From: Bradyrhizobium japonicum USDA 6
Lineage (GTDB): Bacteria > Pseudomonadota > Alphaproteobacteria > Rhizobiales > Xanthobacteraceae
Length of the DNA stretch: 64,000 bases
NCBI RefSeq assembly: GCF_000284375.1
Contig: NC_017249.1
Coordinates: forward strand, 4,876,001-4,940,000
Direction of reading: 5' to 3'
The position numbers and the translations under genes were made by a program. This document shows positions 1-64,000 of this stretch, piece after piece. The notes under the pieces are model-generated. The model saw only the letters and a list, made by a program, of their open reading frames with translations, made no database searches and was not told where the DNA came from. How positions within the stretch are numbered: the stretch's first letter is position 1; the number at the start of each line of letters is the position of its first letter.

Positions 1-409
1 TGGCTCTCCTGACGGCCTTGCAATCAAGGCGGGGCGGCTCACAGAAACGCTCACGCCATCTCGTCTCGGCGACATGCTCGCGAGAACGGGTGTGCGGCAC
101 AAGGTGGTGGTCATCTCGGCTTGTTATTCGGGGGTTTTTATCCCGCGTCTGGCGAATCCCGACGTGCTGGTCATCACCGCGGCCGATGCCAACCATCCGT
201 CGTTCGGCTGTCAGGACAAGGCCAAGTGGACCTATTTCGGCGACGCTTTTTTCAATGTCGCGCTCCGGAAAGCGGTCAGCCTGAAGGATGCGTTTCTCGA
301 TGCGCGCTCACTCGTCCGGAAGCGAGAATTGCGGGAGCATTTCGAGCCGTCGAATCCCCTCATGGCAGGCGGCGCAGACGTGCTGCCATTGCTTGTCGCA
401 CGCCCTTGA
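1..409 (+). CDS. C13 (legumain-like) peptidase, 3' part of gene
   Basis: The reading frame is open from the left edge and ends with TGA at 407-409, so the N-terminal part lies outside the window. The visible 135 residues begin Gly-Ser-Pro-Asp-Gly and contain VVISACYSG, the catalytic-cysteine block of peptidase family C13, then VITAADANHPSFGC and TYFGDAFFNVAL, which also fit that family. The catalytic His-Gly dyad normally sits just before the first visible residue; base 1 is a T, compatible with a CAT His codon, but this is inference. Bacterial C13 proteins are usually exported or membrane-anchored cysteine peptidases of unknown substrate. The next gene downstream is an exported Gly/Cys-rich repeat protein. 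Confidence 0.75.
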   Translation, partial: GSPDGLAIKAGRLTETLTPSRLGDMLARTGVRHKVVVISACYSGVFIPRLANPDVLVITAADANHPSFGCQDKAKWTYFGDAFFNVALRKAVSLKDAFLDARSLVRKRELREHFEPSNPLMAGGADVLPLLVARP

Positions 410-716
410 ACAACCGGCCGCGAACGCAGAGGCTATTGCTCGCGGGCGCATCGCCGTTTCCGGTCTACCCGATAAGCAGACTGTTTGGCGGCCCGCTTAG
501 ACTTCGCATTCGGGCCAGGGCCTGACATGCAGGTCCATGCTGCTGCATGTGCGCAGATGGCTCAACCAAAAGTGGTTATGTCTCGATCTCGCTCATGAAG
601 ATGAATGGAGCTCGATGAGATGTTTCGCATTTTATGGCAAAGGTAACCCTTGCGCGCCGGTTTCGCCGAGCGCACTCTTGCGGAGCGTTTTCACAAGAAC
701 TGCGGAGGGGGCGACC
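410..716. other. Intergenic spacer, no gene seen
   Basis: About 300 bases between the C13 peptidase stop and the Gly/Cys-rich gene. Short overlapping frames exist but none has a convincing start, ribosome binding site or protein-like composition. A GGAGGGGG run at 703-710 lies just before the ATG at 717 and acts as its likely ribosome binding site. Confidence 0.5.
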
Positions 717-1337
717 ATGCCACGGGTCAAGCAAGCTTCGAAGCAGAAACGCACAGCCAAAGCCACCACCGTGAAGGCGCTAGGTGCCGCCGGACTGGGT
801 CTTTCGCTGGCGGGTAGTGCATCCGCATCCACGATGCCCGCTGCCGGTATCCCGCAATCCAATACCTCGCCAAATCAGCGCTTCTTTCTTGGCGAAGAGG
901 AAATGGCCGACGTCAGTCTGGCCACGTTCCATCTTTTCGATAGAGAAAACTTTGGCAGCGGCGTGCAGCTAGCGCGCGGGTGCGGTGGTTGCGGGTGCGG
1001 CCATGGTGGCGGCGGGTGCGGCGGCGGCCGAGGTTGCGGTGGTGGTGGGTTTGTTGGCGGCCGAGGTTGCGGTGGCGGCGGGTTTGTTGGAGGCCGAGGT
1101 TGCGGTGGTGGCGGGTTTGTTGGCGTCCGTGGTTGCGGTGGTGGTGGGTTTGTTGGCGTTCGTGGTTGCGGTGGCTTCCGTGGTTGCCGTGGCTTCCGTG
1201 GTTGCGGTTGCGGCGGCTGCGGGTTCAGCATCGGGTTCTATGACGACATCGGGTTCGATGACTGGGGGTATGGTGGCTGGGGGTTCGGTGGTTGCGCGGG
1301 TTGCTGCGGATCCTGGGGAGCGTGCCGCTTGTGCTAA
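717..1337 (+). CDS. Exported Gly/Cys-rich tandem-repeat protein, unknown function
   Basis: The start at 717 is preferred because GGAGGGGG lies just upstream; the frame is open further upstream but reads as non-protein. The 206-residue product starts with a basic stretch (MPRVKQASKQKR), a hydrophobic segment ending Ala-Ser-Ala that looks like a Sec signal peptide, and then an acidic segment with FFLGEEEMADVSLATF. From about residue 83 on it is almost only Gly and Cys with Arg, Phe and Val: four 11-residue units GRGCGGGGFVG, shorter RGCxGF units, and a tail rich in Gly, Trp, Asp and Cys ending CRLC. The architecture resembles a leader plus a repetitive core, as in some ribosomal peptides, but no maturase gene is visible. 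A structural or metal-binding secreted protein is equally possible. Function unknown. Confidence 0.7.
   Translation: MPRVKQASKQKRTAKATTVKALGAAGLGLSLAGSASASTMPAAGIPQSNTSPNQRFFLGEEEMADVSLATFHLFDRENFGSGVQLARGCGGCGCGHGGGGCGGGRGCGGGGFVGGRGCGGGGFVGGRGCGGGGFVGVRGCGGGGFVGVRGCGGFRGCRGFRGCGCGGCGFSIGFYDDIGFDDWGYGGWGFGGCAGCCGSWGACRLC
1026..1157 (+). repeat. 33-bp coding tandem repeat, four copies
   Basis: Four consecutive in-frame units at 1026-1058, 1059-1091, 1092-1124 and 1125-1157 each encode [GV]RGCGGGGFVG. The copies differ at a few third positions and at the first codon of the last unit, so they are diverged rather than freshly duplicated. Shorter RGC-containing units follow to about 1203. Confidence 0.85.
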
Positions 1338-1611
1338 GTCCCACCAAGGACTCTGCTAAGCTGCGATCAGCCTCTCGCTGGTTGCGAGTTTAAGGTCGCC
1401 TTCGGGTCACACGCGGAAGAACTCAGGTTGAGTATGTCGAGTCCGCTTCACCCCCAGAGAACAGACGTCTAGCGGACATGCGGTGTCGGCCGCTTGGGGC
1501 CAATTCCGGACATAAGAGGGTGGGGCAGGCCGAAGGCTTCCGCCGCGACGCCGACCTTGCAATTCCCGCGATGATTGTTGAGATTTGGCGATTGCCAAGG
1601 GGGGAACGAAA

Positions 1612-2331
1612 ATGTGCGAAAGCCCTACCATCAAAGGCCGCACTGGTTGGCGCGGCTGGTCGGAACTCCCAACAAGGGCAATTCAAAAAACCGATGAGAA
1701 ATGGGTCGATCTCACCTACCCATTTTCAATTTCAGTACCACGTTCCGCAGCGTTTCCTCCGCCGAAGTTTTCATATTTTGCGCAGATGCCGGAACGGCCG
1801 CTGAATGTCACCCAGATGGAGACAATCGTACACATGGGCACTCACGTTGATGCCCCAAAGCATTTTTATGTTGGTGGTCCAGGAATGGACGAAATACCAC
1901 TCGAGCGCATGACAGGCGAAGGGGTCGTCATTCGCCTCGAAAAAGCAGTCAACGAAGAGATCGGCGTCGACGATCTTGCTGCTGCGAAACCGAGAATAGA
2001 ACCGGGTGATATCGTCGCCATAGACACAGGCTGGAGTGGAAACTGGGGAACGCCTGAGTGGAACCGGCATCCATATCATTCACTTGAAGCCGCCCAATGG
2101 CTGGTCGATCAGAAGGTCAAGCTGGTTGCCGTAGACACCGCCACGCCGGATCTTCCTTATGACCTGCGTCCTAAGGATTTTCAGTTTCCGGTACACTGTA
2201 TGCTCCTCAAAGATGGAGTCCTAATCTCGGAGCAAATAGCTAACCTTCACAAATTAGGGGGCGACGAGCTGAATTTCTATTTTGCCCACTATCGATTGAA
2301 GGTTGCGATGGAGCACCTGCCCGCGTCTTAG
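1612..2331 (+). CDS. Cyclase family (kynurenine formamidase-like) hydrolase
   Basis: A 239-residue protein of the cyclase/KynB-like metal hydrolase family (Pfam PF04199 type). The diagnostic metal-binding motif HMGTHVDAPKHF is present near residue 75, preceded by WVDLTYPFS, the usual N-terminal strand, and followed by GDIVAIDTGWSGNWG and VAVDTATPDLP. Members hydrolyse amide or ester bonds, the best known being N-formylkynurenine; the real substrate here cannot be told. The start at 1612 was chosen because AAGGGGGGAA sits a few bases upstream, whereas the longer frame from 1585 lacks one. A cysteine dioxygenase-like gene follows on the same strand after 76 bases, so the two may be co-transcribed. 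Confidence 0.8.
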   Translation: MCESPTIKGRTGWRGWSELPTRAIQKTDEKWVDLTYPFSISVPRSAAFPPPKFSYFAQMPERPLNVTQMETIVHMGTHVDAPKHFYVGGPGMDEIPLERMTGEGVVIRLEKAVNEEIGVDDLAAAKPRIEPGDIVAIDTGWSGNWGTPEWNRHPYHSLEAAQWLVDQKVKLVAVDTATPDLPYDLRPKDFQFPVHCMLLKDGVLISEQIANLHKLGGDELNFYFAHYRLKVAMEHLPAS

Positions 2332-2407
2332 CTCGGGCGTTCTCGTAGGCTCATGAGGTGATCGTCGGAGCCATTGCACCACTCCCGCCGACGTACTGGA
2401 GGGCGCC

Positions 2408-2968
2408 ATGAAAGTGCATGAACTAGTAGCGAGGTTCGCGAAGGCAGGTGAAAGTGCCAAGCCGATGGATGCCTCGCGCGAAATTCTCGAATCCCTGCGC
2501 GGACAAGTGGAAGCCATCGAAAACTTGCTGGGCTATATCTCCGGCACAGGCGGCAACGCGGGGCAGGTGTTCTACCGTTCGCCGCAAGTTACGCTACTCA
2601 AAGTGTGTTTTCCTGTTGGGCGTCGTACGCCACCGCACAACCACGGAACATGGGCCACGATTCTGCAATTGTCGGGCGAAGAAAAAAATACGCTCTACCA
2701 GCGAGAAAATGGCAAGCTGCGAAAAGCGAGAGAGATGTCACTGACCCGCGGCGCGATACTGTCCATGCCTGCAGAAACCGTCCACGTGGTTCAATGCCGT
2801 AGCAATGTACCAGCAATCGGCCTGCACGTTTATGGTGGCGACATTTTCGCTCTAGCGCGCCGCATTTGGAATCCGGAAACGTTAGAAGAGCACGCGCTGG
2901 ACTGGGCTCTATACGAAAAGTTCGCGCAGACTGCTTCAAAGGCTGCGAAGGCGCCGCTCGAAAGCTGA
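2408..2968 (+). CDS. Cysteine dioxygenase-like cupin
   Basis: A 186-residue cupin of the cysteine/thiol dioxygenase type. The iron-binding motif PHNHGTWATI lies near residue 78 and supplies two histidines; the third is likely the His in AETVHVVQC, with a further His in IGLHVYGGD. Family members use non-haem iron and oxygen to convert a thiol such as cysteine or 3-mercaptopropionate to its sulfinate. GGAGG directly precedes the ATG at 2408. It follows the cyclase-family gene on the same strand, suggesting a small catabolic pair. The thiol substrate cannot be assigned from sequence. Confidence 0.78.
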   Translation: MKVHELVARFAKAGESAKPMDASREILESLRGQVEAIENLLGYISGTGGNAGQVFYRSPQVTLLKVCFPVGRRTPPHNHGTWATILQLSGEEKNTLYQRENGKLRKAREMSLTRGAILSMPAETVHVVQCRSNVPAIGLHVYGGDIFALARRIWNPETLEEHALDWALYEKFAQTASKAAKAPLES

Positions 2969-3144
2969 CATTGAACGGTGCGCAAAGCGATGTCCGCAAT
3001 GGGTCATTTTCGACGATTTTAGCGGAGATTGCCGACTGGCTGAAGTCCGCTTCTACCCCGTACGCGTCCAACTGGGGCCCACCCGGAAGCGTTGCCTCTG
3101 GCCAGACTCCTATGATTCAAGCTTTCAAACTGGGGGCTCGAATC

Positions 3145-3471
3145 ATGCGCTACGAATTCGCCGACCATGAATGGATCGCCATCAAGCCCATGCTGCCGAA
3201 CAAACCGCGTGGCGTTCCTCGGGTGAACGACCGCCGTGTCCTCAATGGCATCTTCTGGGTCCTAGGCTCCGGAGCGCCTTGGCGCGATCTGCCCGAGGCG
3301 TTTGGTCCGTACACCACCTGCTACAACCGCTTCGTCCGTTGGCGGCGGGCTGGTGTCTGGGGCCGTATCATAGACGCACTTGCCGCGGCCCATGATGCCG
3401 CTGTCCATAACACACCGCACCGGGAGCGCGTCAGGTCCGCCTTGGGTCATGAACGACAAAGCTTGAACTGA
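3145..3471 (+). pseudogene. IS5-family transposase, N-terminal fragment
   Basis: The 108-residue frame carries the N-terminal domain typical of IS5-group transposases: MRYEFADHEWIAIKPMLP, RRVLNGIFWVLGSGAPWRDLP, then YTTCYNRFVRWRRAGVW. An intact protein continues for well over 100 more residues with the DDE catalytic domain. Here the similarity stops around DAAVHNTP and the frame runs into unrelated sequence before TGA at 3469, so the element is truncated and cannot transpose by itself. The longer frame starting at 2866 only reads through the end of the preceding gene. I could not define terminal inverted repeats or a target duplication. Confidence 0.75.
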
Positions 3472-3713
3472 GCACAATAGGTCTGCTTTCGGGCAAATTG
3501 CCACCAATCCGCGCTCGTTGTCGTGACAATGAGTGCAGCTAGCGCGGTGGAGCGAAGAAGTTCGCGCTTTATCAACATGATGCAGCTGCGAGCATGGAGG
3601 CCAACTGGAGCAAGCCGCGCTACGGCGCGGTCGACCCGGCGCGGACAACACCGGTGTTTCTGCTATAGTGCGACCTTCGAACTTGCGGGGTGGCTGCTTC
3701 AAGGGTTGAAATC

Positions 3714-3989
3714 ATGCACAGAGCATCTGCATCATTACTACTTGCCTGCGCTTTTATTCTATTTGCTCCGCAAGTGCGGGCGCAGCAAATTCCGGCCGAA
3801 ACAGTTCAGGGAATGCTTGCGGCCCAGATTCGCACGCAAGGCTTCACCTGCGAAAAACCACTCGGCGCAAAGAAGAACACGAAGGCGTCTCGACCTGATC
3901 GCGACGTTTGGGTTCTTAAATGCAGCAACGCCATGTACAAGATCACGCGCGTTCCCGATATGGCGGCGAAGGTCGAACCGCTGCCGTGA
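3714..3989 (+). CDS. Small secreted protein of unknown function
   Basis: A 91-residue protein with a clear Sec signal peptide (MHRASASLLLACAFILF, cleavage after VRAQ or nearby) and a short mature part with two cysteines that could pair (GFTCEKP and VLKCSNAMYKITR). The start at 3714 places the signal peptide at the N-terminus; the frame is open to 3690. The mature part looks like one of the small periplasmic proteins common in Bradyrhizobium, but I recognise no named domain. It lies alone between the IS5 remnant and the LysR gene. Confidence 0.55.
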   Translation: MHRASASLLLACAFILFAPQVRAQQIPAETVQGMLAAQIRTQGFTCEKPLGAKKNTKASRPDRDVWVLKCSNAMYKITRVPDMAAKVEPLP

Positions 3990-4034
3990 GCTCGGTGGTC
4001 TCTACGGGACCAGCGACACGATGGACTTGTGCCG

Positions 4035-4083
4035 GTGTTTTGCCTGACGTCTCAAACGTCCTGGCGGCGAGGGCTCAAGCCAT
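4035..4083. repeat. Dispersed repeat, partial copy 1
   Basis: About 49 bases, beginning GTGTTTTGCCTGACG and ending GGCTCAAGCCA, match 8221-8270 with few changes. This copy covers only the left half of the element seen at 8221-8327. It sits at the 3' end of the LysR gene, so it may have been placed there as a mobile or terminator-like repeat. Confidence 0.65.
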
Positions 4084-4098
4084 GTTCTCACGGTCGCC

Positions 4099-4725
4099 TT
4101 AACTTCCGCTGATGCCGACCAGACGAGGGCGGCGGTTTGCGAGAGGGTTTTCGGCCGGCAGGGCGCGCAGCCACGCGCGAAAACTGACGATCTCGGGGCA
4201 ATCCGCGGTGCCTTCAGGCACGATCAGCCAATCACCGGGGCCTGATCCCTCATTGACCCGGTCGCAGCGATAGCCCGGATGGTGACCGAGACCGCGGGCG
4301 ATCAAGAGGTCGACCTTGCCCTCGACCAATTCGTGCAGGCCGGCCGGCTGCAGCACCCGCAAGCCGATCTCCGCATGCGCGCTGCGAAACTCCGCCAATT
4401 CGAGCCGGCGCAGGTCGAAGCTGCCATGGACCCCCAACTGCAGCAGCACCGCGCCCGCCGGCTTCAATTGCGAGGTCGCCTCCGCAATGTGACGAAAACC
4501 TTCGGAGACCCCGGGCAGATAGGCCTGACCGTCCGCGGTGAGAATGAGCTGCTTATGCAGCCGCTCGAACAGCTGCACGCCGAGACGTGCCTCCAGCGCC
4601 TTCACCTGCTGTCCCACGGCGGCAGGTGTCACGTGCAGCTCATGCGCGGCCAGCTTGAAGCTGAGATGCCGGGCGGCGGCCTCAAAAGCGCGGAGCGCGT
4701 TGAGCGGGGGAAGGGCGTAGGTCAT
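4099..4725 (-). CDS. LysR-family regulator with shortened effector domain
   Basis: The N-terminus is a full LysR winged-helix domain of the GcvA kind (LPPLNALRAFEAAARHLSF, then AAHELHVTPAAVGQQVKALE). The total is only 208 residues against about 300 for the family. The effector domain runs normally to VDLLIARGLGHHPGYRC and then jumps to a C-terminal-type segment DWLIVPEGTADCPEIVSF, so roughly 80-90 residues of the second subdomain appear to be missing in frame. DNA binding is probably intact; ligand response is doubtful. It is divergent from the VOC/RidA/hydrolase operon starting at 4854, the usual placement for a LysR regulator and its target. The ATG at 4725 matches the family N-terminus. 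Confidence 0.75.
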   Translation of the reverse strand: MTYALPPLNALRAFEAAARHLSFKLAAHELHVTPAAVGQQVKALEARLGVQLFERLHKQLILTADGQAYLPGVSEGFRHIAEATSQLKPAGAVLLQLGVHGSFDLRRLELAEFRSAHAEIGLRVLQPAGLHELVEGKVDLLIARGLGHHPGYRCDRVNEGSGPGDWLIVPEGTADCPEIVSFRAWLRALPAENPLANRRPRLVGISGS

Positions 4726-4853
4726 CGCACCGCAGTTTGACACCGATGAGCCCAGGCCTTGCAATAGATTTTCTTGCGCTGAACCGCAGCAACAATGCTT
4801 TGATCGGCGCCGTCATCGCCGGATACGGTCGGCCCTCAATTCGGAGACCCCCA

Positions 4854-5723
4854 ATGCCCCGTCGTCTAGATCATCTCGTCATTTGCGTCCGCGATCTGGA
4901 GCAGGCCGCGCTGGATTGGCAGACGCTGGGCTTCAACCTCACGCCGACTGGCGTGCACCCGTTCGGAACGAGCAACCGCCTTGCGCAGTTCGCCGACAAT
5001 TTTCTTGAGTTGCTGGCCGTCACCGACGACGCGTTGGTGCCGCCAGCCACGCCGGGCCATTTCAGCTTCGCGGCCCACAACCGCGATTTTCTTGCGACCG
5101 CCGAGGGAATGTCGATGCTGGTCTTGCACAGCACCGACGCCCATGCCGATGCCGCGCGTTTCAGGGCCGACCGCATCGGCGATTATGCCCCGTTCGATTT
5201 CGGCCGTGACGCGGTGCTCCCGGGCGGGGGCACGGCGCGCGTCGCGTTTTCGCTGGCCTTTGCCACCGATCCCGCCATGCCCGGGATCGCGTTCTTCACC
5301 TGCCAGCAGCGCCACCCGCCGGATCTGTTCTGGAAGGCGCAGTATCAGCGTCATCCCAACGGCGCCCTCCGCGTGGTCGAGGTGGTGATGTCGGCGGCGG
5401 AGCCGGCTGCGCATCGCGATTTTCTCGAGCGCCTCACGGAAGGCACGGCCGAGCTTGCGCCCGGGCGGCTGACGATTGGTGAGCGCGGCAATCATATCAC
5501 CTTGCTTGACCCGTCCGAGCTGGCGCGCCGGTTGCCGGGCCTCGCGAACAGCGCTTCGCCGCGCTTTTGCGCGGCGCGCCTGGCGGTCGCTGATCTGGAT
5601 GCGACAAGGCGAACGCTGGAACACAACGGCGTCGGCTTTGCGATGACCGGTGCCGTGCTGTTGGTGCCACCCGCCACCGCGCATGGCCTGGCGCTCGAAT
5701 TCGTCGAACAGGAGGCAAACTGA
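4854..5723 (+). CDS. VOC-family (glyoxalase-like) protein
   Basis: A 289-residue protein starting MPRRLDHLVICVRDLEQA, the classic first strand and helix of a vicinal-oxygen-chelate module. A second related segment begins around RFCAARLAVADLDATRR near residue 240. The fold fits the glyoxalase-like domain class (PF13468 type), which includes metal-dependent isomerases, lyases and dioxygenases; substrate unknown. It is the first gene of a three-gene plus-strand operon with RidA (1-base gap) and an L-2-amino-thiazoline-4-carboxylate hydrolase-like gene. A long frame begins at 4737, but the domain starts exactly at 4854, so the later ATG was chosen. Confidence 0.75.
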   Translation: MPRRLDHLVICVRDLEQAALDWQTLGFNLTPTGVHPFGTSNRLAQFADNFLELLAVTDDALVPPATPGHFSFAAHNRDFLATAEGMSMLVLHSTDAHADAARFRADRIGDYAPFDFGRDAVLPGGGTARVAFSLAFATDPAMPGIAFFTCQQRHPPDLFWKAQYQRHPNGALRVVEVVMSAAEPAAHRDFLERLTEGTAELAPGRLTIGERGNHITLLDPSELARRLPGLANSASPRFCAARLAVADLDATRRTLEHNGVGFAMTGAVLLVPPATAHGLALEFVEQEAN

Positions 5724-5724
5724 C

Positions 5725-6111
5725 ATGGCTCACGTCGTCAATCACAATCCCGCAACGGTCCATCCTCCCGCCGGCGGTTACAGCATGGGACTTGAATTGA
5801 CGCAGCATCGCCGCCTGTTGTTCATCAGTGGTCAGGTGCCCGAGAAAACCGACGGCACCGTGCCCGAAGGTTTCGAGGCGCAATGCGAGCAGGCCTGGCG
5901 CAACGTGATCGCGGTGCTCGCCGCCGCGGGCCTTGGCGTCGGGCATCTGGTCAAGGTCACCACGTTCCTGACTGACCGGACTCAAGTCGTGACCAACCGC
6001 ACCATTCGCCGCGCTGTGCTCGGGGACCACCAGCCGGCGCTAACGGTCGTGGTCGTCGAGACCGTCGATAGCAAATGGCTGCTGGAGATCGAGGCGATCG
6101 CCGCGGAATGA
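5725..6111 (+). CDS. RidA-family (YjgF/UK114) protein
   Basis: A 128-residue RidA-like protein. Visible family features are the GGYSMGLEL entry, the LLFISGQVP strand, the central AWRNVIAVLAAAGLGVGHLVKVTTFLTD and the C-terminal PALTVVVVETVDSKWLLEIEAIA. RidA proteins trim enamine/imine intermediates or hydrolyse related species. The usual Arg of the Arg-Ala/Pro-Ala active-site stretch is not obvious (NRTIRRAVLGDHQPALTVV), so it may belong to a non-canonical subgroup. GGAGG precedes the ATG, one base after the VOC stop. The stop overlaps a possible ATG of the next gene. Confidence 0.8.
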   Translation: MAHVVNHNPATVHPPAGGYSMGLELTQHRRLLFISGQVPEKTDGTVPEGFEAQCEQAWRNVIAVLAAAGLGVGHLVKVTTFLTDRTQVVTNRTIRRAVLGDHQPALTVVVVETVDSKWLLEIEAIAAE

Positions 6112-6152
6112 AGCCGGCTTCGCCAACCTTGCAACGAGCCGTCAGGTGTCCA

Positions 6153-6857
6153 ATGGCCGAGAACATCCATCCCTTCTACGAGACGCATCGGAACGCAATG
6201 GAGGCCGCCATGCGCCAGCGGCTCGACCTCGCCGAAGCGATGCTGCGCGAGCGCACGCATCTCTCCGACATCGACGGGATCAGGCGGGAGGTGATGGACG
6301 AATTCGAGATTGTCCTCACCCAAATGCCTTATGTCGGCGGCGCGGCAAGCCGCATGAGCGATTTCTTCATGCGCCTGACGGGGTTCATGGCCATCGGCCG
6401 GGTGCTGCGGCGACACGGCGTGCCGGTGCCTGTGATCGGCGAGATCGAGCGAGAAACCTACGAGGCGCAATTGCTGACCGTATCAGAAGCGGAGCGTCTC
6501 GCCTCGGGGTGGCAATTCATGTCGCCGGACAACCAGGCCTTGCTGCGCGAGCAGGCGGCAAGGAGCGCTACAAGAGCGCATCAGGAAGAGTTTCCGGAAG
6601 ACTTCGTCTACGATTTCGTCGAGCCGGGTCCGCAAGACAGCTTCGAATTCGGCATCAACTACAAGGCCTGCGGCTTCTGCAAGCTCGCAGCGCGCCACGG
6701 GGACAAGGACATCCTGCCGAACATCTGCGGGCTCGATTTCGTCGCCTACGCAGCGCGCGGCATCCGCCTGGAGCGCACACAAACATTGGCGGGCGGCGCG
6801 AGCCACTGCAATTTCCGCTTCTCGCGGCTCCCGCCGGATGAGGCCGTGAACCCATAA
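6153..6857 (+). CDS. L-2-amino-thiazoline-4-carboxylate hydrolase-like protein
   Basis: A 234-residue protein resembling the ATC hydrolase family (PF14196 type), which opens the thiazoline ring on the way to cysteine in some pseudomonads. Supporting segments are PFYETHRNAMEAAMRQRL, the Trp-Gln-Phe stretch SGWQFMSP, and the C-terminal FGINYKACGFCKLAARHGD with two cysteines near a predicted metal or active site. The family also holds many proteins of other function. An upstream ATG at 6108 overlaps the RidA stop as ATGA and is an alternative start; the family-like sequence begins at 6153. With VOC and RidA neighbours it suggests catabolism of a small nitrogen- or sulfur-containing ring compound. 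Confidence 0.65.
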   Translation: MAENIHPFYETHRNAMEAAMRQRLDLAEAMLRERTHLSDIDGIRREVMDEFEIVLTQMPYVGGAASRMSDFFMRLTGFMAIGRVLRRHGVPVPVIGEIERETYEAQLLTVSEAERLASGWQFMSPDNQALLREQAARSATRAHQEEFPEDFVYDFVEPGPQDSFEFGINYKACGFCKLAARHGDKDILPNICGLDFVAYAARGIRLERTQTLAGGASHCNFRFSRLPPDEAVNP

Positions 6858-6926
6858 ATCGGCCGCGCTGACGGCTCGCGAAAGTCCGCTATGCCCCGGT
6901 GGCGATCAAATGGCGCATCGCATGCT

Positions 6927-6940
6927 TTGAGCCAAATCAA
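6927..6940 (+). promoter_or_regulatory. Possible FixK/FNR-type box
   Basis: The 14-mer TTGAGCCAAATCAA fits the FixK2 pattern TTG[AC]-N6-[TG]CAA. Its centre is about 120 bases before the oxidoreductase ATG at 7054. The inner halves are less symmetric than in the site at 27015, so chance occurrence is possible. Confidence 0.35.
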
Positions 6941-7053
6941 GGTAGAACTTCAAGCCGGCCATATCCTCAATGCTTGCCGACGTGGCGATGCAAAGTAGTT
7001 GCGGAACTGTACCCGTCCTTGCGCTGGATCACGACATTGCGAGGAGATCGCCG

Positions 7054-8097
7054 ATGATGGAGCCGCGCAATCGAGTTGTTCAAGTCAGCCTCTTCGGTGA
7101 TCCCGAGAGGCTGGAGGTGGTCGACGCTCCCTTGCCGACCGCCAGCCGGGGCGAGCTGCGGGTCCGTGTACTTGCGTCGAGCCTCAACTACACCGAGGTA
7201 TTGATCAGGCGCCATCTATACCCGCAAACGATGGGCCTCCGGCCGCCGTTCGTAATGGGCTACGACGTGGTCGGGGCAATCGATCAGATCGGTGAAGGCG
7301 TGCACGACTTTCAGATTGGCGACCGCGTGGCCGACATGACGGTGGTCGGGTCAAACGCCGACTATCGCACGCTTCGGGCGAACGACGTGGCCCGCGTGCC
7401 GGAGGGCGTAGACGCGGCGGAGGCGGCCACACTGATCTTGAGCTGGACGACCGCGTACCAGCTTCTGCACCGCGCGGCCCGGGTCCAGCGAGGCCAGCGC
7501 GTGCTCGTGCACGGCGCCGCCGGCGCCGTCGGCCAGGCGCTGCTCGTGCTCGGGAGACTGGCCGGCATCGAGCTGTGGGGCACCGCACGCGGCGAGCACA
7601 TGGCGCTCGTCCGAGAGATAGGGGCAACGCCGATCGACTACAAGCATGAGGACTTCACGCGGGTCCTGCCGGGCGGGTTCGACGTTATCGTCGACGGCGT
7701 TGGCGAAGACGGCTATCGCCGCTCATACGCGGCGCTCAAGCCAGGTGGCCTGCTCTGTGCCATCGGTTTCTCGGCGAGCTTGCAAGCGCAGCGTCGCATG
7801 CTCCCTATCGTGATGGAGATCGCACGCCTTTACCTGTGGAGATTGTTGCCCGGCGGCAAGCGGGCCCGGTTTTACTCGGTAAATGCGATGCGGGCGCGAC
7901 ATCCCACCTGGTTCAAGGAGGACTTGGAGCGGCTGTTCGGGCTTTTGGCAACTGGTGCCATCCGGCCGCGCATCGCCGCGCGGATCTCCTTCGACGAGGT
8001 CGCCGATGCTCACCGTCGCCTCGAGACTGGTGGCCTCGAGGGCAAGCTCGTGCTGTGCCCGGATCTCTCGTCGCGACACAACCAGCGCGCCGCCTGA
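7054..8097 (+). CDS. Quinone oxidoreductase-like medium-chain dehydrogenase
   Basis: A 347-residue zinc-independent-looking medium-chain reductase. The GroES-like half shows LNYTEVLIRRHLYP, PFVMGYDVVGAIDQIGEG and DFQIGDRVADM. The Rossmann half starts with VLVHGAAGAVGQALLVLGRLAG, the nucleotide-binding loop of NADPH:quinone reductases. The catalytic zinc ligands of alcohol dehydrogenases are absent, so NADPH-dependent reduction of quinones or enones is more likely than alcohol oxidation. GAGGAG lies just before the ATG at 7054; the longer frame from 6970 lacks a site. A FixK-like box lies upstream, which would suit microaerobic control. Confidence 0.8.
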   Translation: MMEPRNRVVQVSLFGDPERLEVVDAPLPTASRGELRVRVLASSLNYTEVLIRRHLYPQTMGLRPPFVMGYDVVGAIDQIGEGVHDFQIGDRVADMTVVGSNADYRTLRANDVARVPEGVDAAEAATLILSWTTAYQLLHRAARVQRGQRVLVHGAAGAVGQALLVLGRLAGIELWGTARGEHMALVREIGATPIDYKHEDFTRVLPGGFDVIVDGVGEDGYRRSYAALKPGGLLCAIGFSASLQAQRRMLPIVMEIARLYLWRLLPGGKRARFYSVNAMRARHPTWFKEDLERLFGLLATGAIRPRIAARISFDEVADAHRRLETGGLEGKLVLCPDLSSRHNQRAA

Positions 8098-8130
8098 GAC
8101 GGCGCTCCAGATATGTATCCGCGGATAGAT

Positions 8131-8163
8131 TCCTGGATTGCTTCGCTGCGCTCGCAATGACGG
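8131..8163. repeat. Short dispersed palindromic repeat
   Basis: GGATTGCTTCGCTGCGCTCG followed by CAATGACGG is a stretch I recognise as very common between genes in Bradyrhizobium. ATTGC and GCAAT arms flank a GC-rich loop. Only one copy was noticed in this window. Confidence 0.55.
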
Positions 8164-8220
8164 AGTTCGGGGCGCGGCCCGAGGCCCATCGGCGCCCGTC
8201 GCCATGATGACATCGTGCTC

Positions 8221-8327
8221 CTGTTTTGCCCGACGTGTCAAACGCCCGGGGAGCGCGGGCTCAAGCCACCTTGCGCCAAATTCTTCAATGATTTGTACTG
8301 TGCATGGGGTTGTTTTCGCGTTTTTTG
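8221..8327. repeat. Dispersed repeat, full copy 2
   Basis: Starts CTGTTTTGCCCGACGTGTCA and ends with TGTGCATGGGGTTGTTTTCG before a T run. The left half recurs at 4035-4083, and both ends recur inverted at 24172-24276. It lies after the end of the plus-strand oxidoreductase and beside the end of the minus-strand permease, a convergent position where terminator-like repeats often settle. Confidence 0.7.
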
Positions 8328-8340
8328 TTTTGAGGGCCGT

Positions 8341-9369
8341 CTACTCCGCAGCTTTTTCCCTGAGCCGCTGCGCGTAGACGTTGATGACCAGCGCCGCCAG
8401 CAGGATCAGGCCGCGGATCAGGATCTTCAGGAAGCTGTCGATGTTGACGTGGTCGAGGCCGTTATTCAGGACACCGAGAACGAAGAGCCCGACGATGGTG
8501 TTGCCGATGCCGCCGCGGCCGCCGAACAGGCTGGTGCCGCCGACGACGACGGCGGCGATGGAGTCGAGCAGATAGGTGTCGAACTCGTTCTGCTGGGCGC
8601 TGCCGAAATGGGCTACTCCCAGCATGCCGCCGATGCCGGAGCAGACCGCCGAGATCACCATCACGGCGCCGAGGATGAGCTTGACGTTGAGACCGGAATA
8701 TTCGGCCGCCTCGCGGTTGCCGCCGACCATGTAGACGTAGCGGCCGAAGCGCGTGTAGGTCAGCACCAGATGGCCGCCGAGCAGCATGATGGCCGCGACG
8801 ATGACGATCCAGGGGATGCCGCCGATCGAGCCCGAGCCGAGCGTGGTGATCAGGCCGGGCACCTTGTAGGCGATCTGGCCGCGCACCAGCAGCGCCGAGA
8901 CGCCGGCCGCGATCTGCATCATCGCCAGCGTCATGATGAAGGAGGGGATGCCGATCACGGTCAGGCCGAGCGCGTTGACGAGGCCGAGCAGCGCGCAGAG
9001 CAGGATCGACAGGATGATCGCGACCGCGCCGGGCAGGGGGATGTTGGCGATGTTGACGTAGGATTCCTGCAGCGTGAAGTAGGCGATGGCGATGCCGGTG
9101 ACGTTGGCGATGCTGGCGATCGAGAGGTCGATCTCCGCGCAGAGGATCACGAAGGTGAGGCCGACGGCGATGATGCCGGTGACCGACACCTGCGTCAGGA
9201 TGTTGCCGAGGTTGTCCAGGGTCGCGAAGGAGGGGCTGGCAAAGGCGAAGAAGGCGGAGAGGAAGATCAGGGTCAGGAACGGCGCGATGTTGCGCATCTG
9301 CGAGCGCAGGAAGGGCGCAACGCCGCGCGGCCGCCGACCCGCCGCCAAAGCCGTCTCACTGCTCGCCAT
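8341..9369 (-). CDS. Sugar-type ABC transporter permease (RbsC-like)
   Basis: A 342-residue inner-membrane permease of the ribose/xylose type (BPD_transp_2). Many hydrophobic segments are visible, among them FLTLIFLSAFFAFASPSF, GIIAVGLTFVILCAEIDLSI and IPWIVIVAAIMLLGGHLVL. The RbsC-type signature AAVVVGGTSLFGGRGGIGNT, with the EAA-like loop that contacts the ATPase, is near the C-terminus. It is the last gene of a minus-strand operon: binding protein, ATPase, permease, with 12 bases to the ATPase gene. The imported solute, probably a sugar or polyol, cannot be assigned. Confidence 0.88.
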   Translation of the reverse strand: MASSETALAAGRRPRGVAPFLRSQMRNIAPFLTLIFLSAFFAFASPSFATLDNLGNILTQVSVTGIIAVGLTFVILCAEIDLSIASIANVTGIAIAYFTLQESYVNIANIPLPGAVAIILSILLCALLGLVNALGLTVIGIPSFIMTLAMMQIAAGVSALLVRGQIAYKVPGLITTLGSGSIGGIPWIVIVAAIMLLGGHLVLTYTRFGRYVYMVGGNREAAEYSGLNVKLILGAVMVISAVCSGIGGMLGVAHFGSAQQNEFDTYLLDSIAAVVVGGTSLFGGRGGIGNTIVGLFVLGVLNNGLDHVNIDSFLKILIRGLILLAALVINVYAQRLREKAAE

Positions 9370-9381
9370 GGTGCTTCTCCG

Positions 9382-10884
9382 TCACGCCGCTTCCAGCAGG
9401 CGGTCCTTGCTGACCGGCTCGTTCTTGAATTCCCGCACCAATACCCCGCGCTTGAGCACGAGGATGCGGTCGGCCAGCGACAGCACCGTTTCCGGCTCGG
9501 TCGACAGCACGATGACCGCGAGCCCCTTGGCGCGGAGATCGCGGACGATGTTGATGACGTCGTTCTTGGCGCCGACATCCATGCCGCGGGTCGGCTCGCA
9601 CAGCACCAGCAGCTTCGGCGGATAGGTCAGCCATTTTGCCAGCGCGACCTTCTGCTGGTTGCCGCCGGAGAGCATGCCGAGATCGAGGCCGACCACAGGC
9701 GGCCTGATCTGCAGCTGCTCGACCTGGCGCTTGGCGATGTCGCGCTCCTGCGCCGGCTTGAGCAGCAGCGACGAGATGCGGTCGAGAATGCTGATCGAGA
9801 TGTTCTTGTAGACCGGCTCCTGGTGAAACAGCATGGCGCGCCGGCTCTCCGGCACCAGCGCCACGCCGGCGCGCCGCGCCGCCGCCGTGCTGGCGAAGGT
9901 TTTTGGCTTGCCGTCGACGGCGAGCGTGCCGCCATCCGGCTTCAGCTTGCCGAACAGGATGCGCGACAGCTCCTGCTGGCCGCAGCCCATGAATCCGTAG
10001 ATGCCGAGCACCTCGCCGGCGCGCGCCTCGAAGGAGATGTCCTTCAGGCTGCGGGCCAGCGACAATTGGTCGACCTTCAGGACCACGGAGCTGTCGCTTG
10101 TCCGTGGCAGCATGAGGTCATCGGTGTAGCTGTGCTCGAGCGCTTCGCCGCCGCGGCCGATCATGGCCTCGATCAGCGCGCCCTTGCTGGTCGCAGCCGA
10201 GGCAGTCTCGGCGACCTTCCGCCCGTTGCGGAACACGGTCACCGTGTCGGACACAAGCAGGATGTCCTCGATGAAATGCGAGATGAAGACGATAGCGGTG
10301 CCTTCCTCGCGCAGCCGCCGCAGCGTCGCGAACAGCCGCTCGACCTCAGGCGGGGAGAGGGCGGAGGTCGGCTCGTCCAGGATGACGATGCGGGCGCCGG
10401 AGAACAGCACCCGGGCGATCTCGATCAGCTGCTGGAGCCCGATCGGGAGGTCGCCGAGCCTGGACATCGGATCGACGTCGATGCCGAAGCGGGCGAGCTG
10501 CTCGCCGGCCTCGCGCGCCATGCGCCGCCATTGCACGAGGCCGAACCGATTGGTCGGCTGGTTGCCCAGGAACACGTTCTCGGCGACCGTGAGATCGGGC
10601 GCGACGCTCAGCTCCTGATGCACCATGGCGATACCGGCCGCGTGCGCATCGCGGGCGGAGCGGAAATGCGTGTCCTTCCCGTCGATCAGGAAGCGGCCTG
10701 AGAATTCGCTGTGCACGCCGGCGATGATCTTCATCAGCGTGCTTTTGCCGGCGCCGTTCTCGCCGACGAGACCGTGGATCTCGCCGGGTGAGAGTGCGAA
10801 GTCGACACCACGAAGCGCCTCGACGCCGCCGAAGCTCTTCGTGATGCCTTGCAGTTCCAGGATGGGCGCACGAACCTCAGGCAT
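9382..10884 (-). CDS. Sugar-type ABC transporter ATPase (RbsA-like, two NBDs)
   Basis: A 500-residue tandem nucleotide-binding protein. The first domain has Walker A GENGAGKST, signature LPIGLQQLIEIAR and Walker B VILDEPTSALS. The second has the degenerate Walker A GFMGCGQQE usual for RbsA-type proteins, an intact LSGGNQQKVALAKW signature, and the Walker B region reads LLVLCEPTRGMD, with Cys (codon at 9598-9600) in place of the usual Asp. One functional and one regulatory site are therefore likely. Only 6 bases separate it from the binding-protein stop, and it is followed by the permease. Confidence 0.9.
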   Translation of the reverse strand: MPEVRAPILELQGITKSFGGVEALRGVDFALSPGEIHGLVGENGAGKSTLMKIIAGVHSEFSGRFLIDGKDTHFRSARDAHAAGIAMVHQELSVAPDLTVAENVFLGNQPTNRFGLVQWRRMAREAGEQLARFGIDVDPMSRLGDLPIGLQQLIEIARVLFSGARIVILDEPTSALSPPEVERLFATLRRLREEGTAIVFISHFIEDILLVSDTVTVFRNGRKVAETASAATSKGALIEAMIGRGGEALEHSYTDDLMLPRTSDSSVVLKVDQLSLARSLKDISFEARAGEVLGIYGFMGCGQQELSRILFGKLKPDGGTLAVDGKPKTFASTAAARRAGVALVPESRRAMLFHQEPVYKNISISILDRISSLLLKPAQERDIAKRQVEQLQIRPPVVGLDLGMLSGGNQQKVALAKWLTYPPKLLVLCEPTRGMDVGAKNDVINIVRDLRAKGLAVIVLSTEPETVLSLADRILVLKRGVLVREFKNEPVSKDRLLEAA

Positions 10885-10890
10885 GGAGGC

Positions 10891-11913
10891 TCAGATCAGG
10901 AAGTGATCCTGCATCCACTGCATCCCGGCGGCGTTGGCCTTGGTCACGACCGGGCCGTCGGTGACGACGTTCTTGGGAATGCCCTGTCCGCTCTTCTCGC
11001 CGCCGACCACGGCGGAAACGCCCGCGATGATGGCGCCGCCATGGATGCGGCAGGACGGATTGCGCACGGTCGCGAACATGCGGCCTTCGCTCACCGCCTG
11101 GATCGCCGGTGGCATCGCATCGACGCCGCCGATCAGGATGTTGGAGCGATTGCGCGCCTTCATGATGTTGGCGGCGGCGAGCGCCATGTCGTCATTGTGG
11201 AAGAACGCCGCGTCGATCTGCGGATATTTGGTCAGGTAGGTTTCCCAGAGGCGCGCAGTTTTCGACACGTCCCAGTCAGCGGGCTGGGTGTCGAGCACCT
11301 CGATGTTCGGGAACTGCTTGACGACGGTGTTGAAGCCTTTGGCCCGGCCTTGCGCCCCGGTATGGCCGAGCGCGCCCTGCGTCATAATGATCTTGCCCTT
11401 GCCGCCCATGGCGTTGCACAGCGCCTGCGTCACCGAGGCGCCCATGAACTCGTTGTCGGGGGCGAGGAAAGAGTGGACGTTGATCTGGTCGAGCGGGGCA
11501 ATCAGCGTGTCCATGTCGATCACCGGCGTGCCGGCATCGATCATCTTCTGCACGGGCTGGGTGAGGGTGCCGATGCCGAAGGCCTGGATCGCGACGAAGT
11601 CCCATTTCTGCGAGGCCATGTTGTCGATCGCCGCGCGCTGCTTCACCGCATCGAGCTGGCCGTCGAACCACGTCACCTCGACATTGAACAGCTTGCCCCA
11701 GAATTCCGCCGCCTGCTTGCCTTGCGCGCACCAGGTGGCCTGGAGGCCCGCATTGGAGAAGGCCGCCTTCAGCGGCTTCTCGGATCGTCCGACCTCGGCT
11801 GCAAGGGCGGGGTTTATGCCCATGCTGCCGAGAAGGGCAGTCGCGGCGCCGGCGGTCGCCGCCGCCTGAAGAAGATCGCGCCTCGTCGTCGAGAAATCTT
11901 TCGTCCCGGACAT
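10891..11913 (-). CDS. Sugar-type ABC transporter periplasmic binding protein
   Basis: A 340-residue ligand-binding protein of the ribose-binding class (Peripla_BP_4). It begins MSGTKDFSTTRRDLLQAAA, a twin-arginine-like signal followed by a hydrophobic stretch and an AxA cleavage site, so export may be via Tat. Domain landmarks are PLKAAFSNAGLQATW, AAIDNMASQKWDFVAIQ, GTPVIDMDT and DAAFFHNDDMALAAANI. The start at 11913 was chosen because GGGAGCG lies a few bases upstream on the minus strand. It is the first gene of the transporter operon. Confidence 0.88.
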   Translation of the reverse strand: MSGTKDFSTTRRDLLQAAATAGAATALLGSMGINPALAAEVGRSEKPLKAAFSNAGLQATWCAQGKQAAEFWGKLFNVEVTWFDGQLDAVKQRAAIDNMASQKWDFVAIQAFGIGTLTQPVQKMIDAGTPVIDMDTLIAPLDQINVHSFLAPDNEFMGASVTQALCNAMGGKGKIIMTQGALGHTGAQGRAKGFNTVVKQFPNIEVLDTQPADWDVSKTARLWETYLTKYPQIDAAFFHNDDMALAAANIMKARNRSNILIGGVDAMPPAIQAVSEGRMFATVRNPSCRIHGGAIIAGVSAVVGGEKSGQGIPKNVVTDGPVVTKANAAGMQWMQDHFLI

Positions 11914-12052
11914 CGCTCGCTCCCATAAAATTTTCGTCGGCGCGTCATTGATTGCGCGACCGATGTCCGAAAGTCTCTCACAAGAGTTCCTGCCACTCAA
12001 TCTGCAATCGATCGCGAGATCGCCGCAGCTCGTGTTGGTGCAGCGCAAAGCG

Positions 12053-12457
12053 TCAGGCCGGAATGGTGGCGAAGGCGTCGATCTCGACGAGCAGCTGGTC
12101 CCAGGCCTGTGCGATTTCCGGCGACCATTCGTCGCCGAGGAGGTCGCGCAGCGCATCCCTGATGACGACGAAGAACGCGATGAACAGCTCGCGCGGAGTG
12201 CCGTAGCCATCGTGCGAGGCGACCTCGCAGGCGATCAGCCTGAAATGGCCCCGACGCTCACCGGCGAAGTCGAGGATCGCCTCGATCGTCAGCGCAAGCA
12301 TCGACCCCATCACCGGCTCGCTGCCCTGCGAGCGGAACATGGTCCGCGTTTCGGGATGCTGTTCGAACAGCCGTTGGTAAACGAGTGGCGTGAGATCCGC
12401 GCAACGCGAGGCTGCGAGTTCGAAGCTGTTTTCGATTGAATTAACGGGAGCGCTCAT
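12053..12457 (-). CDS. Globin-like haemoprotein
   Basis: A 134-residue single-domain globin-like protein: NSIENSFELAASRCADLTPLV and VYQRLFEQHPETRTMF match the A/B-helix region of bacterial globins, and the His in ACEVASHDGYG may be the proximal ligand. It ends with an Asp-rich C-terminal helix (DQLLVEIDAFATIPA). Expected role is binding of oxygen or nitric oxide. ATG codons at 12472, 12463 and 12457 are all possible starts; none has a good ribosome binding site. It is transcribed in the same direction as the ABC transporter but separated by 139 bases from the binding-protein gene. Confidence 0.65.
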   Translation of the reverse strand: MSAPVNSIENSFELAASRCADLTPLVYQRLFEQHPETRTMFRSQGSEPVMGSMLALTIEAILDFAGERRGHFRLIACEVASHDGYGTPRELFIAFFVVIRDALRDLLGDEWSPEIAQAWDQLLVEIDAFATIPA

Positions 12458-12478
12458 CGGCATCGAAGCCATGCGGGC

Positions 12479-12506
12479 AAAAAAGAGCGGGGCCCTGGCC
12501 CCGCTC
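12479..12506 (-). terminator. Rho-independent-type hairpin just upstream of the globin gene
   Basis: GAGCGGGG at 12485-12492 pairs perfectly with CCCCGCTC at 12499-12506 (ten pairs if the loop is closed). Read on the minus strand it is followed by six T residues (12484-12479). The hairpin therefore terminates minus-strand transcripts only a few bases before the globin start. It could end an upstream small RNA or work as a leader attenuator. Confidence 0.65.
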
Positions 12507-12731
12507 GAAAATTGTGTCGACCCTATTATCCCCGATTCTAAGATTTGCTCTTGATTGACGGGGCGACGCTGCGTTTTGCGCGCCAGGGGCTCCTCCCGAG
12601 ACTTGGACCACCAGACTTCGACCTCTCGGCCAGCCTGAGCAAGAGGGATGCTAGATCAACTTTTCTCACTTGTCATCATTTTCGGCAACGATTGTTCAAA
12701 ATTAGAGCAGCTGACGAAATGATCGGGCTGT

Positions 12732-12760
12732 TTGCCATGTAAGCATATGACAAATATAAG
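12732..12760 (+). promoter_or_regulatory. Strong sigma70-type promoter of the copper operon
   Basis: TTGCCA at 12732-12737, a 17-base spacer and TATAAG at 12755-12760 are close to the housekeeping consensus. Transcription would start near 12767, giving a leader of about 156 bases before the DUF2946 gene. No recognisable operator was seen. Confidence 0.6.
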
Positions 12761-12766
12761 AAATCT

Positions 12767-12910
12767 GTGGATAGGGAGGGTTGCCGGACTGCCTCAAATG
12801 CCGGACGTCCCAGCCCGTGGGGCGGCGGGACCACAGTTTTCGAGAACTTTGCGCCGGGCCAGGAAGCCCGTGGAACTGACCTCGACTCAGGTCTCGGCGA
12901 GGTGTTTAGT
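12767..12910 (+). promoter_or_regulatory. Highly structured 5' leader of the copper operon
   Basis: The leader can form several stems: CTGTG near the predicted start with CACAG at about 12830-12834; GTCCC with GGGAC, with an inner GCC/GGC extension; CGGGC with GCCCG around CAGGAA; and GACCT with AGGTC. Such density in a leader of about 150 bases hints at a structured RNA element, perhaps metal- or metabolite-responsive. It does not match a riboswitch consensus that I know, including cobalamin. Confidence 0.4.
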
Positions 12911-12922
12911 TTAGGCGAACGA

Positions 12923-13309
12923 ATGGTTCGGCGGATGCGCGCACGGCTGCAAAAATTCCTACCCCTGGTCCTGCTCGCTTTGGCGATGCAGGTGCTGGCG
13001 CCGATTGCCGCCTGTCTGGCGGCCGGTCAGGCCGTGGCCGATCCGTTGTCTGTCGGCGTCATCTGCCACAGCGCGAGCGAGCAGGGCGGTCTGAACGACC
13101 AGACCGGCGCGCCGACCGCACATGGCGCTGCGTGTGCGCTGTGTTGCCTGGCGCAGGCGGGCGCATCGCTCGATTCGCCGCCGCACGTTGCGCTCGCCAT
13201 TCCCTTCCGCCACGTCGCGCGCGTGGTGTGGCATGCGGCGGATGTATCCGCCGTCGCGATCCATAAGGGCACAAGCGCCCAGGCGCGCGCACCACCTCAT
13301 TTTTCCTGA
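12923..13309 (+). CDS. CutF-like DUF2946 copper-sensing leader protein
   Basis: A 128-residue exported protein: MVRRMRARLQKF, then a hydrophobic core and AxA-like site form a signal peptide. The mature part has the DUF2946 pattern AHGAACALCC (Cys 71, 74, 75; His 67) and ends ARAPPHFS. CutF of Rhodobacter capsulatus and CruR of Bordetella pertussis are small DUF2946 proteins whose nascent chain senses copper through Cys residues and uses a Pro-containing C-terminal stalling motif to control the next gene. This protein has all those features. Its stop codon is part of a stem-loop that covers the TonB receptor ribosome binding site. AGGCGA precedes the ATG at 12923; ATG 12935 is an alternative. 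It heads the copper operon. Confidence 0.78.
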   Translation: MVRRMRARLQKFLPLVLLALAMQVLAPIAACLAAGQAVADPLSVGVICHSASEQGGLNDQTGAPTAHGAACALCCLAQAGASLDSPPHVALAIPFRHVARVVWHAADVSAVAIHKGTSAQARAPPHFS

Positions 13310-13387
13310 CGACCCTCGTGATTGCCGCGGTCCGTCCGCTGGCGATCGATGCTGTCGAATGGCCGGAGAGAAAGCCGGCGTCAGGAA
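13303..13387 (+). promoter_or_regulatory. Stem-loop hiding the TonB-receptor Shine-Dalgarno sequence
   Basis: TTCCTGACG at 13303-13311 (last two codons region and stop of the DUF2946 gene) is perfectly complementary to CGTCAGGAA at 13379-13387. The 3' arm contains AGGAA, the ribosome binding site six bases before the ATG at 13394. A ribosome paused at the Pro-Pro codons (13292-13297) would cover the 5' arm and free the site. Smaller internal hairpins (GCCGG/CCGGC at 13362-13379) may compete. Confidence 0.72.
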
Positions 13388-13393
13388 TGCCCC

Positions 13394-15805
13394 ATGTTAC
13401 GTTGTCATGCCCGCCGTGGCGTGAGCGCCGTCGCGGTCCAGGCCGCGCTGCTCGCGTCGTCGAGCGGAGTCTTTGCCCAAAGTACGAACTCGGAGCTGCC
13501 GGCGGTGACAGTTGAGGCGCCGCAGACTGGCCGTGCCAAACCAGCCACCCGGCCCTCGCGGCCGCGATCCGCTTCGGCCGGCCGCGCGGCGAGGCCCGTT
13601 ACGCCGAGTGCGGGCGTCAGCGCATCGACCCCAAACCGGGCCGTGACGGCCAGCGCGGCGCGAGACGGTCTCAATCAGGCGCCAACCGGCCAGACCGAGA
13701 CGACCATCTATCGCAGCCAGTTCGACAACCGGCCGGCGGTTACCGTGGCCGACGTGCTGCGCGAGAGCCCCGGCATATCGGTGAAGCAGGGCAACGGACC
13801 CCGCGATATCGGCATCTCGATCCGCGGCTCCAACGCCCGCAACGGCTTCGGCATCCGCAATCTCGTTATCTTCGATGACGGCTTCCCGGTCACGCAACCG
13901 GACGGGCTGTCCCGCAGTGACCTGATCGATCCGCGGGCCTACAGTGCGATAGATGTGATCCGCGGCCCGTCGTCGGCGCTCTACGGCAACTATGCCACCG
14001 GCGGCGCGCTCAATTTCCGCACCCGCCCGGGCGGCTCGATCGATGGCGCCGAATATGGCGTCGATGGCGGGAGTTTCGGCTACCTCAACAATTATTTTAC
14101 CTACGGCAAGAAGGTCGGCAATTTCGAGGGCTCGCTGTTTGCGAGTGACGCCCGCGGCGACGGCTTCATCGGCAATAGCTGGTACAATACCCAAACGGTC
14201 AATTTTCTCGGCACGCTGCAGGCCACGCCTGATGATCGCTTTACCGTCAAGTTCATCAACAACAATCTTGATACCCGCCTTCCGGTCCGCTCCTCGCTGA
14301 ACCAGTTCTATCGAAACCCTTTCCAGCAGGGCTGCGCGACCGGGGCTACCGCCGCACCGGGATGCGCGACGGTTCTGCTCAATAATAACGGCTTCAACAC
14401 AGTCGCGGGGACCGACAGGGAAACGGCGCTGCAAGCAGGGCTTGGTCGCAACGACCGCCGGACCATCGTCGGCGGGCGATGGGAGCACGATTTCGACAAT
14501 ACGACGACATGGCGAAATCAGTTCGTTTTCGACGACCGCAACATCAGTCAGCCCACGGGTGGCACCAGCGCCATCGGCGACTTTCCATCGTACAATTACA
14601 TGAGCGACATCACCAAGCGCGGTGAAATCTTCGGGATGGATTCGACCACCTATTTCGGTGGCTTTTACAATACTCTGACGGCATCGAGCGACACGAGATT
14701 CGTGATGCCGGGTGGTAACGCGACGCTGGGCAGACTCCAGAGCAATACGTTCAGCGACACCTCGAATTACGGCGTGCGTGCGCGCGAGGAACTCAAGCTG
14801 ACGCCGCAACTGACCGCTGTTGCCGGGATCGGATGGGAAACCACCATTCTGAAGGGACTAAATACGGCATACACCTACACGGGAGCCGCGGGCATAACGA
14901 CGACGAATCTCACCGCGACTGACCGGCAATTTCAGAATACGGCTCCCGAACTGGCGCTGGTCTACAAATTGAACCCCGAGTGGCAGTTTCGCGGCCGCGT
15001 CGCTACGGGCTACGGAACGCCGCAGGTCACCAACCTGTTCATCGTTTCGGACGGCACAGCCGGCAATAACACCCAGCTCCAGACGCAAAAGAATCTCGGC
15101 TACGATCTTGGCTTCGATTGGACTCCAAACACCGCGCTCAAATTCAGTGCGACCGGCTTCTACGAGTTTTTCCGTAACGAACTGGTGAGCCAGGCGACAC
15201 AGGTGGCCGGCGTCAGCTTCATGTTCAACGCGCCACGATCCGAGCATCGCGGTGTCGAGCTTGCCGCTGACTGGAAGTTCCTTCCAGGCTGGCGATTCAC
15301 GGCGGCGTATACCTATCTCGATCAATTCTACACCGAATACACGGAAAACCTCAGAAGCCCCGGCGTCGGTGGAACGGTCTTCAGCTTCAATCGTGCGAGC
15401 AACAAGATTCCCGGAATCTCGCCGAACGAGTTAACCGCGCGACTTGGCTATGACGAGTTTTCGGGGTCGCTTGCCGGCCTCGGCGCGTTCGTCGAAGTGC
15501 AGTGGAAGGATTCCTTCTGGATGGACAACGCCAATCTCTTGAAGGCGCCCGGTTACGAACTGGTCAATCTCAACGTGCACTACAAGACGGACCTCCAGTC
15601 CGACCACTTCAAGTCACTGAACGTCTATTTTGAAGTCAGGAACGTGTTTGACCGGACCTATGTGGCTTCGGCGAACAATATTGCGAATACGGTGCAAGGC
15701 ACGGGCATCCAGGACGGAGCGATCGCTTTGGCGAATACGACCAATTCGATCTACGCCGGCTCGCCGCGCGCGTTCTTCGCCGGAATGAAGCTGGCGTTCA
15801 AATGA
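13394..15805 (+). CDS. TonB-dependent outer-membrane receptor, probably for copper
   Basis: An 803-residue receptor. A signal peptide (MLRCHARRGVSAVAVQAALL to SGVFAQ) is followed by a TonB-box-like LPAVTVEAP, a low-complexity Arg/Ala/Pro linker, a plug domain (ADVLRESPGISVKQG, ISIRGSNARNGFGIRN, VIRGPSSALYGNYATGGALN) and a barrel ending in a C-terminal FAGMKLAFK. It imports a substrate across the outer membrane with TonB energy. The operon contains only copper-related partners (PCuAC, YcnI, CopCD, DUF2946), so copper or a copper complex is the likely ligand. Translation is probably gated by the stem-loop at 13303-13387. Confidence 0.88.
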   Translation: MLRCHARRGVSAVAVQAALLASSSGVFAQSTNSELPAVTVEAPQTGRAKPATRPSRPRSASAGRAARPVTPSAGVSASTPNRAVTASAARDGLNQAPTGQTETTIYRSQFDNRPAVTVADVLRESPGISVKQGNGPRDIGISIRGSNARNGFGIRNLVIFDDGFPVTQPDGLSRSDLIDPRAYSAIDVIRGPSSALYGNYATGGALNFRTRPGGSIDGAEYGVDGGSFGYLNNYFTYGKKVGNFEGSLFASDARGDGFIGNSWYNTQTVNFLGTLQATPDDRFTVKFINNNLDTRLPVRSSLNQFYRNPFQQGCATGATAAPGCATVLLNNNGFNTVAGTDRETALQAGLGRNDRRTIVGGRWEHDFDNTTTWRNQFVFDDRNISQPTGGTSAIGDFPSYNYMSDITKRGEIFGMDSTTYFGGFYNTLTASSDTRFVMPGGNATLGRLQSNTFSDTSNYGVRAREELKLTPQLTAVAGIGWETTILKGLNTAYTYTGAAGITTTNLTATDRQFQNTAPELALVYKLNPEWQFRGRVATGYGTPQVTNLFIVSDGTAGNNTQLQTQKNLGYDLGFDWTPNTALKFSATGFYEFFRNELVSQATQVAGVSFMFNAPRSEHRGVELAADWKFLPGWRFTAAYTYLDQFYTEYTENLRSPGVGGTVFSFNRASNKIPGISPNELTARLGYDEFSGSLAGLGAFVEVQWKDSFWMDNANLLKAPGYELVNLNVHYKTDLQSDHFKSLNVYFEVRNVFDRTYVASANNIANTVQGTGIQDGAIALANTTNSIYAGSPRAFFAGMKLAFK

Positions 15806-15834
15806 TCGAGCAACACTGCAGGAGGAGGAAAGCC

Positions 15835-17049
15835 ATGCTACGAATGAGCCTGCTCGCGACGCTCGTCCTTTTGCTTTGCCAAGACGCAGCGCATGCGCAA
15901 ATGAGCCATCATCAGCATGCCTCCGAAGCGGCGTGCGAGGAGCCGACATTGCGCTGCGCAACCAAGGTGACGCCCGCATTCGGACCGGATGGAACGCTGT
16001 GGCTCGTCTGGATGGCGGGCGGGCAAGTGTCGGTTGCGAGCTCGCCGGATGCGGGGCGGAGTTTCTCGACCCCCACTCAGGTCACGACGACGCGGCTGAA
16101 TCTCGACTGGGGCCCGGATGCCCGGCCAAAGATCGTGGTCGATCGCAAGGGTGGCATCGCGCTCGCATTCTCGATCTTCAGGGATGAGGCCTTCAACGGT
16201 CAGGTGCTCTACACGCGCTCGGCCGATGGCGGAAAGAGCTTTGCTGATCTGAAGCCGATCACCGCCAGCAACGAGAGCCAGCGTTTCGAGGCGCTGGCGC
16301 TCGATCAGGATGGAACGGTGTTTGCGGCGTGGCTGGACAAGCGCAATCGCGTTTTTGCGAAGGAGGCGGGACAGAAGTACGAGGGAGCGGGGCTGTTCTT
16401 CACCTCGTCCAGCGACGGCGGCACCACCTACCCAGAAGCAAAGCTGGCGCGCGAAGGCACCTGCGAATGCTGCCGGTTGGGACTGACATTCGCGGCGCCC
16501 GGGCGGCCGGCCGTGATCTTCAGAAACATTTTTGACGGCGGCGTACGTGACCACGCGGTCATGACCTTCGCCGACGTCTCGACGCCGGGTGAGATCCGTC
16601 GGGTCAGCAATGACGACTGGCAGATCAACGCCTGTCCGCATCACGGACCGAGCCTCACCGTTGCGCCGAACGGGACCTATCACGTCGCGTGGTACACGAA
16701 CGGCAAGGCGCGCAAGGGACTGTTCTACGCCCACTCGCGCGACGAAGGCCGCACCTTCTCCGCGCCCATGGCGCTGGGGCAGCCGGGCCGCAATCCGACG
16801 CGTCCTTACGTGCTCGCTTGCGCGGCGGGAACGGTGATGGTCTGGAAGGAGTTCGACGGCGAGAAGACCTCGGTCCAGATGATGATTTCCCGCGACGACG
16901 GCGAGAGCTGGTCGCCGCCGAAGACGATATCGAGCACGACCGACACATCCGATCATCCCTTGCTCGTTTCCAATGGCCAACAGGTCTATTTGTCATGGAT
17001 GACGAAAGCGGATGGCTATCGGCTCACAGCAATCGAGGACCAGCCATGA
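15835..17049 (+). CDS. Exported BNR/Asp-box propeller protein of the copper operon
   Basis: A 404-residue secreted protein with a signal peptide ending AHAQ. At least five Asp-box motifs mark a sialidase-type beta-propeller: SSPDAGRSF, RSADGGKSF, SSSDGGTTY, HSRDEGRTF and ISRDDGESW. No sialidase Arg triad is evident. Potential metal ligands are conspicuous: MSHHQHASEAACEE at the mature N-terminus, CECC near residue 210 and CPHH near residue 266. A periplasmic copper-binding or scaffold role is more likely than glycoside hydrolysis. AGGAGGAGG precedes ATG 15835. Its stop overlaps the next start (ATGA). Confidence 0.8.
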   Translation: MLRMSLLATLVLLLCQDAAHAQMSHHQHASEAACEEPTLRCATKVTPAFGPDGTLWLVWMAGGQVSVASSPDAGRSFSTPTQVTTTRLNLDWGPDARPKIVVDRKGGIALAFSIFRDEAFNGQVLYTRSADGGKSFADLKPITASNESQRFEALALDQDGTVFAAWLDKRNRVFAKEAGQKYEGAGLFFTSSSDGGTTYPEAKLAREGTCECCRLGLTFAAPGRPAVIFRNIFDGGVRDHAVMTFADVSTPGEIRRVSNDDWQINACPHHGPSLTVAPNGTYHVAWYTNGKARKGLFYAHSRDEGRTFSAPMALGQPGRNPTRPYVLACAAGTVMVWKEFDGEKTSVQMMISRDDGESWSPPKTISSTTDTSDHPLLVSNGQQVYLSWMTKADGYRLTAIEDQP

Positions 17050-17543
17050 GACGTCGATTTGCAGGCATTCTGGGTCTGGGTATACTGATCGCGTCAGCGG
17101 CTACGCCGGGAGCGGCGCCGGCTCTGAAACCGTTCGAGCGCGGCAGCTGGCAAGGCGTCCTCAGGGGGCATGCGGGCCGCCCGACGCTCGTGCATTTCTG
17201 GGGCGTGACCTGCGGGCCCTGCAAGGTCGAGCTGCCGTTGCTCGGGCAGTTTGCGAAGGACCATCCCGGGATCGACGTGGTCACGATCAGCGCCGATCTC
17301 GTGCCGAACCTGCCCGCGGCAACGCAGTCGATGCTTGACAAGGCGGGGCTGTCGTCGACCGAGAACTTCATCTTCAACGATGGTTTTGTCGAACGTTTGA
17401 GGTTCGAGATCGATCCCGCCTGGCAGGGCGACATTCCCCGGACCATGCTCATCTCCCGGGACGGGACAATCACGACGATCGAGGGCTCGGCCGAGATGGC
17501 CGATCTCGAAAAATGGTCGGGCCAACAGCTCGCCACACACTGA
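17046..17543 (+). CDS. Periplasmic TlpA-like thioredoxin
   Basis: A 165-residue thioredoxin-fold protein with an N-terminal signal (MRRRFAGILGLGILIASAA). The active site reads WGVTCGPCKVELP, a CxxC redox motif in the TlpA/ResA context, and the cis-Pro loop is DIPRTMLISRDG. TlpA-type proteins reduce cysteines of copper chaperones and of the CuA site of oxidases, so it may keep the Cys-containing partners of this operon reduced. The ATG overlaps the propeller stop, indicating translational coupling. PCuAC follows after 29 bases. Confidence 0.85.
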   Translation: MRRRFAGILGLGILIASAATPGAAPALKPFERGSWQGVLRGHAGRPTLVHFWGVTCGPCKVELPLLGQFAKDHPGIDVVTISADLVPNLPAATQSMLDKAGLSSTENFIFNDGFVERLRFEIDPAWQGDIPRTMLISRDGTITTIEGSAEMADLEKWSGQQLATH

Positions 17544-17572
17544 CATTCAATCTGCAAACGGGAAATACCGAT

Positions 17573-18094
17573 ATGAAGACCATGTTAAAAGATGTGCTGC
17601 TCGCTGCGTTCGCTCTCATGCTCTGCGCAGCACCAGCGGCGGCCGAGGACGTCAAGGCCGGCGATCTCGTCATCTCGCAGGCCTGGAGCCGGGCGACGCC
17701 CGGTGGCGCCAAGGTGGCCGGCGGTTATCTCACCATCGAGAACAAGGGGACAACGGCGGACAGGCTGGTCAGCGTTTCCGCCGACATCGCGGGGAAGACC
17801 GAGGTCCATGAGATGGCGATGGACAACGGTGTGATGAAGATGCGTCCGCTCGATAAGGGGCTTGTGATCGACGCCGGCAAGACGGTGAAGCTCGCGCCCG
17901 GCGGCAATCATCTGATGCTCCAGGAGCTGAAGGGTCCGTTCAAGCAGGGTGACAAGGTCCCGGTGACGCTGGAGTTCGAGAAGGCCGGCAAGGTCGCCGT
18001 CTCCCTCGACGTCCAGGGCGTCGGCGCGCAGGCGCCCGGCGACGGCGGGCACATGATGAAGAAAATGCCGGATCATTCGGGAATGAAGATGTGA
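17573..18094 (+). CDS. PCuAC-type periplasmic copper chaperone
   Basis: A 173-residue exported protein with signal ending APAAAE. It shows the copper motif of the PCuAC family (DUF461, PF04314): His79 in VHEM, Met90 ten residues on, and His113-Leu-Met115 after 22 residues. PCuAC binds Cu(I) and passes it to cytochrome oxidase assembly factors. The C-terminus adds a His/Met-rich tail (HMMKKMPDHSGMKM), a second likely copper site. Its stop shares bases with the next start (TGATG). Confidence 0.9.
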   Translation: MKTMLKDVLLAAFALMLCAAPAAAEDVKAGDLVISQAWSRATPGGAKVAGGYLTIENKGTTADRLVSVSADIAGKTEVHEMAMDNGVMKMRPLDKGLVIDAGKTVKLAPGGNHLMLQELKGPFKQGDKVPVTLEFEKAGKVAVSLDVQGVGAQAPGDGGHMMKKMPDHSGMKM

Positions 18095-18528
18095 TGAAAC
18101 AGATCAAGTCTCCGATGACCTCGCGTCGATCCCTCACAGGCCTTGTGCTCGCGATGGCTGCGTTGCTGTCGGTTGCCGCGACACCGGTTGCGGCGGCGAC
18201 GGACGACGACAGCTTCTTCACGCATCTGCACACCGAGAAGGCCATGGCCAATGTCGCGGTCTCGCCGGGCCGCGCCGGCCCGGTCGAGATCGCCATCCAG
18301 CTCGAAACCACGGACGAGACGCCGCTCGCGGCGAGAGCCGTGTCGGTGACGCTCGTGGACACGCAGTCCGGCCGGAAGCTCGCGCCGGTCGAGGCTTCGC
18401 GCGACGGCGAGGACAGCTGGCACGTGAAGGTCGCGCAATTGACGCCCGGACGCTGGATGCTGGGTCTCGGAATTTCGATCTCCGAGGCCGATCATGTCAG
18501 CGTGGAATCGCCGATCCTGATTAAATGA
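18094..18528 (+). CDS. YtkA-like exported protein
   Basis: A 144-residue secreted protein with a Sec signal (SRRSLTGLVLAMAALL). The mature domain (HLHTEKAMANVAVSPGRAG to the C-terminus) is a beta-sandwich of the YtkA/FixH-like type. It is clearly related to the last 100 residues of the CopC-CopD fusion in the same operon, which contains IHIHSDKAMFQVLVSPGKAG, so one arose by duplication. The conserved HxHxxKAM motif could bind copper. GTG 18091 is an alternative start; ATG 18094 overlaps the preceding stop. Confidence 0.72.
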   Translation: MKQIKSPMTSRRSLTGLVLAMAALLSVAATPVAAATDDDSFFTHLHTEKAMANVAVSPGRAGPVEIAIQLETTDETPLAARAVSVTLVDTQSGRKLAPVEASRDGEDSWHVKVAQLTPGRWMLGLGISISEADHVSVESPILIK

Positions 18529-18548
18529 CGTTGTCGAAGGGGCCAAAC

Positions 18549-19067
18549 ATGTCGAAGAAATCCTGCCTGTTCCTGATCGCCGCGCTGGCCGCGTCGCCGG
18601 CATCGGCGCATATCACGCTCGAGACCAAGCAGGCGACGGTTGGTTCCTACTACAAGGCCGTCTTCGCCGTGCCGCACGGCTGCGCGGGTTCGCCCACGGT
18701 GAAGATCAGGGTGCAGATTCCGGAAGGCGTGATTGCGGTGAAGCCGATGCCAAAGGCGGGCTGGAGCGTCGATGTCGTCGAAGGCAAGTACGCCAATGAA
18801 TACGACTATCACGGCAACAAGCTTGGCTCCGGCGTCAGGGAGGTGGCCTGGTCCGGCGGCAAGCTGCCGGATCACAACTACGACGAGTTCGTCATCAGCA
18901 GCTTCCTGACCAACAGCCTGAAGCCGGACACGACGCTGTATTTCCCTGTCGTCCAGGAGTGCGAGACCGGCGTCAGCCGCTGGATCGAGATCCCGGCGGA
19001 CGGGGCGGGGCATTCGCACGAGGGCAAGTCGCCGGCGCCGGGCGTGAAGCTCCTGTCAAAGCCCTGA
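18549..19067 (+). CDS. YcnI-like DUF1775 copper-binding protein
   Basis: A 172-residue exported protein. Signal cleavage after ASPASA leaves a mature N-terminal His (HITLETKQATVGSYYKAVFAV), which is the copper-ligating residue in the YcnI family (DUF1775). The conserved HGCAGSPTVKIRVQIPEG segment and a tryptophan in KAGWSVDV also match. YcnI proteins act with CopC/CopD-type YcnJ in copper acquisition. The stop overlaps the CopCD start as TGATG, and the two families are often neighbours. Confidence 0.88.
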   Translation: MSKKSCLFLIAALAASPASAHITLETKQATVGSYYKAVFAVPHGCAGSPTVKIRVQIPEGVIAVKPMPKAGWSVDVVEGKYANEYDYHGNKLGSGVREVAWSGGKLPDHNYDEFVISSFLTNSLKPDTTLYFPVVQECETGVSRWIEIPADGAGHSHEGKSPAPGVKLLSKP

Positions 19068-20629
19068 TGCGCCTGCTCGCCGCGCTCGCGACGCTCCTCT
19101 GCGTTGTCGGCTTCGCGACCGGCGCGTCTGCGCATGCGGCGCTGGTCGCGGTCGAGCCGGCGAGCGGCAGCATGCTTGCGAGCGCGCCGAAGGCGGTGGA
19201 GTTGCGCTTCAACGAGGCGGTGACGCCGGGCGCGATCCAATTGATCGATGGCGCGGGCAGGGCGCGGGACGATGCGCGCGTCAGCGCGTCGGGCGAAACG
19301 ATCTCGGTCGCGATGCCGCCAGACCTGCCGCAGGGCACTGCGGTCGTCAGCTATCGCGTGATCTCGCAGGACGGCCATCCCGTCGCGGGATCGGTGATCT
19401 TCTCAATCGGCATGCCGACGGGGACGCAACCTCCCGCCAATGCGGATCGCGGGTTGAGCGCGCTGATCTGGCTGGCGCGGGTCGGTCTGTATCTTGGGTT
19501 GTTCGTCGGTGTCGGAGGCGTGTTCTTTGCGCGCTGGGTTGCGTGGTCGACGACGGGCATGACCGTTCCACGCGTAGCGCTCGCCATCGGCATTCCGAGC
19601 GCCACTGCGTCCGTTGGCGCGTTGGGCCTCGATCTCCTCGGGCTGCCGCCGGCGGCTCTCGCGACGGCTGCCCCGTGGAAGGTCGCGTTCGCGACCAGCG
19701 CCGGCCCCGCGCTGCTGGTTGCGATTGCCGCGATGCTGCTCGCGTTGATGGCGCTGCGCAGCGGATGGTATGCGCGCGCTCTCGCGATCATCGCGCTGGT
19801 CGGCGTCGGTCTGTCGCTTGCCATGACCGGGCACGCCGCGACGGCCCCGCCAGAGGCGTTGACCCGGCCGGCGATCTTTCTGCACGGCCTCGGCGTCACC
19901 ATCTGGATCGGTGCTCTCGCGCCGCTGGTCGCGCTGGTGTCGAAGCCGACGACTGCGACGCTCCCCGTCGTGAACCGCTTTTCCCGCATCGCTGCGCTGG
20001 CGGTCGGCGTGCTGGCCTTGACCGGCCTCGCGCTCGCGATCGTTCAGCTCGAAAAGCCGGTCGCGCTGGTCGAGACCCGCTACGGACTCATTCTCTCGAT
20101 CAAGCTTGCATTGGTCACGGGATTGCTGGCGCTCGCCGCGCTCAATCGGTTCAGGCTTACACCGGCCCTGGCCCGGGACGAGAGTGGGACGCCCGCGCTC
20201 AAGCGCTCGATCCTGCTGGAGGGCGCGATCGCACTCGCCATCCTTGCCGTCGTCGCCGGCTGGCGCTTCACCCCGCCACCGCGGACGATCATTCCCGAGA
20301 CGCCTTTGGCGATCCACATCCACAGCGACAAGGCGATGTTCCAGGTTCTAGTCTCGCCGGGCAAGGCCGGGCTCGACGATTTCGTGCTCCAGCTCATGAC
20401 CGGCGAGGCCACGCCGCTGATCGCGAAGGAGGTGACGCTGACCCTGAGCCTGCCGGAGCGCGGCATCGAGCCGATGGAGCGGGGCGCCTCGCTTGGGCCG
20501 GACGGCTACTGGCACGTGCGCAAGGTCGAGCTTCCGTTTGCGGGGCGGTGGCATGTGCGGATCGACGCGCTGGTGACCGATTTCGAGAAGGTCACGCTGG
20601 AGGACGAGCTCGATCTGGGGCTGCCTTAA
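19067..20629 (+). CDS. CopC-CopD fusion copper transporter with YtkA-like tail
   Basis: A 520-residue protein in three parts. Residues 1-22 are a signal peptide; the CopC domain starts with mature His (HAALVAVEPASGSML, then VSYRVISQDGHPVAGS), consistent with a histidine-type copper site. Residues about 140-405 form the CopD part with roughly eight membrane spans. Residues about 412-520 are a periplasmic YtkA-like domain similar to the small protein at 18094. The arrangement is like YcnJ and fits copper uptake through the inner membrane. It is the last gene of the operon before the hairpin at 20688. Confidence 0.85.
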   Translation: MRLLAALATLLCVVGFATGASAHAALVAVEPASGSMLASAPKAVELRFNEAVTPGAIQLIDGAGRARDDARVSASGETISVAMPPDLPQGTAVVSYRVISQDGHPVAGSVIFSIGMPTGTQPPANADRGLSALIWLARVGLYLGLFVGVGGVFFARWVAWSTTGMTVPRVALAIGIPSATASVGALGLDLLGLPPAALATAAPWKVAFATSAGPALLVAIAAMLLALMALRSGWYARALAIIALVGVGLSLAMTGHAATAPPEALTRPAIFLHGLGVTIWIGALAPLVALVSKPTTATLPVVNRFSRIAALAVGVLALTGLALAIVQLEKPVALVETRYGLILSIKLALVTGLLALAALNRFRLTPALARDESGTPALKRSILLEGAIALAILAVVAGWRFTPPPRTIIPETPLAIHIHSDKAMFQVLVSPGKAGLDDFVLQLMTGEATPLIAKEVTLTLSLPERGIEPMERGASLGPDGYWHVRKVELPFAGRWHVRIDALVTDFEKVTLEDELDLGLP

Positions 20630-20687
20630 AGCGCGCCGGTGCAGTTCATGCTGAACCTGAAGGCAACGGAAAAATGACAGGAATTTC

Positions 20688-20705
20688 GCCGCCTTAGCGG
20701 CTTTT
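20688..20705 (+). terminator. Terminator of the copper operon
   Basis: GCCGC and GCGGC arms close a four-base loop and are followed by TTTT. It lies 59 bases after the CopCD stop and before proS. Confidence 0.7.
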
Positions 20706-20780
20706 CCTCATTCCCGGTCTTGTGTTTTCGCTCCCAATCCGCTTTCACTGCAGGCGATCACTGATTCCCAGAGTATTGCC

Positions 20781-22100
20781 ATGCGGTTGTCGCGATTCTT
20801 TCTGCCCATCCTGAAGGAAAATCCGAAAGAGGCGGAGATCGTCTCGCATCGGCTGATGCTGCGCGCCGGCATGATCCGGCAGGAGGCGGCCGGCATCTAT
20901 GCCTGGCTGCCACTCGGCTTCCGCGTGCTGAAGAAGATCGAGCAGATCGTGCGCGAGGAGCAGGACCGCTCCGGCGCGCTGGAACTCTTGATGCCGACGC
21001 TCCAGCTCGCGGACCTCTGGCGCGAGAGCGGCCGTTACGACGCCTACGGCCCCGAAATGCTGCGCATCGCCGATCGCCATAAGCGCGAGCTGCTGTACGG
21101 GCCGACCAACGAGGAAATGATCACCGAGATCTTCCGCGCCTACGTCAAGTCCTACAAGAACCTGCCGCTCAACCTCTATCATATCCAATGGAAATTCCGC
21201 GACGAGCAGCGTCCGCGCTTCGGCGTGATGCGCGGTCGCGAGTTCCTGATGAAGGACGCCTATTCCTTCGACCTCAACGAGGCCGCTGCGCGCGTCGCCT
21301 ACAACAAGATGTTCGTCGCCTATTTGCGCACCTTCGCGCGGATGGGCCTGAAGGCGATCCCGATGCGCGCCGAGACCGGCCCGATCGGCGGCGATCTCAG
21401 CCATGAGTTCATCGTGCTTGCGGAGACCGGTGAATCCGGTGTGTTCATCAATCGCGATGTGCTGGACCTGCCGGTGCCGGGCGAGGACGTCGACTATGAC
21501 AGCGACCTGACGCCGATCATCAAGCAATGGACCTCGGTCTATGCGGCGACGGAAGACGTGCACGACGCCGCGCGCTTCGAGCAGGAAGTGCCTACCGACA
21601 AGCGGGTGAACACCCGCGGCATCGAGGTCGGGCAGATCTTCTATTTCGGCACGAAATATTCCGACGCGATGAAGGCGCTGGTTGCAGGCCCCGACGGTGT
21701 CGACGTGCCGATCCATGGCGGCTCCTACGGCGTCGGCGTCTCGCGCCTGCTGGGCGCCATCATCGAGGCCTGCCATGACGATGCCGGCATCAAATGGCCG
21801 GAGGCTGTGGCCCCGTTCCGCGTGTCGATTCTCAACCTCAAGCAGGGCGATGCCGCGGTCGATGCGGCCTGCGAGAAGCTCTACGCCGAGCTCACCGCCA
21901 AGGGCGTCGACGTGCTCTACGACGACACCGACCAGCGGGCCGGCGCCAAATTCGCCGCCGCCGACCTGATCGGCATCCCCTGGCAGATCATGATCGGGCC
22001 GAAGGGCCTCGCCGAGGGCAAGGTCGAGATCAAGAAGCGCAGTGACGGCTCGCGCGAGACGATGTCGCCTGCGGACGCGGTCGCCCGGCTGGTCGGTTGA
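20781..22100 (+). CDS. proS: Prolyl-tRNA synthetase
   Basis: A 439-residue class II synthetase that charges tRNA-Pro. It starts [20 protein letters not shown], has motif 1/2 segments [18 protein letters not shown] and [23 protein letters not shown], and motif 3 in [17 protein letters not shown]. The shortened insertion region and the total length are those of the alphaproteobacterial ProS type, which lacks the editing insertion of the longer E. coli form. It is followed by lolC and lolD on the same strand. Confidence 0.95.
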
Positions 22101-22173
22101 ATATTGTTCATCGCGCGATATCGCGGCCGCCAATCCGGCCACAATTGACCCCGAATCATGGGATTATCGAGCG

Positions 22174-23454
22174 ATGGATGAGACCATGACCGAGACCAAG
22201 CAAACCGCGCCTTTTGCGCCATTCGAGTGGATGCTGTCGGCGCGCTATCTGCGGGCGCGCCGCAAGGAAGGATTCATCTCGGTCATCGCCGGGTTCTCCT
22301 TCCTTGGCATCATGCTGGGCGTCGCGACGCTGATCATCGTCATGGCGGTCATGAACGGCTTCCGCAAAGAGCTGCTCGACAAGATTTTGGGCCTCAACGG
22401 CCACATCCTGGTGCAGCCGCTGGAATCGCCGCTGACCGACTGGAAGGACGTCGCCGACCGCCTCAGCCAGGTCCAGGGTATCCGGCTCGCAGCGCCCGTG
22501 GTCGATGGCCAGGCGCTGGCGTCCTCGCCGTGGAATGCCTCGGGCGTCCTGGTGCGCGGCATCCGCTCCGACGACCTCAACAACCTCACCTCGATCGCCA
22601 AGAACATCAAGCAGGGCTCGCTCGAGGGCTTTGACGACGGGCAGGGGGTCGCGATCGGCCGCCGCCTCGCCGACCAGCTGTCGTTGCATGCCGGCGACAG
22701 CGTGACGCTGGTGGCGCCGAAGGGCGCGGTCACCCCGATGGGCACGACGCCGCGCATAAAACCCTACAAGATCGTGGCGGTGTTCGAGATCGGCATGTCC
22801 GAATACGATCTCGGCTTCGTGTTCATGCCGCTGGCTGAAGCTCAGGCCTATTTCAACCGCAGCAACGACGTTACCTCGATCGAGGTGTTCACCACCAACC
22901 CCGACAAGATCGACGCCTTCCGCAAGGCGGTGACGGAGGCCGCGGGCCGGCCGGTGTTCCTGGTCGACTGGCGGCAGCGCAACTCGACCTTCTTCAACGC
23001 GCTCCAGGTCGAGCGCAACGTGATGTTCCTGATCCTGACCATGATCGTGCTGGTCGCCGCGCTCAACATCGTCTCCGGCCTGATCATGCTGGTGAAGGAC
23101 AAGGGCAGCGACATCGCGATCTTGCGCACGATGGGCGCCTCGCAAGGCTCGATCATGCGCGTCTTCCTCATCACGGGCGCCTCGATCGGCGTGGTCGGTA
23201 CCCTGGTCGGCTTCTTCGTCGGCCTCGTGATCTGTCTCAACATCGAGTCCATCAGGCAATTCCTGTCCTGGCTGACCAGCACCGAGCTGTTCTCGCCGGA
23301 GCTCTACTTCCTGTCGAAACTGCCCGCCGAGATCGACGTCGGCGAGACCACGGCGGTCGTCATCATGGCGCTGACGCTGTCGTTCCTTGCGACGCTGTAC
23401 CCGTCGTGGCGCGCCGCGCGCCTCGATCCTGTCGAAGCGCTGCGGTACGAGTGA
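22174..23454 (+). CDS. lolC: Lipoprotein-releasing system permease (LolC/E family)
   Basis: A 426-residue inner-membrane protein. One span lies near the N-terminus ([20 protein letters not shown] after [17 protein letters not shown], the typical LolC/E opening), a large periplasmic domain follows, and three spans lie in the C-terminal FtsX-like part ([58 protein letters not shown]). It ends [12 protein letters not shown]. Alphaproteobacteria often have a single LolC/E-type subunit. The ATPase LolD starts eight bases after its stop. The ATG at 22174 begins just before the conserved region. Confidence 0.9.
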
Positions 23455-23461
23455 GGGGCTG

Positions 23462-24166
23462 ATGGAGAGCCACCAGGGGGCGGAAGATGTACCGGTCATT
23501 TATCTCCACGAGATAAGGCGGCAGTACTTGCAGGGCGAGGTGCCGCTGACGATCCTCGACAACGCCAAGCTCGCGCTGTGGGCCGGGCAATCGGTCGCGC
23601 TGGTCGCGCCGTCGGGCTCCGGCAAATCGACGTTGCTGCACATCGCAGGGCTGCTTGAAGCGCCCGATTCCGGCGAGGTCTACGTCAACGGCGCGCCGAC
23701 CTCGCAGCTGCCCGACATCGAGCGTACCCAGCTCCGCCGCACCGATATCGGCTTCGTCTACCAGTCGCACCGGCTGCTGCCGGAGTTCTCGGCGCTCGAG
23801 AACGTGATGATGCCGCAGATGATCCGCGGCCTGAAGAAGTCGGAGAGCGTCAAGCGCGCCAAGGAGATCCTTGGCTATCTCGGCCTCGGCGACCGCATCA
23901 CCCATCGGCCCGCGGAATTGTCGGGTGGCGAGCAGCAGCGCGTCGCCATCGCGCGCGCGGTCGCCAACGCGCCGCGCGTGCTGTTCGCGGACGAGCCGAC
24001 CGGCAACCTCGATCCGCACACGGCCGATCACGTCTTCCAGGCCCTGATGCAGCTGGTCAAGGCGACCAAGGTCTCCATGCTGATCGCGACCCACAACATG
24101 GAGCTCGCCGGCCGCATGGACCGGCGCGTGTCGCTGTCGAACGGCCAGGTCGTCGAGCTCGAATAA
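23462..24166 (+). CDS. lolD: Lipoprotein-releasing system ATPase LolD
   Basis: A 234-residue ABC ATPase: Walker [11 protein letters not shown]-loop [20 protein letters not shown], signature [14 protein letters not shown], Walker [13 protein letters not shown] and the switch His in IATHNMELA. Its family, size and position after the LolC/E permease mark it as LolD, which powers lipoprotein extraction from the inner membrane. A dispersed repeat with a long palindrome follows, likely ending transcription. Confidence 0.93.
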
Positions 24167-24171
24167 CAAAA

Positions 24172-24276
24172 ATTGCGAAAACAACCCCATGCACAGTAGC
24201 CGGCCCGGGCCGGCTACGATCGGGGTGATGCCTTCCAGCCATTTGACATGTCGGGCCGATCGGCTGCGACGGCGCA
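24172..24276. repeat. Dispersed repeat, inverted copy 3, with 22-bp palindrome
   Basis: GCGAAAACAACCCCATGCAC at the left and CATTTGACATGTCGGGC at the right are the reverse complements of both ends of the copy at 8221-8327. Between them, 24196-24217 is a perfect 22-bp palindrome (core CCGGCCCGGGCCGG). It lies in the convergent space between lolD and the minus-strand oxidoreductase. Confidence 0.72.
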
Positions 24277-24296
24277 TCGCCGCAGCGGAGGGCCCG

Positions 24297-25376
24297 TTAC
24301 GGCCTGATCACGGTCAATTTGAACGGTCCCGCATTGGCCGCGGCGTGTTCCACCGCCTCGTTGGCGTGGTCGAGGTCGAAGGCCGTCGCCTCGTATTCGT
24401 CCAGCCGCAACAATCCCGCGCGCACCAGCGCGATCAGGCGGCTTGCCGCATCCGGCGGATACATCCAGACGCCGTGGATGCTGATGCAGTTGCGCATGAT
24501 CCAGGGGTAGGGCAGATCGAGGCCCGCGCCGCCCGCCATGCCGACGCCGCCCATCAGCACGACGCGGCCGTAAGCGCGCACCGTCATGATCGCCGCGCGT
24601 ACGACGGTCGTGCTGACCGAGGGCGGCATGATGTCGAACACGCAGTCGATCGGCCCCGGTGCGGCGCGCTTCATGCTTTCGCAGTCGTCGCTCTCGTTGC
24701 CGGTGAGCTTCACCGGCTTCACCCGATCGCCGAAGCGGCGGACGAGGTCGGCCAAAATCCCATCGTTGCGACCGGGCGCGACCACGCAGGCCGCCCCCAT
24801 CGCGAGCGCGACCGAGACGGCCGCGCTGCCGAAATTCCCGGTGGCGCCGCTCACCAGCACGGTCTCGCCGGGTTGAAGGTTGGCGGCGAGGAAGCCGCCA
24901 TAGGGCACCAGCGCCGTCCCCAGCGCACACCATTGCGAGGCTTCCGCGGACGTGATCGCGCCAAGCCGCTTCACATTCTCGGTCGGCACGCGCATCCGCT
25001 CGGCATAGGAGCCGTGGCGAAAATGCCGTTGCAGGCGCATACCGCCGGGGCCGGCGGCCGTGAGCCCTTGCAGGGCGATATCGGGCGCCACGATGTCATC
25101 GCGCGAACGCACCGTCGGGTCGCAGAACACCCAGTCGCCAACGGCGAGCTTGGTCGCGTCCGGGCCGATCGCGCGCACCCGGCCGATGCCGCCAGGACCC
25201 GGGATGATCGGCAGGTCGAGCGCGTAGTTTCGTATCCCGTTGAAAACCTCGTTCATGTAGGACAAGACGCGCGTGGCGACGACGTCGACGATGACCTCGC
25301 CGGTGCCGAGCACCGGTTCCGGCACATTCTCGATCACCAGCGGCGATCCAAGGGATTTGAGTACGGCGGCTTTCAT
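24297..25376 (-). CDS. Medium-chain alcohol dehydrogenase-like oxidoreductase
   Basis: A 359-residue protein with a GroES-like N-terminal half (MKAAVLKSLGSPLVIENVPE, IIPGPGGIGRVRAIG, VGDWVFCDP) and a Rossmann half opening TVLVSGATGNFGSAAVSVAL. The catalytic Zn-binding GHE motif of classical alcohol dehydrogenases is replaced by GPGG, so it belongs to a zinc-poor branch. Substrate unknown. It is divergent from the XRE regulator at 25487, 110 bases apart, and is the likely target of that regulator. The ATG at 25376 aligns with the family N-terminus. Confidence 0.8.
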   Translation of the reverse strand: MKAAVLKSLGSPLVIENVPEPVLGTGEVIVDVVATRVLSYMNEVFNGIRNYALDLPIIPGPGGIGRVRAIGPDATKLAVGDWVFCDPTVRSRDDIVAPDIALQGLTAAGPGGMRLQRHFRHGSYAERMRVPTENVKRLGAITSAEASQWCALGTALVPYGGFLAANLQPGETVLVSGATGNFGSAAVSVALAMGAACVVAPGRNDGILADLVRRFGDRVKPVKLTGNESDDCESMKRAAPGPIDCVFDIMPPSVSTTVVRAAIMTVRAYGRVVLMGGVGMAGGAGLDLPYPWIMRNCISIHGVWMYPPDAASRLIALVRAGLLRLDEYEATAFDLDHANEAVEHAAANAGPFKLTVIRP

Positions 25377-25486
25377 GTTGTTCACCTCAAAAAGTCGGGT
25401 GAACGGCATCTACGCCCGGCTTGAACGGCCAGGAAGGCCTGGTATTATCCTAGTATTACGAAGGCCCTCCATCGGAGCGCAACATC

Positions 25487-26260
25487 ATGGCCGACCCGCG
25501 CCGCATCGAATTCGGCGACTTCCTGCGGTCCCGCCGCGAAAAGCTGACGCCGAAGACGGTCGGTCTTCCCGCGGGCAGCCGCCGGCGCACCGCGGGCCTG
25601 CGCCGCGAGGAGGTCGCACAGCTCGCCGGCATCGGTGTCGACTGGTACATCCGTCTCGAGCAGGGCCGCACCGTCAGCCCCTCGGTCACCACCGTCGATG
25701 CGCTCGCCCGTGCGCTGCGGCTGAGCAAGACCGAGCATGCGCATCTCAAGGCGCTGGCGCGCGACGGCGACAAGCGGGCGTTCACGCGCGAGATCGTGCC
25801 ACCGCCGATCCTGCGGCTGATCGAGAGCCTGCCGCATCCGGCCTATATCACAGGGCGGCGCTGGGACGTGCTGGCCTGGAACGAAGCCGCCGAGCAGGTT
25901 TTTGCGTTCGGCCGGTTGCCGGAGGAGGATCGCAACACGATGCTCCTGATGATGACCAACAAGCAGACGCGCAAGGCTTACGGCGCGGGCTGGGCGGAGG
26001 TCGCCAAGCGCATGGTCGCGATGTTTCGAGCGAGCCACGACGTCTGGGCCGGCGATCCCGCCTTCGCGGAATTGCTGACGCGGCTGCGGCAGGGCAGCGC
26101 GGAATTCGTCAAATGGTGGGAAGCCCACGAGATCCGCAGCACCGCCTCGGGCCTCAAGACGATGTCTCATCCAACACTGGGCGTGCTGCATTTCGAGCAC
26201 ACGAGTTTTCAGGCCAATGACGATCCCGCGCTGAAACTCGTGATCTACACGCCGGTGTAG
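25487..26260 (+). CDS. XRE-family regulator with MmyB-like ligand domain
   Basis: A 257-residue regulator. Residues about 1-90 are a helix-turn-helix of the XRE type (FGDFLRSRREKLTPKTVGLP, RTAGLRREEVAQLAGIGVDWYIRLEQGR). The rest is the PAS-like MmyB ligand-binding domain (WDVLAWNEAAEQVF, HPTLGVLHFEHTSFQAND), thought to bind a fatty acid or similar ligand. Such proteins commonly control a divergent oxidoreductase gene, here the one ending at 25376. Confidence 0.88.
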   Translation: MADPRRIEFGDFLRSRREKLTPKTVGLPAGSRRRTAGLRREEVAQLAGIGVDWYIRLEQGRTVSPSVTTVDALARALRLSKTEHAHLKALARDGDKRAFTREIVPPPILRLIESLPHPAYITGRRWDVLAWNEAAEQVFAFGRLPEEDRNTMLLMMTNKQTRKAYGAGWAEVAKRMVAMFRASHDVWAGDPAFAELLTRLRQGSAEFVKWWEAHEIRSTASGLKTMSHPTLGVLHFEHTSFQANDDPALKLVIYTPV

Positions 26261-26350
26261 GACGTAGAACGCAGTCATCAGATCGGGAAGGCCACCGGCC
26301 TATGTCCGGCGGCCTCCGCGCTTATTGTGGTTTGCGGGGCGGCGCCCCGA

Positions 26351-26650
26351 CTAGAGATCGATGCTGACGGCGATGTTACGGCCCTGTAGTTCGGCAATCT
26401 TCATTCCATCAGCCTGCAGCTGCGCGAACTCCGGGTCCTTTGACACGGCCTCCTGCACCTTGCCGTAGACTTCCCAATTGGCGTAGCGCGTCGTAACCAG
26501 CAACTCTCCGGCCCAGTGACCGGTGTGGAAACGGGAGAGCCGAAGAAATTCGGCACCATGTTTTTCAAAGATCTTCTTCGCCTGCCTGATGATCTGGACC
26601 GTTTCCTCGACCTTGTCGGTCTTGAAGCGAGTAAATTGAACGATCGGCAT
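26351..26650 (-). CDS. Small dimeric alpha/beta-barrel-like protein
   Basis: A 99-residue protein, MPIVQFTRFKTDKVEETVQI to NIAVSIDL, with the strand-helix-strand pattern of antibiotic-biosynthesis-monooxygenase/NIPSNAP-like ferredoxin folds. Pattern pieces are FEKHGAEFLRLSRFHTGHWAGELLV and WEVYGKVQEAVSKDPEF, which is the usual last helix before the final strand. There is no signal peptide. GGAGG lies a few bases upstream on the minus strand. Function unknown; no operon partner is visible. Confidence 0.65.
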   Translation of the reverse strand: MPIVQFTRFKTDKVEETVQIIRQAKKIFEKHGAEFLRLSRFHTGHWAGELLVTTRYANWEVYGKVQEAVSKDPEFAQLQADGMKIAELQGRNIAVSIDL

Positions 26651-27173
26651 GGGCTACCTCCATAGCTGTGTAAACTGTCCAAGAGGCATGTATCGAGCGA
26701 CGTTTGAGGAGCGAACCTCCAGTTCAATCTCGATAAAGGTTCGTCTTCAGCGGCCTGATCCAGGTTCAGGCTTCGCAAGTGGAAGTAGCTCTGCCCCTTC
26801 TCGGCAGATGGGCTCGCATCGTCGCTGGCGGGCGAACCGAGATCACGACCTGCCGCTGCGGGCTTGATGAAGCGCGACTGCCGCTGCCGGACGGCCGTGG
26901 CCAATGGTCGCGATGTTTCGCGCGACCATCGCCAAGCGTCAGCTTCCGAGGGCCAAGCGGGAGCGCTGCGATCCGTCAGGGCAATGCCGCTCGTGACCCA
27001 ACGGCGGACGTCCTTTGATCTAGATCAACCAGAACGCGGCGCGTCGCTTCTTGGCTGTCTCACCCACCGTCGGTGCTTGCCTGGGTTGGACGGTGGGGAA
27101 AAGCCCCGCAGCGGGGCACTATTCATCCGCAGGGACCATTGGTCGCCGGTGCGGGATATTCGGGAGTACCTTC
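26651..27173. other. Long regulatory spacer containing a FixK/FNR box
   Basis: About 520 bases between divergent genes. Overlapping frames exist but look non-coding (Arg-rich, no start signals). The only clear element is the palindrome at 27015-27028. Confidence 0.5.
27015..27028 (+). promoter_or_regulatory. Perfect FixK/FNR-type box
   Basis: TTGATCTAGATCAA is a perfect 14-bp palindrome identical to the FNR/FixK consensus TTGAT-N4-ATCAA. It lies 146 bases before the DUF1254 start. With a class II geometry, transcription would start near 27062. In Bradyrhizobium FixK2 acts at such sites under low oxygen. Confidence 0.7.
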
Positions 27174-28607
27174 ATGAAAAGGCAACTGTCGTCGCTTGCT
27201 GCGATCCTGTCGGGTCTGATCTTCATGGTGTCAACAGCGGTCCCAAGCGCGGCTCAATCGATTTCCGCGGAGGAGGCGCAAGTCATCGCTGCGGAGGCGT
27301 ATGTCTACTTCTATCCGCTCGTGACGATGGACCTGACGCGCAAGCAGCTCATCAATTCCGATCCCAAAACCGCAGGCATAGGCGGTCCTCCCAACACCTT
27401 TGACAATATCCAGGCCTACCCGACTGCGGACATGAGGGCGGTGGTGCGGCCGAATTTCGATACGCTGTATTCGAGCGCCTGGCTGGACCTGACCCGCGAG
27501 CCCTTGGTCGTCTCGGCTCCTGATACCGGCGGCCGCTACTACCTGCTGCCGATGCTTGACATGTGGACCGATGTGTTTGCGTCGCCGGGATGGCGTACGA
27601 CAGGCACCAAGGCGGCGAATTTCCTGGTCGTGCCGCCGGGCTGGACCGGAAGCGTGCCGGCGGATTTCGCGCGCATCGACGCGCCGACGCCTTATGTCTG
27701 GATCATCGGCCGCACCAAGACCGATGGTCCCGCCGACTATGCTGCGGTTCACGAGGTGCAGAAGGGTTACAAGATCACGCCGCTGTCTGGATGGGGCAAG
27801 CCCCCGGTTGCCGTGACACAGACCATCGATCCCAACGTTGACGTCAAGACTCCGCCGAAGCAGCAAGTCGACACGATGGCAGGCGATAAGTTCTTCGCCT
27901 ATGCGGCCGAGCTGACCAAGATCCACCCGCCACACATCACCGATCAGCCGATCATCGCGCGCATGGCCCGGATAGGGCTAGAACCAGGCAAGAGCTTCGA
28001 TATTTCGAAGGTCGATGCGACGGTGCGGAAAGCCGTCGAAGAGGCGCCGGCGCAGGCGCAAAAGCTGATGGCATGGAAAGTCCCGACGTTGGCGCGCGTC
28101 GCAAATCACTGGTCCATGAACACGGACACGATGGGCGTTTACGGGAACTACTATTTGAAGCGGGCTATCGTCGCGCAGGTCGGACTCGGTGCGAATCTGC
28201 CGGAAGACGCGATCTACCCGGGCAGTATTGGCGATGAAAACGGCAAGCCGCTCGACGGCGCCAACAAATACATCATCCGCTTCGCCAAGGACGCGTTGCC
28301 GCCGGTCGAGGCATTCTGGTCAATCACCCTGTATGACAATGATGGCTTCCAGGTTGCCAATCCAGTCAACCGCTTTGCGGTGAGCAGCTGGATGCCGTTC
28401 AAGCGCGATGCCGACGGATCTCTCACGCTATATTTCCAGAACGACAATCCCGGCGGCGATCGCGAAGCCAACTGGCTGCCCGCGCCCAAAGGCCCGTTCA
28501 ACCTCACCATGCGCCTTTATGCGCCAAAGTCTGACGCATTGACCGGCGCGTGGAATCCACCGGGCATCAAGCGGGTCGATAGTGAAACCGTTGGCCGGCA
28601 GCAATGA
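27174..28607 (+). CDS. Exported DUF1254/DUF1214 protein
   Basis: A 477-residue secreted protein with a signal peptide (MKRQLSSLAAILSGLIFMVS, cleavage near PSAAQS). The N-terminal DUF1254 domain includes AAEAYVYFYPLVTMDLTRKQ, RPNFDTLYSSAWLDLTREP and RYYLLPMLDMWTDVF. The C-terminal DUF1214 domain has APPxEAFWSITLYD-like sequence (LPPVEAFWSITLYDNDGFQV) and ends NLTMRLYAPK. Proteins of this kind are widespread but of unknown function. A perfect FixK/FNR box upstream points to induction when oxygen is low. The ATG at 27174 is chosen because it creates the signal peptide. Confidence 0.85.
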   Translation: MKRQLSSLAAILSGLIFMVSTAVPSAAQSISAEEAQVIAAEAYVYFYPLVTMDLTRKQLINSDPKTAGIGGPPNTFDNIQAYPTADMRAVVRPNFDTLYSSAWLDLTREPLVVSAPDTGGRYYLLPMLDMWTDVFASPGWRTTGTKAANFLVVPPGWTGSVPADFARIDAPTPYVWIIGRTKTDGPADYAAVHEVQKGYKITPLSGWGKPPVAVTQTIDPNVDVKTPPKQQVDTMAGDKFFAYAAELTKIHPPHITDQPIIARMARIGLEPGKSFDISKVDATVRKAVEEAPAQAQKLMAWKVPTLARVANHWSMNTDTMGVYGNYYLKRAIVAQVGLGANLPEDAIYPGSIGDENGKPLDGANKYIIRFAKDALPPVEAFWSITLYDNDGFQVANPVNRFAVSSWMPFKRDADGSLTLYFQNDNPGGDREANWLPAPKGPFNLTMRLYAPKSDALTGAWNPPGIKRVDSETVGRQQ

Positions 28608-28720
28608 TGGATGCCAAGGAAGCCCGCCGAGCCAGGCAAGGGCGGCGCATTTAACGCGCCCAAGGATGGCTCGGCGAATACACTGGCGTCTACGTGCTTC
28701 CGATTGTGACCGGCATGAGG

Positions 28721-28757
28721 ATCGTCACTTTGCCCTGTGAAAAGGCGAAGTGACGAT
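28721..28757. repeat. Long inverted repeat / hairpin
   Basis: ATCGTCACTT-T-GCC at 28721-28734 pairs with GGC-G-AAGTGACGAT at 28744-28757, a 14-bp stem (one T-G pair) around a nine-base loop. No T tract follows. It may be a terminator-like repeat after the DUF1254 gene, or a dispersed palindrome. The rest of 28608-29094 has no convincing gene. Confidence 0.55.
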
Positions 28758-29094
28758 GCAGGTGAGGGCGCGGCCGGCGGGCGCGCGACGGCGCGAGGAA
28801 TGCGATCGCAGCGAAGCGCGTTGTGCACGCTGGTGGGCGGAGTTGCAGATTGAACCGTCGGACTCGTGGTGCTATTTTTCAGCGACGTCATTCCGTTTTC
28901 GGTTTGATGCGACGGGCGATCGGGCTTACGGACTGCCGCCCGTTCATTTTGAAATTGGAATAGTTGAGCCAATTGTGCCCCGCCTCCGGCCCTTTTGAGT
29001 GCGGTCGGACGATGTTTTTCATTGGCCTCCGTTCTTCCCATTGACTCGGAGGCGGGTTTTTTCAGTCGAACTTTGCAACAAGTCGATCTTCGAC

Positions 29095-29838
29095 ATGTGC
29101 ATTCTGACGCGCCACGCGGATCTTGCCGCACCACATCACCATCCGATCGCGGGACGGGGCAGGCATTGCCTGATTGTTGCATTGCTCTGTGCCGCTTCCC
29201 TGTTTCAGGTCACGCCCAAGGCGTGGGGACAATGCTCGGCGCGCGACGTCTTACAGAATCAACTGAAGCTCGGCAAAGCTCGTGCAGTTGATCTGCCGCA
29301 AAAACTCATCGAGGCCGCCCGCGATGTTCCGACATGGAAGACCATTGCGGTCGGTACCTTTGGCAACTCCGTTGCGTTGCGCAATGCATTGGATGTCGTG
29401 GGTTGCAATATCGGCGGGCTGGCCGCGGAGGTTCTGGCTCGACCGGCCTTTACCGTCAGTTCCAGCAAGATGGACGTGGCGCTTGTGGCGGTGTCGGCGG
29501 TCGAACTCGGCTTTAAAACCGGTAGCGTGCCTCTGGCCGTCATTTACGCGCGGGCCCGACAACTCGGCTTTGAATTTGCGGCAGCGGAGGTCGGTCCGCA
29601 ATTGCGCCTTCAATATCTCGATCAGCCCATGGGTGAATTCCTCATCGTGGGAATGCAGCCGATCAAGACGTGGAGCGGAGAGCCCGTGGTTCTCAACGTG
29701 GCAAATGGCGGAGCCGGGTTGATCCTGATCGGCCAGGACGGCCGAGATGACGCTGAAATACCGGCGACCTCCCGTTTTCTTTTCGTGCGGCCGCCTGACC
29801 TCAGCGGTGGAATCGCGGCGGCTCTGCTGCCGCCATGA
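29095..29838 (+). CDS. Exported protein of unknown function
   Basis: A 247-residue protein. After a His-rich N-terminus (HADLAAPHHHPIAGRGRH) a hydrophobic stretch (CLIVALLCAASLFQV) with likely cleavage near AWGQ marks export. The mature part has a first Cys just after cleavage and a second in DVVGCNIGG, and ends with a hydrophobic C-terminus. No domain recognised. The frame opens at 28999; the ATG at 29095 gives a more normal N-terminus but the true start is unsure. The stop overlaps a small frame at 29835. Confidence 0.5.
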   Translation: MCILTRHADLAAPHHHPIAGRGRHCLIVALLCAASLFQVTPKAWGQCSARDVLQNQLKLGKARAVDLPQKLIEAARDVPTWKTIAVGTFGNSVALRNALDVVGCNIGGLAAEVLARPAFTVSSSKMDVALVAVSAVELGFKTGSVPLAVIYARARQLGFEFAAAEVGPQLRLQYLDQPMGEFLIVGMQPIKTWSGEPVVLNVANGGAGLILIGQDGRDDAEIPATSRFLFVRPPDLSGGIAAALLPP

Positions 29839-30029
29839 AGACGAACAACCAGGTTTCGAGCAGCGCTGACAGCGGAGAAAATTCCTTGCGTCAGATCAAG
29901 CGGGACTTCCTGTCCAAGGAGAACAACGAGGCTGTCGGCTCAAGTACAGCGGCGCCGGGAATTCACCAGGGGATGGAGGCAGGCCTCGTCTCAAGTCTCG
30001 TCTGGAGCGGCTTCAACAGTAGGGAGTGA
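29835..30029 (+). CDS. Small hydrophilic ORF, doubtful
   Basis: A 64-residue frame whose ATG overlaps the preceding stop (ATGA), the arrangement of translationally coupled genes. The product is polar (MKTNNQVSSSADSGENS, then RQIKRDFLSKENNEA) with no signal or domain. It ends five bases before the next gene. It may be a real coupled small protein or filler. Confidence 0.3.
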   Translation: MKTNNQVSSSADSGENSLRQIKRDFLSKENNEAVGSSTAAPGIHQGMEAGLVSSLVWSGFNSRE

Positions 30030-30033
30030 CATC

Positions 30034-30492
30034 ATGCGCGGATTCGGAGCTGTATGTATCTCACTGTTACTATCGGCAGTTCCTGCGACTGCGTCAGATC
30101 AAAATCTCAAGGAGGAAGTTGGAAAGATAGGTTCAGCATACGAGCGGTACTTCAGCAACAAGGATCCCGCCGGGATTACTTCGCTTTATACCAAGAACTA
30201 TATGCGCGTGACTGAAGAGGGCGTCGTGGACAATACCAGATACTATGAGAACGCTTTCAAGGCGGGAGTGAGTCGCCTCGAGGTCAAGACGACCGAGGTT
30301 CAGTCATTGTCAGAAGGCATGGCTCTGGTCACCGGCGAATCTCGCGTTACCGGCAACAGCGAGACAGGCGCTCCCATAGACTTCACCGTTGTTTGGACCG
30401 CTCTCGATGTTCGAGAGGACGGGCAATGGAAAATTCGCATGCTCACCTCGGTCCCCAAACCGCCGCCCCAGCCGCAGCAGGCCGCAAAGTAA
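30034..30492 (+). CDS. Exported SnoaL/DUF4440-like protein
   Basis: A 152-residue secreted protein: signal peptide MRGFGAVCISLLLSAVPATA, then an NTF2-like fold (GSAYERYFSNKDPAGITSLY, NYMRVTEEG, ENAFKAGVSRLEVKTTEV, WTALDVREDGQWKIRML). This matches the SnoaL/DUF4440 class of small ligand-binding or catalytic cone-shaped domains; substrate unknown. GGGAG precedes the ATG. The C-terminus is Pro/Gln-rich. Confidence 0.7.
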   Translation: MRGFGAVCISLLLSAVPATASDQNLKEEVGKIGSAYERYFSNKDPAGITSLYTKNYMRVTEEGVVDNTRYYENAFKAGVSRLEVKTTEVQSLSEGMALVTGESRVTGNSETGAPIDFTVVWTALDVREDGQWKIRMLTSVPKPPPQPQQAAK

Positions 30493-30901
30493 CTCAAGAG
30501 GAGCGGGCGATGGCGCTCTGCTCGCAACGCAGTCAGCTCAGCCGCCTGTCTACGTGTTATGTGCCGTTCAAGCCTTGTACTTTGCGTTGTTGCTGCGGCA
30601 TGCAGCCTCGGGAATCTGCGCATATCACCAGCATCGTCTTCTGAACGGTTTGTCCCGGCGCTCATGTCCGCTTTCCACGCCCTAGCGACGTGGTTCCGTC
30701 GTCTTCTGAACGGCCGGCCGGTGTCCTGGTGACGTACGAGGCACGCTGCTCGCCCGCATGTTCGGTGACCGGCGTTGTGAGTTCTTTGGGTGTGAATGGG
30801 TTCACAACGACGTCGCCGGGCGAGTGCTATGCTCCAGCCATTCAACTGCCGACTGATTTTTTGAAGAGTTTCTTTTTCGAACAGCCTCTGAGGAGAGGGT
30901 C
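30493..30901. other. Intergenic spacer, nothing convincing seen
   Basis: About 400 bases between two genes for exported proteins. Short frames here are overlapping and Ser/Arg-rich. GGAGAGG at 30892-30898 is the likely ribosome binding site of the next gene. Confidence 0.45.
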
Positions 30902-31495
30902 ATGTTCAAGCAATTCCTCTTGGTCGCGGCGATAGCCTCCCTGACGTCAGCCACATCCACCAAAGCCTATTGCGAACATGTTTTGGAGCGTGGCGTGTCC
31001 GCCGAGTCGCGTTCGGTTTCGTTGCATTCCGATGCAGCTCAACTTGCGGAAGCCCTGTTGGATGACATTGTGACCTGGCTCTCATCGAATTTCGACCTGC
31101 CTGCCATCAGACAGCGCCCCGTCGTTGAATTTGCGTCGAAGAAGGAGCTTGCGAGGTTGCGTGCAAGAGACCGTCCTTTTTCGCAAGGCTTCATGGAAAG
31201 CGATGGGCAACTCGCTCAGCGCGAAGTTGTCGCACTTTACGACAACGAGACGCGAACGATCCTGCTTCCTGATGATTGGGGCGGCAGTTCGCCGGCCGAC
31301 CAATCGGTCCTGGTACACGAAATGGTCCATCACCTTCAGAATGTTGGAAAGCTCAAGTTTGATTGCCCACAGGCGCGAGAGAAGTTGGCCTACCTGGCTC
31401 AGGATAAATGGCTAGAGCGGTTCGGACTTACCCTGGAGAACGAGTTCGACGTCGACATGTTCACGGTGCTGGTTTCTTCAGCATGCATGTATTGA
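30902..31495 (+). CDS. Exported metallopeptidase-like protein (HEMVH motif)
   Basis: A 197-residue secreted protein with signal MFKQFLLVAAIASLTSATST. The motif VLVHEMVHHLQNVG contains HExxH plus a further His, a zinc-peptidase signature, with Trp-Gly (DDWGGSS) before it and a C-terminal ENEFDVDMF acidic stretch that could supply the third ligand. It resembles the small secreted DUF6647 type. Whether it cleaves peptides is unproved. It stands alone with GGAGAGG upstream. Confidence 0.7.
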   Translation: MFKQFLLVAAIASLTSATSTKAYCEHVLERGVSAESRSVSLHSDAAQLAEALLDDIVTWLSSNFDLPAIRQRPVVEFASKKELARLRARDRPFSQGFMESDGQLAQREVVALYDNETRTILLPDDWGGSSPADQSVLVHEMVHHLQNVGKLKFDCPQAREKLAYLAQDKWLERFGLTLENEFDVDMFTVLVSSACMY

Positions 31496-31601
31496 TTGTG
31501 ACCGATCGATCCCAGTCGCTGTCGAACGATTGCCTTTCCAACGGAAGGCAAAGCCAAGATCATCCCGTACGTACCAACAAGATCTTCAGCGGATTTGATT
31601 G

Positions 31602-31721
31602 ATGGCCAGACTCTTGGCGGTCCTCGCAATTGCATTGGCGATCCTGGCGATGGCTCGGGGGCAGCAGGATCAGTTTGTACCGCTGCCGACAGGACGAATG
31701 CCAGCGGTGCTTGTTCCCTGA
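31602..31721 (+). CDS. 39-residue hydrophobic small ORF, doubtful
   Basis: ATG at 31602 starts MARLLAVLAIALAILAMARG, a signal-like hydrophobic stretch, followed by QQDQFVPLPTGRMPAVLVP and TGA. It looks like the beginning of an exported protein; downstream frames do not continue it clearly, so it may be a remnant. No good ribosome binding site. The rest of 31496-31910 shows no gene. Confidence 0.25.
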   Translation: MARLLAVLAIALAILAMARGQQDQFVPLPTGRMPAVLVP

Positions 31722-31910
31722 GGTCTCCTGAGGTGACGGGTTCATCCATTCGGCCGGTGGCGTACAGGTCCGCTCACGGCCCAAAGCGTATTTTCGAGGT
31801 GGCGCAGGCGAAGTCAGCAACGGCCCCAGAGTGAAGTTACGTTATGCCACGGGCCTTCGAATTGCGCTCCTGCGGGCGGCGCATCGTGCTGTCTCGAAAT
31901 ACAGCGTACG

Positions 31911-33322
31911 TCACGTCAGACGATCGATGATTTCGAAGAGCCTGTCGCAGGACGCTTCGATCCGTTTTTGCGGCGACGTGGCGATACCCAGCAACAGACC
32001 GGGGCGCGCCGAAGCCGTGGACGCATACCACAGCGACAGCGGGGTAGGCGCCAGCCCGAACGATGCTGCTTCCCTGGCGATGGCGAGATCGGGCGCTCCG
32101 TCCGGCAGCCGCAGGACCGCTGCCAATCCGGCAAGCGCAACGTTCGCGGTGTGCGCCCGAAGCTGTTTCAGCAATGCATCGCCTTGCGCGGTGTAGACCC
32201 GCTTCGTGCGCCGGAGATGCCGCAGATAATGGCCCTCGCGCATGAAATCGGCGGTGGCGAGCTGCGCTGCGGGCCCGGGCGCCGGTGCGAGGCAGGCCGC
32301 GGCCTCGGCAAATCGCGACGCCAGAGCCGCCGGTGCAACGACAAAGCCGAGCCGCAGGGCAGGGGTCACGGTCTTGCTGAAAGAGCCGATGTGGATGACG
32401 CGGCCCGCACGATCGAGCGAGGCGAGTGCCGGCGTGGCGCGGCCCTTGAGCTGAAGCTCGCTGAGATAGTCATCCTCGATCACCCACGCCTTGCGCCGGG
32501 TGGCCCAGTCGAGCAGGCGCGAGCGCCTCGCCAGCGACAATGTGGACCCGAGTGGCGCTTGCTGTCCGGGCGTCACGACGACAAGCGCGGCGTCAGAAGC
32601 ATGCTTCAGGCCGTAGTCGACATCGATGCCGTCAGCGTCGACCGGGATCGGCGCGATCGATAGTCTTGCCAGCGCGAGACCGTGCCGCGTGAAGGGAAAG
32701 CCCCGGGGTTCTCCACCCAGACCTTCGTCTTTGGCTCGGGGCCGAGGACACGGAGCGCCAATCCGAGGCCGCCGCTGAAACCACTGGTGATGATGATCTG
32801 CGACGGCGTGCACTCGATCCCGCGCGCCAGCGCGAGGTAGGCTGCGATCTCGCGTCGCAACTCGAGCTCGCCGCGCGGATCCGGATAGATCGCCGGCGCG
32901 CTCATTTCGACGCGAACCGCCTGCGCGCGCATCCTTGCGAGCAGCGTGGCAGGAAAAGTCTCTTGCGCGGGCACGCCCATCTGGAAGATCGCCGGCCCCG
33001 CCGTGAGCTCCTGGTACATCTCCATGAACGAGCCGGGCGACGGGGCTTTGTCCTTCCGAACGGGAAAGGACGGCCGATCCGCGACATGCGTTCCAGTCGC
33101 GCGTGACGCGACGATCAGTTGGGCGGAGGACAGCTTTTCATACGCCGCGCGCACGGTGCCCCGCGCGACGCCAAGCTGGGCTGCCAGATCCTGCCAGGAG
33201 GGCAGGCGCGCTCCGGGTGCGAGCACGCCGTTCGCGATGGCGGCCCTGATGCCCCCATGGATCTGCTCGGCCAGCGGCGTCTTCGCGGAGCGATCCAGGT
33301 CCAGCCGCAGCAGTTTGGTCAT
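31911..33322 (-). pseudogene. MocR-family (GntR-aminotransferase) regulator, frameshifted
   Basis: The first part (33322 to about 32708) has a GntR winged helix (TPLAEQIHGGIRAAIANGVL, RLPSWQDLAAQLGVARGTVR) and the start of a class I aminotransferase-like domain (IYPDPRGELELRREIAAYLA). The second part (about 32700 to 31911) continues in another frame with GFPFTRHGLALARLSIAPIP, the PLP-lysine segment HIGSFSKTVTPALRLGF and the normal C-terminus. The break is at CCCCGGGG (32701-32708); two extra bases or one missing base would restore about 470 codons. Either a recent pseudogene or a sequencing error. It is divergent from the AhpD-like gene, its probable target. Confidence 0.8.
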
Positions 33323-33431
33323 GACCCTTGGTACACGATTTTCGTGCGTTCTTGGTTCTTTTCTGTGAACCAAGGCAGGGGCATTTATGGCGAAGACAAG
33401 GGCCGGGCATCGATCATCAAGGAGCAGGACA

Positions 33432-33893
33432 ATGACCAGGCGTCTCGACTACGACCGTATCGCGCCGGCGGGTGTGAAAGCGCTGGGCGGCGTGTACGGC
33501 TACATCATGCAGAGCCATCTTCCGGCGGGGTTGATCAACCTCGTCTATCTGCGCGTATCCCAGATCAACAACTGCGCCTATTGCCTCGACCTGCACATGC
33601 GCGATCTGCTCAAGAGCGGGGTGAAGCTCGAAAAGCTCGCTCTGCTGCAGGCGTGGGAGGAGGCCGGCCATCTGTTCGACGCGCGCGAGCGCGCTGCCCT
33701 CGCATGGGCCGAAACGGTGACCCGCGTCGCGGATACCGGCGTGCCGGATCAGGCCTATGAAGCCGCACGCGCGGTGTTCGAGGAGCGCGAGCTCGTCGAT
33801 CTCACCATCGCGATCGGCCTGATGAACACGTACAATCGCATGGCGATCAGCTTCCGTAAAACGCCGCAGGCCGCCGTCGAGAAGGCAGCCTGA
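33432..33893 (+). CDS. AhpD-like carboxymuconolactone decarboxylase-family protein
   Basis: A 153-residue helical protein: MTRRLDYDRIAPAGVKALGG, then the active-site helix INLVYLRVSQINNCAYCLDLHMRD with CxxC and a following His, the AhpD-type redox motif. Family members act as alkylhydroperoxidases. GGAGCAGGAC precedes the ATG at 33432. It is divergent from a MocR regulator and followed after 50 bases by an HD-domain gene, so the two may form a small operon. Confidence 0.85.
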   Translation: MTRRLDYDRIAPAGVKALGGVYGYIMQSHLPAGLINLVYLRVSQINNCAYCLDLHMRDLLKSGVKLEKLALLQAWEEAGHLFDARERAALAWAETVTRVADTGVPDQAYEAARAVFEERELVDLTIAIGLMNTYNRMAISFRKTPQAAVEKAA

Positions 33894-33943
33894 CGGGCCA
33901 CCAACGGCATCGGCCGTAACAGATGCAAAGCAGGAGCTTGAAA

Positions 33944-34582
33944 ATGACGAGCGTGATTTCCGGCATCAAGATTCCCGACAGCAAGCTGGCGCGCGAAGCC
34001 ACTGAGCTGGTGCGCAGTTACGAAGACGAGATGCTGTTCAACCATTCGGTCCGCGTCTACGTGTTCGGCGCGATGAACGGGCTGCGTCAGAAGCTGAAGT
34101 TCGATCCTGAACTGCTCTATGTCGCGGCGCTGTTTCACGACCTCGGCCTTGTCGATCATTACCACACGGCGACGAAGCGATTTGAGGTCGATGGGGCCGA
34201 CGCAGCGCGCGACTTCCTCCGCGCGCGCGGCATTGCCGAGCCGCAGGCCGATCTGGTGTGGGAAGCGATCGCACTGCATACCACGCCCGGCATTCCGCAA
34301 TATATGAGGCCGGAAATCGCCCTGACGAACGCAGGCGTCCTGGTGGATGTCGTAGGCGTTGGCTATGACGACTACACGCCGGAGCAGCGCGACCAGGTGA
34401 TCACGGCGTTCCCGCGCGGCGATTTCAAGAACGAGTTCCTGAAGGTGCAGACCTGTTCAGCGCTCAAGAAGCCCCAGACAACGTTCGGGACGGTGAATTT
34501 CGACTACATCGAGGATCACGATCCCAGCTTCCGCAAGCCCAACGCGTGTACGCGCATCCGCGATACGCCCTGGTCAAGCTGA
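33944..34582 (+). CDS. HD-domain phosphohydrolase-like protein
   Basis: A 212-residue HD protein of the kind related to cyanamide hydratase. Metal-binding residues: His in LFNHSVRVYVFG, the HD pair in YVAALFHDLGLVDHY, and the later IALHTTPGIP. The substrate class is uncertain; HD proteins hydrolyse phosphate esters or, in this branch, hydrate nitrile-like bonds. GGAGCTTGAAA precedes ATG 33944. It follows the AhpD-like gene and is convergent with the MFS gene. Confidence 0.8.
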   Translation: MTSVISGIKIPDSKLAREATELVRSYEDEMLFNHSVRVYVFGAMNGLRQKLKFDPELLYVAALFHDLGLVDHYHTATKRFEVDGADAARDFLRARGIAEPQADLVWEAIALHTTPGIPQYMRPEIALTNAGVLVDVVGVGYDDYTPEQRDQVITAFPRGDFKNEFLKVQTCSALKKPQTTFGTVNFDYIEDHDPSFRKPNACTRIRDTPWSS

Positions 34583-34590
34583 GCTGCGGC

Positions 34591-35907
34591 TCAAGCCACC
34601 GGGTCCCTGGCGGCATCCGAACGGCTTCGGCCATCCGGCGCCAGCGGTGGCGCCGGCCTCGCGGGAGCGTGCTTCAGCAGGGCAGCGTCGCTCGAGGTGT
34701 CCTCGACCGGCGCGGCTCCGGCCTCGCGCGCGGCGATGATCCAGATCAGGAAGCCAAGAAGCGCGAGCGCGGCGCCGACGGGACCGGTGGAGGTCCAGCC
34801 CAGCCCCTCGCGAATGGCAAGGCCGCCCAGGAATGGGCCGAGCGCATTGGCGGTGTTGAACGCCGAATGGTTGAGCGCAGCAGCGAGCGCCTGCGCGTCT
34901 CCCGCCACGTCCATCAGCCGCGTCTGCAGGACGGCGCCGAGCGAGACGCTGGCGCCGATCGCGAAGACGTCGGCCGCGAGCAGCCAGGGATTGCCGGCGG
35001 CGAGCGGAAAGACCAGCAGCGCGACCGCAGCAAACAGCAGGATGACGCCTGCCGTCGGCATCAAGGCGCGGTCGGCAAAGCGCGGCACGAACAGATTGCC
35101 GAGCGTCGCGCCGATGCCGAACACGGCCAGAAAGAACGGAATGACCGCGGGGCTGACCTTGGTGACCTCGATCAGGGTCGTCGCCAGATAGGTGTAGACG
35201 GCGAACATGCCGCCGAAGCCGATGGCGCCGATCGCAAGCGTGATCCAGACGCGGCCGCTCCTGAGCGCCGCGAGCTCTCGCCGCGGATCCGATTGGCCCC
35301 CCTGGTCGCGCGGCGCGAACAGGGCGCACAGCAGGACCGTGATCAACGCCAGCAACGACACGAGGCCGAAGCTCGCGCGCCAGCCGACCGCCTGGCCGAT
35401 CAGATTGGCCAAGGGCACGCCGATGATCGTGGCAGAGGTCAGGCCGAGCATCACCTGGCCGATTGCCTGCGAGCGGCGGTGTTGCGGAACGAGCGAGGCC
35501 GCGACCAGCGCGGCGATGCCGAAATAGGCACCATGCGGCAATCCCGACAGAAATCGAGCCGCGATCATCCAGCCGAAGCCCGGCGCCAGCGCGGTGAGCG
35601 CGTTGCCGAGCGCGAACACGGCCATCAGGGCCAGCAGCTGGGTGCGCCGGGCGAACCGCGCGCCAAGCACGGCGATCAGCGGCGCGCCCAGCACCACGCC
35701 GAGCGCGTAGGCACTGATCGCGTGTCCCGCAGAGGGCTCGTCGATCCCGAGGTCGGCAGCGAAGAACGGCAGCAAGCTCATCGATGCGAATTCGGTGGTT
35801 CCGATCGCAAAGCCGCCCATCGCGAGCGAGAACAGGACGATGGCGAGGTGAGGGGGCGCTGAGGCCGAGTTCGCTCTTGGCGAGGTCGCGTGAGGCGAGG
35901 TCGTCAT
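34591..35907 (-). CDS. MFS transporter (AraJ/Cml-type drug or sugar efflux)
   Basis: A 438-residue protein with about 12 membrane spans. The first spans and loop (LAMGGFAIGTTEFASMSLLP, then GHAISAYALGVVLGAPLIAV and LGARFARRTQLL) carry the MFS motif A and the GTTEF motif typical of AraJ/YdhP-type efflux proteins. The C-terminus is a long polar tail rich in Pro and Arg. The ATG at 35907 is the first in front of the membrane region. Substrate unknown. Confidence 0.85.
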   Translation of the reverse strand: MTTSPHATSPRANSASAPPHLAIVLFSLAMGGFAIGTTEFASMSLLPFFAADLGIDEPSAGHAISAYALGVVLGAPLIAVLGARFARRTQLLALMAVFALGNALTALAPGFGWMIAARFLSGLPHGAYFGIAALVAASLVPQHRRSQAIGQVMLGLTSATIIGVPLANLIGQAVGWRASFGLVSLLALITVLLCALFAPRDQGGQSDPRRELAALRSGRVWITLAIGAIGFGGMFAVYTYLATTLIEVTKVSPAVIPFFLAVFGIGATLGNLFVPRFADRALMPTAGVILLFAAVALLVFPLAAGNPWLLAADVFAIGASVSLGAVLQTRLMDVAGDAQALAAALNHSAFNTANALGPFLGGLAIREGLGWTSTGPVGAALALLGFLIWIIAAREAGAAPVEDTSSDAALLKHAPARPAPPLAPDGRSRSDAARDPVA

Positions 35908-36573
35908 GTGTCCTGCATTGGTGGCGTCAACGGGAACCAGCCCAGCGAACGTCGCCACCCCTGCAAGATTTGTTGTCGTACTTAAACCCGCACCAGCCCG
36001 CGTCAACACCGGAGGCGCGATGCAAGGCGTGCCGCATATCAGCGTCCCGATTTAAGTGTGGCGCCATCCGGACGCGTCGTGCGCCAGCCTGTGGCCTCAT
36101 CGGCGCGCTGCGGCCTTCCCGCGGCTTTCGCTATCCTCTCGACAGACGGGGTCGACACGCCCGATGGCAAAGCAGTTGCATATCTGCAGCAAAGTGTATT
36201 GGTGGTTGAAGCGGTCGGCGCGACCTTTTGCCGTCGTGCCCGGCGCGAGGGCTTTCACTTTGGGGCCCGATGCAAGTGCGAGTCCGCGAATGCTGTCGAA
36301 ATTCAAAAGGAATTTATAAGGAATTCAAAAGGAATTCGAAAGGCAGAGTGCTCGGATTGGGGCGCCTTATTCCAGCGCGAGCCGCTCATCGCCAAGATGA
36401 GGTAACCCGGAGAACCCCTTTACTTTCCGCCGCCACTGGTTGTGGCGCTGCCGCTCCAAGCCATTCGGGTGATTTTGGTAGCGCCACAACCGAATTGCGT
36501 TTAGCCTGTTGCAGATTGGTTCAACGACGAGACTCTGCTCGGCGAGATGCTTTATCCGCCGCTGAGGGGATCA
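35908..36573. other. Long spacer without a convincing gene
   Basis: About 660 bases between the divergent MFS and adenylate cyclase genes. Frames here are short, Arg-rich and mutually overlapping. The only structure noted is the AT-rich direct repeat at 36300-36336. Confidence 0.5.
36300..36336. repeat. AT-rich direct repeat
   Basis: AATTCAAAAGGAATT occurs at 36300-36314 and 36322-36336 with a 22-base period, and a partial third copy (GGAATTCGAAAGG) overlaps the end of the second. The AT-rich patch stands out in otherwise GC-rich DNA and may be a binding site for a regulator or nucleoid protein. Confidence 0.55.
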
Positions 36574-38451
36574 ATGAAGTCGGAGCCTACGAGCGTCACC
36601 CCGTCGTCGCCGAACACCGCCAACGAGAGTGGTGCGAGGTTGGTTGGTGCTGCCGAACAGGACTTTGATTCCCCGGCAGGTGCGATCCTCAAATTCGAAA
36701 GACCTTTCCGCGCCGTCCTCGTGGCGGACGTCGTCAGCTACACCAGACTTATGGAAGCTGCCGAGGTCGAGACGCATAGTCGCTATCGGGCTCTTCGCGT
36801 GAGCGTCATCGATCCCGCCTTGATCGGTCGACGAGGCGAGATTGTGAAGAACACCGGCGACGGCTTCGTCGCGGTATTCGAGAGCCCGCTCGATGCCCTT
36901 CGCTGTGCCTCCGAGTTGCAGCGTGAAGTCACCGGGCTTGAAATCCTGCAACCTCCCGAGCGCCGCATAGCTTTTCGCATCGGCGTCCATTGGGAGCCTG
37001 TCATCTTTGATCTGAACGATGTCTACGGCCATGGCGTCAATATCGCAGCACGCTTGCAATCTGTCGCTCCCGCGGGCGGCGTTGTGGTGTCATCGGCCCT
37101 TTTGCTGGTCGTCGCCGATCTCAGCGAATTCAAGTTCGACGACCTGGGTGAGCTTCATCTCAAGAACCTGTCGCGGCCGGTTCATGCCTTTCTCCTGCTC
37201 TCGCCGGGAGTGGACCGCCGCACGGTGATCGGCGCTTCCACCAAATCCTCGAGACGAACCAAACTGCCCTCGATCGCCGTTCTTCCGTTTGCGAACAGCT
37301 CTTCGGAGGTCGACGACAGCTATTTTGCCGAAGGCTTCGTCGAAGACATCATTGTCAGCCTGAGTAATATCCAGGAGCTCCTGGTGGTGTCTCGCGGGTC
37401 GACGATGCCGTTTCGTCAGCGCGAGATCGATCCCGTCGAAGTCGGCGAGAAGCTTGGCGTTCGCTATTACGTCAGCGGTCACGTTCGCCGATCCGGAAAG
37501 CGAGTCCGGTTTTCGGTCGAGCTGGTCGATGTTGCGACCGGCTCCGTGGTGTGGGCGGAGAAATACGACACGGACCTCGCGGACGTTTTCGAAGTCCAGG
37601 ACGACATCGCCATTGGTGTCGTTGAGAAGATCGCCGCCTATGTGCGTCGCGCAGAGATCAAGCGGGCGCTGCGAAAGCCGCCCAAGAGCCTCAATGCGTA
37701 TGACTATCTCCTGCGGGCGCTTGAGCTTCTCTACAAATTCGATTTCGCGAGCTTCTCGCGCGCCAAAGGGCTGCTCGAGAAGGCTAGCGAGGAAGACCCC
37801 GAATACGCGGCGCCGTACGCGTACGCTGCGAAATGGCACAATTTCAAGATCGCGGAGGGGTGGTCATCGGATTTCGATGCGGATTCGGCCGACGTGATCC
37901 GGCTGTCCAATTGTGCCATCGAAAGAGACCCGCACAATGCTCTCGCGCTCGCGATACAGGGGCACGGCAAGAGCATGTTCTTCCGTGACTACGACAGCGG
38001 ATTGGACCTGTGTGAGAGGGCTCTTGCCATATCCCCCAGCAATTCGTGGGCATGGGTGTTCGGGAGCGGGACCCCCGGATTCATCGGCGATGCTTCAACC
38101 GGAATCGCCCGTGCGGAGCGCGCCATCCGGCTTTCACCACTTGGCCAACAGGCCTTTTTCAATTTCTGCCTGCTCGGCCAAAATCATTATCTGAACGGAA
38201 CGTTTGACGATGCCATTCGCTGGTCGAAGAAGTCTTTGACCCTCAGCCCGCGTTTTGGAAACGCCGCGCGCGTCCTCGCCGCAAGCCTCGTCGCTGTCGG
38301 TCGCCTGGAGGAAGCGCAGCAGGTGTCGCAGCACCATAAGAACATCCTGCCCGGCTTCAAGGTATCGGACTATGCGCGCCGTTGTCCGTTCAAGGAGCCC
38401 CAGGGGTCTTTGTATGTCGAGCGATTAGGAGCAGCTGGGTTGCCGGATTGA
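36574..38451 (+). CDS. Class III adenylate/guanylate cyclase with TolB-like and TPR regions
   Basis: A 625-residue soluble protein. The cyclase domain (about 45-215) has VADVVSYTRLM with metal Asp52, KNTGDGFVAVFES with Asp96, and VYGHGVNIAARLQSVA. A middle part (about 235-370) fits the FlgO/TolB-N-like region usual in rhizobial cyclases (SIAVLPFANSSSEVDDSYFA, GVRYYVSGHVRRSGKRVRFS). The rest consists of TPR-like helices (AIERDPHNALALAIQGHGK, ERAIRLSPLGQQAFF). Rhizobia carry many such cyclases, each probably with its own signal. It is the first gene of a plus-strand cluster with a polyGly ORF, PAP2 and papain-like genes. Confidence 0.9.
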   Translation: MKSEPTSVTPSSPNTANESGARLVGAAEQDFDSPAGAILKFERPFRAVLVADVVSYTRLMEAAEVETHSRYRALRVSVIDPALIGRRGEIVKNTGDGFVAVFESPLDALRCASELQREVTGLEILQPPERRIAFRIGVHWEPVIFDLNDVYGHGVNIAARLQSVAPAGGVVVSSALLLVVADLSEFKFDDLGELHLKNLSRPVHAFLLLSPGVDRRTVIGASTKSSRRTKLPSIAVLPFANSSSEVDDSYFAEGFVEDIIVSLSNIQELLVVSRGSTMPFRQREIDPVEVGEKLGVRYYVSGHVRRSGKRVRFSVELVDVATGSVVWAEKYDTDLADVFEVQDDIAIGVVEKIAAYVRRAEIKRALRKPPKSLNAYDYLLRALELLYKFDFASFSRAKGLLEKASEEDPEYAAPYAYAAKWHNFKIAEGWSSDFDADSADVIRLSNCAIERDPHNALALAIQGHGKSMFFRDYDSGLDLCERALAISPSNSWAWVFGSGTPGFIGDASTGIARAERAIRLSPLGQQAFFNFCLLGQNHYLNGTFDDAIRWSKKSLTLSPRFGNAARVLAASLVAVGRLEEAQQVSQHHKNILPGFKVSDYARRCPFKEPQGSLYVERLGAAGLPD

Positions 38452-38500
38452 TGGGGCCAGGAGCCCGGTTCAAATTATTAGCCCCTCGATGGAGAGCACA

Positions 38501-38701
<201 letters not shown>

Positions 38702-38759
38702 ATTACGGGGCGACATTCCCGTTGTCTGCCTGGCGGCCTGACTTTTTGCTCAAATCGCA

Positions 38760-39350
38760 TTGCTCGAATTTGCCAGAACCGATTGGCAAACCATCACTGT
38801 CGCCGGCCCGCCAACGGATCACGATGTCATTTTCGGGGAGATCGAAGAACTGCTCGGGCCGGCGATGGATCGTCGCAAGAGGTTGGCAGACGAGATCGTC
38901 GATCAGGACGTGAGGCTTGTCGGCTATTTTGCGCAGGTCCTCATGCTTTCGCCGTCGGCGCATCCAAATACGATCAAGATTCTGGAGATGGCCGATCATG
39001 TTGGGTTGATGGTCGCCGTCTACTACAAGCTCAGGTTCAATCGCGGGCGGCCGCAACAGGTGTGTCCGGCGCTTTTCCCAATGGTCGCGTCGCCCTGGCA
39101 CGCCTCCTATCCGAGCGGACATTCGCTGGAGAGTCATCTGATGGCACTGGCGCTGGGAGAGATTATCCCCGGTGCCAAGAGTGCACTGAGGGCGCTGGCC
39201 GCGCGGATCGGGAAGAATCGCGAGATCGCTGGCGTCCACTACCCGAGTGACACGGCTGCCGGGAAGGCCATTGCTGAAGCCGTGTTTCCGTACCTCCAGC
39301 AATGCAGCACCTTCCATGCGGTGACCGACGCGGCAAGACAAGAGCATTGA
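38760..39350 (+). CDS. PAP2-family (phosphatase/haloperoxidase-fold) protein
   Basis: A 196-residue frame with the three PAP2 motifs: YYKLRFNRGRP, WHASYPSGHSLESH and REIAGVHYPSDTAAG. These bind phosphate or vanadate in acid phosphatases and vanadium haloperoxidases. No membrane span is evident. The start is a problem: TTG at 38760 is the only candidate in this frame, which is open only to 38742, and the reading frame just upstream looks protein-like up to about 38750. A frameshifted N-terminus is therefore possible. A papain-like protease gene follows. Confidence 0.7.
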   Translation: MLEFARTDWQTITVAGPPTDHDVIFGEIEELLGPAMDRRKRLADEIVDQDVRLVGYFAQVLMLSPSAHPNTIKILEMADHVGLMVAVYYKLRFNRGRPQQVCPALFPMVASPWHASYPSGHSLESHLMALALGEIIPGAKSALRALAARIGKNREIAGVHYPSDTAAGKAIAEAVFPYLQQCSTFHAVTDAARQEH

Positions 39351-39463
39351 ATACCGCACAATGCCGCAGCCGAGATCGCATCCTTGGATTTTGCAGGGAT
39401 GCGCTCCGCCTGGCCACACGGAATTGAAGTTGGACCAATCGATCTCAACCACGGGGTATTGCA

Positions 39464-40024
39464 ATGGGTGTGGAAGAAATTTCCGTCATCGAAAGGACGC
39501 GGATTGCGTTGGCGCCAGATTTCACGATGCAACATCAGTGTCACATCAATTGGTGCTGGGCAGCCGTCGCGTCCAGCATCTCGCGCTATTACGACGAGAC
39601 CAGTACTTTCACGCAGTGCCACATCGCCGACCTCGAATTGAACCGGCATGATTGCTGTAATTTCCCTTGCGGCACGCCGGGCCTGGAATTCGATGTGACG
39701 CATACTCTCGGATCACCGCTCAACCGAGTCCGCTGCCTCGCCGTGTTGGCCCTCGACCAACGAGCGACACGAACGGAGGTGCAGCAGGAGATCAGTGCAG
39801 GGCGACCCATTTGTGTTCGCACGGTTTGGTCGGGAGACGAAGATGAGGAGGGACCGGCGCACTTCGTCGCGATCGTCGGATATCTGGAGGATACCGACAG
39901 CCTGGCCATTGAGGATCCCTTTTACGGCCCCACACCAGAGATCCAGTTTGATCGATTTTGCTCAAACTATCAGGACGCCAAAGGTGTCTGGACGGACACT
40001 TACTTCTCGAAGCCCCCGGTCTAG
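39464..40024 (+). CDS. Papain-like cysteine protease (AvrRpt2-like type)
   Basis: A 186-residue protein without signal peptide. The catalytic block MQHQCHINWCWAAVASSISR has Gln25 and Cys31 at the papain spacing; His133 lies in GPAHFVAIVGY and Asp151 in AIEDPFYG, completing the triad. This matches papain-like C39/C70-type proteases such as AvrRpt2. Extra cysteines (DCCNFPCG) may form a disulfide or metal site. Substrate unknown; it could process a neighbour or be secreted by a non-Sec route. It is between the PAP2 gene and an unknown gene, all on the plus strand. Confidence 0.75.
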   Translation: MGVEEISVIERTRIALAPDFTMQHQCHINWCWAAVASSISRYYDETSTFTQCHIADLELNRHDCCNFPCGTPGLEFDVTHTLGSPLNRVRCLAVLALDQRATRTEVQQEISAGRPICVRTVWSGDEDEEGPAHFVAIVGYLEDTDSLAIEDPFYGPTPEIQFDRFCSNYQDAKGVWTDTYFSKPPV

Positions 40025-40053
40025 AACCTCGCCACCGCGAAAGGAGAGAAAAG

Positions 40054-40695
40054 ATGGCAATTCATCCCAGCGAACCTCCGGCGGCTGCGGTCGTAGCTGT
40101 GAAGCAAGCGGTGGCCAGCCGGGTGGGCAACCCGAAATTCCCGCGATCAAGGCTTTTCACTGCCAACCGCGACGCGGTCTTCATTTCCCTGCCGCATCGC
40201 ATTGCCTATCTGGCTTTTGGCAAGATCCGTCGCGCGGACAACCTCAGAGCGGCTGCGAAGCTAGGCAACTGGAGATTTCTTGTGATTGAAGCGAAGCGGC
40301 GCACTGCCGCGGATGATGGTGGAGAGGAGGAACAGGAGCCGATCGCTGCTGCGACAATGGTGAAGTCGGCAGCGACGACCTATGAGACGACGTATGAACT
40401 GGGTGACCTGAACGAAGGGCCGTTTGTCGCGGCGACGTCGGAGGCGATCCGTCGTGCCGAGAAGCTTCCTGAAGTTCGAGAAGGAGCCTTCAAGGCTTTC
40501 CTGCTCACCGTGCCGGCGGTCTATGTGGCAGCGCTCTGGCTGCAAGATCGCCATGGCTATGCGGACCTGCTGCTGACGTTACCGCCCTCGAACCAGGCCT
40601 TGGAGCCGTATCGGCCGATGGCGTCGGCCGCGTTCCTGGATGTCGTGCAAGACCTCGCTCGGAAAGTAACTTCCGATCACGCGACGAGGGGGTGA
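40054..40695 (+). CDS. Unknown protein of the cyclase/papain cluster
   Basis: A 213-residue protein with no recognised domain. The middle (AAKLGNWRFLVIEAKRRTAA and GEEEQEPIAAATMV) is polar; the C-terminal half has a moderately hydrophobic helix (FKAFLLTVPAVYVAALWLQD) and ends near ATRG. GGAGAG precedes the ATG, 29 bases after the protease stop, which strongly suggests co-transcription. It may be the protease's partner or inhibitor, but that is speculation. Confidence 0.6.
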   Translation: MAIHPSEPPAAAVVAVKQAVASRVGNPKFPRSRLFTANRDAVFISLPHRIAYLAFGKIRRADNLRAAAKLGNWRFLVIEAKRRTAADDGGEEEQEPIAAATMVKSAATTYETTYELGDLNEGPFVAATSEAIRRAEKLPEVREGAFKAFLLTVPAVYVAALWLQDRHGYADLLLTLPPSNQALEPYRPMASAAFLDVVQDLARKVTSDHATRG

Positions 40696-40767
40696 GTGGG
40701 CCATGTCAGAGCGATAGAAAAGCTCGCAGGAGCGTCAAAGATGGCAAGTCCCGCCATGGGAGCACGC

Positions 40768-41022
40768 CTAGTCGGCCTGCTTCGGCCGCCGGGGAGCCTT
40801 TGAACTCTTCTGCGGAAAGTATGGATTCACGATACAGCTCGCGGAGCGGCCGACGGCGAGAAATCTGCACTGTTCGAGCGAAGTGTAGCGGCAGTCGAAA
40901 TAGCCGACCGGGCCGTAGATCTGCATGCAGACGGGATAGCTGGGATCGTAGGTCTGCGCGTGCGCCGGCACGCCCGAGAAGAGCAGGCCGGTGGCGACGA
41001 GCGCGAAGCGGGCGCGGCGCAT
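40768..41022 (-). CDS. DUF3551 small exported protein (second copy)
   Basis: An 84-residue secreted protein: signal MRRARFALVATGLLFSGVPA and a mature part with conserved cysteines (YPVCMQIYGPVGYFDCRYTS, LEQCRFLAVGRSASCIVNPY). This is the DUF3551 pattern, common and often duplicated in Bradyrhizobium. It starts one base after the stop of its paralogue, so they are co-translated. Function unknown. Confidence 0.82.
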   Translation of the reverse strand: MRRARFALVATGLLFSGVPAHAQTYDPSYPVCMQIYGPVGYFDCRYTSLEQCRFLAVGRSASCIVNPYFPQKSSKAPRRPKQAD

Positions 41023-41023
41023 C

Positions 41024-41344
41024 TCAGCGCGGCGGGTAGTAGCCGGGTGAATAGCCCGGTGTCTGGGCGCCCGGACGATTCTGATAGGCGTAGGGATCAT
41101 CGCTCTGGCCTGTGAAATACGGATTCGCGAGGCAGGTCAGCGCGCGGCCCGACGAGCTTGCCTGACACTGTGCGTAACTGTCGAACGTGCAGTTGCTCAG
41201 CCCCGGCCATTCTTCGCCGGTCAGGCAGAACGCGTGATGCGTGCCGAATGCGCGTGCGGGCGCGCTTGCGCTCAGCGTGAGCGCGAATGTGGCGATTGCG
41301 AGCGAAAGTGTGGCGACAATGGGGAGGACAATCTGTCTGCGCAT
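41024..41344 (-). CDS. DUF3551 small exported protein (first copy)
   Basis: A 106-residue secreted protein with signal (MRRQIVLPIVATLSLAIATF) and the four-cysteine DUF3551 pattern (FCLTGEEWPGLSNCTF, YAQCQASSSGRALTCLANPY). It has an extra Pro/Tyr/Gly-rich tail that its partner lacks. The ATG at 41344 is used; 41356 is an upstream alternative. It is first of the tandem pair and divergent from the outer-membrane protein gene. Confidence 0.82.
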   Translation of the reverse strand: MRRQIVLPIVATLSLAIATFALTLSASAPARAFGTHHAFCLTGEEWPGLSNCTFDSYAQCQASSSGRALTCLANPYFTGQSDDPYAYQNRPGAQTPGYSPGYYPPR

Positions 41345-41598
41345 CTCGATCTCCAATCACACAATCGTGCGTGCATCAGGTGTCCAAGCACAGATGCAAT
41401 ATCCGTCGTGTAGTCGACATTGGAACTCATGAAAACCCTTGTTTCAAAGGGTTTCCCGCGCGCGCTGCTAAACATTCATTAACGCAGCACAGCCCTTTGG
41501 CTCCGACTGTTGCGTCGGAGTTACAGCAATTCCGTCGAGCGCTGATATGACGACGCCACGGCCCGGGGGCCTAATGACGAAACTGGAACGGGAATCAA

Positions 41599-42318
41599 AT
41601 GAACAAGAATCTGTTGCTTGCTGCTGTGAGCCTTGTCGCGCTGAGCGCGACTGCGCCGGCGCTGGCTGCTGACCTCGCTGCGCGGCCTTACACCAAGGCG
41701 CCTGCGATGATCGCGACCGTCTATGACTGGAGCGGCTTCTACATCGGCATCAACGGCGGCGGCGGTTCGTCGCACGCGACCTGGGATTTCGTCGGCGTTG
41801 GTCGTGAAGGCTCGCACGATGCGACCGGCGGCACGGTCGGTGGTCAGATCGGCTATCGCTGGCAGTCCGGCCAGTGGGTGTTCGGCGTGGAAGGCCAGGG
41901 CAACTGGGCCGATTTCTCGGGCGACAACGCCAGCGCGCTGTTTGCTACCCGCAACCGCACCAAGATCGATGCGTTCGGTCTGATCACCGGTCAGGTTGGC
42001 TACGCCTGGAACAACGTCCTGGTCTACGTCAAGGGCGGTGCGGCTGTGGTCAGCAACAAGTACGAGATCTCCAACACGGCGGGCGCGCTGCTCTCCTCGT
42101 CCAGCGACAGCCGTTGGGGTGGCACGGTCGGTGCCGGCCTCGAGTACGGCTTCGCGCCGAACTGGTCGGTTGGCGTCGAGTACAACCACATCTTCCTGTC
42201 CGACAAGGACGTGACCTTCGCTGGCTTCGCCGGCTCGGAGCGCATCCGCCAGGACGTCGACATGGGTCTCGTCCGCCTGAACTACAAGTTCGGCGGCCCG
42301 CTGATCGGCCGTTACTAA
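41599..42318 (+). CDS. Outer-membrane beta-barrel protein (Omp25/31-like)
   Basis: A 239-residue porin-like protein with a signal peptide ending APALAA, the typical linker DLAARPYTKAP, then YDWSGFYIGINGGGG, the hallmark first strand of the Rhizobiales Omp25/Omp31 family. Alternating strands follow, ending VRLNYKFGGPLIGRY. It is probably an abundant surface protein stabilising the outer membrane. GGAACGGGAA precedes the ATG, and a strong terminator follows. Confidence 0.9.
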   Translation: MNKNLLLAAVSLVALSATAPALAADLAARPYTKAPAMIATVYDWSGFYIGINGGGGSSHATWDFVGVGREGSHDATGGTVGGQIGYRWQSGQWVFGVEGQGNWADFSGDNASALFATRNRTKIDAFGLITGQVGYAWNNVLVYVKGGAAVVSNKYEISNTAGALLSSSSDSRWGGTVGAGLEYGFAPNWSVGVEYNHIFLSDKDVTFAGFAGSERIRQDVDMGLVRLNYKFGGPLIGRY

Positions 42319-42362
42319 GAAAACGCCTGAGACTGATCGCTCTGCCTGGAGCGGTTGTCGAA

Positions 42363-42389
42363 GCCCCGGCCGTTGGCCGGGGCTTTTTT
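42363..42389 (+). terminator. Rho-independent terminator of the outer-membrane protein gene
   Basis: GCCCCGGCC and GGCCGGGGC form a perfect nine-base stem with a GTT loop at 42363-42383, followed by six T residues. Confidence 0.92.
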
Positions 42390-42441
42390 ATTGTTTGAAT
42401 TCAGCGAGTTAACCATCCCATTTCGAGGTGGCCGAGACGGC

Positions 42442-42470
42442 TTGACTCTCAAGAACGAAATGAGAACAAT
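42442..42470 (+). promoter_or_regulatory. Promoter of the 32-residue membrane peptide
   Basis: TTGACT at 42442-42447, a 17-base spacer and AACAAT at 42465-42470 are a fair sigma70 match. Both LexA boxes overlap the -10 region or the start site. Confidence 0.6.
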
Positions 42471-42485
42471 GTTCTTCATACGTTC
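42453..42485 (+). promoter_or_regulatory. Double LexA (SOS) operator
   Basis: GAAC-N7-GAAC at 42453-42467 and GTTC-N7-GTTC at 42471-42485 are both exact matches to the alphaproteobacterial LexA box, one on each strand, three bases apart. They overlap the promoter, so LexA binding would block transcription until DNA damage. Confidence 0.85.
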
Positions 42486-42502
42486 TGGTGATGGAGCAAG
42501 CC

Positions 42503-42601
42503 ATGTTCAGGATTTTCGTGGAAGAAGCCGCCGCACTCGCCTCGATCTCGCTGTTCGTCGGGATGATCGCAATCTGGGCGCAGGTGATTCCGCAGCTCTA
42601 G
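42503..42601 (+). CDS. SOS-regulated single-span membrane peptide, SidA-like candidate
   Basis: A 32-residue peptide, starting MFRIFVEEAAALASISLF and ending WAQVIPQL, with a single hydrophobic helix. GGAG lies six bases before the ATG. The double LexA box upstream makes it an SOS gene. Caulobacter SidA is a LexA-controlled inner-membrane peptide of 29 residues that blocks division via FtsW/FtsN; size, topology and regulation agree, but homology was not tested. It is too short for usual gene callers and lies about 200 bases before dnaE. Confidence 0.68.
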   Translation: MFRIFVEEAAALASISLFVGMIAIWAQVIPQL

Positions 42602-42802
42602 GCCGCGGCTGCCAGACGCCCTTGGTCATGTCCTTGGGGAAAAGCGGGACGACGCGGCCGTTTCGTGGCTCCGGCGTGGACTCTGAAGCGGTGACGCCCC
42701 ACCATTGTGAGGCGAGTCGGCTGGGTGGGCGGAAGATGTCCTCATGATCCCCCTGGAGCCGGCGACCGCTCCATCTCATCTGCAAGAGGCCGTCACGCGA
42801 CC

Positions 42803-45800
42803 ATGCCGAGCGCCGGATTTGTCCACCTTCACGTTCACTCGGCCTATTCGCTGCTCAAGGGCTCGATCAAGATCGCCAAGCTCGCCGAGCTTGCGAAGAA
42901 AGACCACCAGCCCGCACTGGCGCTGACCGACACCGACAACATGTTCGGCGCGCTGGAGTTCTCCGACAAGATGGCGGGCTCCGGCATCCAGCCGATCGTT
43001 GGCTGCGAGCTCGCGATCGATTTCGGCGATCAGGATCCCAATGCGCGCAACGCGCTGTTGCCGTCGCGTGTGGTGCTGCTGGCGGCCCAGGAGCGCGGCT
43101 ATCGCAGCCTGATGCGGCTGAACTCGCGCGCGTTCCTCGAATCGCCTGACAGCCACGCGCCGTTCATCAAGTTCGACTGGCTCGACGGTGAGACCGAAGG
43201 CTTGATCGCACTCACGGGCGGCCCCGACGGTCCGATCTCGCTTGCGCTGGCCAGCGGGCAGGCTGAAATTGCGGCGACGCGCTGCGAGCGTCTCGCCGGC
43301 CTGTTCGGCGACCGCCTCTATGTCGAATTGCAGCGCCACAACATCGACAAGGAGCGCCGCGTCGAAAGCGGGCTGATCGACATCGCCTACGCAAAAGGCC
43401 TGCCGCTGGTTGCGACCAACGAGCCGTATTTCGCTTCGAACGACGATTACGAGGCGCATGATGCGCTGCTCTGCATCGCCGGCGGGCGACTGATCGCCGA
43501 GACCGATCGCGTTCAGCTCACGCCCGATCACCGCTTCAAGACCCGCGCCGAGATGGCGGTGCTGTTCGCCGACATTCCGGAGGCGCTGGCCTCGACGGTG
43601 GAGATCGCCGAGCGCTGCTCGTTCCGCCCGATGACGCGCAAGCCGATCCTGCCGTTCTTCACCGTCGGCGCCGCCGCAAGCTCCGACGCGGCGTCGGTCG
43701 AGGCGGCCGAGCTGAAGCGCCAGGCGGAGGAGGGGCTCGCCAACCGCCTGCGCGTGCACGGCCTGTCGCAGGGCACCACGGAAGAGGATTACAACAAGCG
43801 CCTGGCGTTCGAGCTCGACGTCATCATGCGCATGAAGTACGCGGGCTACTTCCTGATCGTGTCGGACTTCATCAAATGGGCGAAGTCGCAGGGGATTCCG
43901 GTCGGGCCGGGCCGCGGTTCGGGCGCCGGCTCACTGGTCGCCTGGGCGCTGACCATCACCGACCTCGACCCGATCAAGTTCGGCCTGCTGTTCGAGCGCT
44001 TCCTCAATCCGGAACGCGTCTCGATGCCGGACTTCGACATCGATTTCTGCCAGGACCGCCGCGGCGAGGTGATCAGGTACGTCCAGGAGCGCTACGGTCG
44101 CGACCAGGTCGCGCAGATCATCACCTTCGGTACGCTGCAGGCGCGCGGCGTGCTGCGCGACGTCGGCCGGGTGCTGCAAATGCCCTATGGCCAGGTCGAC
44201 AAGCTGACCAAGCTCGTGCCGCAGAATCCGGCCGCGCCGGTGACGTTGGCCGCCGCGATCGAGAGCGAGCCGAAGCTTCAGGCGTTCCGCGATGAAGACC
44301 CGGTGGTGGCGCGCGCCTTCGACATCGCGCAGCGCCTCGAAGGCCTGACCCGCCACGCCTCGACACACGCGGCCGGCATCGTGATCGGCGATCGCCCCCT
44401 GAGCGAACTCGTGCCGATGTACCGCGATCCCAAGTCGGACATGCCGGTGACCCAGTTCAACATGAAATGGGTCGAGCCGGCCGGGCTCGTGAAGTTCGAC
44501 TTCCTCGGCCTGAAGACGCTGACCGTGCTCGACGTCGCGGTGAAGCTCCTGAAGCCGCGCAACATCGACATCGATCTCGCGACGTTGCCGATCGACGATG
44601 CCGAAAGCTACCAGATGCTGGCGCGGGGCGAGGTGGTCGGCGTGTTCCAGGTTGAAAGCCAGGGCATGCGGCGCGCGCTGGTCGACATGCGCCCCGACCG
44701 TTTCGAGGACATCATCGCGCTGGTCGCACTCTATCGCCCGGGCCCGATGGCGAACATCCCGACCTATTGCTCGCGCAAGCACGGCGACGAGGAGCCGGAA
44801 TATCTGCACCCGGTGCTGGAGCCGATCCTGAAGGAGACCTTCGGCGTCATCATCTACCAGGAACAGGTGATGCAGATCGCGCAGGTGATGTCGGGCTATT
44901 CGCTCGGTGACGCCGACCTGCTGCGCCGCGCCATGGGCAAGAAGATCCGCGCCGAGATGGACAAGCAGCGCGACATCTTCGTCGCCGGCGCGGTGAAGAA
45001 CGGCGTGCCGCAGGGGCAGGCCGAGACCATCTTCGAGCTGCTCGCAAAGTTCGCCGACTACGGCTTCAACAAGAGCCACGCGGCGGCCTACGCGCTGGTG
45101 TCCTACCACACCGCCTATATGAAGGCGCATTACCCGGTGGAGTTCATCGCAGCGTCGATGACGCTCGATCTCAACAACACCGACAAGCTCTCCGAATTCC
45201 GTTCCGAGGCGCAGCGCCTCGGCATCAAGGTCGAGCCGCCGAACATCAACCGCTCAGGCCCGACCTTCGATGTCGGCGAGAAGACGATCTATTACGCGCT
45301 CGCCGCGCTCAAGGGCGTCGGCATCCAGGCGATCGAGCAGATCATCGAGGAGCGGACCAAGCGCGGGCTGTTCACCTCGCTTGCCGACTTCGCCGCGCGG
45401 GTCAATCCGCGCGCGATCAACAAGCGCATCATCGAGAGTCTCGCTGCCGCCGGCGCCTTCGACACGCTGGAGCCGAACCGCGCCCGCGTGTTCGCCGGCG
45501 CGGATTCGATCCTCGCCGCCTGCCAGCGCGCGCATCAGGCCGAGACCATCGGCCAGAACGACATGTTCGGCATGTCGGCGGACGCGCCGACCATCATGCT
45601 GCCGCAGATCGAGCCCTGGCTGCCGGCCGAGCGGTTGCGCCGCGAATATGACGCGATCGGATTCTTCCTGTCGGGCCATCCGCTCGACGATTACGCGATG
45701 GTGCTGAAGCGCCTGCGGGTGCAGAGCTGGGCCGAATTCTCGCGTGCGGTGAAGACCGGCGCCACCGCAGGCAAGGTCGCGGCCACCGTGGTGTCGCGCA

Positions 45801-46306
45801 TGGAGCGGCGAACCAAGACCGGCAACAAGATGGGCATCATGGGGCTCTCTGATCCCACGGGCCATTTCGAGGCGGTGCTGTTCTCCGAAGGCCTCGCGCA
45901 ATATCGCGATGTGCTCGAGCCGGGCGCCGCCGTGCTGCTCCAGTTGGGCGCGGAATTGCAGGGCGAGGACGTCCGCGCCCGCGTGCTGCATGCCGAGCCG
46001 CTCGATGACGCCGCCGCCAAGACGCAGAAGGGCCTGCGCATCTTCGTGCGCGACACCAAGCCGCTGGAGTCGATCGCCAAGCGACTGGCCGGACCCGACA
46101 TGGCGGCCTCGAACGGCGCCGTGCCAAAAGTCGGCAGTCCCGGCATCGCGCCGCGCTCGAACGGCGACGGCGAGGTCTCACTGGTAATGATGCTCGACCT
46201 CGAGACCGAGGTCGAGATGAAGCTGCCCGGCCGCTTCAAGGTCTCTCCGCAGATCGCCGGCGCGATCAAGGCGGTCGCGGGCGTCGTGGACGTGCAGCAG
46301 CTCTGA
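42803..46306 (+). CDS. dnaE: DNA polymerase III alpha subunit
   Basis: A 1167-residue replicative polymerase. The PHP domain opens FVHLHVHSAYSLLKGS; the catalytic acidic motif is MPDFDIDFCQDRRGEVI; further landmarks are GPGRGSGAGSLVAWAL, LGLKTLTVLDVAVKLL and YGFNKSHAAAYALVSY. The C-terminal part has an OB-fold (IMGLSDPTGHFEAVLFSEGL) and tau/clamp-binding regions. The length is that of DnaE1, not the error-prone DnaE2. The ATG at 42803 puts the PHP motif seven residues in, as usual. It synthesises chromosomal DNA within the holoenzyme. Confidence 0.96.
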   Translation: MPSAGFVHLHVHSAYSLLKGSIKIAKLAELAKKDHQPALALTDTDNMFGALEFSDKMAGSGIQPIVGCELAIDFGDQDPNARNALLPSRVVLLAAQERGYRSLMRLNSRAFLESPDSHAPFIKFDWLDGETEGLIALTGGPDGPISLALASGQAEIAATRCERLAGLFGDRLYVELQRHNIDKERRVESGLIDIAYAKGLPLVATNEPYFASNDDYEAHDALLCIAGGRLIAETDRVQLTPDHRFKTRAEMAVLFADIPEALASTVEIAERCSFRPMTRKPILPFFTVGAAASSDAASVEAAELKRQAEEGLANRLRVHGLSQGTTEEDYNKRLAFELDVIMRMKYAGYFLIVSDFIKWAKSQGIPVGPGRGSGAGSLVAWALTITDLDPIKFGLLFERFLNPERVSMPDFDIDFCQDRRGEVIRYVQERYGRDQVAQIITFGTLQARGVLRDVGRVLQMPYGQVDKLTKLVPQNPAAPVTLAAAIESEPKLQAFRDEDPVVARAFDIAQRLEGLTRHASTHAAGIVIGDRPLSELVPMYRDPKSDMPVTQFNMKWVEPAGLVKFDFLGLKTLTVLDVAVKLLKPRNIDIDLATLPIDDAESYQMLARGEVVGVFQVESQGMRRALVDMRPDRFEDIIALVALYRPGPMANIPTYCSRKHGDEEPEYLHPVLEPILKETFGVIIYQEQVMQIAQVMSGYSLGDADLLRRAMGKKIRAEMDKQRDIFVAGAVKNGVPQGQAETIFELLAKFADYGFNKSHAAAYALVSYHTAYMKAHYPVEFIAASMTLDLNNTDKLSEFRSEAQRLGIKVEPPNINRSGPTFDVGEKTIYYALAALKGVGIQAIEQIIEERTKRGLFTSLADFAARVNPRAINKRIIESLAAAGAFDTLEPNRARVFAGADSILAACQRAHQAETIGQNDMFGMSADAPTIMLPQIEPWLPAERLRREYDAIGFFLSGHPLDDYAMVLKRLRVQSWAEFSRAVKTGATAGKVAATVVSRMERRTKTGNKMGIMGLSDPTGHFEAVLFSEGLAQYRDVLEPGAAVLLQLGAELQGEDVRARVLHAEPLDDAAAKTQKGLRIFVRDTKPLESIAKRLAGPDMAASNGAVPKVGSPGIAPRSNGDGEVSLVMMLDLETEVEMKLPGRFKVSPQIAGAIKAVAGVVDVQQL

Positions 46307-46340
46307 AGCGCGATGAGATCTGGAAGAATCGTCATCGTGC
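46306..46340. repeat. Short dispersed repeat after dnaE
   Basis: AAGCGCGATGAGAT, then AGAATCGTCATCGTGC, pairs internally and is related to 62715-62757 in the opposite internal order. The remaining part of the 326-base spacer up to the carbonic anhydrase gene shows no gene. Confidence 0.5.
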
Positions 46341-46632
46341 CGTGGATCGTTGTTGGAGCCTGATCCAGGCGCAAATGCGTGCCGCGTTTGTCGCAAGGGA
46401 AAACGGCTGCGCTTTTTTCGGGTCAGGCTTTAGCGGCCCGATTGCAAACATATGCAGACGAGCGCAAGTTCGTGCAGTCATCGCGCGCGAGGCAAGCGCC
46501 CCTTCGGCTTTGCAGCATGGTTCGCGGTGCAGCAATCATCAGTTGCATCATTTATCATTGGTGATTTCTTCACATCGGCGGACCTATCCTCGCGGCGCTT
46601 CCATTCGTCCACTGTACCCGGGGAAATGTCAC

Positions 46633-47403
46633 ATGTGCGACCAATGCTCTGAATCTCTGCATCATCAATCTCTGCATCAAGACATCGCGCCGTCACGGCG
46701 GTCCGCGATGCTGTTTGGCGCCGCCGCGTTTGGCATGGCTTTCGCGGGCGGAGCCATCGCCAACGGCGCCCTGGCAAAGGAAGCCAAACAGCCGCCGAAG
46801 CCCGAGAACGTGCTGTCGCCCGATGCGTCGTTGAAACGACTGATGGAGGGCAACGCGCGCTACGTCTCGGGTGTGGCGCGGCGGCATGATTTCAAGCATG
46901 AGCGCGAAGCGCTGGCCGGCGGGCAGAACCCGTTCGCGGCCGTGCTGAGCTGCGCGGACTCGCGCATTGCGCCGGAATATGCCTTCGACTCGGGCCGCGG
47001 CGATCTCTTTGTCTGCCGCGTCGCCGGAAACTTTGCCGGGACCGAAACCATCGCCAGCATGGAATATGCGGTCGCCGTGCTCAACGCGCCGCTGATCCTC
47101 GTGCTCGGCCATGATGCCTGCGGCGCGGTCGATGCGACGCTGAAGGCGATCAAGGACAACACGTCGCCGCCGGGACACATTCCCTCGCTGGTCGATGCGA
47201 TCGCGCCCGCCGCAAAGGCCGCGATGCAGCAGGGCGGGGACGTGCTCAACAAGGCGATCCGGCAGAACGTGATCGACAACGTTGCCAAGCTGAAGTCGGC
47301 CGCACCGATCCTCAACGCGGCCGTGGAGCAGGGCAAGCTGAAGGTCGTCGGCGGCATCTACCGGCTCACCACGGGAACGGTCGATCTGATCGCTCAGGGC
47401 TGA
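46633..47403 (+). CDS. Exported (Tat-type) beta-carbonic anhydrase
   Basis: A 256-residue protein: MCDQCSESLHHQSLHQD, then a twin-arginine-like signal (APSRRSAMLFGAAAFGMAFA), so export in folded form is likely. The enzyme domain has the zinc ligands in VLSCADSRIAPE (Cys, Asp) and LVLGHDACGAVDA (His, Cys), the beta-class pattern, and ends GGIYRLTTGTVDLI. It interconverts CO2 and bicarbonate, here presumably in the periplasm. GGGGAAA lies upstream of ATG 46633. The N-terminal CxxC with three His residues is unusual and may bind metal. Confidence 0.88.
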   Translation: MCDQCSESLHHQSLHQDIAPSRRSAMLFGAAAFGMAFAGGAIANGALAKEAKQPPKPENVLSPDASLKRLMEGNARYVSGVARRHDFKHEREALAGGQNPFAAVLSCADSRIAPEYAFDSGRGDLFVCRVAGNFAGTETIASMEYAVAVLNAPLILVLGHDACGAVDATLKAIKDNTSPPGHIPSLVDAIAPAAKAAMQQGGDVLNKAIRQNVIDNVAKLKSAAPILNAAVEQGKLKVVGGIYRLTTGTVDLIAQG

Positions 47404-47578
47404 GCGAGGCTCGCGCCGCAGCAAGGCCGCGAGGCTTACGCGGGCCTGACGCATGGGCTTGATGGGGCGGGGGCGCCATGCCGCCGCCTCAATCCGCGCT
47501 TTTCGTTCAAGAGCCATTCAGCCGGCCGCGCGTCTCATGGACGGTGGCAGCTCAACAACGATAGCGGGCAAGCAAGCC

Positions 47579-50089
47579 ATGCGTGGGACCTACAAGGCCT
47601 TCATCTGTTTTCTCTTGCTGATCCTCGCCTTCGCTGCGGCAGCGCCCGATCCGGCGCGCGCGCAGCAGCAGGAAAAGCGCATCGCGCTCGTGGTCGGCAA
47701 CGGTGCCTACGCCAAGTCGCCGCTGGCGACGACCGCGAACGATGCCGGCCTGATCGCGCAGACGCTGCAAGCGGCGGGCTTCGACGTGGTCGGCGCGCGC
47801 GATCTCGACGGTGACACGCTGCGCAAGAGTCTTCGCGATTTCATCCAAAAGGCGCAGGCCTCGGGTCCCGGCACCGTCGCGATGATCTATCTTGCCGGCT
47901 ACGGCGTGCAGCTTGCCGGCGAGAACTATTTCATCCCGGTCGATTCCAACATCACCCGCGACACCGACATTCCGACCGAAGGCCTGCGCATCAGCGACTA
48001 CGCCCGCCAGCTCGCGTCCATTCCGCTCAAGGCCAACATCGTCGTGCTCGACGCGGCGCGCGCGCAGCCCTTCATCGAGGGTGGCCAGCCGATCGCGAGC
48101 GGACTGGCGCTGGTCGAGCCGGATCCGAACATGCTGATCGCCTTCAACGCCGCGCCCGGCACGGTCGCGCCGGAAGAGCCCGGCCCGTACGGCATTTATG
48201 CGCAATCGCTGGCGGAGATGATCCGTACCGGCGGCCTGCCGCTGGCCGAGGTGTTCGACCGCGTCCGCCTGCGCGTCAACGAGGCCAGCAAGGGCGCGCA
48301 GGTGCCCTGGAACGAGGCGAAGATATCGGCGCCCTTCTCGTTCTTCGAGCGCGGGCCCGATGCGCCGCCGCCGGAGGCCGCGCCCGACCAGGTCGCCGCG
48401 ATCCGCAACAAGCCGATCCGCGATCTCGGCGTGCAGGACGCCTATGCGGCCGCGCTCGAGCGCGATACGTTGCCGGCCTACGAAGAATTTCTCGCGGCCT
48501 ATCCCGGTGACCCGCTGTCGAAGCGCGTGATGGCGATCGTCGCGGCGCGCCGCGAGGCGATCACCTGGCGGCGGACCTATCGGAACGATACGCCGGAGGC
48601 CTATTGGTCCTATCTGCGCCGCTATCCGCGCGGGCCGCATGCGGCCGATGCGCGCCGGCGTCTGGCGATTCTCACCGCGCCGCCCGAGCCACCGCCGACC
48701 TTCGCGATGATCGACTATGACGTGCCGCCCCCGCCGCCGGAGGAGGTGGTCTATGTCGACCGTCCCGTGCTGTACTTCAGCGATCCTGATTTCGGCTTCG
48801 CGCCGCCACCGCCGCCGCCGGTCTATTATCTGCCGCCGCCGCCGCCGGATTTCGTCGTGCTCGAGCCGCCGCTGCCCGTGGTCGGCCTGTTCGTGCTGCC
48901 GCAGCCGCTGTTCGTGCCGATCCCGGTGTTCGTCCGGCCGCCGGTCTATGTCGCGCCGCCAGCGAACAATATCATCTTCAACAACATCCATAACACCACG
49001 GTCATCAACACCGTGATCAACCGGCCGCCCGCCCCGCCCGCGGGAGCGGGAGGAGGGACTGGGCCCGGCAATCTGAGGCCGGCGATTGCCGACCGCGCCA
49101 ACCCGGTAACGCCAATGTTGCCGCAAGCCGCTACGCAGCGCGCCGCGCTGATCCAGCAGGGCAAGGCGCCGATGCCGCTGAGCGCGACGGTCCAGCCGAC
49201 GGCGAGGCCGGGTTCACCTCCCGGGACGCCGGTCAATGTCGCGCCGACCGGCACGCCCCCTGCCGCACCGCCGACCAGGCTGCCACAGACCAACACGCTG
49301 CCGGTTCCCGGCGCCCAAGGCGGGCCGCCGGCGCCGCCGGCCGGGGCAGGGACGTCGCCGGGCGGCAGGCCCTTGGCGCCGACGGCAAATGCACCCGGCG
49401 CGCCCCCGCCGACGCATCCGGGGGTGCCGACCACGGCTGCGCCCGGCACAACGCTGCCGCCCCATCCTGGCGCGCCAACGGCCGGCACTCCGACGACCGT
49501 TGCGCCCACCGCGAACCCGGCCGCGCCCGGCCAACCGCCGAAGCCGCCGGTTGCTCAGACCCCGCCCGGTGGCACGCCCGGGGGCGGCAAGTCTGCAACC
49601 CGCGAGCCGGCCGGCGCGTCGCCTCCGGGCACGCCGCCCGGCACGCCCTCGGGCGCCGCGGGCAAGCCGGTCACGCCGTCGCCCTCGGCCGCGCGCGAGC
49701 CGGTCAAACCGCAGAACTCGCCCGCGACTCCTCCAGCGCAGGCCGCCCGGCCGTCGCCGTCAGCTCCAGCATCGCGGCCGCAGGCCGTGGCGAGGCCGAC
49801 GCCGCCACCGCCCGCCGCTCGCTCGGCACCGCCGCCGCATGTCGCATCGCCTCCGCCGGCCCGCGCGGCTCCGCCTGTGGCCGTCGCGCGGCCGGCGCCT
49901 CCGCCAGTGGCCCGGCCTGCACCTCCACCCATGGCGCGGCCTGCGCCGCCACCGCCGGTCGCCCGGCCGGCACCGCCGCCGCCGCGGATGGCCGTCGCGC
50001 CACCGCCCCCGCCGCGTCCGGCGGCACCTCCGCCGCACCCAGCGGCGCCGGCGGCGAAAAAGTGCCCGCCGAACCAGCCCAAATGCTAG
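47579..50089 (+). CDS. Caspase-fold pseudoenzyme with Pro-rich tail
   Basis: An 836-residue exported protein. Signal MRGTYKAFICFLLLILAFAA is followed by a caspase-like (C14) domain: KRIALVVGNGAYAKSPLATT, DAGLIAQTLQAAGFDV, MIYLAGYGVQLAGENYFIPV, IVVLDAARAQPF. The catalytic His of the normal AGHGVQ motif is Tyr108, and the Cys of DACR is Ala160, so it cannot be a protease. Residues about 260-390 are helical repeats with Trp/Tyr; from about 380 it is Pro-rich, first a Pro/Tyr/Val segment with VVYVDRPV-like parts, then over 300 residues of Pro/Ala-rich repeats (ARPAPPPVARPAPPP). Probably a periplasmic binding or scaffold protein. The ATG at 47579 sits at the signal peptide. Confidence 0.85.
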   Translation: MRGTYKAFICFLLLILAFAAAAPDPARAQQQEKRIALVVGNGAYAKSPLATTANDAGLIAQTLQAAGFDVVGARDLDGDTLRKSLRDFIQKAQASGPGTVAMIYLAGYGVQLAGENYFIPVDSNITRDTDIPTEGLRISDYARQLASIPLKANIVVLDAARAQPFIEGGQPIASGLALVEPDPNMLIAFNAAPGTVAPEEPGPYGIYAQSLAEMIRTGGLPLAEVFDRVRLRVNEASKGAQVPWNEAKISAPFSFFERGPDAPPPEAAPDQVAAIRNKPIRDLGVQDAYAAALERDTLPAYEEFLAAYPGDPLSKRVMAIVAARREAITWRRTYRNDTPEAYWSYLRRYPRGPHAADARRRLAILTAPPEPPPTFAMIDYDVPPPPPEEVVYVDRPVLYFSDPDFGFAPPPPPPVYYLPPPPPDFVVLEPPLPVVGLFVLPQPLFVPIPVFVRPPVYVAPPANNIIFNNIHNTTVINTVINRPPAPPAGAGGGTGPGNLRPAIADRANPVTPMLPQAATQRAALIQQGKAPMPLSATVQPTARPGSPPGTPVNVAPTGTPPAAPPTRLPQTNTLPVPGAQGGPPAPPAGAGTSPGGRPLAPTANAPGAPPPTHPGVPTTAAPGTTLPPHPGAPTAGTPTTVAPTANPAAPGQPPKPPVAQTPPGGTPGGGKSATREPAGASPPGTPPGTPSGAAGKPVTPSPSAAREPVKPQNSPATPPAQAARPSPSAPASRPQAVARPTPPPPAARSAPPPHVASPPPARAAPPVAVARPAPPPVARPAPPPMARPAPPPPVARPAPPPPRMAVAPPPPPRPAAPPPHPAAPAAKKCPPNQPKC

Positions 50090-50179
50090 GTCTTTGCTAG
50101 GTCTTTACTGACTGGCGTGGTCTTTACGGATGAGGGCCTTCGGGAGGCGAAAACCGCCCCCGAAAAGGCCCTTATTTCC

Positions 50180-50207
50180 TTGCTTCTGGCCGAAATGGCG
50201 CTATATA
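50180..50207 (+). promoter_or_regulatory. Candidate promoter of rpsB-tsf
   Basis: TTGCTT at 50180-50185, a 16-base spacer and TATATA at 50202-50207 resemble a sigma70 promoter about 110 bases before rpsB. The spacer is one base short of ideal. Confidence 0.5.
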
Positions 50208-50320
50208 GCGCCCCATCTCACACGGAAACATGGCTCACAAGGCCGTCCGGTGGCAACCGGGGCGAGAACGCTCCGTTTTGCTCACACGTTTCCGGAGGAA
50301 CCAACCGGAGAATTGAAACT

Positions 50321-51316
50321 ATGGCGCTACCCGATTTCACCATGCGTCAGCTCCTCGAAGCTGGCGTGCACTTTGGTCACCAGTCTCACCGCTGGAATCC
50401 GAAAATGGCTCCGTTCATTTTCGGCGCTCGCAACAACATCCACATCGTCGACCTCGCGCAGACCGTGCCGATGCTGCACACCGCCTTGCAGGCGGTCAGC
50501 GACACCGTCGCCAAGGGCGGCCGCATCCTGTTCGTCGGCACCAAGCGCCAGGCGCAGGACGGCGTCGCGGACGCTGCCAAGCGCTGCGCGCAGTATTTCG
50601 TCAATTCGCGCTGGCTCGGCGGCACGCTGACCAACTGGAAGACGATCTCGGCCTCGATCAAGCGCCTGCGTCATCTCGATGACGTGCTGTCCGGCGGCGA
50701 CGCCAGCTCCTACACCAAGAAGGAGCGCCTGACGCTTCAGCGCGAGCGCGACAAGCTCGATCGCTCGCTCGGCGGCATCAAGGACATGGGCGGTCTGCCC
50801 GACCTGATCTTCGTGATCGACACCAACAAGGAAGACATCGCGATCCAGGAAGCCCAGCGGCTCAACATCCCGGTCGCCGCGATCGTCGACACCAATTCGG
50901 ATCCCAAGGGCATCACCTATGTGGTCCCGGGCAATGACGACGCCGGCCGCGCGATCGCACTGTATTGCGACCTGATCGCACGTGCCGCGATCGACGGCAT
51001 CTCGCGCGCCCAGGGTGATTCGGGCATCGACATCGGCGCCTCGGTTCGCCCGGTTGCCGAAGATCTGCCAGCCGCTTCCTCGAGCGGCTTCCAGGGCCTT
51101 GCCGGTCCGCGCGGCACCGCCGACGACCTCAAGAAGCTCCCGGGCGTGTCGGGCGCGATCGAGAAGAAGTTCAACGACCTCGGCATCTTCCACTTCTGGC
51201 AGCTTGCCGAGCTCGATCACGACACCGCGCACAAGATCGGCGAAGAAGTCGGTCTGCCGAGCCGTGCGGATGCCTGGGTGGCCAAGGCCAAGGCGCTGAC
51301 CGCTGAAGCGGAATAG
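50321..51316 (+). CDS. rpsB: 30S ribosomal protein S2
   Basis: A 331-residue S2 protein: [40 protein letters not shown] sequence, [13 protein letters not shown] and [13 protein letters not shown]. The C-terminal extension of about 80 residues ([20 protein letters not shown] and on) is a helix-hairpin-helix-like addition known from alphaproteobacterial S2. The ATG at 50321 with GGAG upstream is standard. It is followed by tsf, the usual partner. Confidence 0.97.
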
Positions 51317-51335
51317 TCAAAAAGAGCGATGGGTT

Positions 51336-51355
51336 GGCCGGATATAAGTCCGGCC
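51336..51355 (+). terminator. Hairpin between rpsB and tsf
   Basis: GGCCGGA and TCCGGCC form a seven-base stem with a TATAAG loop, without a T tract. A weak terminator or attenuator lowering tsf relative to rpsB, or an RNA-processing site. Confidence 0.5.
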
Positions 51356-51447
51356 ACCATTTCAGTTGACGCGAATTCCTGAGATGGACCGCGGCGGGGC
51401 TGTTTGATGCCACGCCGCGGCAAACCGGCAGGCAAGAAGGATTTTCA

Positions 51448-52374
51448 ATGATGGCAACGATCACAGCTGCGATGGTCAAGGATCTGCGCGAGTCCACCGG
51501 CGCAGGCATGATGGACTGCAAGGCCGCGCTCACCGAAAACGACGGCAACATGGAAGCCGCGCAGGACTGGCTGCGCAAGAAGGGCCTGTCGAAGGCCGCC
51601 AAGAAGTCCGGCCGCGTCGCCGCGGAAGGCCTGATCGGCGCGCTCACCAAGGGCACCAAGGGCGTCGTGGTCGAGGTCAACTCCGAGACCGACTTCGTCG
51701 CGCGCAACGGCCAGTTCCAGGGCCTCGTCAAGATGGTCGCACAGGTCGCATTCGACGTCGGCGCCGATGTCGAGAAGATCAAGGCCGCCAAGGTCGGCGA
51801 CGTCACGATCGAAGCCGCGATCAACGATGCGATCGCCACCATCGGCGAGAACATGACGCTGCGCCGCGCAGCTTCGCTCGAAGTGACGCAGGGCGTCGTG
51901 TCGAGCTACGTCCACGGCGCCGTCGTCGAAGGCGCCGGCAAGATGGGCGTGATCGTCGCGCTCGAATCGCCCGGCAAGGCCGACGAGCTCGCGGCCCTCG
52001 GTCGCCAGATCGCGATGCATGTCGCGGCCACCAACCCGCTCGCGCTCGAGCCGTCCGGCCTCGATCCGGCGGTCGTGAAGCGCGAGAAGGACGTGCTCGC
52101 CGACAAATATCGTCAGCAGGGCAAGCCCGAGAACGTGATCGAGAAGATCGTCGAGTCCGGTCTCAAGACCTACTACAAGGAAGTCTGCCTGCTCGAGCAG
52201 GCCTTCATCCACGACACCGGCAAGTCGGTGGCGCAGGCGGTGAAGGAAGCCGAAGGCAAGGTCGGCGGCGCGGTGAAGATCGCGGGCTTTGTGCGCTATG
52301 CTCTCGGTGAGGGAATCGAGAAGCAGGAAAGCGACTTCGCGGCCGAGGTCGCAGCGGCCAGCGGCAAGAAGTAA
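51448..52374 (+). CDS. tsf: Elongation factor Ts
   Basis: A 308-residue EF-Ts, the nucleotide-exchange factor of EF-Tu. It begins [40 protein letters not shown], and has the conserved [14 protein letters not shown]. The C-terminal dimerisation part includes [23 protein letters not shown] 51451 directly after ATG 51448 is an equally good start. It is located 131 bases after rpsB and before pyrH. Confidence 0.97.
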
Positions 52375-52415
52375 GCGCCGGTACGTTCCTTCCGGCTTGC
52401 CGCCGGAAGCGGCGC
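52375..52415 (+). terminator. Long hairpin between tsf and pyrH
   Basis: CTTCCGGC (52389-52396) pairs with GCCGGAAG (52402-52409), and GCGCCG/CGGCGC can extend the stem outwards from 52375 to 52415. There is no T run. A likely partial terminator or RNA-processing site at the translation/pyrimidine boundary. Confidence 0.5.
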
Positions 52416-52434
52416 CCGGACGGGGAAAGTGCTC

Positions 52435-53151
52435 ATGACTGATCCGGTCTATCGTCGCGTCGTGATCAAGCTGTCCGGCGAGTATCTCGCGGGACAGCAG
52501 GGTTTTGGCATCGATCAGCCGACCCTCGACCGGGTTGCGGACGATCTGATCGCCGCCCGCCAGCTCGGCACCGAGGTTGCGGTGGTGATCGGCGGCGGCA
52601 ACATCGTGCGCGGCGTCGAAGTGTCCTCGCAAGGGGTGTCGCGCACCACCGGCGACACCATGGGCATGCTCGCCACCATGATGAACTGCCTCGCGCTGGA
52701 GGCGACGATCGAGCGCAAGGGCACGCCGGCCCGTACGCTGTCGGCCTTCGTCATGCCAGAGATTTCCGAGCTGTTCACCCGCACCGCGGCGCACAAATAC
52801 CTTGCCGAGGGCCGGATCGTGCTGCTCGGGGGTGGAACCGGCAATCCGTTCTTCACCACCGACACGACCGCGGTGCTGCGGGCCGCCGAGATCGGAGCCG
52901 AGGCTGTGCTGAAGGCAACCAATGTCGACGGCGTCTACTCGGCCGACCCGAAAAAGGATCCGACCGCCACGCGATTCGACCGGCTGACGCATTCGCAGGC
53001 GATCGAGGGCGGCTACAAGGTGATGGATGCGACCGCCTTCGCGCTTGCCCGCGAGACGTTGCTGCCTATCATCGTATTCTCGATCGCGGAGCCGGGTTCG
53101 ATCGGCGCTGTGCTGCGTGGCGGCGGCCACGGAACCGTCGTCGCCGGCTGA
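52435..53151 (+). CDS. pyrH: Uridylate kinase
   Basis: A 238-residue UMP kinase of the amino-acid-kinase fold: [59 protein letters not shown] and [20 protein letters not shown]. It phosphorylates UMP to UDP. ATG 52435 has GGGGAAAG upstream; GTG 52429 is an in-frame alternative. It is followed by frr, as in most bacteria. Confidence 0.96.
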
Positions 53152-53214
53152 CGGCTCGTCGGTCGCGCCTGAGGGGCGCGGAGTGGGTCGCCGGGATTTT
53201 GAAGGAGAAACGTG

Positions 53215-53778
53215 ATGGCCACGGGTAATTTCGACCTCAACGAAGTGAAGCGTCGCATGCAGGGCGCCGTCCAGGCCCTCAAGCACGAGCTTGGCGGCCT
53301 GCGCACGGGGCGCGCGTCGGCCTCGATGCTCGACCCGGTGCAGGTCGAGGCCTACGGCAGCCACATGCCGCTCAACCAGCTTGCCACCGTCAGCGTGCCG
53401 GAGCCGCGGCTGATCTCGGTGCAGGTCTGGGACAAGTCGATGGTCAAGCCGGTCGAGAAGGCGATCGTCGATTCCAATCTCGGCCTGTCGCCCGCGACCG
53501 AAGGCCAGGTGCTGCGCCTGCGCATCCCAGAGCTCAACGAGGAGCGTCGCAAGGAGCTCGTCAAGGTCGCGCACAAATACGCGGAAGCGGCCAAGGTCGC
53601 CGCGCGTCACGTCCGCCGCGACGGCCTCGACGTCCTCAAGAAGCTCGAGAAGAATCACGAGATGTCGGAAGACGATCAGAAGCGTCACGCCGACGAGGTG
53701 CAGAAGGCGACCGACGGCACCATCTCCGAGATCGACCAGTTGCTGGCTGCCAAGGAAAAAGAAATCCTCACCGTCTAA
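53215..53778 (+). CDS. frr: Ribosome recycling factor
   Basis: A 187-residue RRF, which together with EF-G splits post-termination ribosomes. It starts with [20 protein letters not shown] and shows [20 protein letters not shown], the conserved [20 protein letters not shown] and the helical end [30 protein letters not shown] precedes the ATG. Confidence 0.97.
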
Positions 53779-53811
53779 GGCGCGATCATCGCGCTTTGGG
53801 TTATTGTTCGC

Positions 53812-53856
53812 GCATGATCTTTTCGGAAAACCGCTTCGCGCTTGTCCGGATCATGC
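53812..53856. repeat. Rhizobial palindromic repeat between frr and uppS
   Basis: GCATGATC at 53812-53819 and GATCATGC at 53849-53856 flank a core with GGAAAACCGCTT and GCGCTTGTCC. I recognise the ends as those of a very frequent Bradyrhizobium intergenic repeat. A shorter relative is at 62671. Confidence 0.65.
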
Positions 53857-53871
53857 TTTAGGGCCGCCTTC

Positions 53872-54630
53872 ATGTCCAACGCCGCCGCGCCAGCAACCGA
53901 AGGACCCGACCGGTCCGACGCGCCTGCGCATGTCGCCATCATCATGGATGGCAACGGGCGTTGGGCCGCCGCGCGCGGCCTGCCGCGGGCCGAAGGGCAT
54001 CGCCGCGGTGTCGAGGCGCTGCGCCGGGTCGTGCGTGCCTCGCACGAGCTCGGCATCCGCTATCTCACCATCTTCTCCTTCTCTTCGGAGAACTGGTCGC
54101 GCCCGGCGAGCGAGATCGGCGATCTGTTTGGTCTCCTGCGCCGCTTCATCCGCAACGATCTTGCGAGCCTGCACCGCGACGGCGTCAAGGTCCGCATAAT
54201 CGGCGAGCGTGACGGTCTCGATAGCGACATCTGCGCACTCCTCAACGAGGCCGAGGAGCTGACGCGCGACAACACGCGCCTGACGCTGGTCGTCGCCTTC
54301 AATTACGGTTCGCGGCAGGAAATCGCGAAAGCCGCGCAGAAGCTCGCGCGGGAAGTCGCAGACGGCAAGCGCGCCCCTGAAACGATCGACGCCGAGACGA
54401 TCGGGGCTCATCTCGATGCGCCCGACATTCCCGATCCCGATCTCATCATCCGCACCAGCGGCGAGCAGCGGCTGTCCAACTTCCTGATGTGGCAAGCCGC
54501 CTACAGCGAGCTGGTCTTCGTGCCGATCCACTGGCCCGATTTCGACAAGGCGGCGCTGGAAGGCGCGATCGCCGAATTCGCCAGACGCGAGCGCCGTTTC
54601 GGCGGTCTGGTCGCGAAAAACGCCTCGTGA
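53872..54630 (+). CDS. uppS: Undecaprenyl diphosphate synthase
   Basis: A 252-residue cis-prenyltransferase. The active-site motif [20 protein letters not shown] includes the catalytic Asp; [25 protein letters not shown] and [20 protein letters not shown] also match. It makes the C55 lipid carrier for cell-wall synthesis. ATG 53872 gives a short leader before the motif. The stop overlaps the cdsA start (GTGA). Confidence 0.96.
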
Positions 54631-55469
54631 GCGAACCCGACGCCGCATCGGCGGGCGCGAAGCCTGCCCCGAGCAATCTGGTGATGCGAGTCCTCGCGGC
54701 GCTGGTGCTGGCGCCGCTCGCCATCGCGCTGGCTTATGCCGGCGGCTGGCTGTGGGCGCTTCTCGTCACGCTGGTGTCGATCGGACTGTTTGCGGAATGG
54801 CTGATGGTGGTGGGCGCGGGGTCTGCCGCACTGACCGGGGCAGGGACGATCGTCATTGCCATGATGGGGGCCTGCGTCGCCTTCGGCGCGCTCAAGACCG
54901 CAATCATCACCGGCCTCATCGGCGGCGCGATCGTGACGCTGATCGCGCGGGGCAAGTTCATCTGGGTGGCCACCGGCTTCGCCTACGCATCGGCGGCGCT
55001 GCTGGCCTCGATCCTGGTGCGGCAGGATCTCGTCAACGGCTTCGCCGCGCTGATGTTCGTGCTGCTCGTGGTGTGGGCGACCGATATCGGCGGCTATTTC
55101 GCCGGACGCAGCATTGGCGGGCCGAAACTATGGCCGCGCGTGAGCCCGAAGAAGACCTGGTCCGGGGCGCTCGGTGGCTTTGCGGCGAGCCTTTTGGTTG
55201 CGGCCGGCTTTGCGGCGTGCGGGATCGGAAAGGCGGTTCCACTGCTGCTCGTCAGCGCCATCCTGTCGGTGGTATCGCAGGCGGGCGATCTGTTCGAATC
55301 CGCGGTGAAGCGGCGGTTCGGCGTCAAGGATTCCAGTCACTTAATTCCCGGCCATGGCGGGCTAATGGACCGTCTGGACGGTTTTGTTGCCGCCATCCTG
55401 ATGGCATGGATTATCGGCTTTCTCCGCCATGGTGTGCATAGCGCCGGAAGCGGTCTTATGGTTTGGTGA
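54627..55469 (+). CDS. cdsA: Phosphatidate cytidylyltransferase
   Basis: A 280-residue membrane enzyme making CDP-diacylglycerol from phosphatidate and CTP. Several spans are visible, and the C-terminal signature [12 protein letters not shown], then [20 protein letters not shown] and [12 protein letters not shown], is typical. GTG at 54627 overlaps the uppS stop by four bases and is the only start that gives a normal N-terminus; the longer frame runs inside uppS. Confidence 0.94.
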
Positions 55470-55473
55470 GGAT

Positions 55474-56697
55474 ATGAGCGCGGTCCCATTGCGTAACAAC
55501 AAGGCTGCGGCGTCGAGCGTCCGCAGTGTCACGGTTCTCGGCGCCACCGGCTCGATCGGCGACAGCACGATGGATCTGCTGCGCGCCTCTCCCGAGCGCT
55601 ATCGCGTCGAAGCCTTGACGGCGAACGGCAATGTCGAAGCGCTGGCCAAGCTCGCCAAGGAGTTTTCCGCCCGCTACGTCGCGATCGCCGACACGTCCAA
55701 GTTCGCCGAGCTCAAGGCTGCGCTCGCGGGAACGAGCACGGAATGCGGCGCGGGCGAAAGCGCGGTAATCGAAGCCGGCGCGCGTCCGGCCGATTGGGTG
55801 ATGGCCGCCGTGAGCGGCGCCGCCGGACTGAAGCCGGCTTTGGCCGCGGTCGATCGCGGCGCGCATGTCGCGCTCGCCAACAAGGAATGCCTCGTCTGCG
55901 CCGGCGATTTCTTCATGCAGCGAGCTGCGAAGGCGGGCGCCTGCATTTTGCCTGCGGATTCCGAGCACAATGCGCTGTTCCAGGCGCTCGCCTCAGGCAA
56001 TCGCGACGAGCTCGTCCGCGTCATCATCACGGCATCAGGCGGCCCGTTCCGGACCTGGAAGCCGGCCGACATCGAGCAGGCGACGCTCGAGCAGGCTCTC
56101 AAGCATCCGAACTGGAGCATGGGCCAGAAGATCACGATTGATTCCGCCTCGATGATGAACAAGGGGCTCGAGGTGATCGAGGCCTCCTATCTGTTCGCGC
56201 TCTCGCCCGACGAGATCGATGTCCTCGTACATCCGCAGTCGATCATCCACGGCATGGTCGAGTTCTCCGACCGCTCGGTGATGGCGCAGCTCGGCGCGCC
56301 CGACATGCGCACGCCGATCGCCCACTGCCTCGGCTGGCCCGATCGCATCAAGGGACCGGCGGCCAAGCTCGATCTGGCCAAGATCGGCCAGCTGACCTTC
56401 GAGGCGCCGGATTTCGAGCGCTTCCCCGGGCTTCGGCTGGCCTTCGATTCGCTCCGGACCGGGAAGGGGGCGACCACCGTCTATAACGCCGCCAACGAGA
56501 TTGCGGTCGCCGCCTTCATCGCCGGCAAGATCCGATTCGGCGCGATCGCGCGGCTGGTCGAGGCGACGCTGGACGACTGGATCCGCGGCGGGAACCGGGC
56601 TCCCCTGACGTCCGCCGACGATGCAATCTCTGTTGACCATGTTGCGCGAAATAGAGCTGCCGCCCTATTGCCTCAAATTGCCTTAAAGGCATCCTAG
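55474..56697 (+). CDS. dxr: 1-deoxy-D-xylulose 5-phosphate reductoisomerase
   Basis: A 407-residue enzyme of the MEP isoprenoid pathway. The NADPH loop is [20 protein letters not shown]; the metal and substrate region includes [38 protein letters not shown] and [17 protein letters not shown]. It supplies precursors for the UppS product. ATG 55474 lies four bases after the cdsA stop. Confidence 0.96.
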
Positions 56698-56741
56698 ATG
56701 GCACGGGGCCAGGGCCTTGCGGCGCTGGATGAGGGAATTCG

Positions 56742-57893
56742 ATGATCGACTTTTTCGTCCATAGTTTCAATACGTTGAGCCATGGGCTCCTCGGCTACGC
56801 GGTTCCCTTCCTGTTCGTCCTGACGATCGTCGTGTTCTTCCATGAGCTCGGTCATTTCCTGGTCGCGCGCTGGGCGGGCGTTCGGGTGCTGACCTTCTCG
56901 CTCGGTTTCGGACCGGAGCTGGTCGGTTTCAACGACCGCCATGGCACCCGCTGGAAGATCTCGGCGATCCCGCTCGGCGGCTACGTCAAGTTCTTCGGCG
57001 ACGAGAGCGAAGCCTCGACCCCCTCGGCCGAGACGCTCGCAGCCATGTCGGCCGAGGAGCGCGCCGGCAGCTTCCATCACAAGAAGGTCGGCCCGCGTGC
57101 CGCCATCGTCGCGGCCGGACCGATCGCCAATTTCATCCTGGGCGCGCTGATCTTCGCCGCCATGGCGCTCTATTACGGCAAGCCGAGCACGATCGCCCGC
57201 GTCGACGGCGTCGTCGCCGACGGCGCTGCGGCCGCGGCCGGCTTCAAGATCGGCGACGTCGTGGTGCAGATCGACGGGAAGCCGATCGAGAGCTTTGCCG
57301 ACATGCAGCGAATCGTTGCGATGAATGCCGGTTCGGCGCTTGCCTTCCAGGTCAAGCGGGACGGCGCCATCGTCTCCCTGACCGCGACGCCGGCGCTGCT
57401 CGAGCGCAAGGATCCCTTTGGCAACAGCCACCGCCTCGGCGTGCTCGGCGTCGAGCACAAGTCCCAGGCCGGCGAGGCCTCGACCACGCCGGTCGGCGTC
57501 GGCGAAGCGCTCAAGATCGGGGTCGAGCAGGTCTGGTTCATCATCACCAGCACATTCAAGTTCCTAGGCTCGCTGTTCGTCGGACAAGGCAATCCCAACG
57601 AGGTCAGCGGCGTGCTCGGCATCGCCAAGATGTCGGGGCAGGCGGCCAGCGCCGGGTTCCAGTTCGTGATCAACCTGTGCGCGGTGCTGTCGGTGTCGAT
57701 CGGGCTGTTGAACCTGTTCCCGATCCCGCTGCTCGATGGCGGTCACCTGATGTTCTACGCGGCGGAACTGGTCCGGGGCCGGCCCTTGTCCGAGCGGACT
57801 CAGGAGATGGGGTTCCGAATCGGGCTCGGTTTGGTGCTGATGTTGATGGTGTTTGCCACCTATAACGACATCTTGCGGATGGCAGCTTCCTGA
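56742..57893 (+). CDS. rseP: Site-2 protease RseP
   Basis: A 383-residue intramembrane zinc metalloprotease. The HExxH motif is in VVFFHELGHFLVARWAG, the PDZ-like region includes GFKIGDVVVQIDGKPIESFA, and the second metal motif is LNLFPIPLLDGGHLMFY near the end. It cleaves anti-sigma factors and remnant signal peptides. It precedes bamA, as in most proteobacteria. Confidence 0.95.
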   Translation: MIDFFVHSFNTLSHGLLGYAVPFLFVLTIVVFFHELGHFLVARWAGVRVLTFSLGFGPELVGFNDRHGTRWKISAIPLGGYVKFFGDESEASTPSAETLAAMSAEERAGSFHHKKVGPRAAIVAAGPIANFILGALIFAAMALYYGKPSTIARVDGVVADGAAAAAGFKIGDVVVQIDGKPIESFADMQRIVAMNAGSALAFQVKRDGAIVSLTATPALLERKDPFGNSHRLGVLGVEHKSQAGEASTTPVGVGEALKIGVEQVWFIITSTFKFLGSLFVGQGNPNEVSGVLGIAKMSGQAASAGFQFVINLCAVLSVSIGLLNLFPIPLLDGGHLMFYAAELVRGRPLSERTQEMGFRIGLGLVLMLMVFATYNDILRMAAS

Positions 57894-58067
57894 TACGGGC
57901 TTTTTTGTGGCGTTGCTCATGAGCAACGTCTTGGAATGAAATTGAAATTGCGGTGTCAGCGGCCGTTTGCGGCATCGGGGAAATTAGCTACAAGCGGCTT
58001 TGAACTTGGGGAATCTCCCGGACCGGCGTTGGGGTTGGGTCTGGTACTGATAAGGGCGCGTTGCGCA

Positions 58068-60626
58068 ATGAAGTTTGGACTGCGACTCCGGGGGGGCTTG
58101 CTCGCAACCCTGATCTTGTTCGGCGCGCCGGTGCTTGCCCCGGTTGGGGCTGGTTTTGTCTCTTCGTCTGCGCTTGCTCAGACCGTCCAGTCGATTTCCG
58201 TCGAAGGAAATCGCCGAGTCGAGGTGGAGACGATCCGATCCTATTTCAAGCCGGGCCCGGGTGGCCGCCTGGATCAGGGCGCCATCGACGACGGCCTGAA
58301 GGCGCTGATCGAGACCGGCCTGTTCCAGGACGTGCGAATCAACCGCGGCTCCGGTGGCCAGATCATCGTATCCGTTGTGGAAAACCCGGTGATCGGCCGC
58401 ATCGCGTTCGAGGGTAACAAGAAGATCAAGGACGAGCAGCTCACCGCTGAGGTCCAGTCGAAGGCGCGCGGCACCTTCTCCCGCGCCATGGTGCAGTCCG
58501 ACACGCTGCGAATCGCTGAAATCTACCGCCGCTCGGGCCGCTATGATGTCCGCGTCACGCCCGAGATCATCGAGCAGCCGAACAATCGCGTCGACCTGGT
58601 CTTCACGGTCGAGGAGGGCGCCAAGACTGGCGTCAAGTCGATCGAGTTCGTCGGCAACAACGCGTTCTCGTCCTACCGCCTGCGCGACGTCATCAAGACG
58701 CACGAATCGAACCTGCTGAGCTTCCTCGCCAGCAACGACATCTACGATCCCGATCGCGTTGAGGCCGACCGCGACCTGATTCGCCGTTTCTATCTCAAGA
58801 ACGGTTTCGCCGACGTCCAGGTGGTCGCAGCGCTCACCGAATATGATCCGGAGAAGAAGGGCTTCAACGTCACCTTCAAGATCGAGGAAGGCTCGCAGTA
58901 CCGCGTCGGCACCGTCGACTTCCGCTCCTCCATTCCGAACTTCGATCCGACCACGATGCGCAACTATTCGCGCGTCAATGTCGGCGCGCTCTACAACGTC
59001 GAATCGGTCGAGAAGTCGGTCGAGGAAATGCAGATCGAGGCGTCGCGTCGCGGCTATGCTTTCGCCGTGGTCCGTCCCGGCGGCGACCGCAATTTCGAGG
59101 CGCACACCGTCGCCGTCGTCTTCAACATCGACGAAGGCCCGCGCACCTATATCGAGCGCATCAACGTCCGCGGCAACACCCGCACGCGCGACTACGTGAT
59201 CCGCCGCGAGTTCGACATCTCCGAGGGCGATGCCTACAACCGCGCGCTGGTTGACCGTGCCGAGCGCCGCCTGAAGAACCTCGACTACTTCAAGAGCGTG
59301 AAGATCACGACGGAGCCGGGCTCCTCCAGCGACCGCGTGGTCCTGATCGTCGATCTCGAAGAGAAATCGACCGGCGACTTCTCGGTCTCGGGCGGTTACT
59401 CGACGACCGACGGCGCGCTCGCCGAAGTCTCGATCTCCGAGCGCAATCTGCTCGGCCGCGGCCTGTTCGCCAAGGCGTCGGTGACCTATGGCCAGTACGC
59501 ACGCGGCTATTCGCTGTCGTTCGTCGAGCCGTACCTGCTCGACTACCGCATTGCGCTGGGCCTCGACCTCTATCAGCGCCAGCAGCTGGCCAATAACTAC
59601 ATCTCCTACGGCACCAAGACGCTCGGCTTCTCGCCGCGCCTCGGCTTCTCCTTGCGTGAAGATCTGGCGCTCCAGCTGCGCTACTCGATCTACCAGCAGG
59701 AAATCACGCTGCCGTCCTACCTGGCGAACTGTAACAACAACCAGTTCCTCGCGGATGGTGTGACGCCCAATCCTGCTTTCAATCCGAGCCCGGCTTTCTC
59801 GGCAGCGACTGGTATTCCTCTGGCTGCCTCGACCAACGGCCTCGGCTGCTACTCCGACGGCGAAGCCTCGCTGCCGGTCCGCAAGGAGCTTGCCAACGGC
59901 AAGACCCTGACCTCGGCGCTGGGCTACACGCTGACCTACAACACGCTGGACAACAACAAGAACCCCACCGACGGTCTGCTCGTCGACTTCCGTCAGGACT
60001 TCGCCGGCGTCGGCGGCGACGTCTCCTACCTGAAGTCCGTCGTCGATGCGAAGTACTACACTCCGCTGGTGTCCGACATCGTCGGCCTCGTCCACCTTCA
60101 GGGCGGCATGCTGAACAAGATCGGCAACAACGAGATCCGCATGCTGGATCAGTTCCAGATGGGCCCGAATCTCGTCCGCGGCTTTGCCCCGAACGGCATC
60201 GGCCCGCGCGATTTGAATCCCTTTGGCACGCAGGATGCGCTTGGCGGCACCAAGTATTGGGGCGCTTCGTTCGAATTGCAGATGCCGTTCTGGTTCCTGC
60301 CAAAGGAAGTGGGTCTGAAGGGCGCGGTTTATGCCGATGCGGGTGGCCTGTTCGACTATCAGGGCCCGACGACGTGGGCGTTTACCAACGAGGTGACCAC
60401 GACCAGGAACTCGAACTGCACGGCGTCGACCATCAACCCGCCCACGGCTGGAACCTGTACTGGCCTGGTGTATGACAACGGCAACGTCGTCCGTTCGTCG
60501 GTTGGTGTCGGCCTGATCTGGCAGTCGCCATTCGGACCGCTGCGCTTCGACTACGCCGTGCCGCTCACCAAGGGCAAGTACGACCGTACCCAGGAGTTCC
60601 GGTTCGGCGGCGGCACCTCGTTCTAA
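58068..60626 (+). CDS. bamA: Outer-membrane assembly factor BamA
   Basis: An 852-residue protein. A signal peptide (MKFGLRLRGGLLATLILFGA, cleavage near SSALAQ) is followed by five POTRA domains (first QSISVEGNRRVEVETIRSYF; later ERINVRGNTRTRDYVIRREF) and a C-terminal barrel of the surface-antigen type ending EFRFGGGTSF with the terminal Phe. It inserts outer-membrane proteins. The ATG at 58068 gives the signal peptide; the longer frame from 57936 does not. A terminator follows at 60647. Confidence 0.96.
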   Translation: MKFGLRLRGGLLATLILFGAPVLAPVGAGFVSSSALAQTVQSISVEGNRRVEVETIRSYFKPGPGGRLDQGAIDDGLKALIETGLFQDVRINRGSGGQIIVSVVENPVIGRIAFEGNKKIKDEQLTAEVQSKARGTFSRAMVQSDTLRIAEIYRRSGRYDVRVTPEIIEQPNNRVDLVFTVEEGAKTGVKSIEFVGNNAFSSYRLRDVIKTHESNLLSFLASNDIYDPDRVEADRDLIRRFYLKNGFADVQVVAALTEYDPEKKGFNVTFKIEEGSQYRVGTVDFRSSIPNFDPTTMRNYSRVNVGALYNVESVEKSVEEMQIEASRRGYAFAVVRPGGDRNFEAHTVAVVFNIDEGPRTYIERINVRGNTRTRDYVIRREFDISEGDAYNRALVDRAERRLKNLDYFKSVKITTEPGSSSDRVVLIVDLEEKSTGDFSVSGGYSTTDGALAEVSISERNLLGRGLFAKASVTYGQYARGYSLSFVEPYLLDYRIALGLDLYQRQQLANNYISYGTKTLGFSPRLGFSLREDLALQLRYSIYQQEITLPSYLANCNNNQFLADGVTPNPAFNPSPAFSAATGIPLAASTNGLGCYSDGEASLPVRKELANGKTLTSALGYTLTYNTLDNNKNPTDGLLVDFRQDFAGVGGDVSYLKSVVDAKYYTPLVSDIVGLVHLQGGMLNKIGNNEIRMLDQFQMGPNLVRGFAPNGIGPRDLNPFGTQDALGGTKYWGASFELQMPFWFLPKEVGLKGAVYADAGGLFDYQGPTTWAFTNEVTTTRNSNCTASTINPPTAGTCTGLVYDNGNVVRSSVGVGLIWQSPFGPLRFDYAVPLTKGKYDRTQEFRFGGGTSF

Positions 60627-60646
60627 TTCGATCAGCAGGGCATGAG

Positions 60647-60670
60647 CCGCCCCCTTGTTGGGGGCGGTTT
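60647..60670 (+). terminator. Terminator after bamA
   Basis: CCGCCCCC and GGGGGCGG form an eight-base stem with a TTGTT loop followed by TTT. It ends the bamA transcript before lpxD. Confidence 0.75.
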
Positions 60671-60754
60671 CCAGAAAGATCGTGCTCAATCCGTGAGATA
60701 AGGCATGATGCGGTCTGACCGCTTCATGCCGAAGCCGGACCGCGATGGGGTGGA

Positions 60755-61822
60755 ATGGCGCAGCCGACCTTCTTCAAAAAGCCGCCGGCCTCAGCGCTGG
60801 CTGACATTGCAGCGCTGACCAAGGCGCAGCTCGTCGACCCTGCCAGGGGCGGTCACGTCATTACCGGTCTTGCTTCGCTCGACGAAGCCGGCCCGATGCA
60901 TCTGGCGTTCTTCGACAACCTCAAATATGCCGACGAGCTCAAGGCGACCAAGGCCGGGGCTTGCCTGGTGAGTCCGCGCTTCGAGGCCCAGGTGCCCGCG
61001 CATGTGGCCGTGCTGCGGGTGGCCCAGCCTTTCCGCGCCTTTGTCGGGCTCGCCCGGGAATGGCACAGCGATGCGATGCGCCCGCAGTCCTGGGTCGGCA
61101 ATGACGGCATCGCGCCGTCGGCCATCATCGATCCCTCGGCCCGGCTGGAGGATGACGTCATCGTCGATCCCCTGACCGTCATCGGCCCCGACGTCGAGAT
61201 CGGCAGCGGCACCGTGATCGGGGCCGGCGTGATCATCGGTCCCGGCGTCAAGATCGGCCGGGACTGCAATGTCGGCGCCCGTACGGCCATCCAGTGCGCG
61301 CTGATCGGCAACAACGTGCTGATCCATCCCGGCTGCTCGATCGGCCAGGACGGCTATGGCTTCATCTTCTTCGGCCCCGAGGGCCATCTCAAGGTGCCCC
61401 AGACCGGCCGCGTGTTGATCCAGAACAATGTGGAAGTCGGCGCCGGCACCACCATCGATCGCGGCTCCTTGCGCGACACGGTGATCGGGGAGGGCACCAA
61501 AATCGACAACCAGGTCCAGATCGGCCACAATGTGACCATCGGTCGGAACTGCCTGCTGGCGGCCCAGATCGGGCTCGCGGGCAGCCTGACGATCGGCGAC
61601 AACGTGGCGCTGGGAGCAAAGGTTGGCATCAACAACCACCTTAAGATCGGCGATGGGGCCCAGGTCACCGCGATGAGCGGCGTCAAGGACGACATCCCGC
61701 CGAACGGACGCTGGGGCGGCTTTTTCGCCAAGCCGACCAAGCAGTGGTTCAAGGAAATTATCGCGGTGGAGCGCCTGGTACGCGACAGCAGGGCCGATCC
61801 GAAGAACGAGGGACGGGAATGA
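60755..61822 (+). CDS. lpxD: UDP-3-O-acylglucosamine N-acyltransferase
   Basis: A 355-residue lipid A enzyme. The N-terminal uridine-binding domain is followed by hexapeptide repeats of a left-handed beta helix ([20 protein letters not shown], then [20 protein letters not shown]), and the catalytic His lies in [18 protein letters not shown]. It adds the N-linked acyl chain. GGGGTGGA precedes the ATG. The stop overlaps fabZ. Confidence 0.95.
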
Positions 61823-62280
61823 CGGAGGAATCACCTGTTAAATTCGAGCTGGTGGATATCAACGCGATCCTCCGGACGCTGCCGCACCGTTTCCCGATGC
61901 TGCTGATCGACCGGGTGATCAATATCCGCGCCGATTACAGCGGCATTGGCATCAAGAACGTCACCTTCAACGAGCCGGCCTTCCAGGGGCATTTCCCGGA
62001 ACGCCCGGTCTATCCCGGCGTGATGATGATCGAAGCAATGGCGCAGACCGCGGGCGTGATCGGCATCACCTCGGTCGAGGGCACCGAGAAGCCGCGCGCG
62101 GTGTATTTCCTCACCATCGACAAATGCAAGTTCCGCAAGCCGGTGCTGCCCGGCGATACCATCGAATATCACATGCGTTCGATCGGACGCCGCAAGACGA
62201 TGTGGTGGTTTCACGGCGACGCCAAGGTCAACGGCCAGATCGTTGCAGAAGCCGACGTTGGCGCCATGCTGACGGACTGA
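61819..62280 (+). CDS. fabZ: 3-hydroxyacyl-ACP dehydratase FabZ
   Basis: A 153-residue hot-dog-fold dehydratase. The active site is in [20 protein letters not shown], with catalytic His and Glu. [13 protein letters not shown] and [17 protein letters not shown] are also typical. It dehydrates 3-hydroxyacyl-ACP for fatty acid synthesis and competes with lipid A enzymes for the same pool. The ATG overlaps the lpxD stop (ATGA). Confidence 0.96.
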
Positions 62281-62286
62281 GCGGGA

Positions 62287-62631
62287 TCAGCTCTTCTGCA
62301 AGCGTTCGCGCGCCGGGCAGGCGTAACGGCCGGCTGTGACATCTCGCTTAATATTTTGGTTGAAGAATTGGCCCATGGACGGTGCGTCCAGGAGGCGCTC
62401 GGCAGTGTCGGCCGTCACGCCGCAATAGCGGTCATAGGCGCCGTTCACCGCGACGATGAGGTCCTGCCGCGCGCGGTCGTAGCAGACCCGCTGAAGCGCC
62501 GTGCTGCGGGTGATGTCGCGGCACTCGAACGTCCCGAGATCGACGAAGCGGCGTTCGCCGGTCTCGACCGTCTCGGAGACGATCGGGGCGGCCGCGAGCT
62601 GTGCGAGCAGAACTGCCAGGGCCCTGACCAC
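62287..62631 (-). CDS. Exported KTSC-domain-like protein, antisense within the lpx cluster
   Basis: A 114-residue product with a likely signal (VVRALAVLLAQLAAAP, start codon GTG) and a mature domain (RRFVDLGTFECRDITRSTAL, AYDRYCGVTADTAERLLDAP, SMGQFFNQNIKRD) that resembles KTSC domains, small folds of unknown function. The conserved DRYxGV and FxxNI positions are recognisable. GTG at 62649 is an alternative start but gives an acidic n-region. Cysteines (FECR, VCYDRA, YCGV, YACPA) suggest disulfides in the periplasm. It lies opposite to fabZ and lpxA, splitting them. Confidence 0.65.
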   Translation of the reverse strand: MVRALAVLLAQLAAAPIVSETVETGERRFVDLGTFECRDITRSTALQRVCYDRARQDLIVAVNGAYDRYCGVTADTAERLLDAPSMGQFFNQNIKRDVTAGRYACPARERLQKS

Positions 62632-62670
62632 GATGACTTCAAGCTCCACATGAAGGCGTTGAACGGCTAA

Positions 62671-62757
62671 AGCATGATCCGCAAATCCGAAAGGATCATG
62701 CTCGAACAATAGCCTGAAGCGCGATGACGATTCATCCCAATCTCATCGTGCTTTAGG
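62671..62757. repeat. Two adjacent dispersed palindromic repeats
   Basis: AGCATGATCC (62671-62680) and GGATCATGCT (62693-62702) form a perfect ten-base inverted repeat related to the element at 53812. Next to it, 62715-62757 (GAAGCGCGATGACGATTC to CTCATCGTGCTTTAGG) is related to 46306-46340. They fill the gap before lpxA. Confidence 0.6.
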
Positions 62758-62893
62758 ACGGACGGCTCATCCGGCGCCTGAAACAGGCCGAGATGATACG
62801 TCACTGGACAGATCGGGCATAGTCGCGCTAACCACCGGAAAACCGAGCGACTTCAACACATAATCAGACCTTCTTGATGAGTCAGATTGCTTG

Positions 62894-63688
62894 ATGAGTA
62901 AGATTGATCCCACCGCACGGGTCGCGGACGGCGCCGTGATCGGCGAGGGTACCGAGATCGGACCCTTCTGCATCATCGGTCCGAATGCCGTGATCGGTGC
63001 AAACTGCAAGCTGATCGGACAAGTCACGGTCATCGGCCACACCTCGATCGGCGACGGCTGCGTGATCTCGCCCTTCGCGGTGCTGGGCGGCGCGCCGCAG
63101 GACCTCAGCTACAAGGGCGAGCCGACCACGCTCGACATCGGTTCCGGCAACACCATCCGCGAGGGTGCGACGATGAATGTCGGCACCGTCAAGGGCGGGG
63201 GAAAGACGCGCGTCGGCAACGACGGCTACTTCATGAACAACAGCCATGTCGGCCATGACTGCGTGGTCGGCAACAACGCGATCTTCGCGACCTCGGCGAC
63301 GCTCGGCGGCCACTGCGAGATCGGCAATTTCGTCTATATCGGCGGCCTGTCGGCGGTGCATCAGCTCACGCGCATCGGCTCCTATGTGATGGTCGGCGGC
63401 CTCTCGGGCGTGCGCGACGACATCATTCCGTTCGGCCTCGCCAACGGCCAGTATGCGGCGCTGGAAGGCCTCAATCTCATCGGCATGAAGCGGCGGCAGT
63501 TCACCAAGCAGCGGCGCGCGACCGTGCAATCGTTCTACCAAAAACTCTTCCACGGCCCCGGCACGTTCGCCGAGCGGCTCGCGGCGGTCCAGCCGCTCGC
63601 GAGCGAAGACCCCGCGATTGCCGAGATCCTCGACTTCATCGGCAAGCGCAAGCATCGCCCGATCTGTCTTCCCGCCATCGAGAAGTGA
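62894..63688 (+). CDS. lpxA: UDP-N-acetylglucosamine O-acyltransferase
   Basis: A 264-residue enzyme for the first step of lipid A synthesis. Hexapeptide repeats start ARVADGAVIGEGTEIGPFCI; the catalytic His is in YFMNNSHVGHDCVVGNNAIF; a C-terminal helical domain follows (RRQFTKQRRATVQSFYQKLF). ATG 62894 was used; TTG 62891 just before it is less likely. lpxI follows directly. Confidence 0.96.
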   Translation: MSKIDPTARVADGAVIGEGTEIGPFCIIGPNAVIGANCKLIGQVTVIGHTSIGDGCVISPFAVLGGAPQDLSYKGEPTTLDIGSGNTIREGATMNVGTVKGGGKTRVGNDGYFMNNSHVGHDCVVGNNAIFATSATLGGHCEIGNFVYIGGLSAVHQLTRIGSYVMVGGLSGVRDDIIPFGLANGQYAALEGLNLIGMKRRQFTKQRRATVQSFYQKLFHGPGTFAERLAAVQPLASEDPAIAEILDFIGKRKHRPICLPAIEK

Positions 63689-63695
63689 TTTCGGG

Positions 63696-64000
63696 ATGGC
63701 CGCGGGCATGACATCGGCGGCTTCTGAGATTTCGTCGCCGGTCGGCGTCGTCGCCGGCGGCGGGGCCATGCCGTTTGCGGTCGCCGACTCGCTTGCCGCG
63801 CGCGGCATCACGCCGGTGCTGTTCCCGCTGCGGGGCGCCTGCGATCCGACGCGGGTGGAGCAATTCCGCCATCGCTGGATCTCGGTCGGCCAGCTCGGCC
63901 GCGCCATGCGGCTGTTCCGCGAGGAGGGCTGCCGCGATCTGATCTTTATCGGCACGTTGGTGCGGCCCGCGCTGTCCGAAATAAGGTTCGACGTCACGAC
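63696..64000 (+). CDS. lpxI: UDP-2,3-diacylglucosamine pyrophosphatase LpxI, 5' part
   Basis: The frame from ATG 63696 is open to the right edge (101 codons). VGVVAGGGAMPFAVADSLAA, then HRWISVGQLGRAMRLFREEG and DLIFIGTLVRPALSEIRFDV match the N-terminal domain of LpxI (DUF1009), the pyrophosphatase that replaces LpxH in alphaproteobacteria. It starts seven bases after lpxA. Probably followed by lpxB outside the window. Confidence 0.88.
   Translation, partial: MAAGMTSAASEISSPVGVVAGGGAMPFAVADSLAARGITPVLFPLRGACDPTRVEQFRHRWISVGQLGRAMRLFREEGCRDLIFIGTLVRPALSEIRFDVT

Follow-up and report, generated by a model that had tools for sequence, protein, structure and literature searches.

A leader peptide gene in the genome of Bradyrhizobium japonicum USDA 6 ends in one arm of a predicted RNA stem that would hide the Shine-Dalgarno (SD) sequence of the next gene, which codes for a TonB-dependent receptor. 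The locus lies within a stretch of 64,000 nucleotides (contig NC_017249.1), here called the window. The leader is probably of the CruR copper type and its output of the SecM type, with low copper as the predicted ON state. Sequence comparison establishes where the two arms of the stem lie, that they pair, that they covary between genera and that they keep a fixed register to the RAPP motif of the leader.

In the proposed mechanism, the leader would be translated and probably exported. At low copper, the default state, the ribosome would stall with its P site on the first Pro codon of RAPP (13292-13294) and its A site on the second. When the P site is at 13292-13294, the leading edge of the ribosome footprint lies at about 13306-13307. 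Because this edge ends where the pairing to AGGAA ends (TTCCT, 13303-13307), the stalled ribosome would uncover the SD sequence, allowing the receptor to be translated. Copper bound by the CXXC of the nascent chain would relieve the stall, the ribosome would leave, and the re-formed stem would shut the receptor off. Copper sensing by the CXXC and the low-copper polarity are carried over from CruR, and by the same analogy ribosomes would stall at RAPP in the window locus and copper, acting on the CXXC, would relieve the stall. The features involved are as follows.

12923-13309, + strand: cruR-like leader ORF, DUF2946, 128 aa (Pfam PF11162, E 2.3e-12)
13133-13147, + strand: CALCC, the candidate CXXC copper site, 47 residues before RAPP (CALC at 13133-13144, then a third Cys)
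13286-13297, + strand: RAPP arrest motif (Pro-Pro at 13292-13297)
13292-13294 and 13295-13297, + strand: predicted P-site and A-site codons of the stall at RAPP, in the register of the CruR toeprint (PMC12992588)
13303-13311, + strand: 5' arm of the SD-hiding stem, TTCCTGACG, covering the leader's last codons and stop
13319-13348, + strand: hairpin within the stem loop (predicted fold)
13362-13379, + strand: hairpin GCCGG/CCGGC immediately 5' of the SD arm (predicted fold)
13379-13387, + strand: 3' arm, CGTCAGGAA, containing the SD AGGAA (13383-13387)
13394-15805, + strand: TonB-dependent receptor, the supposed controlled gene (ATG 13394-13396; Pfam Plug E 3.2e-17, barrel E 6.1e-39)

A first-pass annotation, made from the sequence alone, had described an exported-type DUF2946 leader with a CALCC cluster and a C-terminal RAPP, and this description is borne out. 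The DUF2946 match scores 48.1 bits against a cut-off of 23.7; NCBIfam gave no match for the leader. By sequence reading alone the N terminus resembles a Sec signal. The C terminus reads Q-A-R-A-P-P-H-F-S-stop, placing RAPP three codons before the stop, as in CruR. Relatives of the leader are present in 79 fetched loci.

The same annotation had claimed a perfect 9-bp complementarity between the leader end and the AGGAA of the receptor. Direct reading confirms that TTCCTGACG is the exact reverse complement of CGTCAGGAA. In the minimum-free-energy fold, though, the stem has only 8 bp, since small pairings nearby displace the ninth pair (13311-13379). The 5' arm occupies +12 to +20, on a count that starts at the P-site codon's first base, and is within reach of the modelled stalled ribosome.

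Fold stability was considered as support for the stem and rejected. The stability of 13280-13420 (z -0.48) and of 13307-13420 (z 0.03) is not unusual, so that stability alone gives the stem no support. Rfam, at the gathering threshold, returned no match in 12480-13700, and a promoter and terminator scan of 12480-13420 found nothing on the + strand. Repeats similar to the GCCGG/CCGGC hairpin are visible in many rows of alignment A1.

Conservation was followed in a close set of 76 rows, consisting of the window and the 75 of the 79 fetched loci that have an open frame of more than 600 residues behind the leader; 78 of the fetched loci are labelled Bradyrhizobium and one (L023) Frankia. All 76 rows carry TTCCTGA or a one-base variant at the identical place, and all have RAPP or RGPP three codons from the stop. 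In a 75-row alignment, standard pairs fill 98.5% of the 600 stem pair cells; in a control with the partner slid by 1-3 columns they fill 20-62%. T is the third base of the codon before Ser-stop in 70 of the 76 loci, while the residue it encodes is variable (F, I, L, S, P, V), with 19 residue changes on the tree versus 6 third-base changes. Where this residue is Phe, the codon is TTT in 44 of 48 cases, compared with 20% in receptor genes; where it is Ile, the codon is ATT in 17 of 17 (18% in receptor genes). Ser before the stop is TCC in 75 of 76, compared with 14%. At the level of sequence, support for the stem in the window's relatives comes from this conservation against codon bias.

Covariation is weak within the close set, so the case there is one of conservation. 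The pair after the stop codon is C-G in 66 loci, U-A in 7 and C-A in 3. Both sides have changed at one stem pair only, and shuffles yield at least as many such pairs. With the partner slid by -3, the score for covariation is higher (0.125) than for the stem itself (0.048). When RNAalifold is applied to the 75-row alignment, only seven stem pairs survive and the two inner hairpins fail to line up across intergenic subtypes.

Placing a modelled ribosome at RAPP lowers the energy predicted for opening the SD in the window from 7.97 to 1.25 kcal/mol. The mean for 25 of the 75 close loci falls from 7.18 to 2.31, with a gain of at least 1 in 24 of the 25. Of 81 genus representatives, 32 gain less than 1 kcal/mol in the model, and 5 have an SD that opens less readily than when the ribosome is placed 30 nt upstream.

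The wider family was surveyed with 181 leader loci from 85 genera of Pseudomonadota, 42 in the window's order and 43 outside it. The order sample comprised 110 loci among the matches listed (one, L002, came from a separate search) and the outside sample 89 among the matches listed. Six of the 110 were left out because R[AG]PP was missing near the leader end, a downstream ORF was lacking or the start lay less than 20 nt away, leaving 104; 12 of the 89 were left out for having no R[AG]PP. The downstream start was taken as the first ATG with an SD-like sequence. This rule misplaces some starts (for example L082 and L112, where a looser rule does better), and misplaced starts are expected to weaken the pairing signal. 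The looser choice, used in the first stem scan, gave a wrong start for at least L085. Taking for each locus the CXXC nearest to 45 residues before RAPP, the spacing is 43-49 residues in 157 of the 181 loci; 22 have no CXXC and 2 are far off.

Taken together, leader ends pair better with their own SD regions than with swapped ones. Among the 104 order loci, 0 of 20000 permutations reach the pairing found. With one locus per genus, z is -5.9 to -8.3 (8 draws); it is -6.3 to -7.0 without the window's genus (4 draws) and -2.6 to -5.1 with one locus per family (8 draws). The signal peaks in the 15-nt interval that starts at +6 relative to the beginning of the RAPP P-site codon, with z -7.9 in the 42 genera of the order and, in a separate set, z -7.4 in the 43 other genera; off-peak offsets give -2.2 to +1.4. 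A clearly matched stem occurs in 42% of genera, whereas permutation gives 7.9% (at most 16.5%); by the score used, the majority of genera have no clear match. The longest helix lies outside 0 to +17 in 15 of 71 matched loci.

Matching RNA arms at the same place in many bacteria point to a conserved switch rather than a single-genome oddity. The earlier proposal to check the stem for conservation and compensatory changes within Bradyrhizobium is thereby answered well beyond that genus, in the order and in 43 other genera, with the compensatory changes seen between genera, as own versus swapped SD, and within the close loci at one pair only. Conservation and covariation also support, computationally, the suggested geometry in which a paused ribosome opens the receptor's start site. 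The evidence leans modestly towards a single output shared by the RAPP leaders of DUF2946 throughout Pseudomonadota. Whether they precede TonB receptors, PepSY proteins, copper chaperones or other genes, these leaders would end in a stem that hides the SD and keeps its 5' arm about 6-20 nt past the RAPP P-site codon. Such leaders would be metal-gated counterparts of SecM, and Rho termination would be a local supplement to the stem in B. pertussis, or a substitute for it.

Rho-dependent termination could also be the output at the window locus, as it is for B. pertussis CruR. A stalled ribosome would then exclude Rho and the stem would be incidental or secondary. This is the published CruR output (PMC9426467), and it could operate alongside SD masking. 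It leaves unexplained, however, why an SD-pairing arm is fixed after RAPP and why codon choice at the leader end is so constrained. Furthermore, the stretch between leader stop and receptor is 84 nt in the window, against 162 nt in the published CruR operon, and the C>G excess in leader and intergenic stretch is modest (C exceeds G by at most 13 within 60 or 100 nt). Rho termination is considered unlikely here.

A second question is polarity, on which the genes behind the receptor bear.

15835-17049, + strand: BNR-repeat protein (start codon approximate)
17055-17543, + strand: thioredoxin-like protein (start approximate)
17573-18094, + strand: PCu(A)C copper chaperone (Pfam E 1.4e-42)
18091-18528, + strand: 145-residue protein without a Pfam match
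18549-19067, + strand: DUF1775 (YcnI-like) protein (Pfam E 3.4e-47)
19058-20629, + strand: CopC-CopD fusion (Pfam)

By Pfam, the leader heads a copper-related row of TonB receptor, PCuAC, DUF1775 and CopCD genes, predicted to be an operon from gene order. The nearest solved chains to the receptor by sequence are YncD/PqqU, and nothing in NCBIfam exceeded the cut-off for it. The plain order cruR-TonB-PCuAC-YcnI-CopCD is found in 15 of the 76 close loci (5 kb per locus); the window departs from this pcu-like order in that its BNR and thioredoxin genes separate PCuAC from the receptor. The pcuABCDE genes of Bradyrhizobium japonicum were reportedly described by Serventi in 2012. PcuD is a YcnI homolog (PMC8424229) and PcuA has been called PCuAC-like (PMC6696091).

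If the polarity were that of CutF, copper would promote the stall and turn the receptor on. CutF likewise has an SD-hiding stem (PMC9973294), CALCC holds both a CXXC and a CXXXC, the latter being the spacing given for CutF, and PMC6696091 describes the B. japonicum operon as copper-inducible. Contrary to that wording, the cruR-headed operon of B. japonicum is induced by copper starvation according to PMC9426467. Moreover, the leader is followed by a receptor gene amid copper chaperone genes, not by one for a detoxifying oxidase, and both RAPP and the CXXC-RAPP spacing are CruR-like. A CutF-type polarity is quite unlikely.

Ordinary translational coupling would let any ribosome at the leader stop open the stem, without a regulated stall. 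In the window's genus the 5' arm does include the stop codon, and where RAPP lies 1-2 codons before the stop (36 loci), anchoring on either performs equally (z -4.8 and -4.9). Loci whose RAPP precedes the stop by 4-10 codons (46 loci, 31 genera) allow the two to be told apart. There the peak stays at RAPP +6 (z -7.0), farther upstream of the stop than in the 3-codon loci, and it is higher and sharper than when the same loci are anchored on the stop (z -6.1). The 5' arm thus appears to track RAPP somewhat better than the stop, though the stop-anchored signal is still strong and the separation is not clear-cut. Coupling also sits poorly with RAPP or RGPP lying at most 9 residues from the leader end in 105 of the 110 order loci, and it is very unlikely. 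Chance complementarity or shared base composition, for which the whole-region z of only -0.48 and a control of ordinary junctions (61 junctions, 41 genera; z -3.3 to -0.6) might speak, can be practically dismissed, because the signal is measured between own and swapped SD regions and peaks at the identical offset in two separate samples, whereas the junctions are strongest at another offset.

The preferred reading, a copper-relieved stall at RAPP that exposes the SD, bears on two published models that differ for one protein family: Rho termination for CruR and stem opening for CutF. PMC9973294 leaves open how other DUF2946 members act. A rule that places the arm relative to the stall codon provides a concrete test in dozens of genera and predicts which genes are controlled. 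Because mutating the stem need affect the protein little or not at all, sensing and output are separable. If the reading is true, copper supply in rhizobia would be tied to a translation switch.

Among known systems, the closest is CruR (BP2923) of Bordetella pertussis, the RAPP leader of cruR-bfrG(crtA)-bp2921, which precedes a TonB receptor; in the published model copper relieves the RAPP stall through the CXXC (PMC9426467), and stalling at RAPP has been toeprinted (PMC12992588). Shared with it are DUF2946, the CXXC, RAPP three residues from the C terminus, a downstream TonB receptor and a copper operon, with a CXXC-RAPP spacing of 45 residues in CruR and 47 in the window. The leaders differ in output, CruR acting by Rho termination over its 162-nt intergenic region while the window has a stem just after RAPP in a much shorter one. 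As PMC9426467 already notes a cruR homolog at the head of a B. japonicum operon, the first-pass view of a barely described class was overstated; the leader type is known, and it is the widespread output rule, the register of the arm to RAPP, that was not found in print.

CutF of Rhodobacter capsulatus (cutFOG) shares with the window a DUF2946 leader, export (probable in the window) and, by sequence and modelling, a stem hiding the SD of the next gene. In R. capsulatus that gene is the multicopper oxidase CutO, which copper turns on, and not a TonB receptor; the available part of PMC9973294 describes a proline-rich tail without naming RAPP, and a stall that was not directly seen. Because their copper responses are opposite, CutF and CruR should not be merged, and the label "CutF/CruR-like" first given to the locus joins two classes: it is CruR-like in motif and target gene, and CutF- or SecM-like in output. 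In SecM-secA, MifM and VemP a C-terminal arrest likewise opens an SD-hiding stem (PMC10987492). Those leaders sense protein export or insertion, whereas the leader in the window is proposed, by analogy, to sense a metal.

The leader in the window is probably best explained by a sensor of the CruR type joined to an output of the SecM type. At low copper, the ribosome would stall on the leader, the Shine-Dalgarno (SD) sequence would be open, and the receptor downstream would be made. Copper bound to the CXXC motif would relieve the stall, and the stem would close. For the stall and the opening of the SD, this proposal rests on the computational sequence comparison presented here. For copper it rests on the analogy with CruR and on a published remark about B. 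japonicum (PMC9426467, excerpts).

The genome carrying the window has a size of 9.2 Mb. The leader gene is as follows:

12923-13309, + strand: DUF2946 leader of 128 residues (Pfam)

Read by eye, its N terminus is basic and then hydrophobic, which is typical of a Sec signal. Residues 71-75 are C-A-L-C-C, and the C-terminal end is R-A-P-P-H-F-S-stop. The closest of the fetched relatives, in B. liaoningense SZCCT0399, Bradyrhizobium sp. Arg816, and B. barranii, are 96% identical in protein sequence. After a gap of 84 nt comes the gene of a TonB-dependent receptor, followed on the same strand by BNR, thioredoxin-like, PCu(A)C, a 145-residue protein, DUF1775, and CopC-CopD. A Pfam search returned no match for the 145-residue protein between the PCu(A)C and DUF1775 genes. 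The first-pass annotation proposed a 9-base stem between the end of the leader (13303-13311) and the SD region of the receptor (13379-13387), and a check of the sequence found both arms exact.

Several neighboring features were also observed. By sequence, the nearest solved relatives of the receptor (13394-15805) are YncD/PqqU, a pyrroloquinoline quinone transporter, and next CntO and FoxA. The BNR-repeat protein behind it (15835-17049) bears a CECC patch, and a relative of this protein follows the receptor in 37 of the 76 close loci described below. A globin-domain protein is encoded upstream of the leader on the opposite strand (12053-12472). Two hairpins lie within the loop of the stem (13319-13379), and hairpin-like repeats of different sequence are visible in other intergenic subtypes. 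Such hairpins may bring the two arms closer together.

One scan yielded 79 loci, 78 under the name Bradyrhizobium and one under Frankia. Behind the leader, an open frame of more than 600 residues takes the receptor's place in 75 of these and in the window, giving 76 close loci. In the other four (L054, L058, L076, and L078), the leader precedes a different gene and then CopC- and CopD-like genes, and its tail is without the arm. In all 76 close loci RAPP or RGPP lies three codons from the stop, and the arm starts 11 bases past the first base of the predicted P-site codon. Ser-stop is written TCC-TGA in 75 loci and TCT-TGA in L073, with a G-U pair retained. The preceding codon may encode Phe, Ile, Leu, Ser, Pro, or Val, and has T as its third base in 70 of 76; on the leader-gene tree there are 19 changes of the residue versus 6 of this T. 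In the receptor genes of the close loci, TTT accounts for 20% of Phe codons, ATT for 18% of Ile, and TCT for 4% of Ser.

The pair directly past the stop is C-G in 66 close loci, U-A in 7, and C-A in 3 (L057, L069, and L072, perhaps mosaics of two intergenic subtypes). Four independent row pairs differ here, too few for a sign test; the partner follows in 3.4 of them on average and never opposes. In an alignment of 75 rows, which omits L071 (Ns), standard pairs fill 98.5% of cells versus 20-62% with slid partners. Both-sided change occurs at just one pair, which shuffles often equal, and the covariation score of the stem is lower than that for a partner slid by -3. Thus, the case within the genus is one of conservation and codon choice.

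Other leaders were seen in the same material. Tandem RAPP/RGPP leaders occur in L054:5001-8297 and L058:5001-8334. The leader that comes first, in front of a HEIVGNRFFP-type protein and the CopC/CopD-like genes, has no Ser-stop arm, and the second ends in Phe-Ser-stop. The window's own genome holds a second DUF2946 leader about 2.7 Mb away (L002, contig 1, 7599651-7600013), with the tail QPRAPPAS, 147 nt upstream of another long ORF. Its stem is built differently: TCCTGA-TTCC is complementary to GGAATCAGGA except for a bulged base.

Beyond the genus, a search of the order found matches in 116 of 297 genomes, and 110 loci among the matches listed were used. RAPP or RGPP lies at most 9 residues from the end in 105 of them. 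The 27 bases past the P-site codon were paired with the locus's own SD region or with those of other loci, start codons being predicted; a more negative z means stronger pairing with the own SD. For the 104 order loci passing filters, the mean was -11.8 kcal/mol with the own SD versus -9.4 with swapped SDs (0 of 20000 permutations). The signal persists with one locus for each of 42 genera (z -5.9 to -8.3, eight draws), without the window's genus (-6.3 to -7.0, four draws), and with one for each of 23 families (-2.6 to -5.1, eight draws). A sliding 15-base window gives z -7.9 when starting at +6 from the first base of the P-site codon, and -1.9 to +1.1 off the peak (-150 to -9 and +15 to +57). 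Outside the order, a phylum sample of 397 genomes gave 135 with matches, and 77 of 89 loci among the matches listed were usable (43 genera). Here z is -7.4 at +6 and -7.3 at +3, and -2.2 to +1.4 off the peak (-120 to -9 and +15 to +45).

The arm could be placed relative to RAPP or to the stop codon. Where 4-10 codons separate RAPP from the stop (46 loci, 31 genera), the RAPP anchor gives z -7.0 at +6 with a sharp fall past +12; the stop anchor gives -6.1, 6 bases farther upstream than in 3-codon loci. The respective values are -4.9 and -4.7 at 5 or more codons (28 loci), and -4.8 and -4.9 at 1-2 codons (36 loci). The arm therefore tracks RAPP a little more closely than it tracks the stop, and the comparison leans toward a stall without settling the matter.

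The signal is found in all three groups of following genes, with z at +6 of -7.1 for TonB receptors (73 loci), -7.8 for PepSY (28), and -6.3 for all others (80). A control of 61 ordinary junctions gives -0.6 at +6 and no value stronger than -3.3 at other offsets. A rank score marks 71 of the 181 loci, from 46 of 85 genera, as clearly matched; with one locus per genus the share is 42%, versus 7.9% (at most 16.5%) under permutation. Counted from the start of the P-site codon, the longest helix begins 0 to 17 bases downstream in 56 of these 71 loci and elsewhere in 15. Some stems have no sequence in common with that of the window, for example UCCUCGUCUGA/UCAGACGAGGA in leader locus L143 and GCAUUUCCAC/GUGGAAAUGU in L215. 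No clear stem is seen in more than half of the genera, which may rely on Rho or on another mechanism.

A ribosome was modeled with a 31-nt footprint. In this model, opening the SD of the window costs 8.0 kcal/mol when no ribosome is present and 6.9-7.8 when one sits 12-60 nt upstream. The cost is 1.25 with the ribosome at RAPP and 2.2-3.1 with it at the codons that follow. Among 25 of the 75 close loci, the window included, the modeled mean falls from 7.2 to 2.3 kcal/mol, with a drop of at least 1 in 24. Across 81 genus representatives, each with its start less than 200 nt from the P-site codon, the mean goes from 7.2 down to 4.9, and 49 of them drop by at least 1. In 5 of them, opening the SD costs at least 1 kcal/mol more than it does when the ribosome sits 30 nt upstream. 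With a textbook footprint of about 15 nt, the footprint edge in the window falls where the SD pairing ends.

Excerpts of the cited papers give the following background. In B. pertussis, the DUF2946 leader CruR carries CXXC and RAPP at a spacing of 45 residues and has a TonB receptor downstream; the model of its authors has copper relieving the stall, after which transcription is terminated by Rho (PMC9426467). In vitro, the arrest places RAPP residues three and four in the P and A sites, and RAPP/RGPP leaders are enriched in front of genes for TonB receptors, YcnI, PCu(A)C, and PepSY proteins (PMC12992588). P120A+P121A in cruR gave higher reporter expression (PMC13038864), and P141A+P142A abolished bfrG expression (PMC9426467); residue numbering differs between the two papers. 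A B. japonicum operon induced by copper starvation has a cruR homolog at its head (PMC9426467); a review describes the same operon as copper-inducible, with PcuA listed as PCuAC-like (PMC6696091).

The family, the motif, and the association with receptors are already known, as is the proposal of a stem for CutF. The authors of the CutF study ask whether further DUF2946 members unfold stems, and report most of the intergenic regions to be under 100 nt (PMC9973294, excerpts); according to a 2023 review, control of this kind should be common among DUF2946 proteins (PMC10502375, excerpts). In the open-licence literature, no paper was found that compares stems of DUF2946 leaders between species or states their register to RAPP. 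The register rule and its breadth seem to be new.

Stalled SecM and a related leader open stems that hide an SD (PMC10987492, excerpts), and it is in this type of output that the locus would resemble SecM; its likeness to CruR would lie in the type of sensor. In CutF, a stem-loop hides the cutO SD and copper switches cutO on (PMC9973294, excerpts), whereas the receptor here would be switched on by low copper, the opposite direction.
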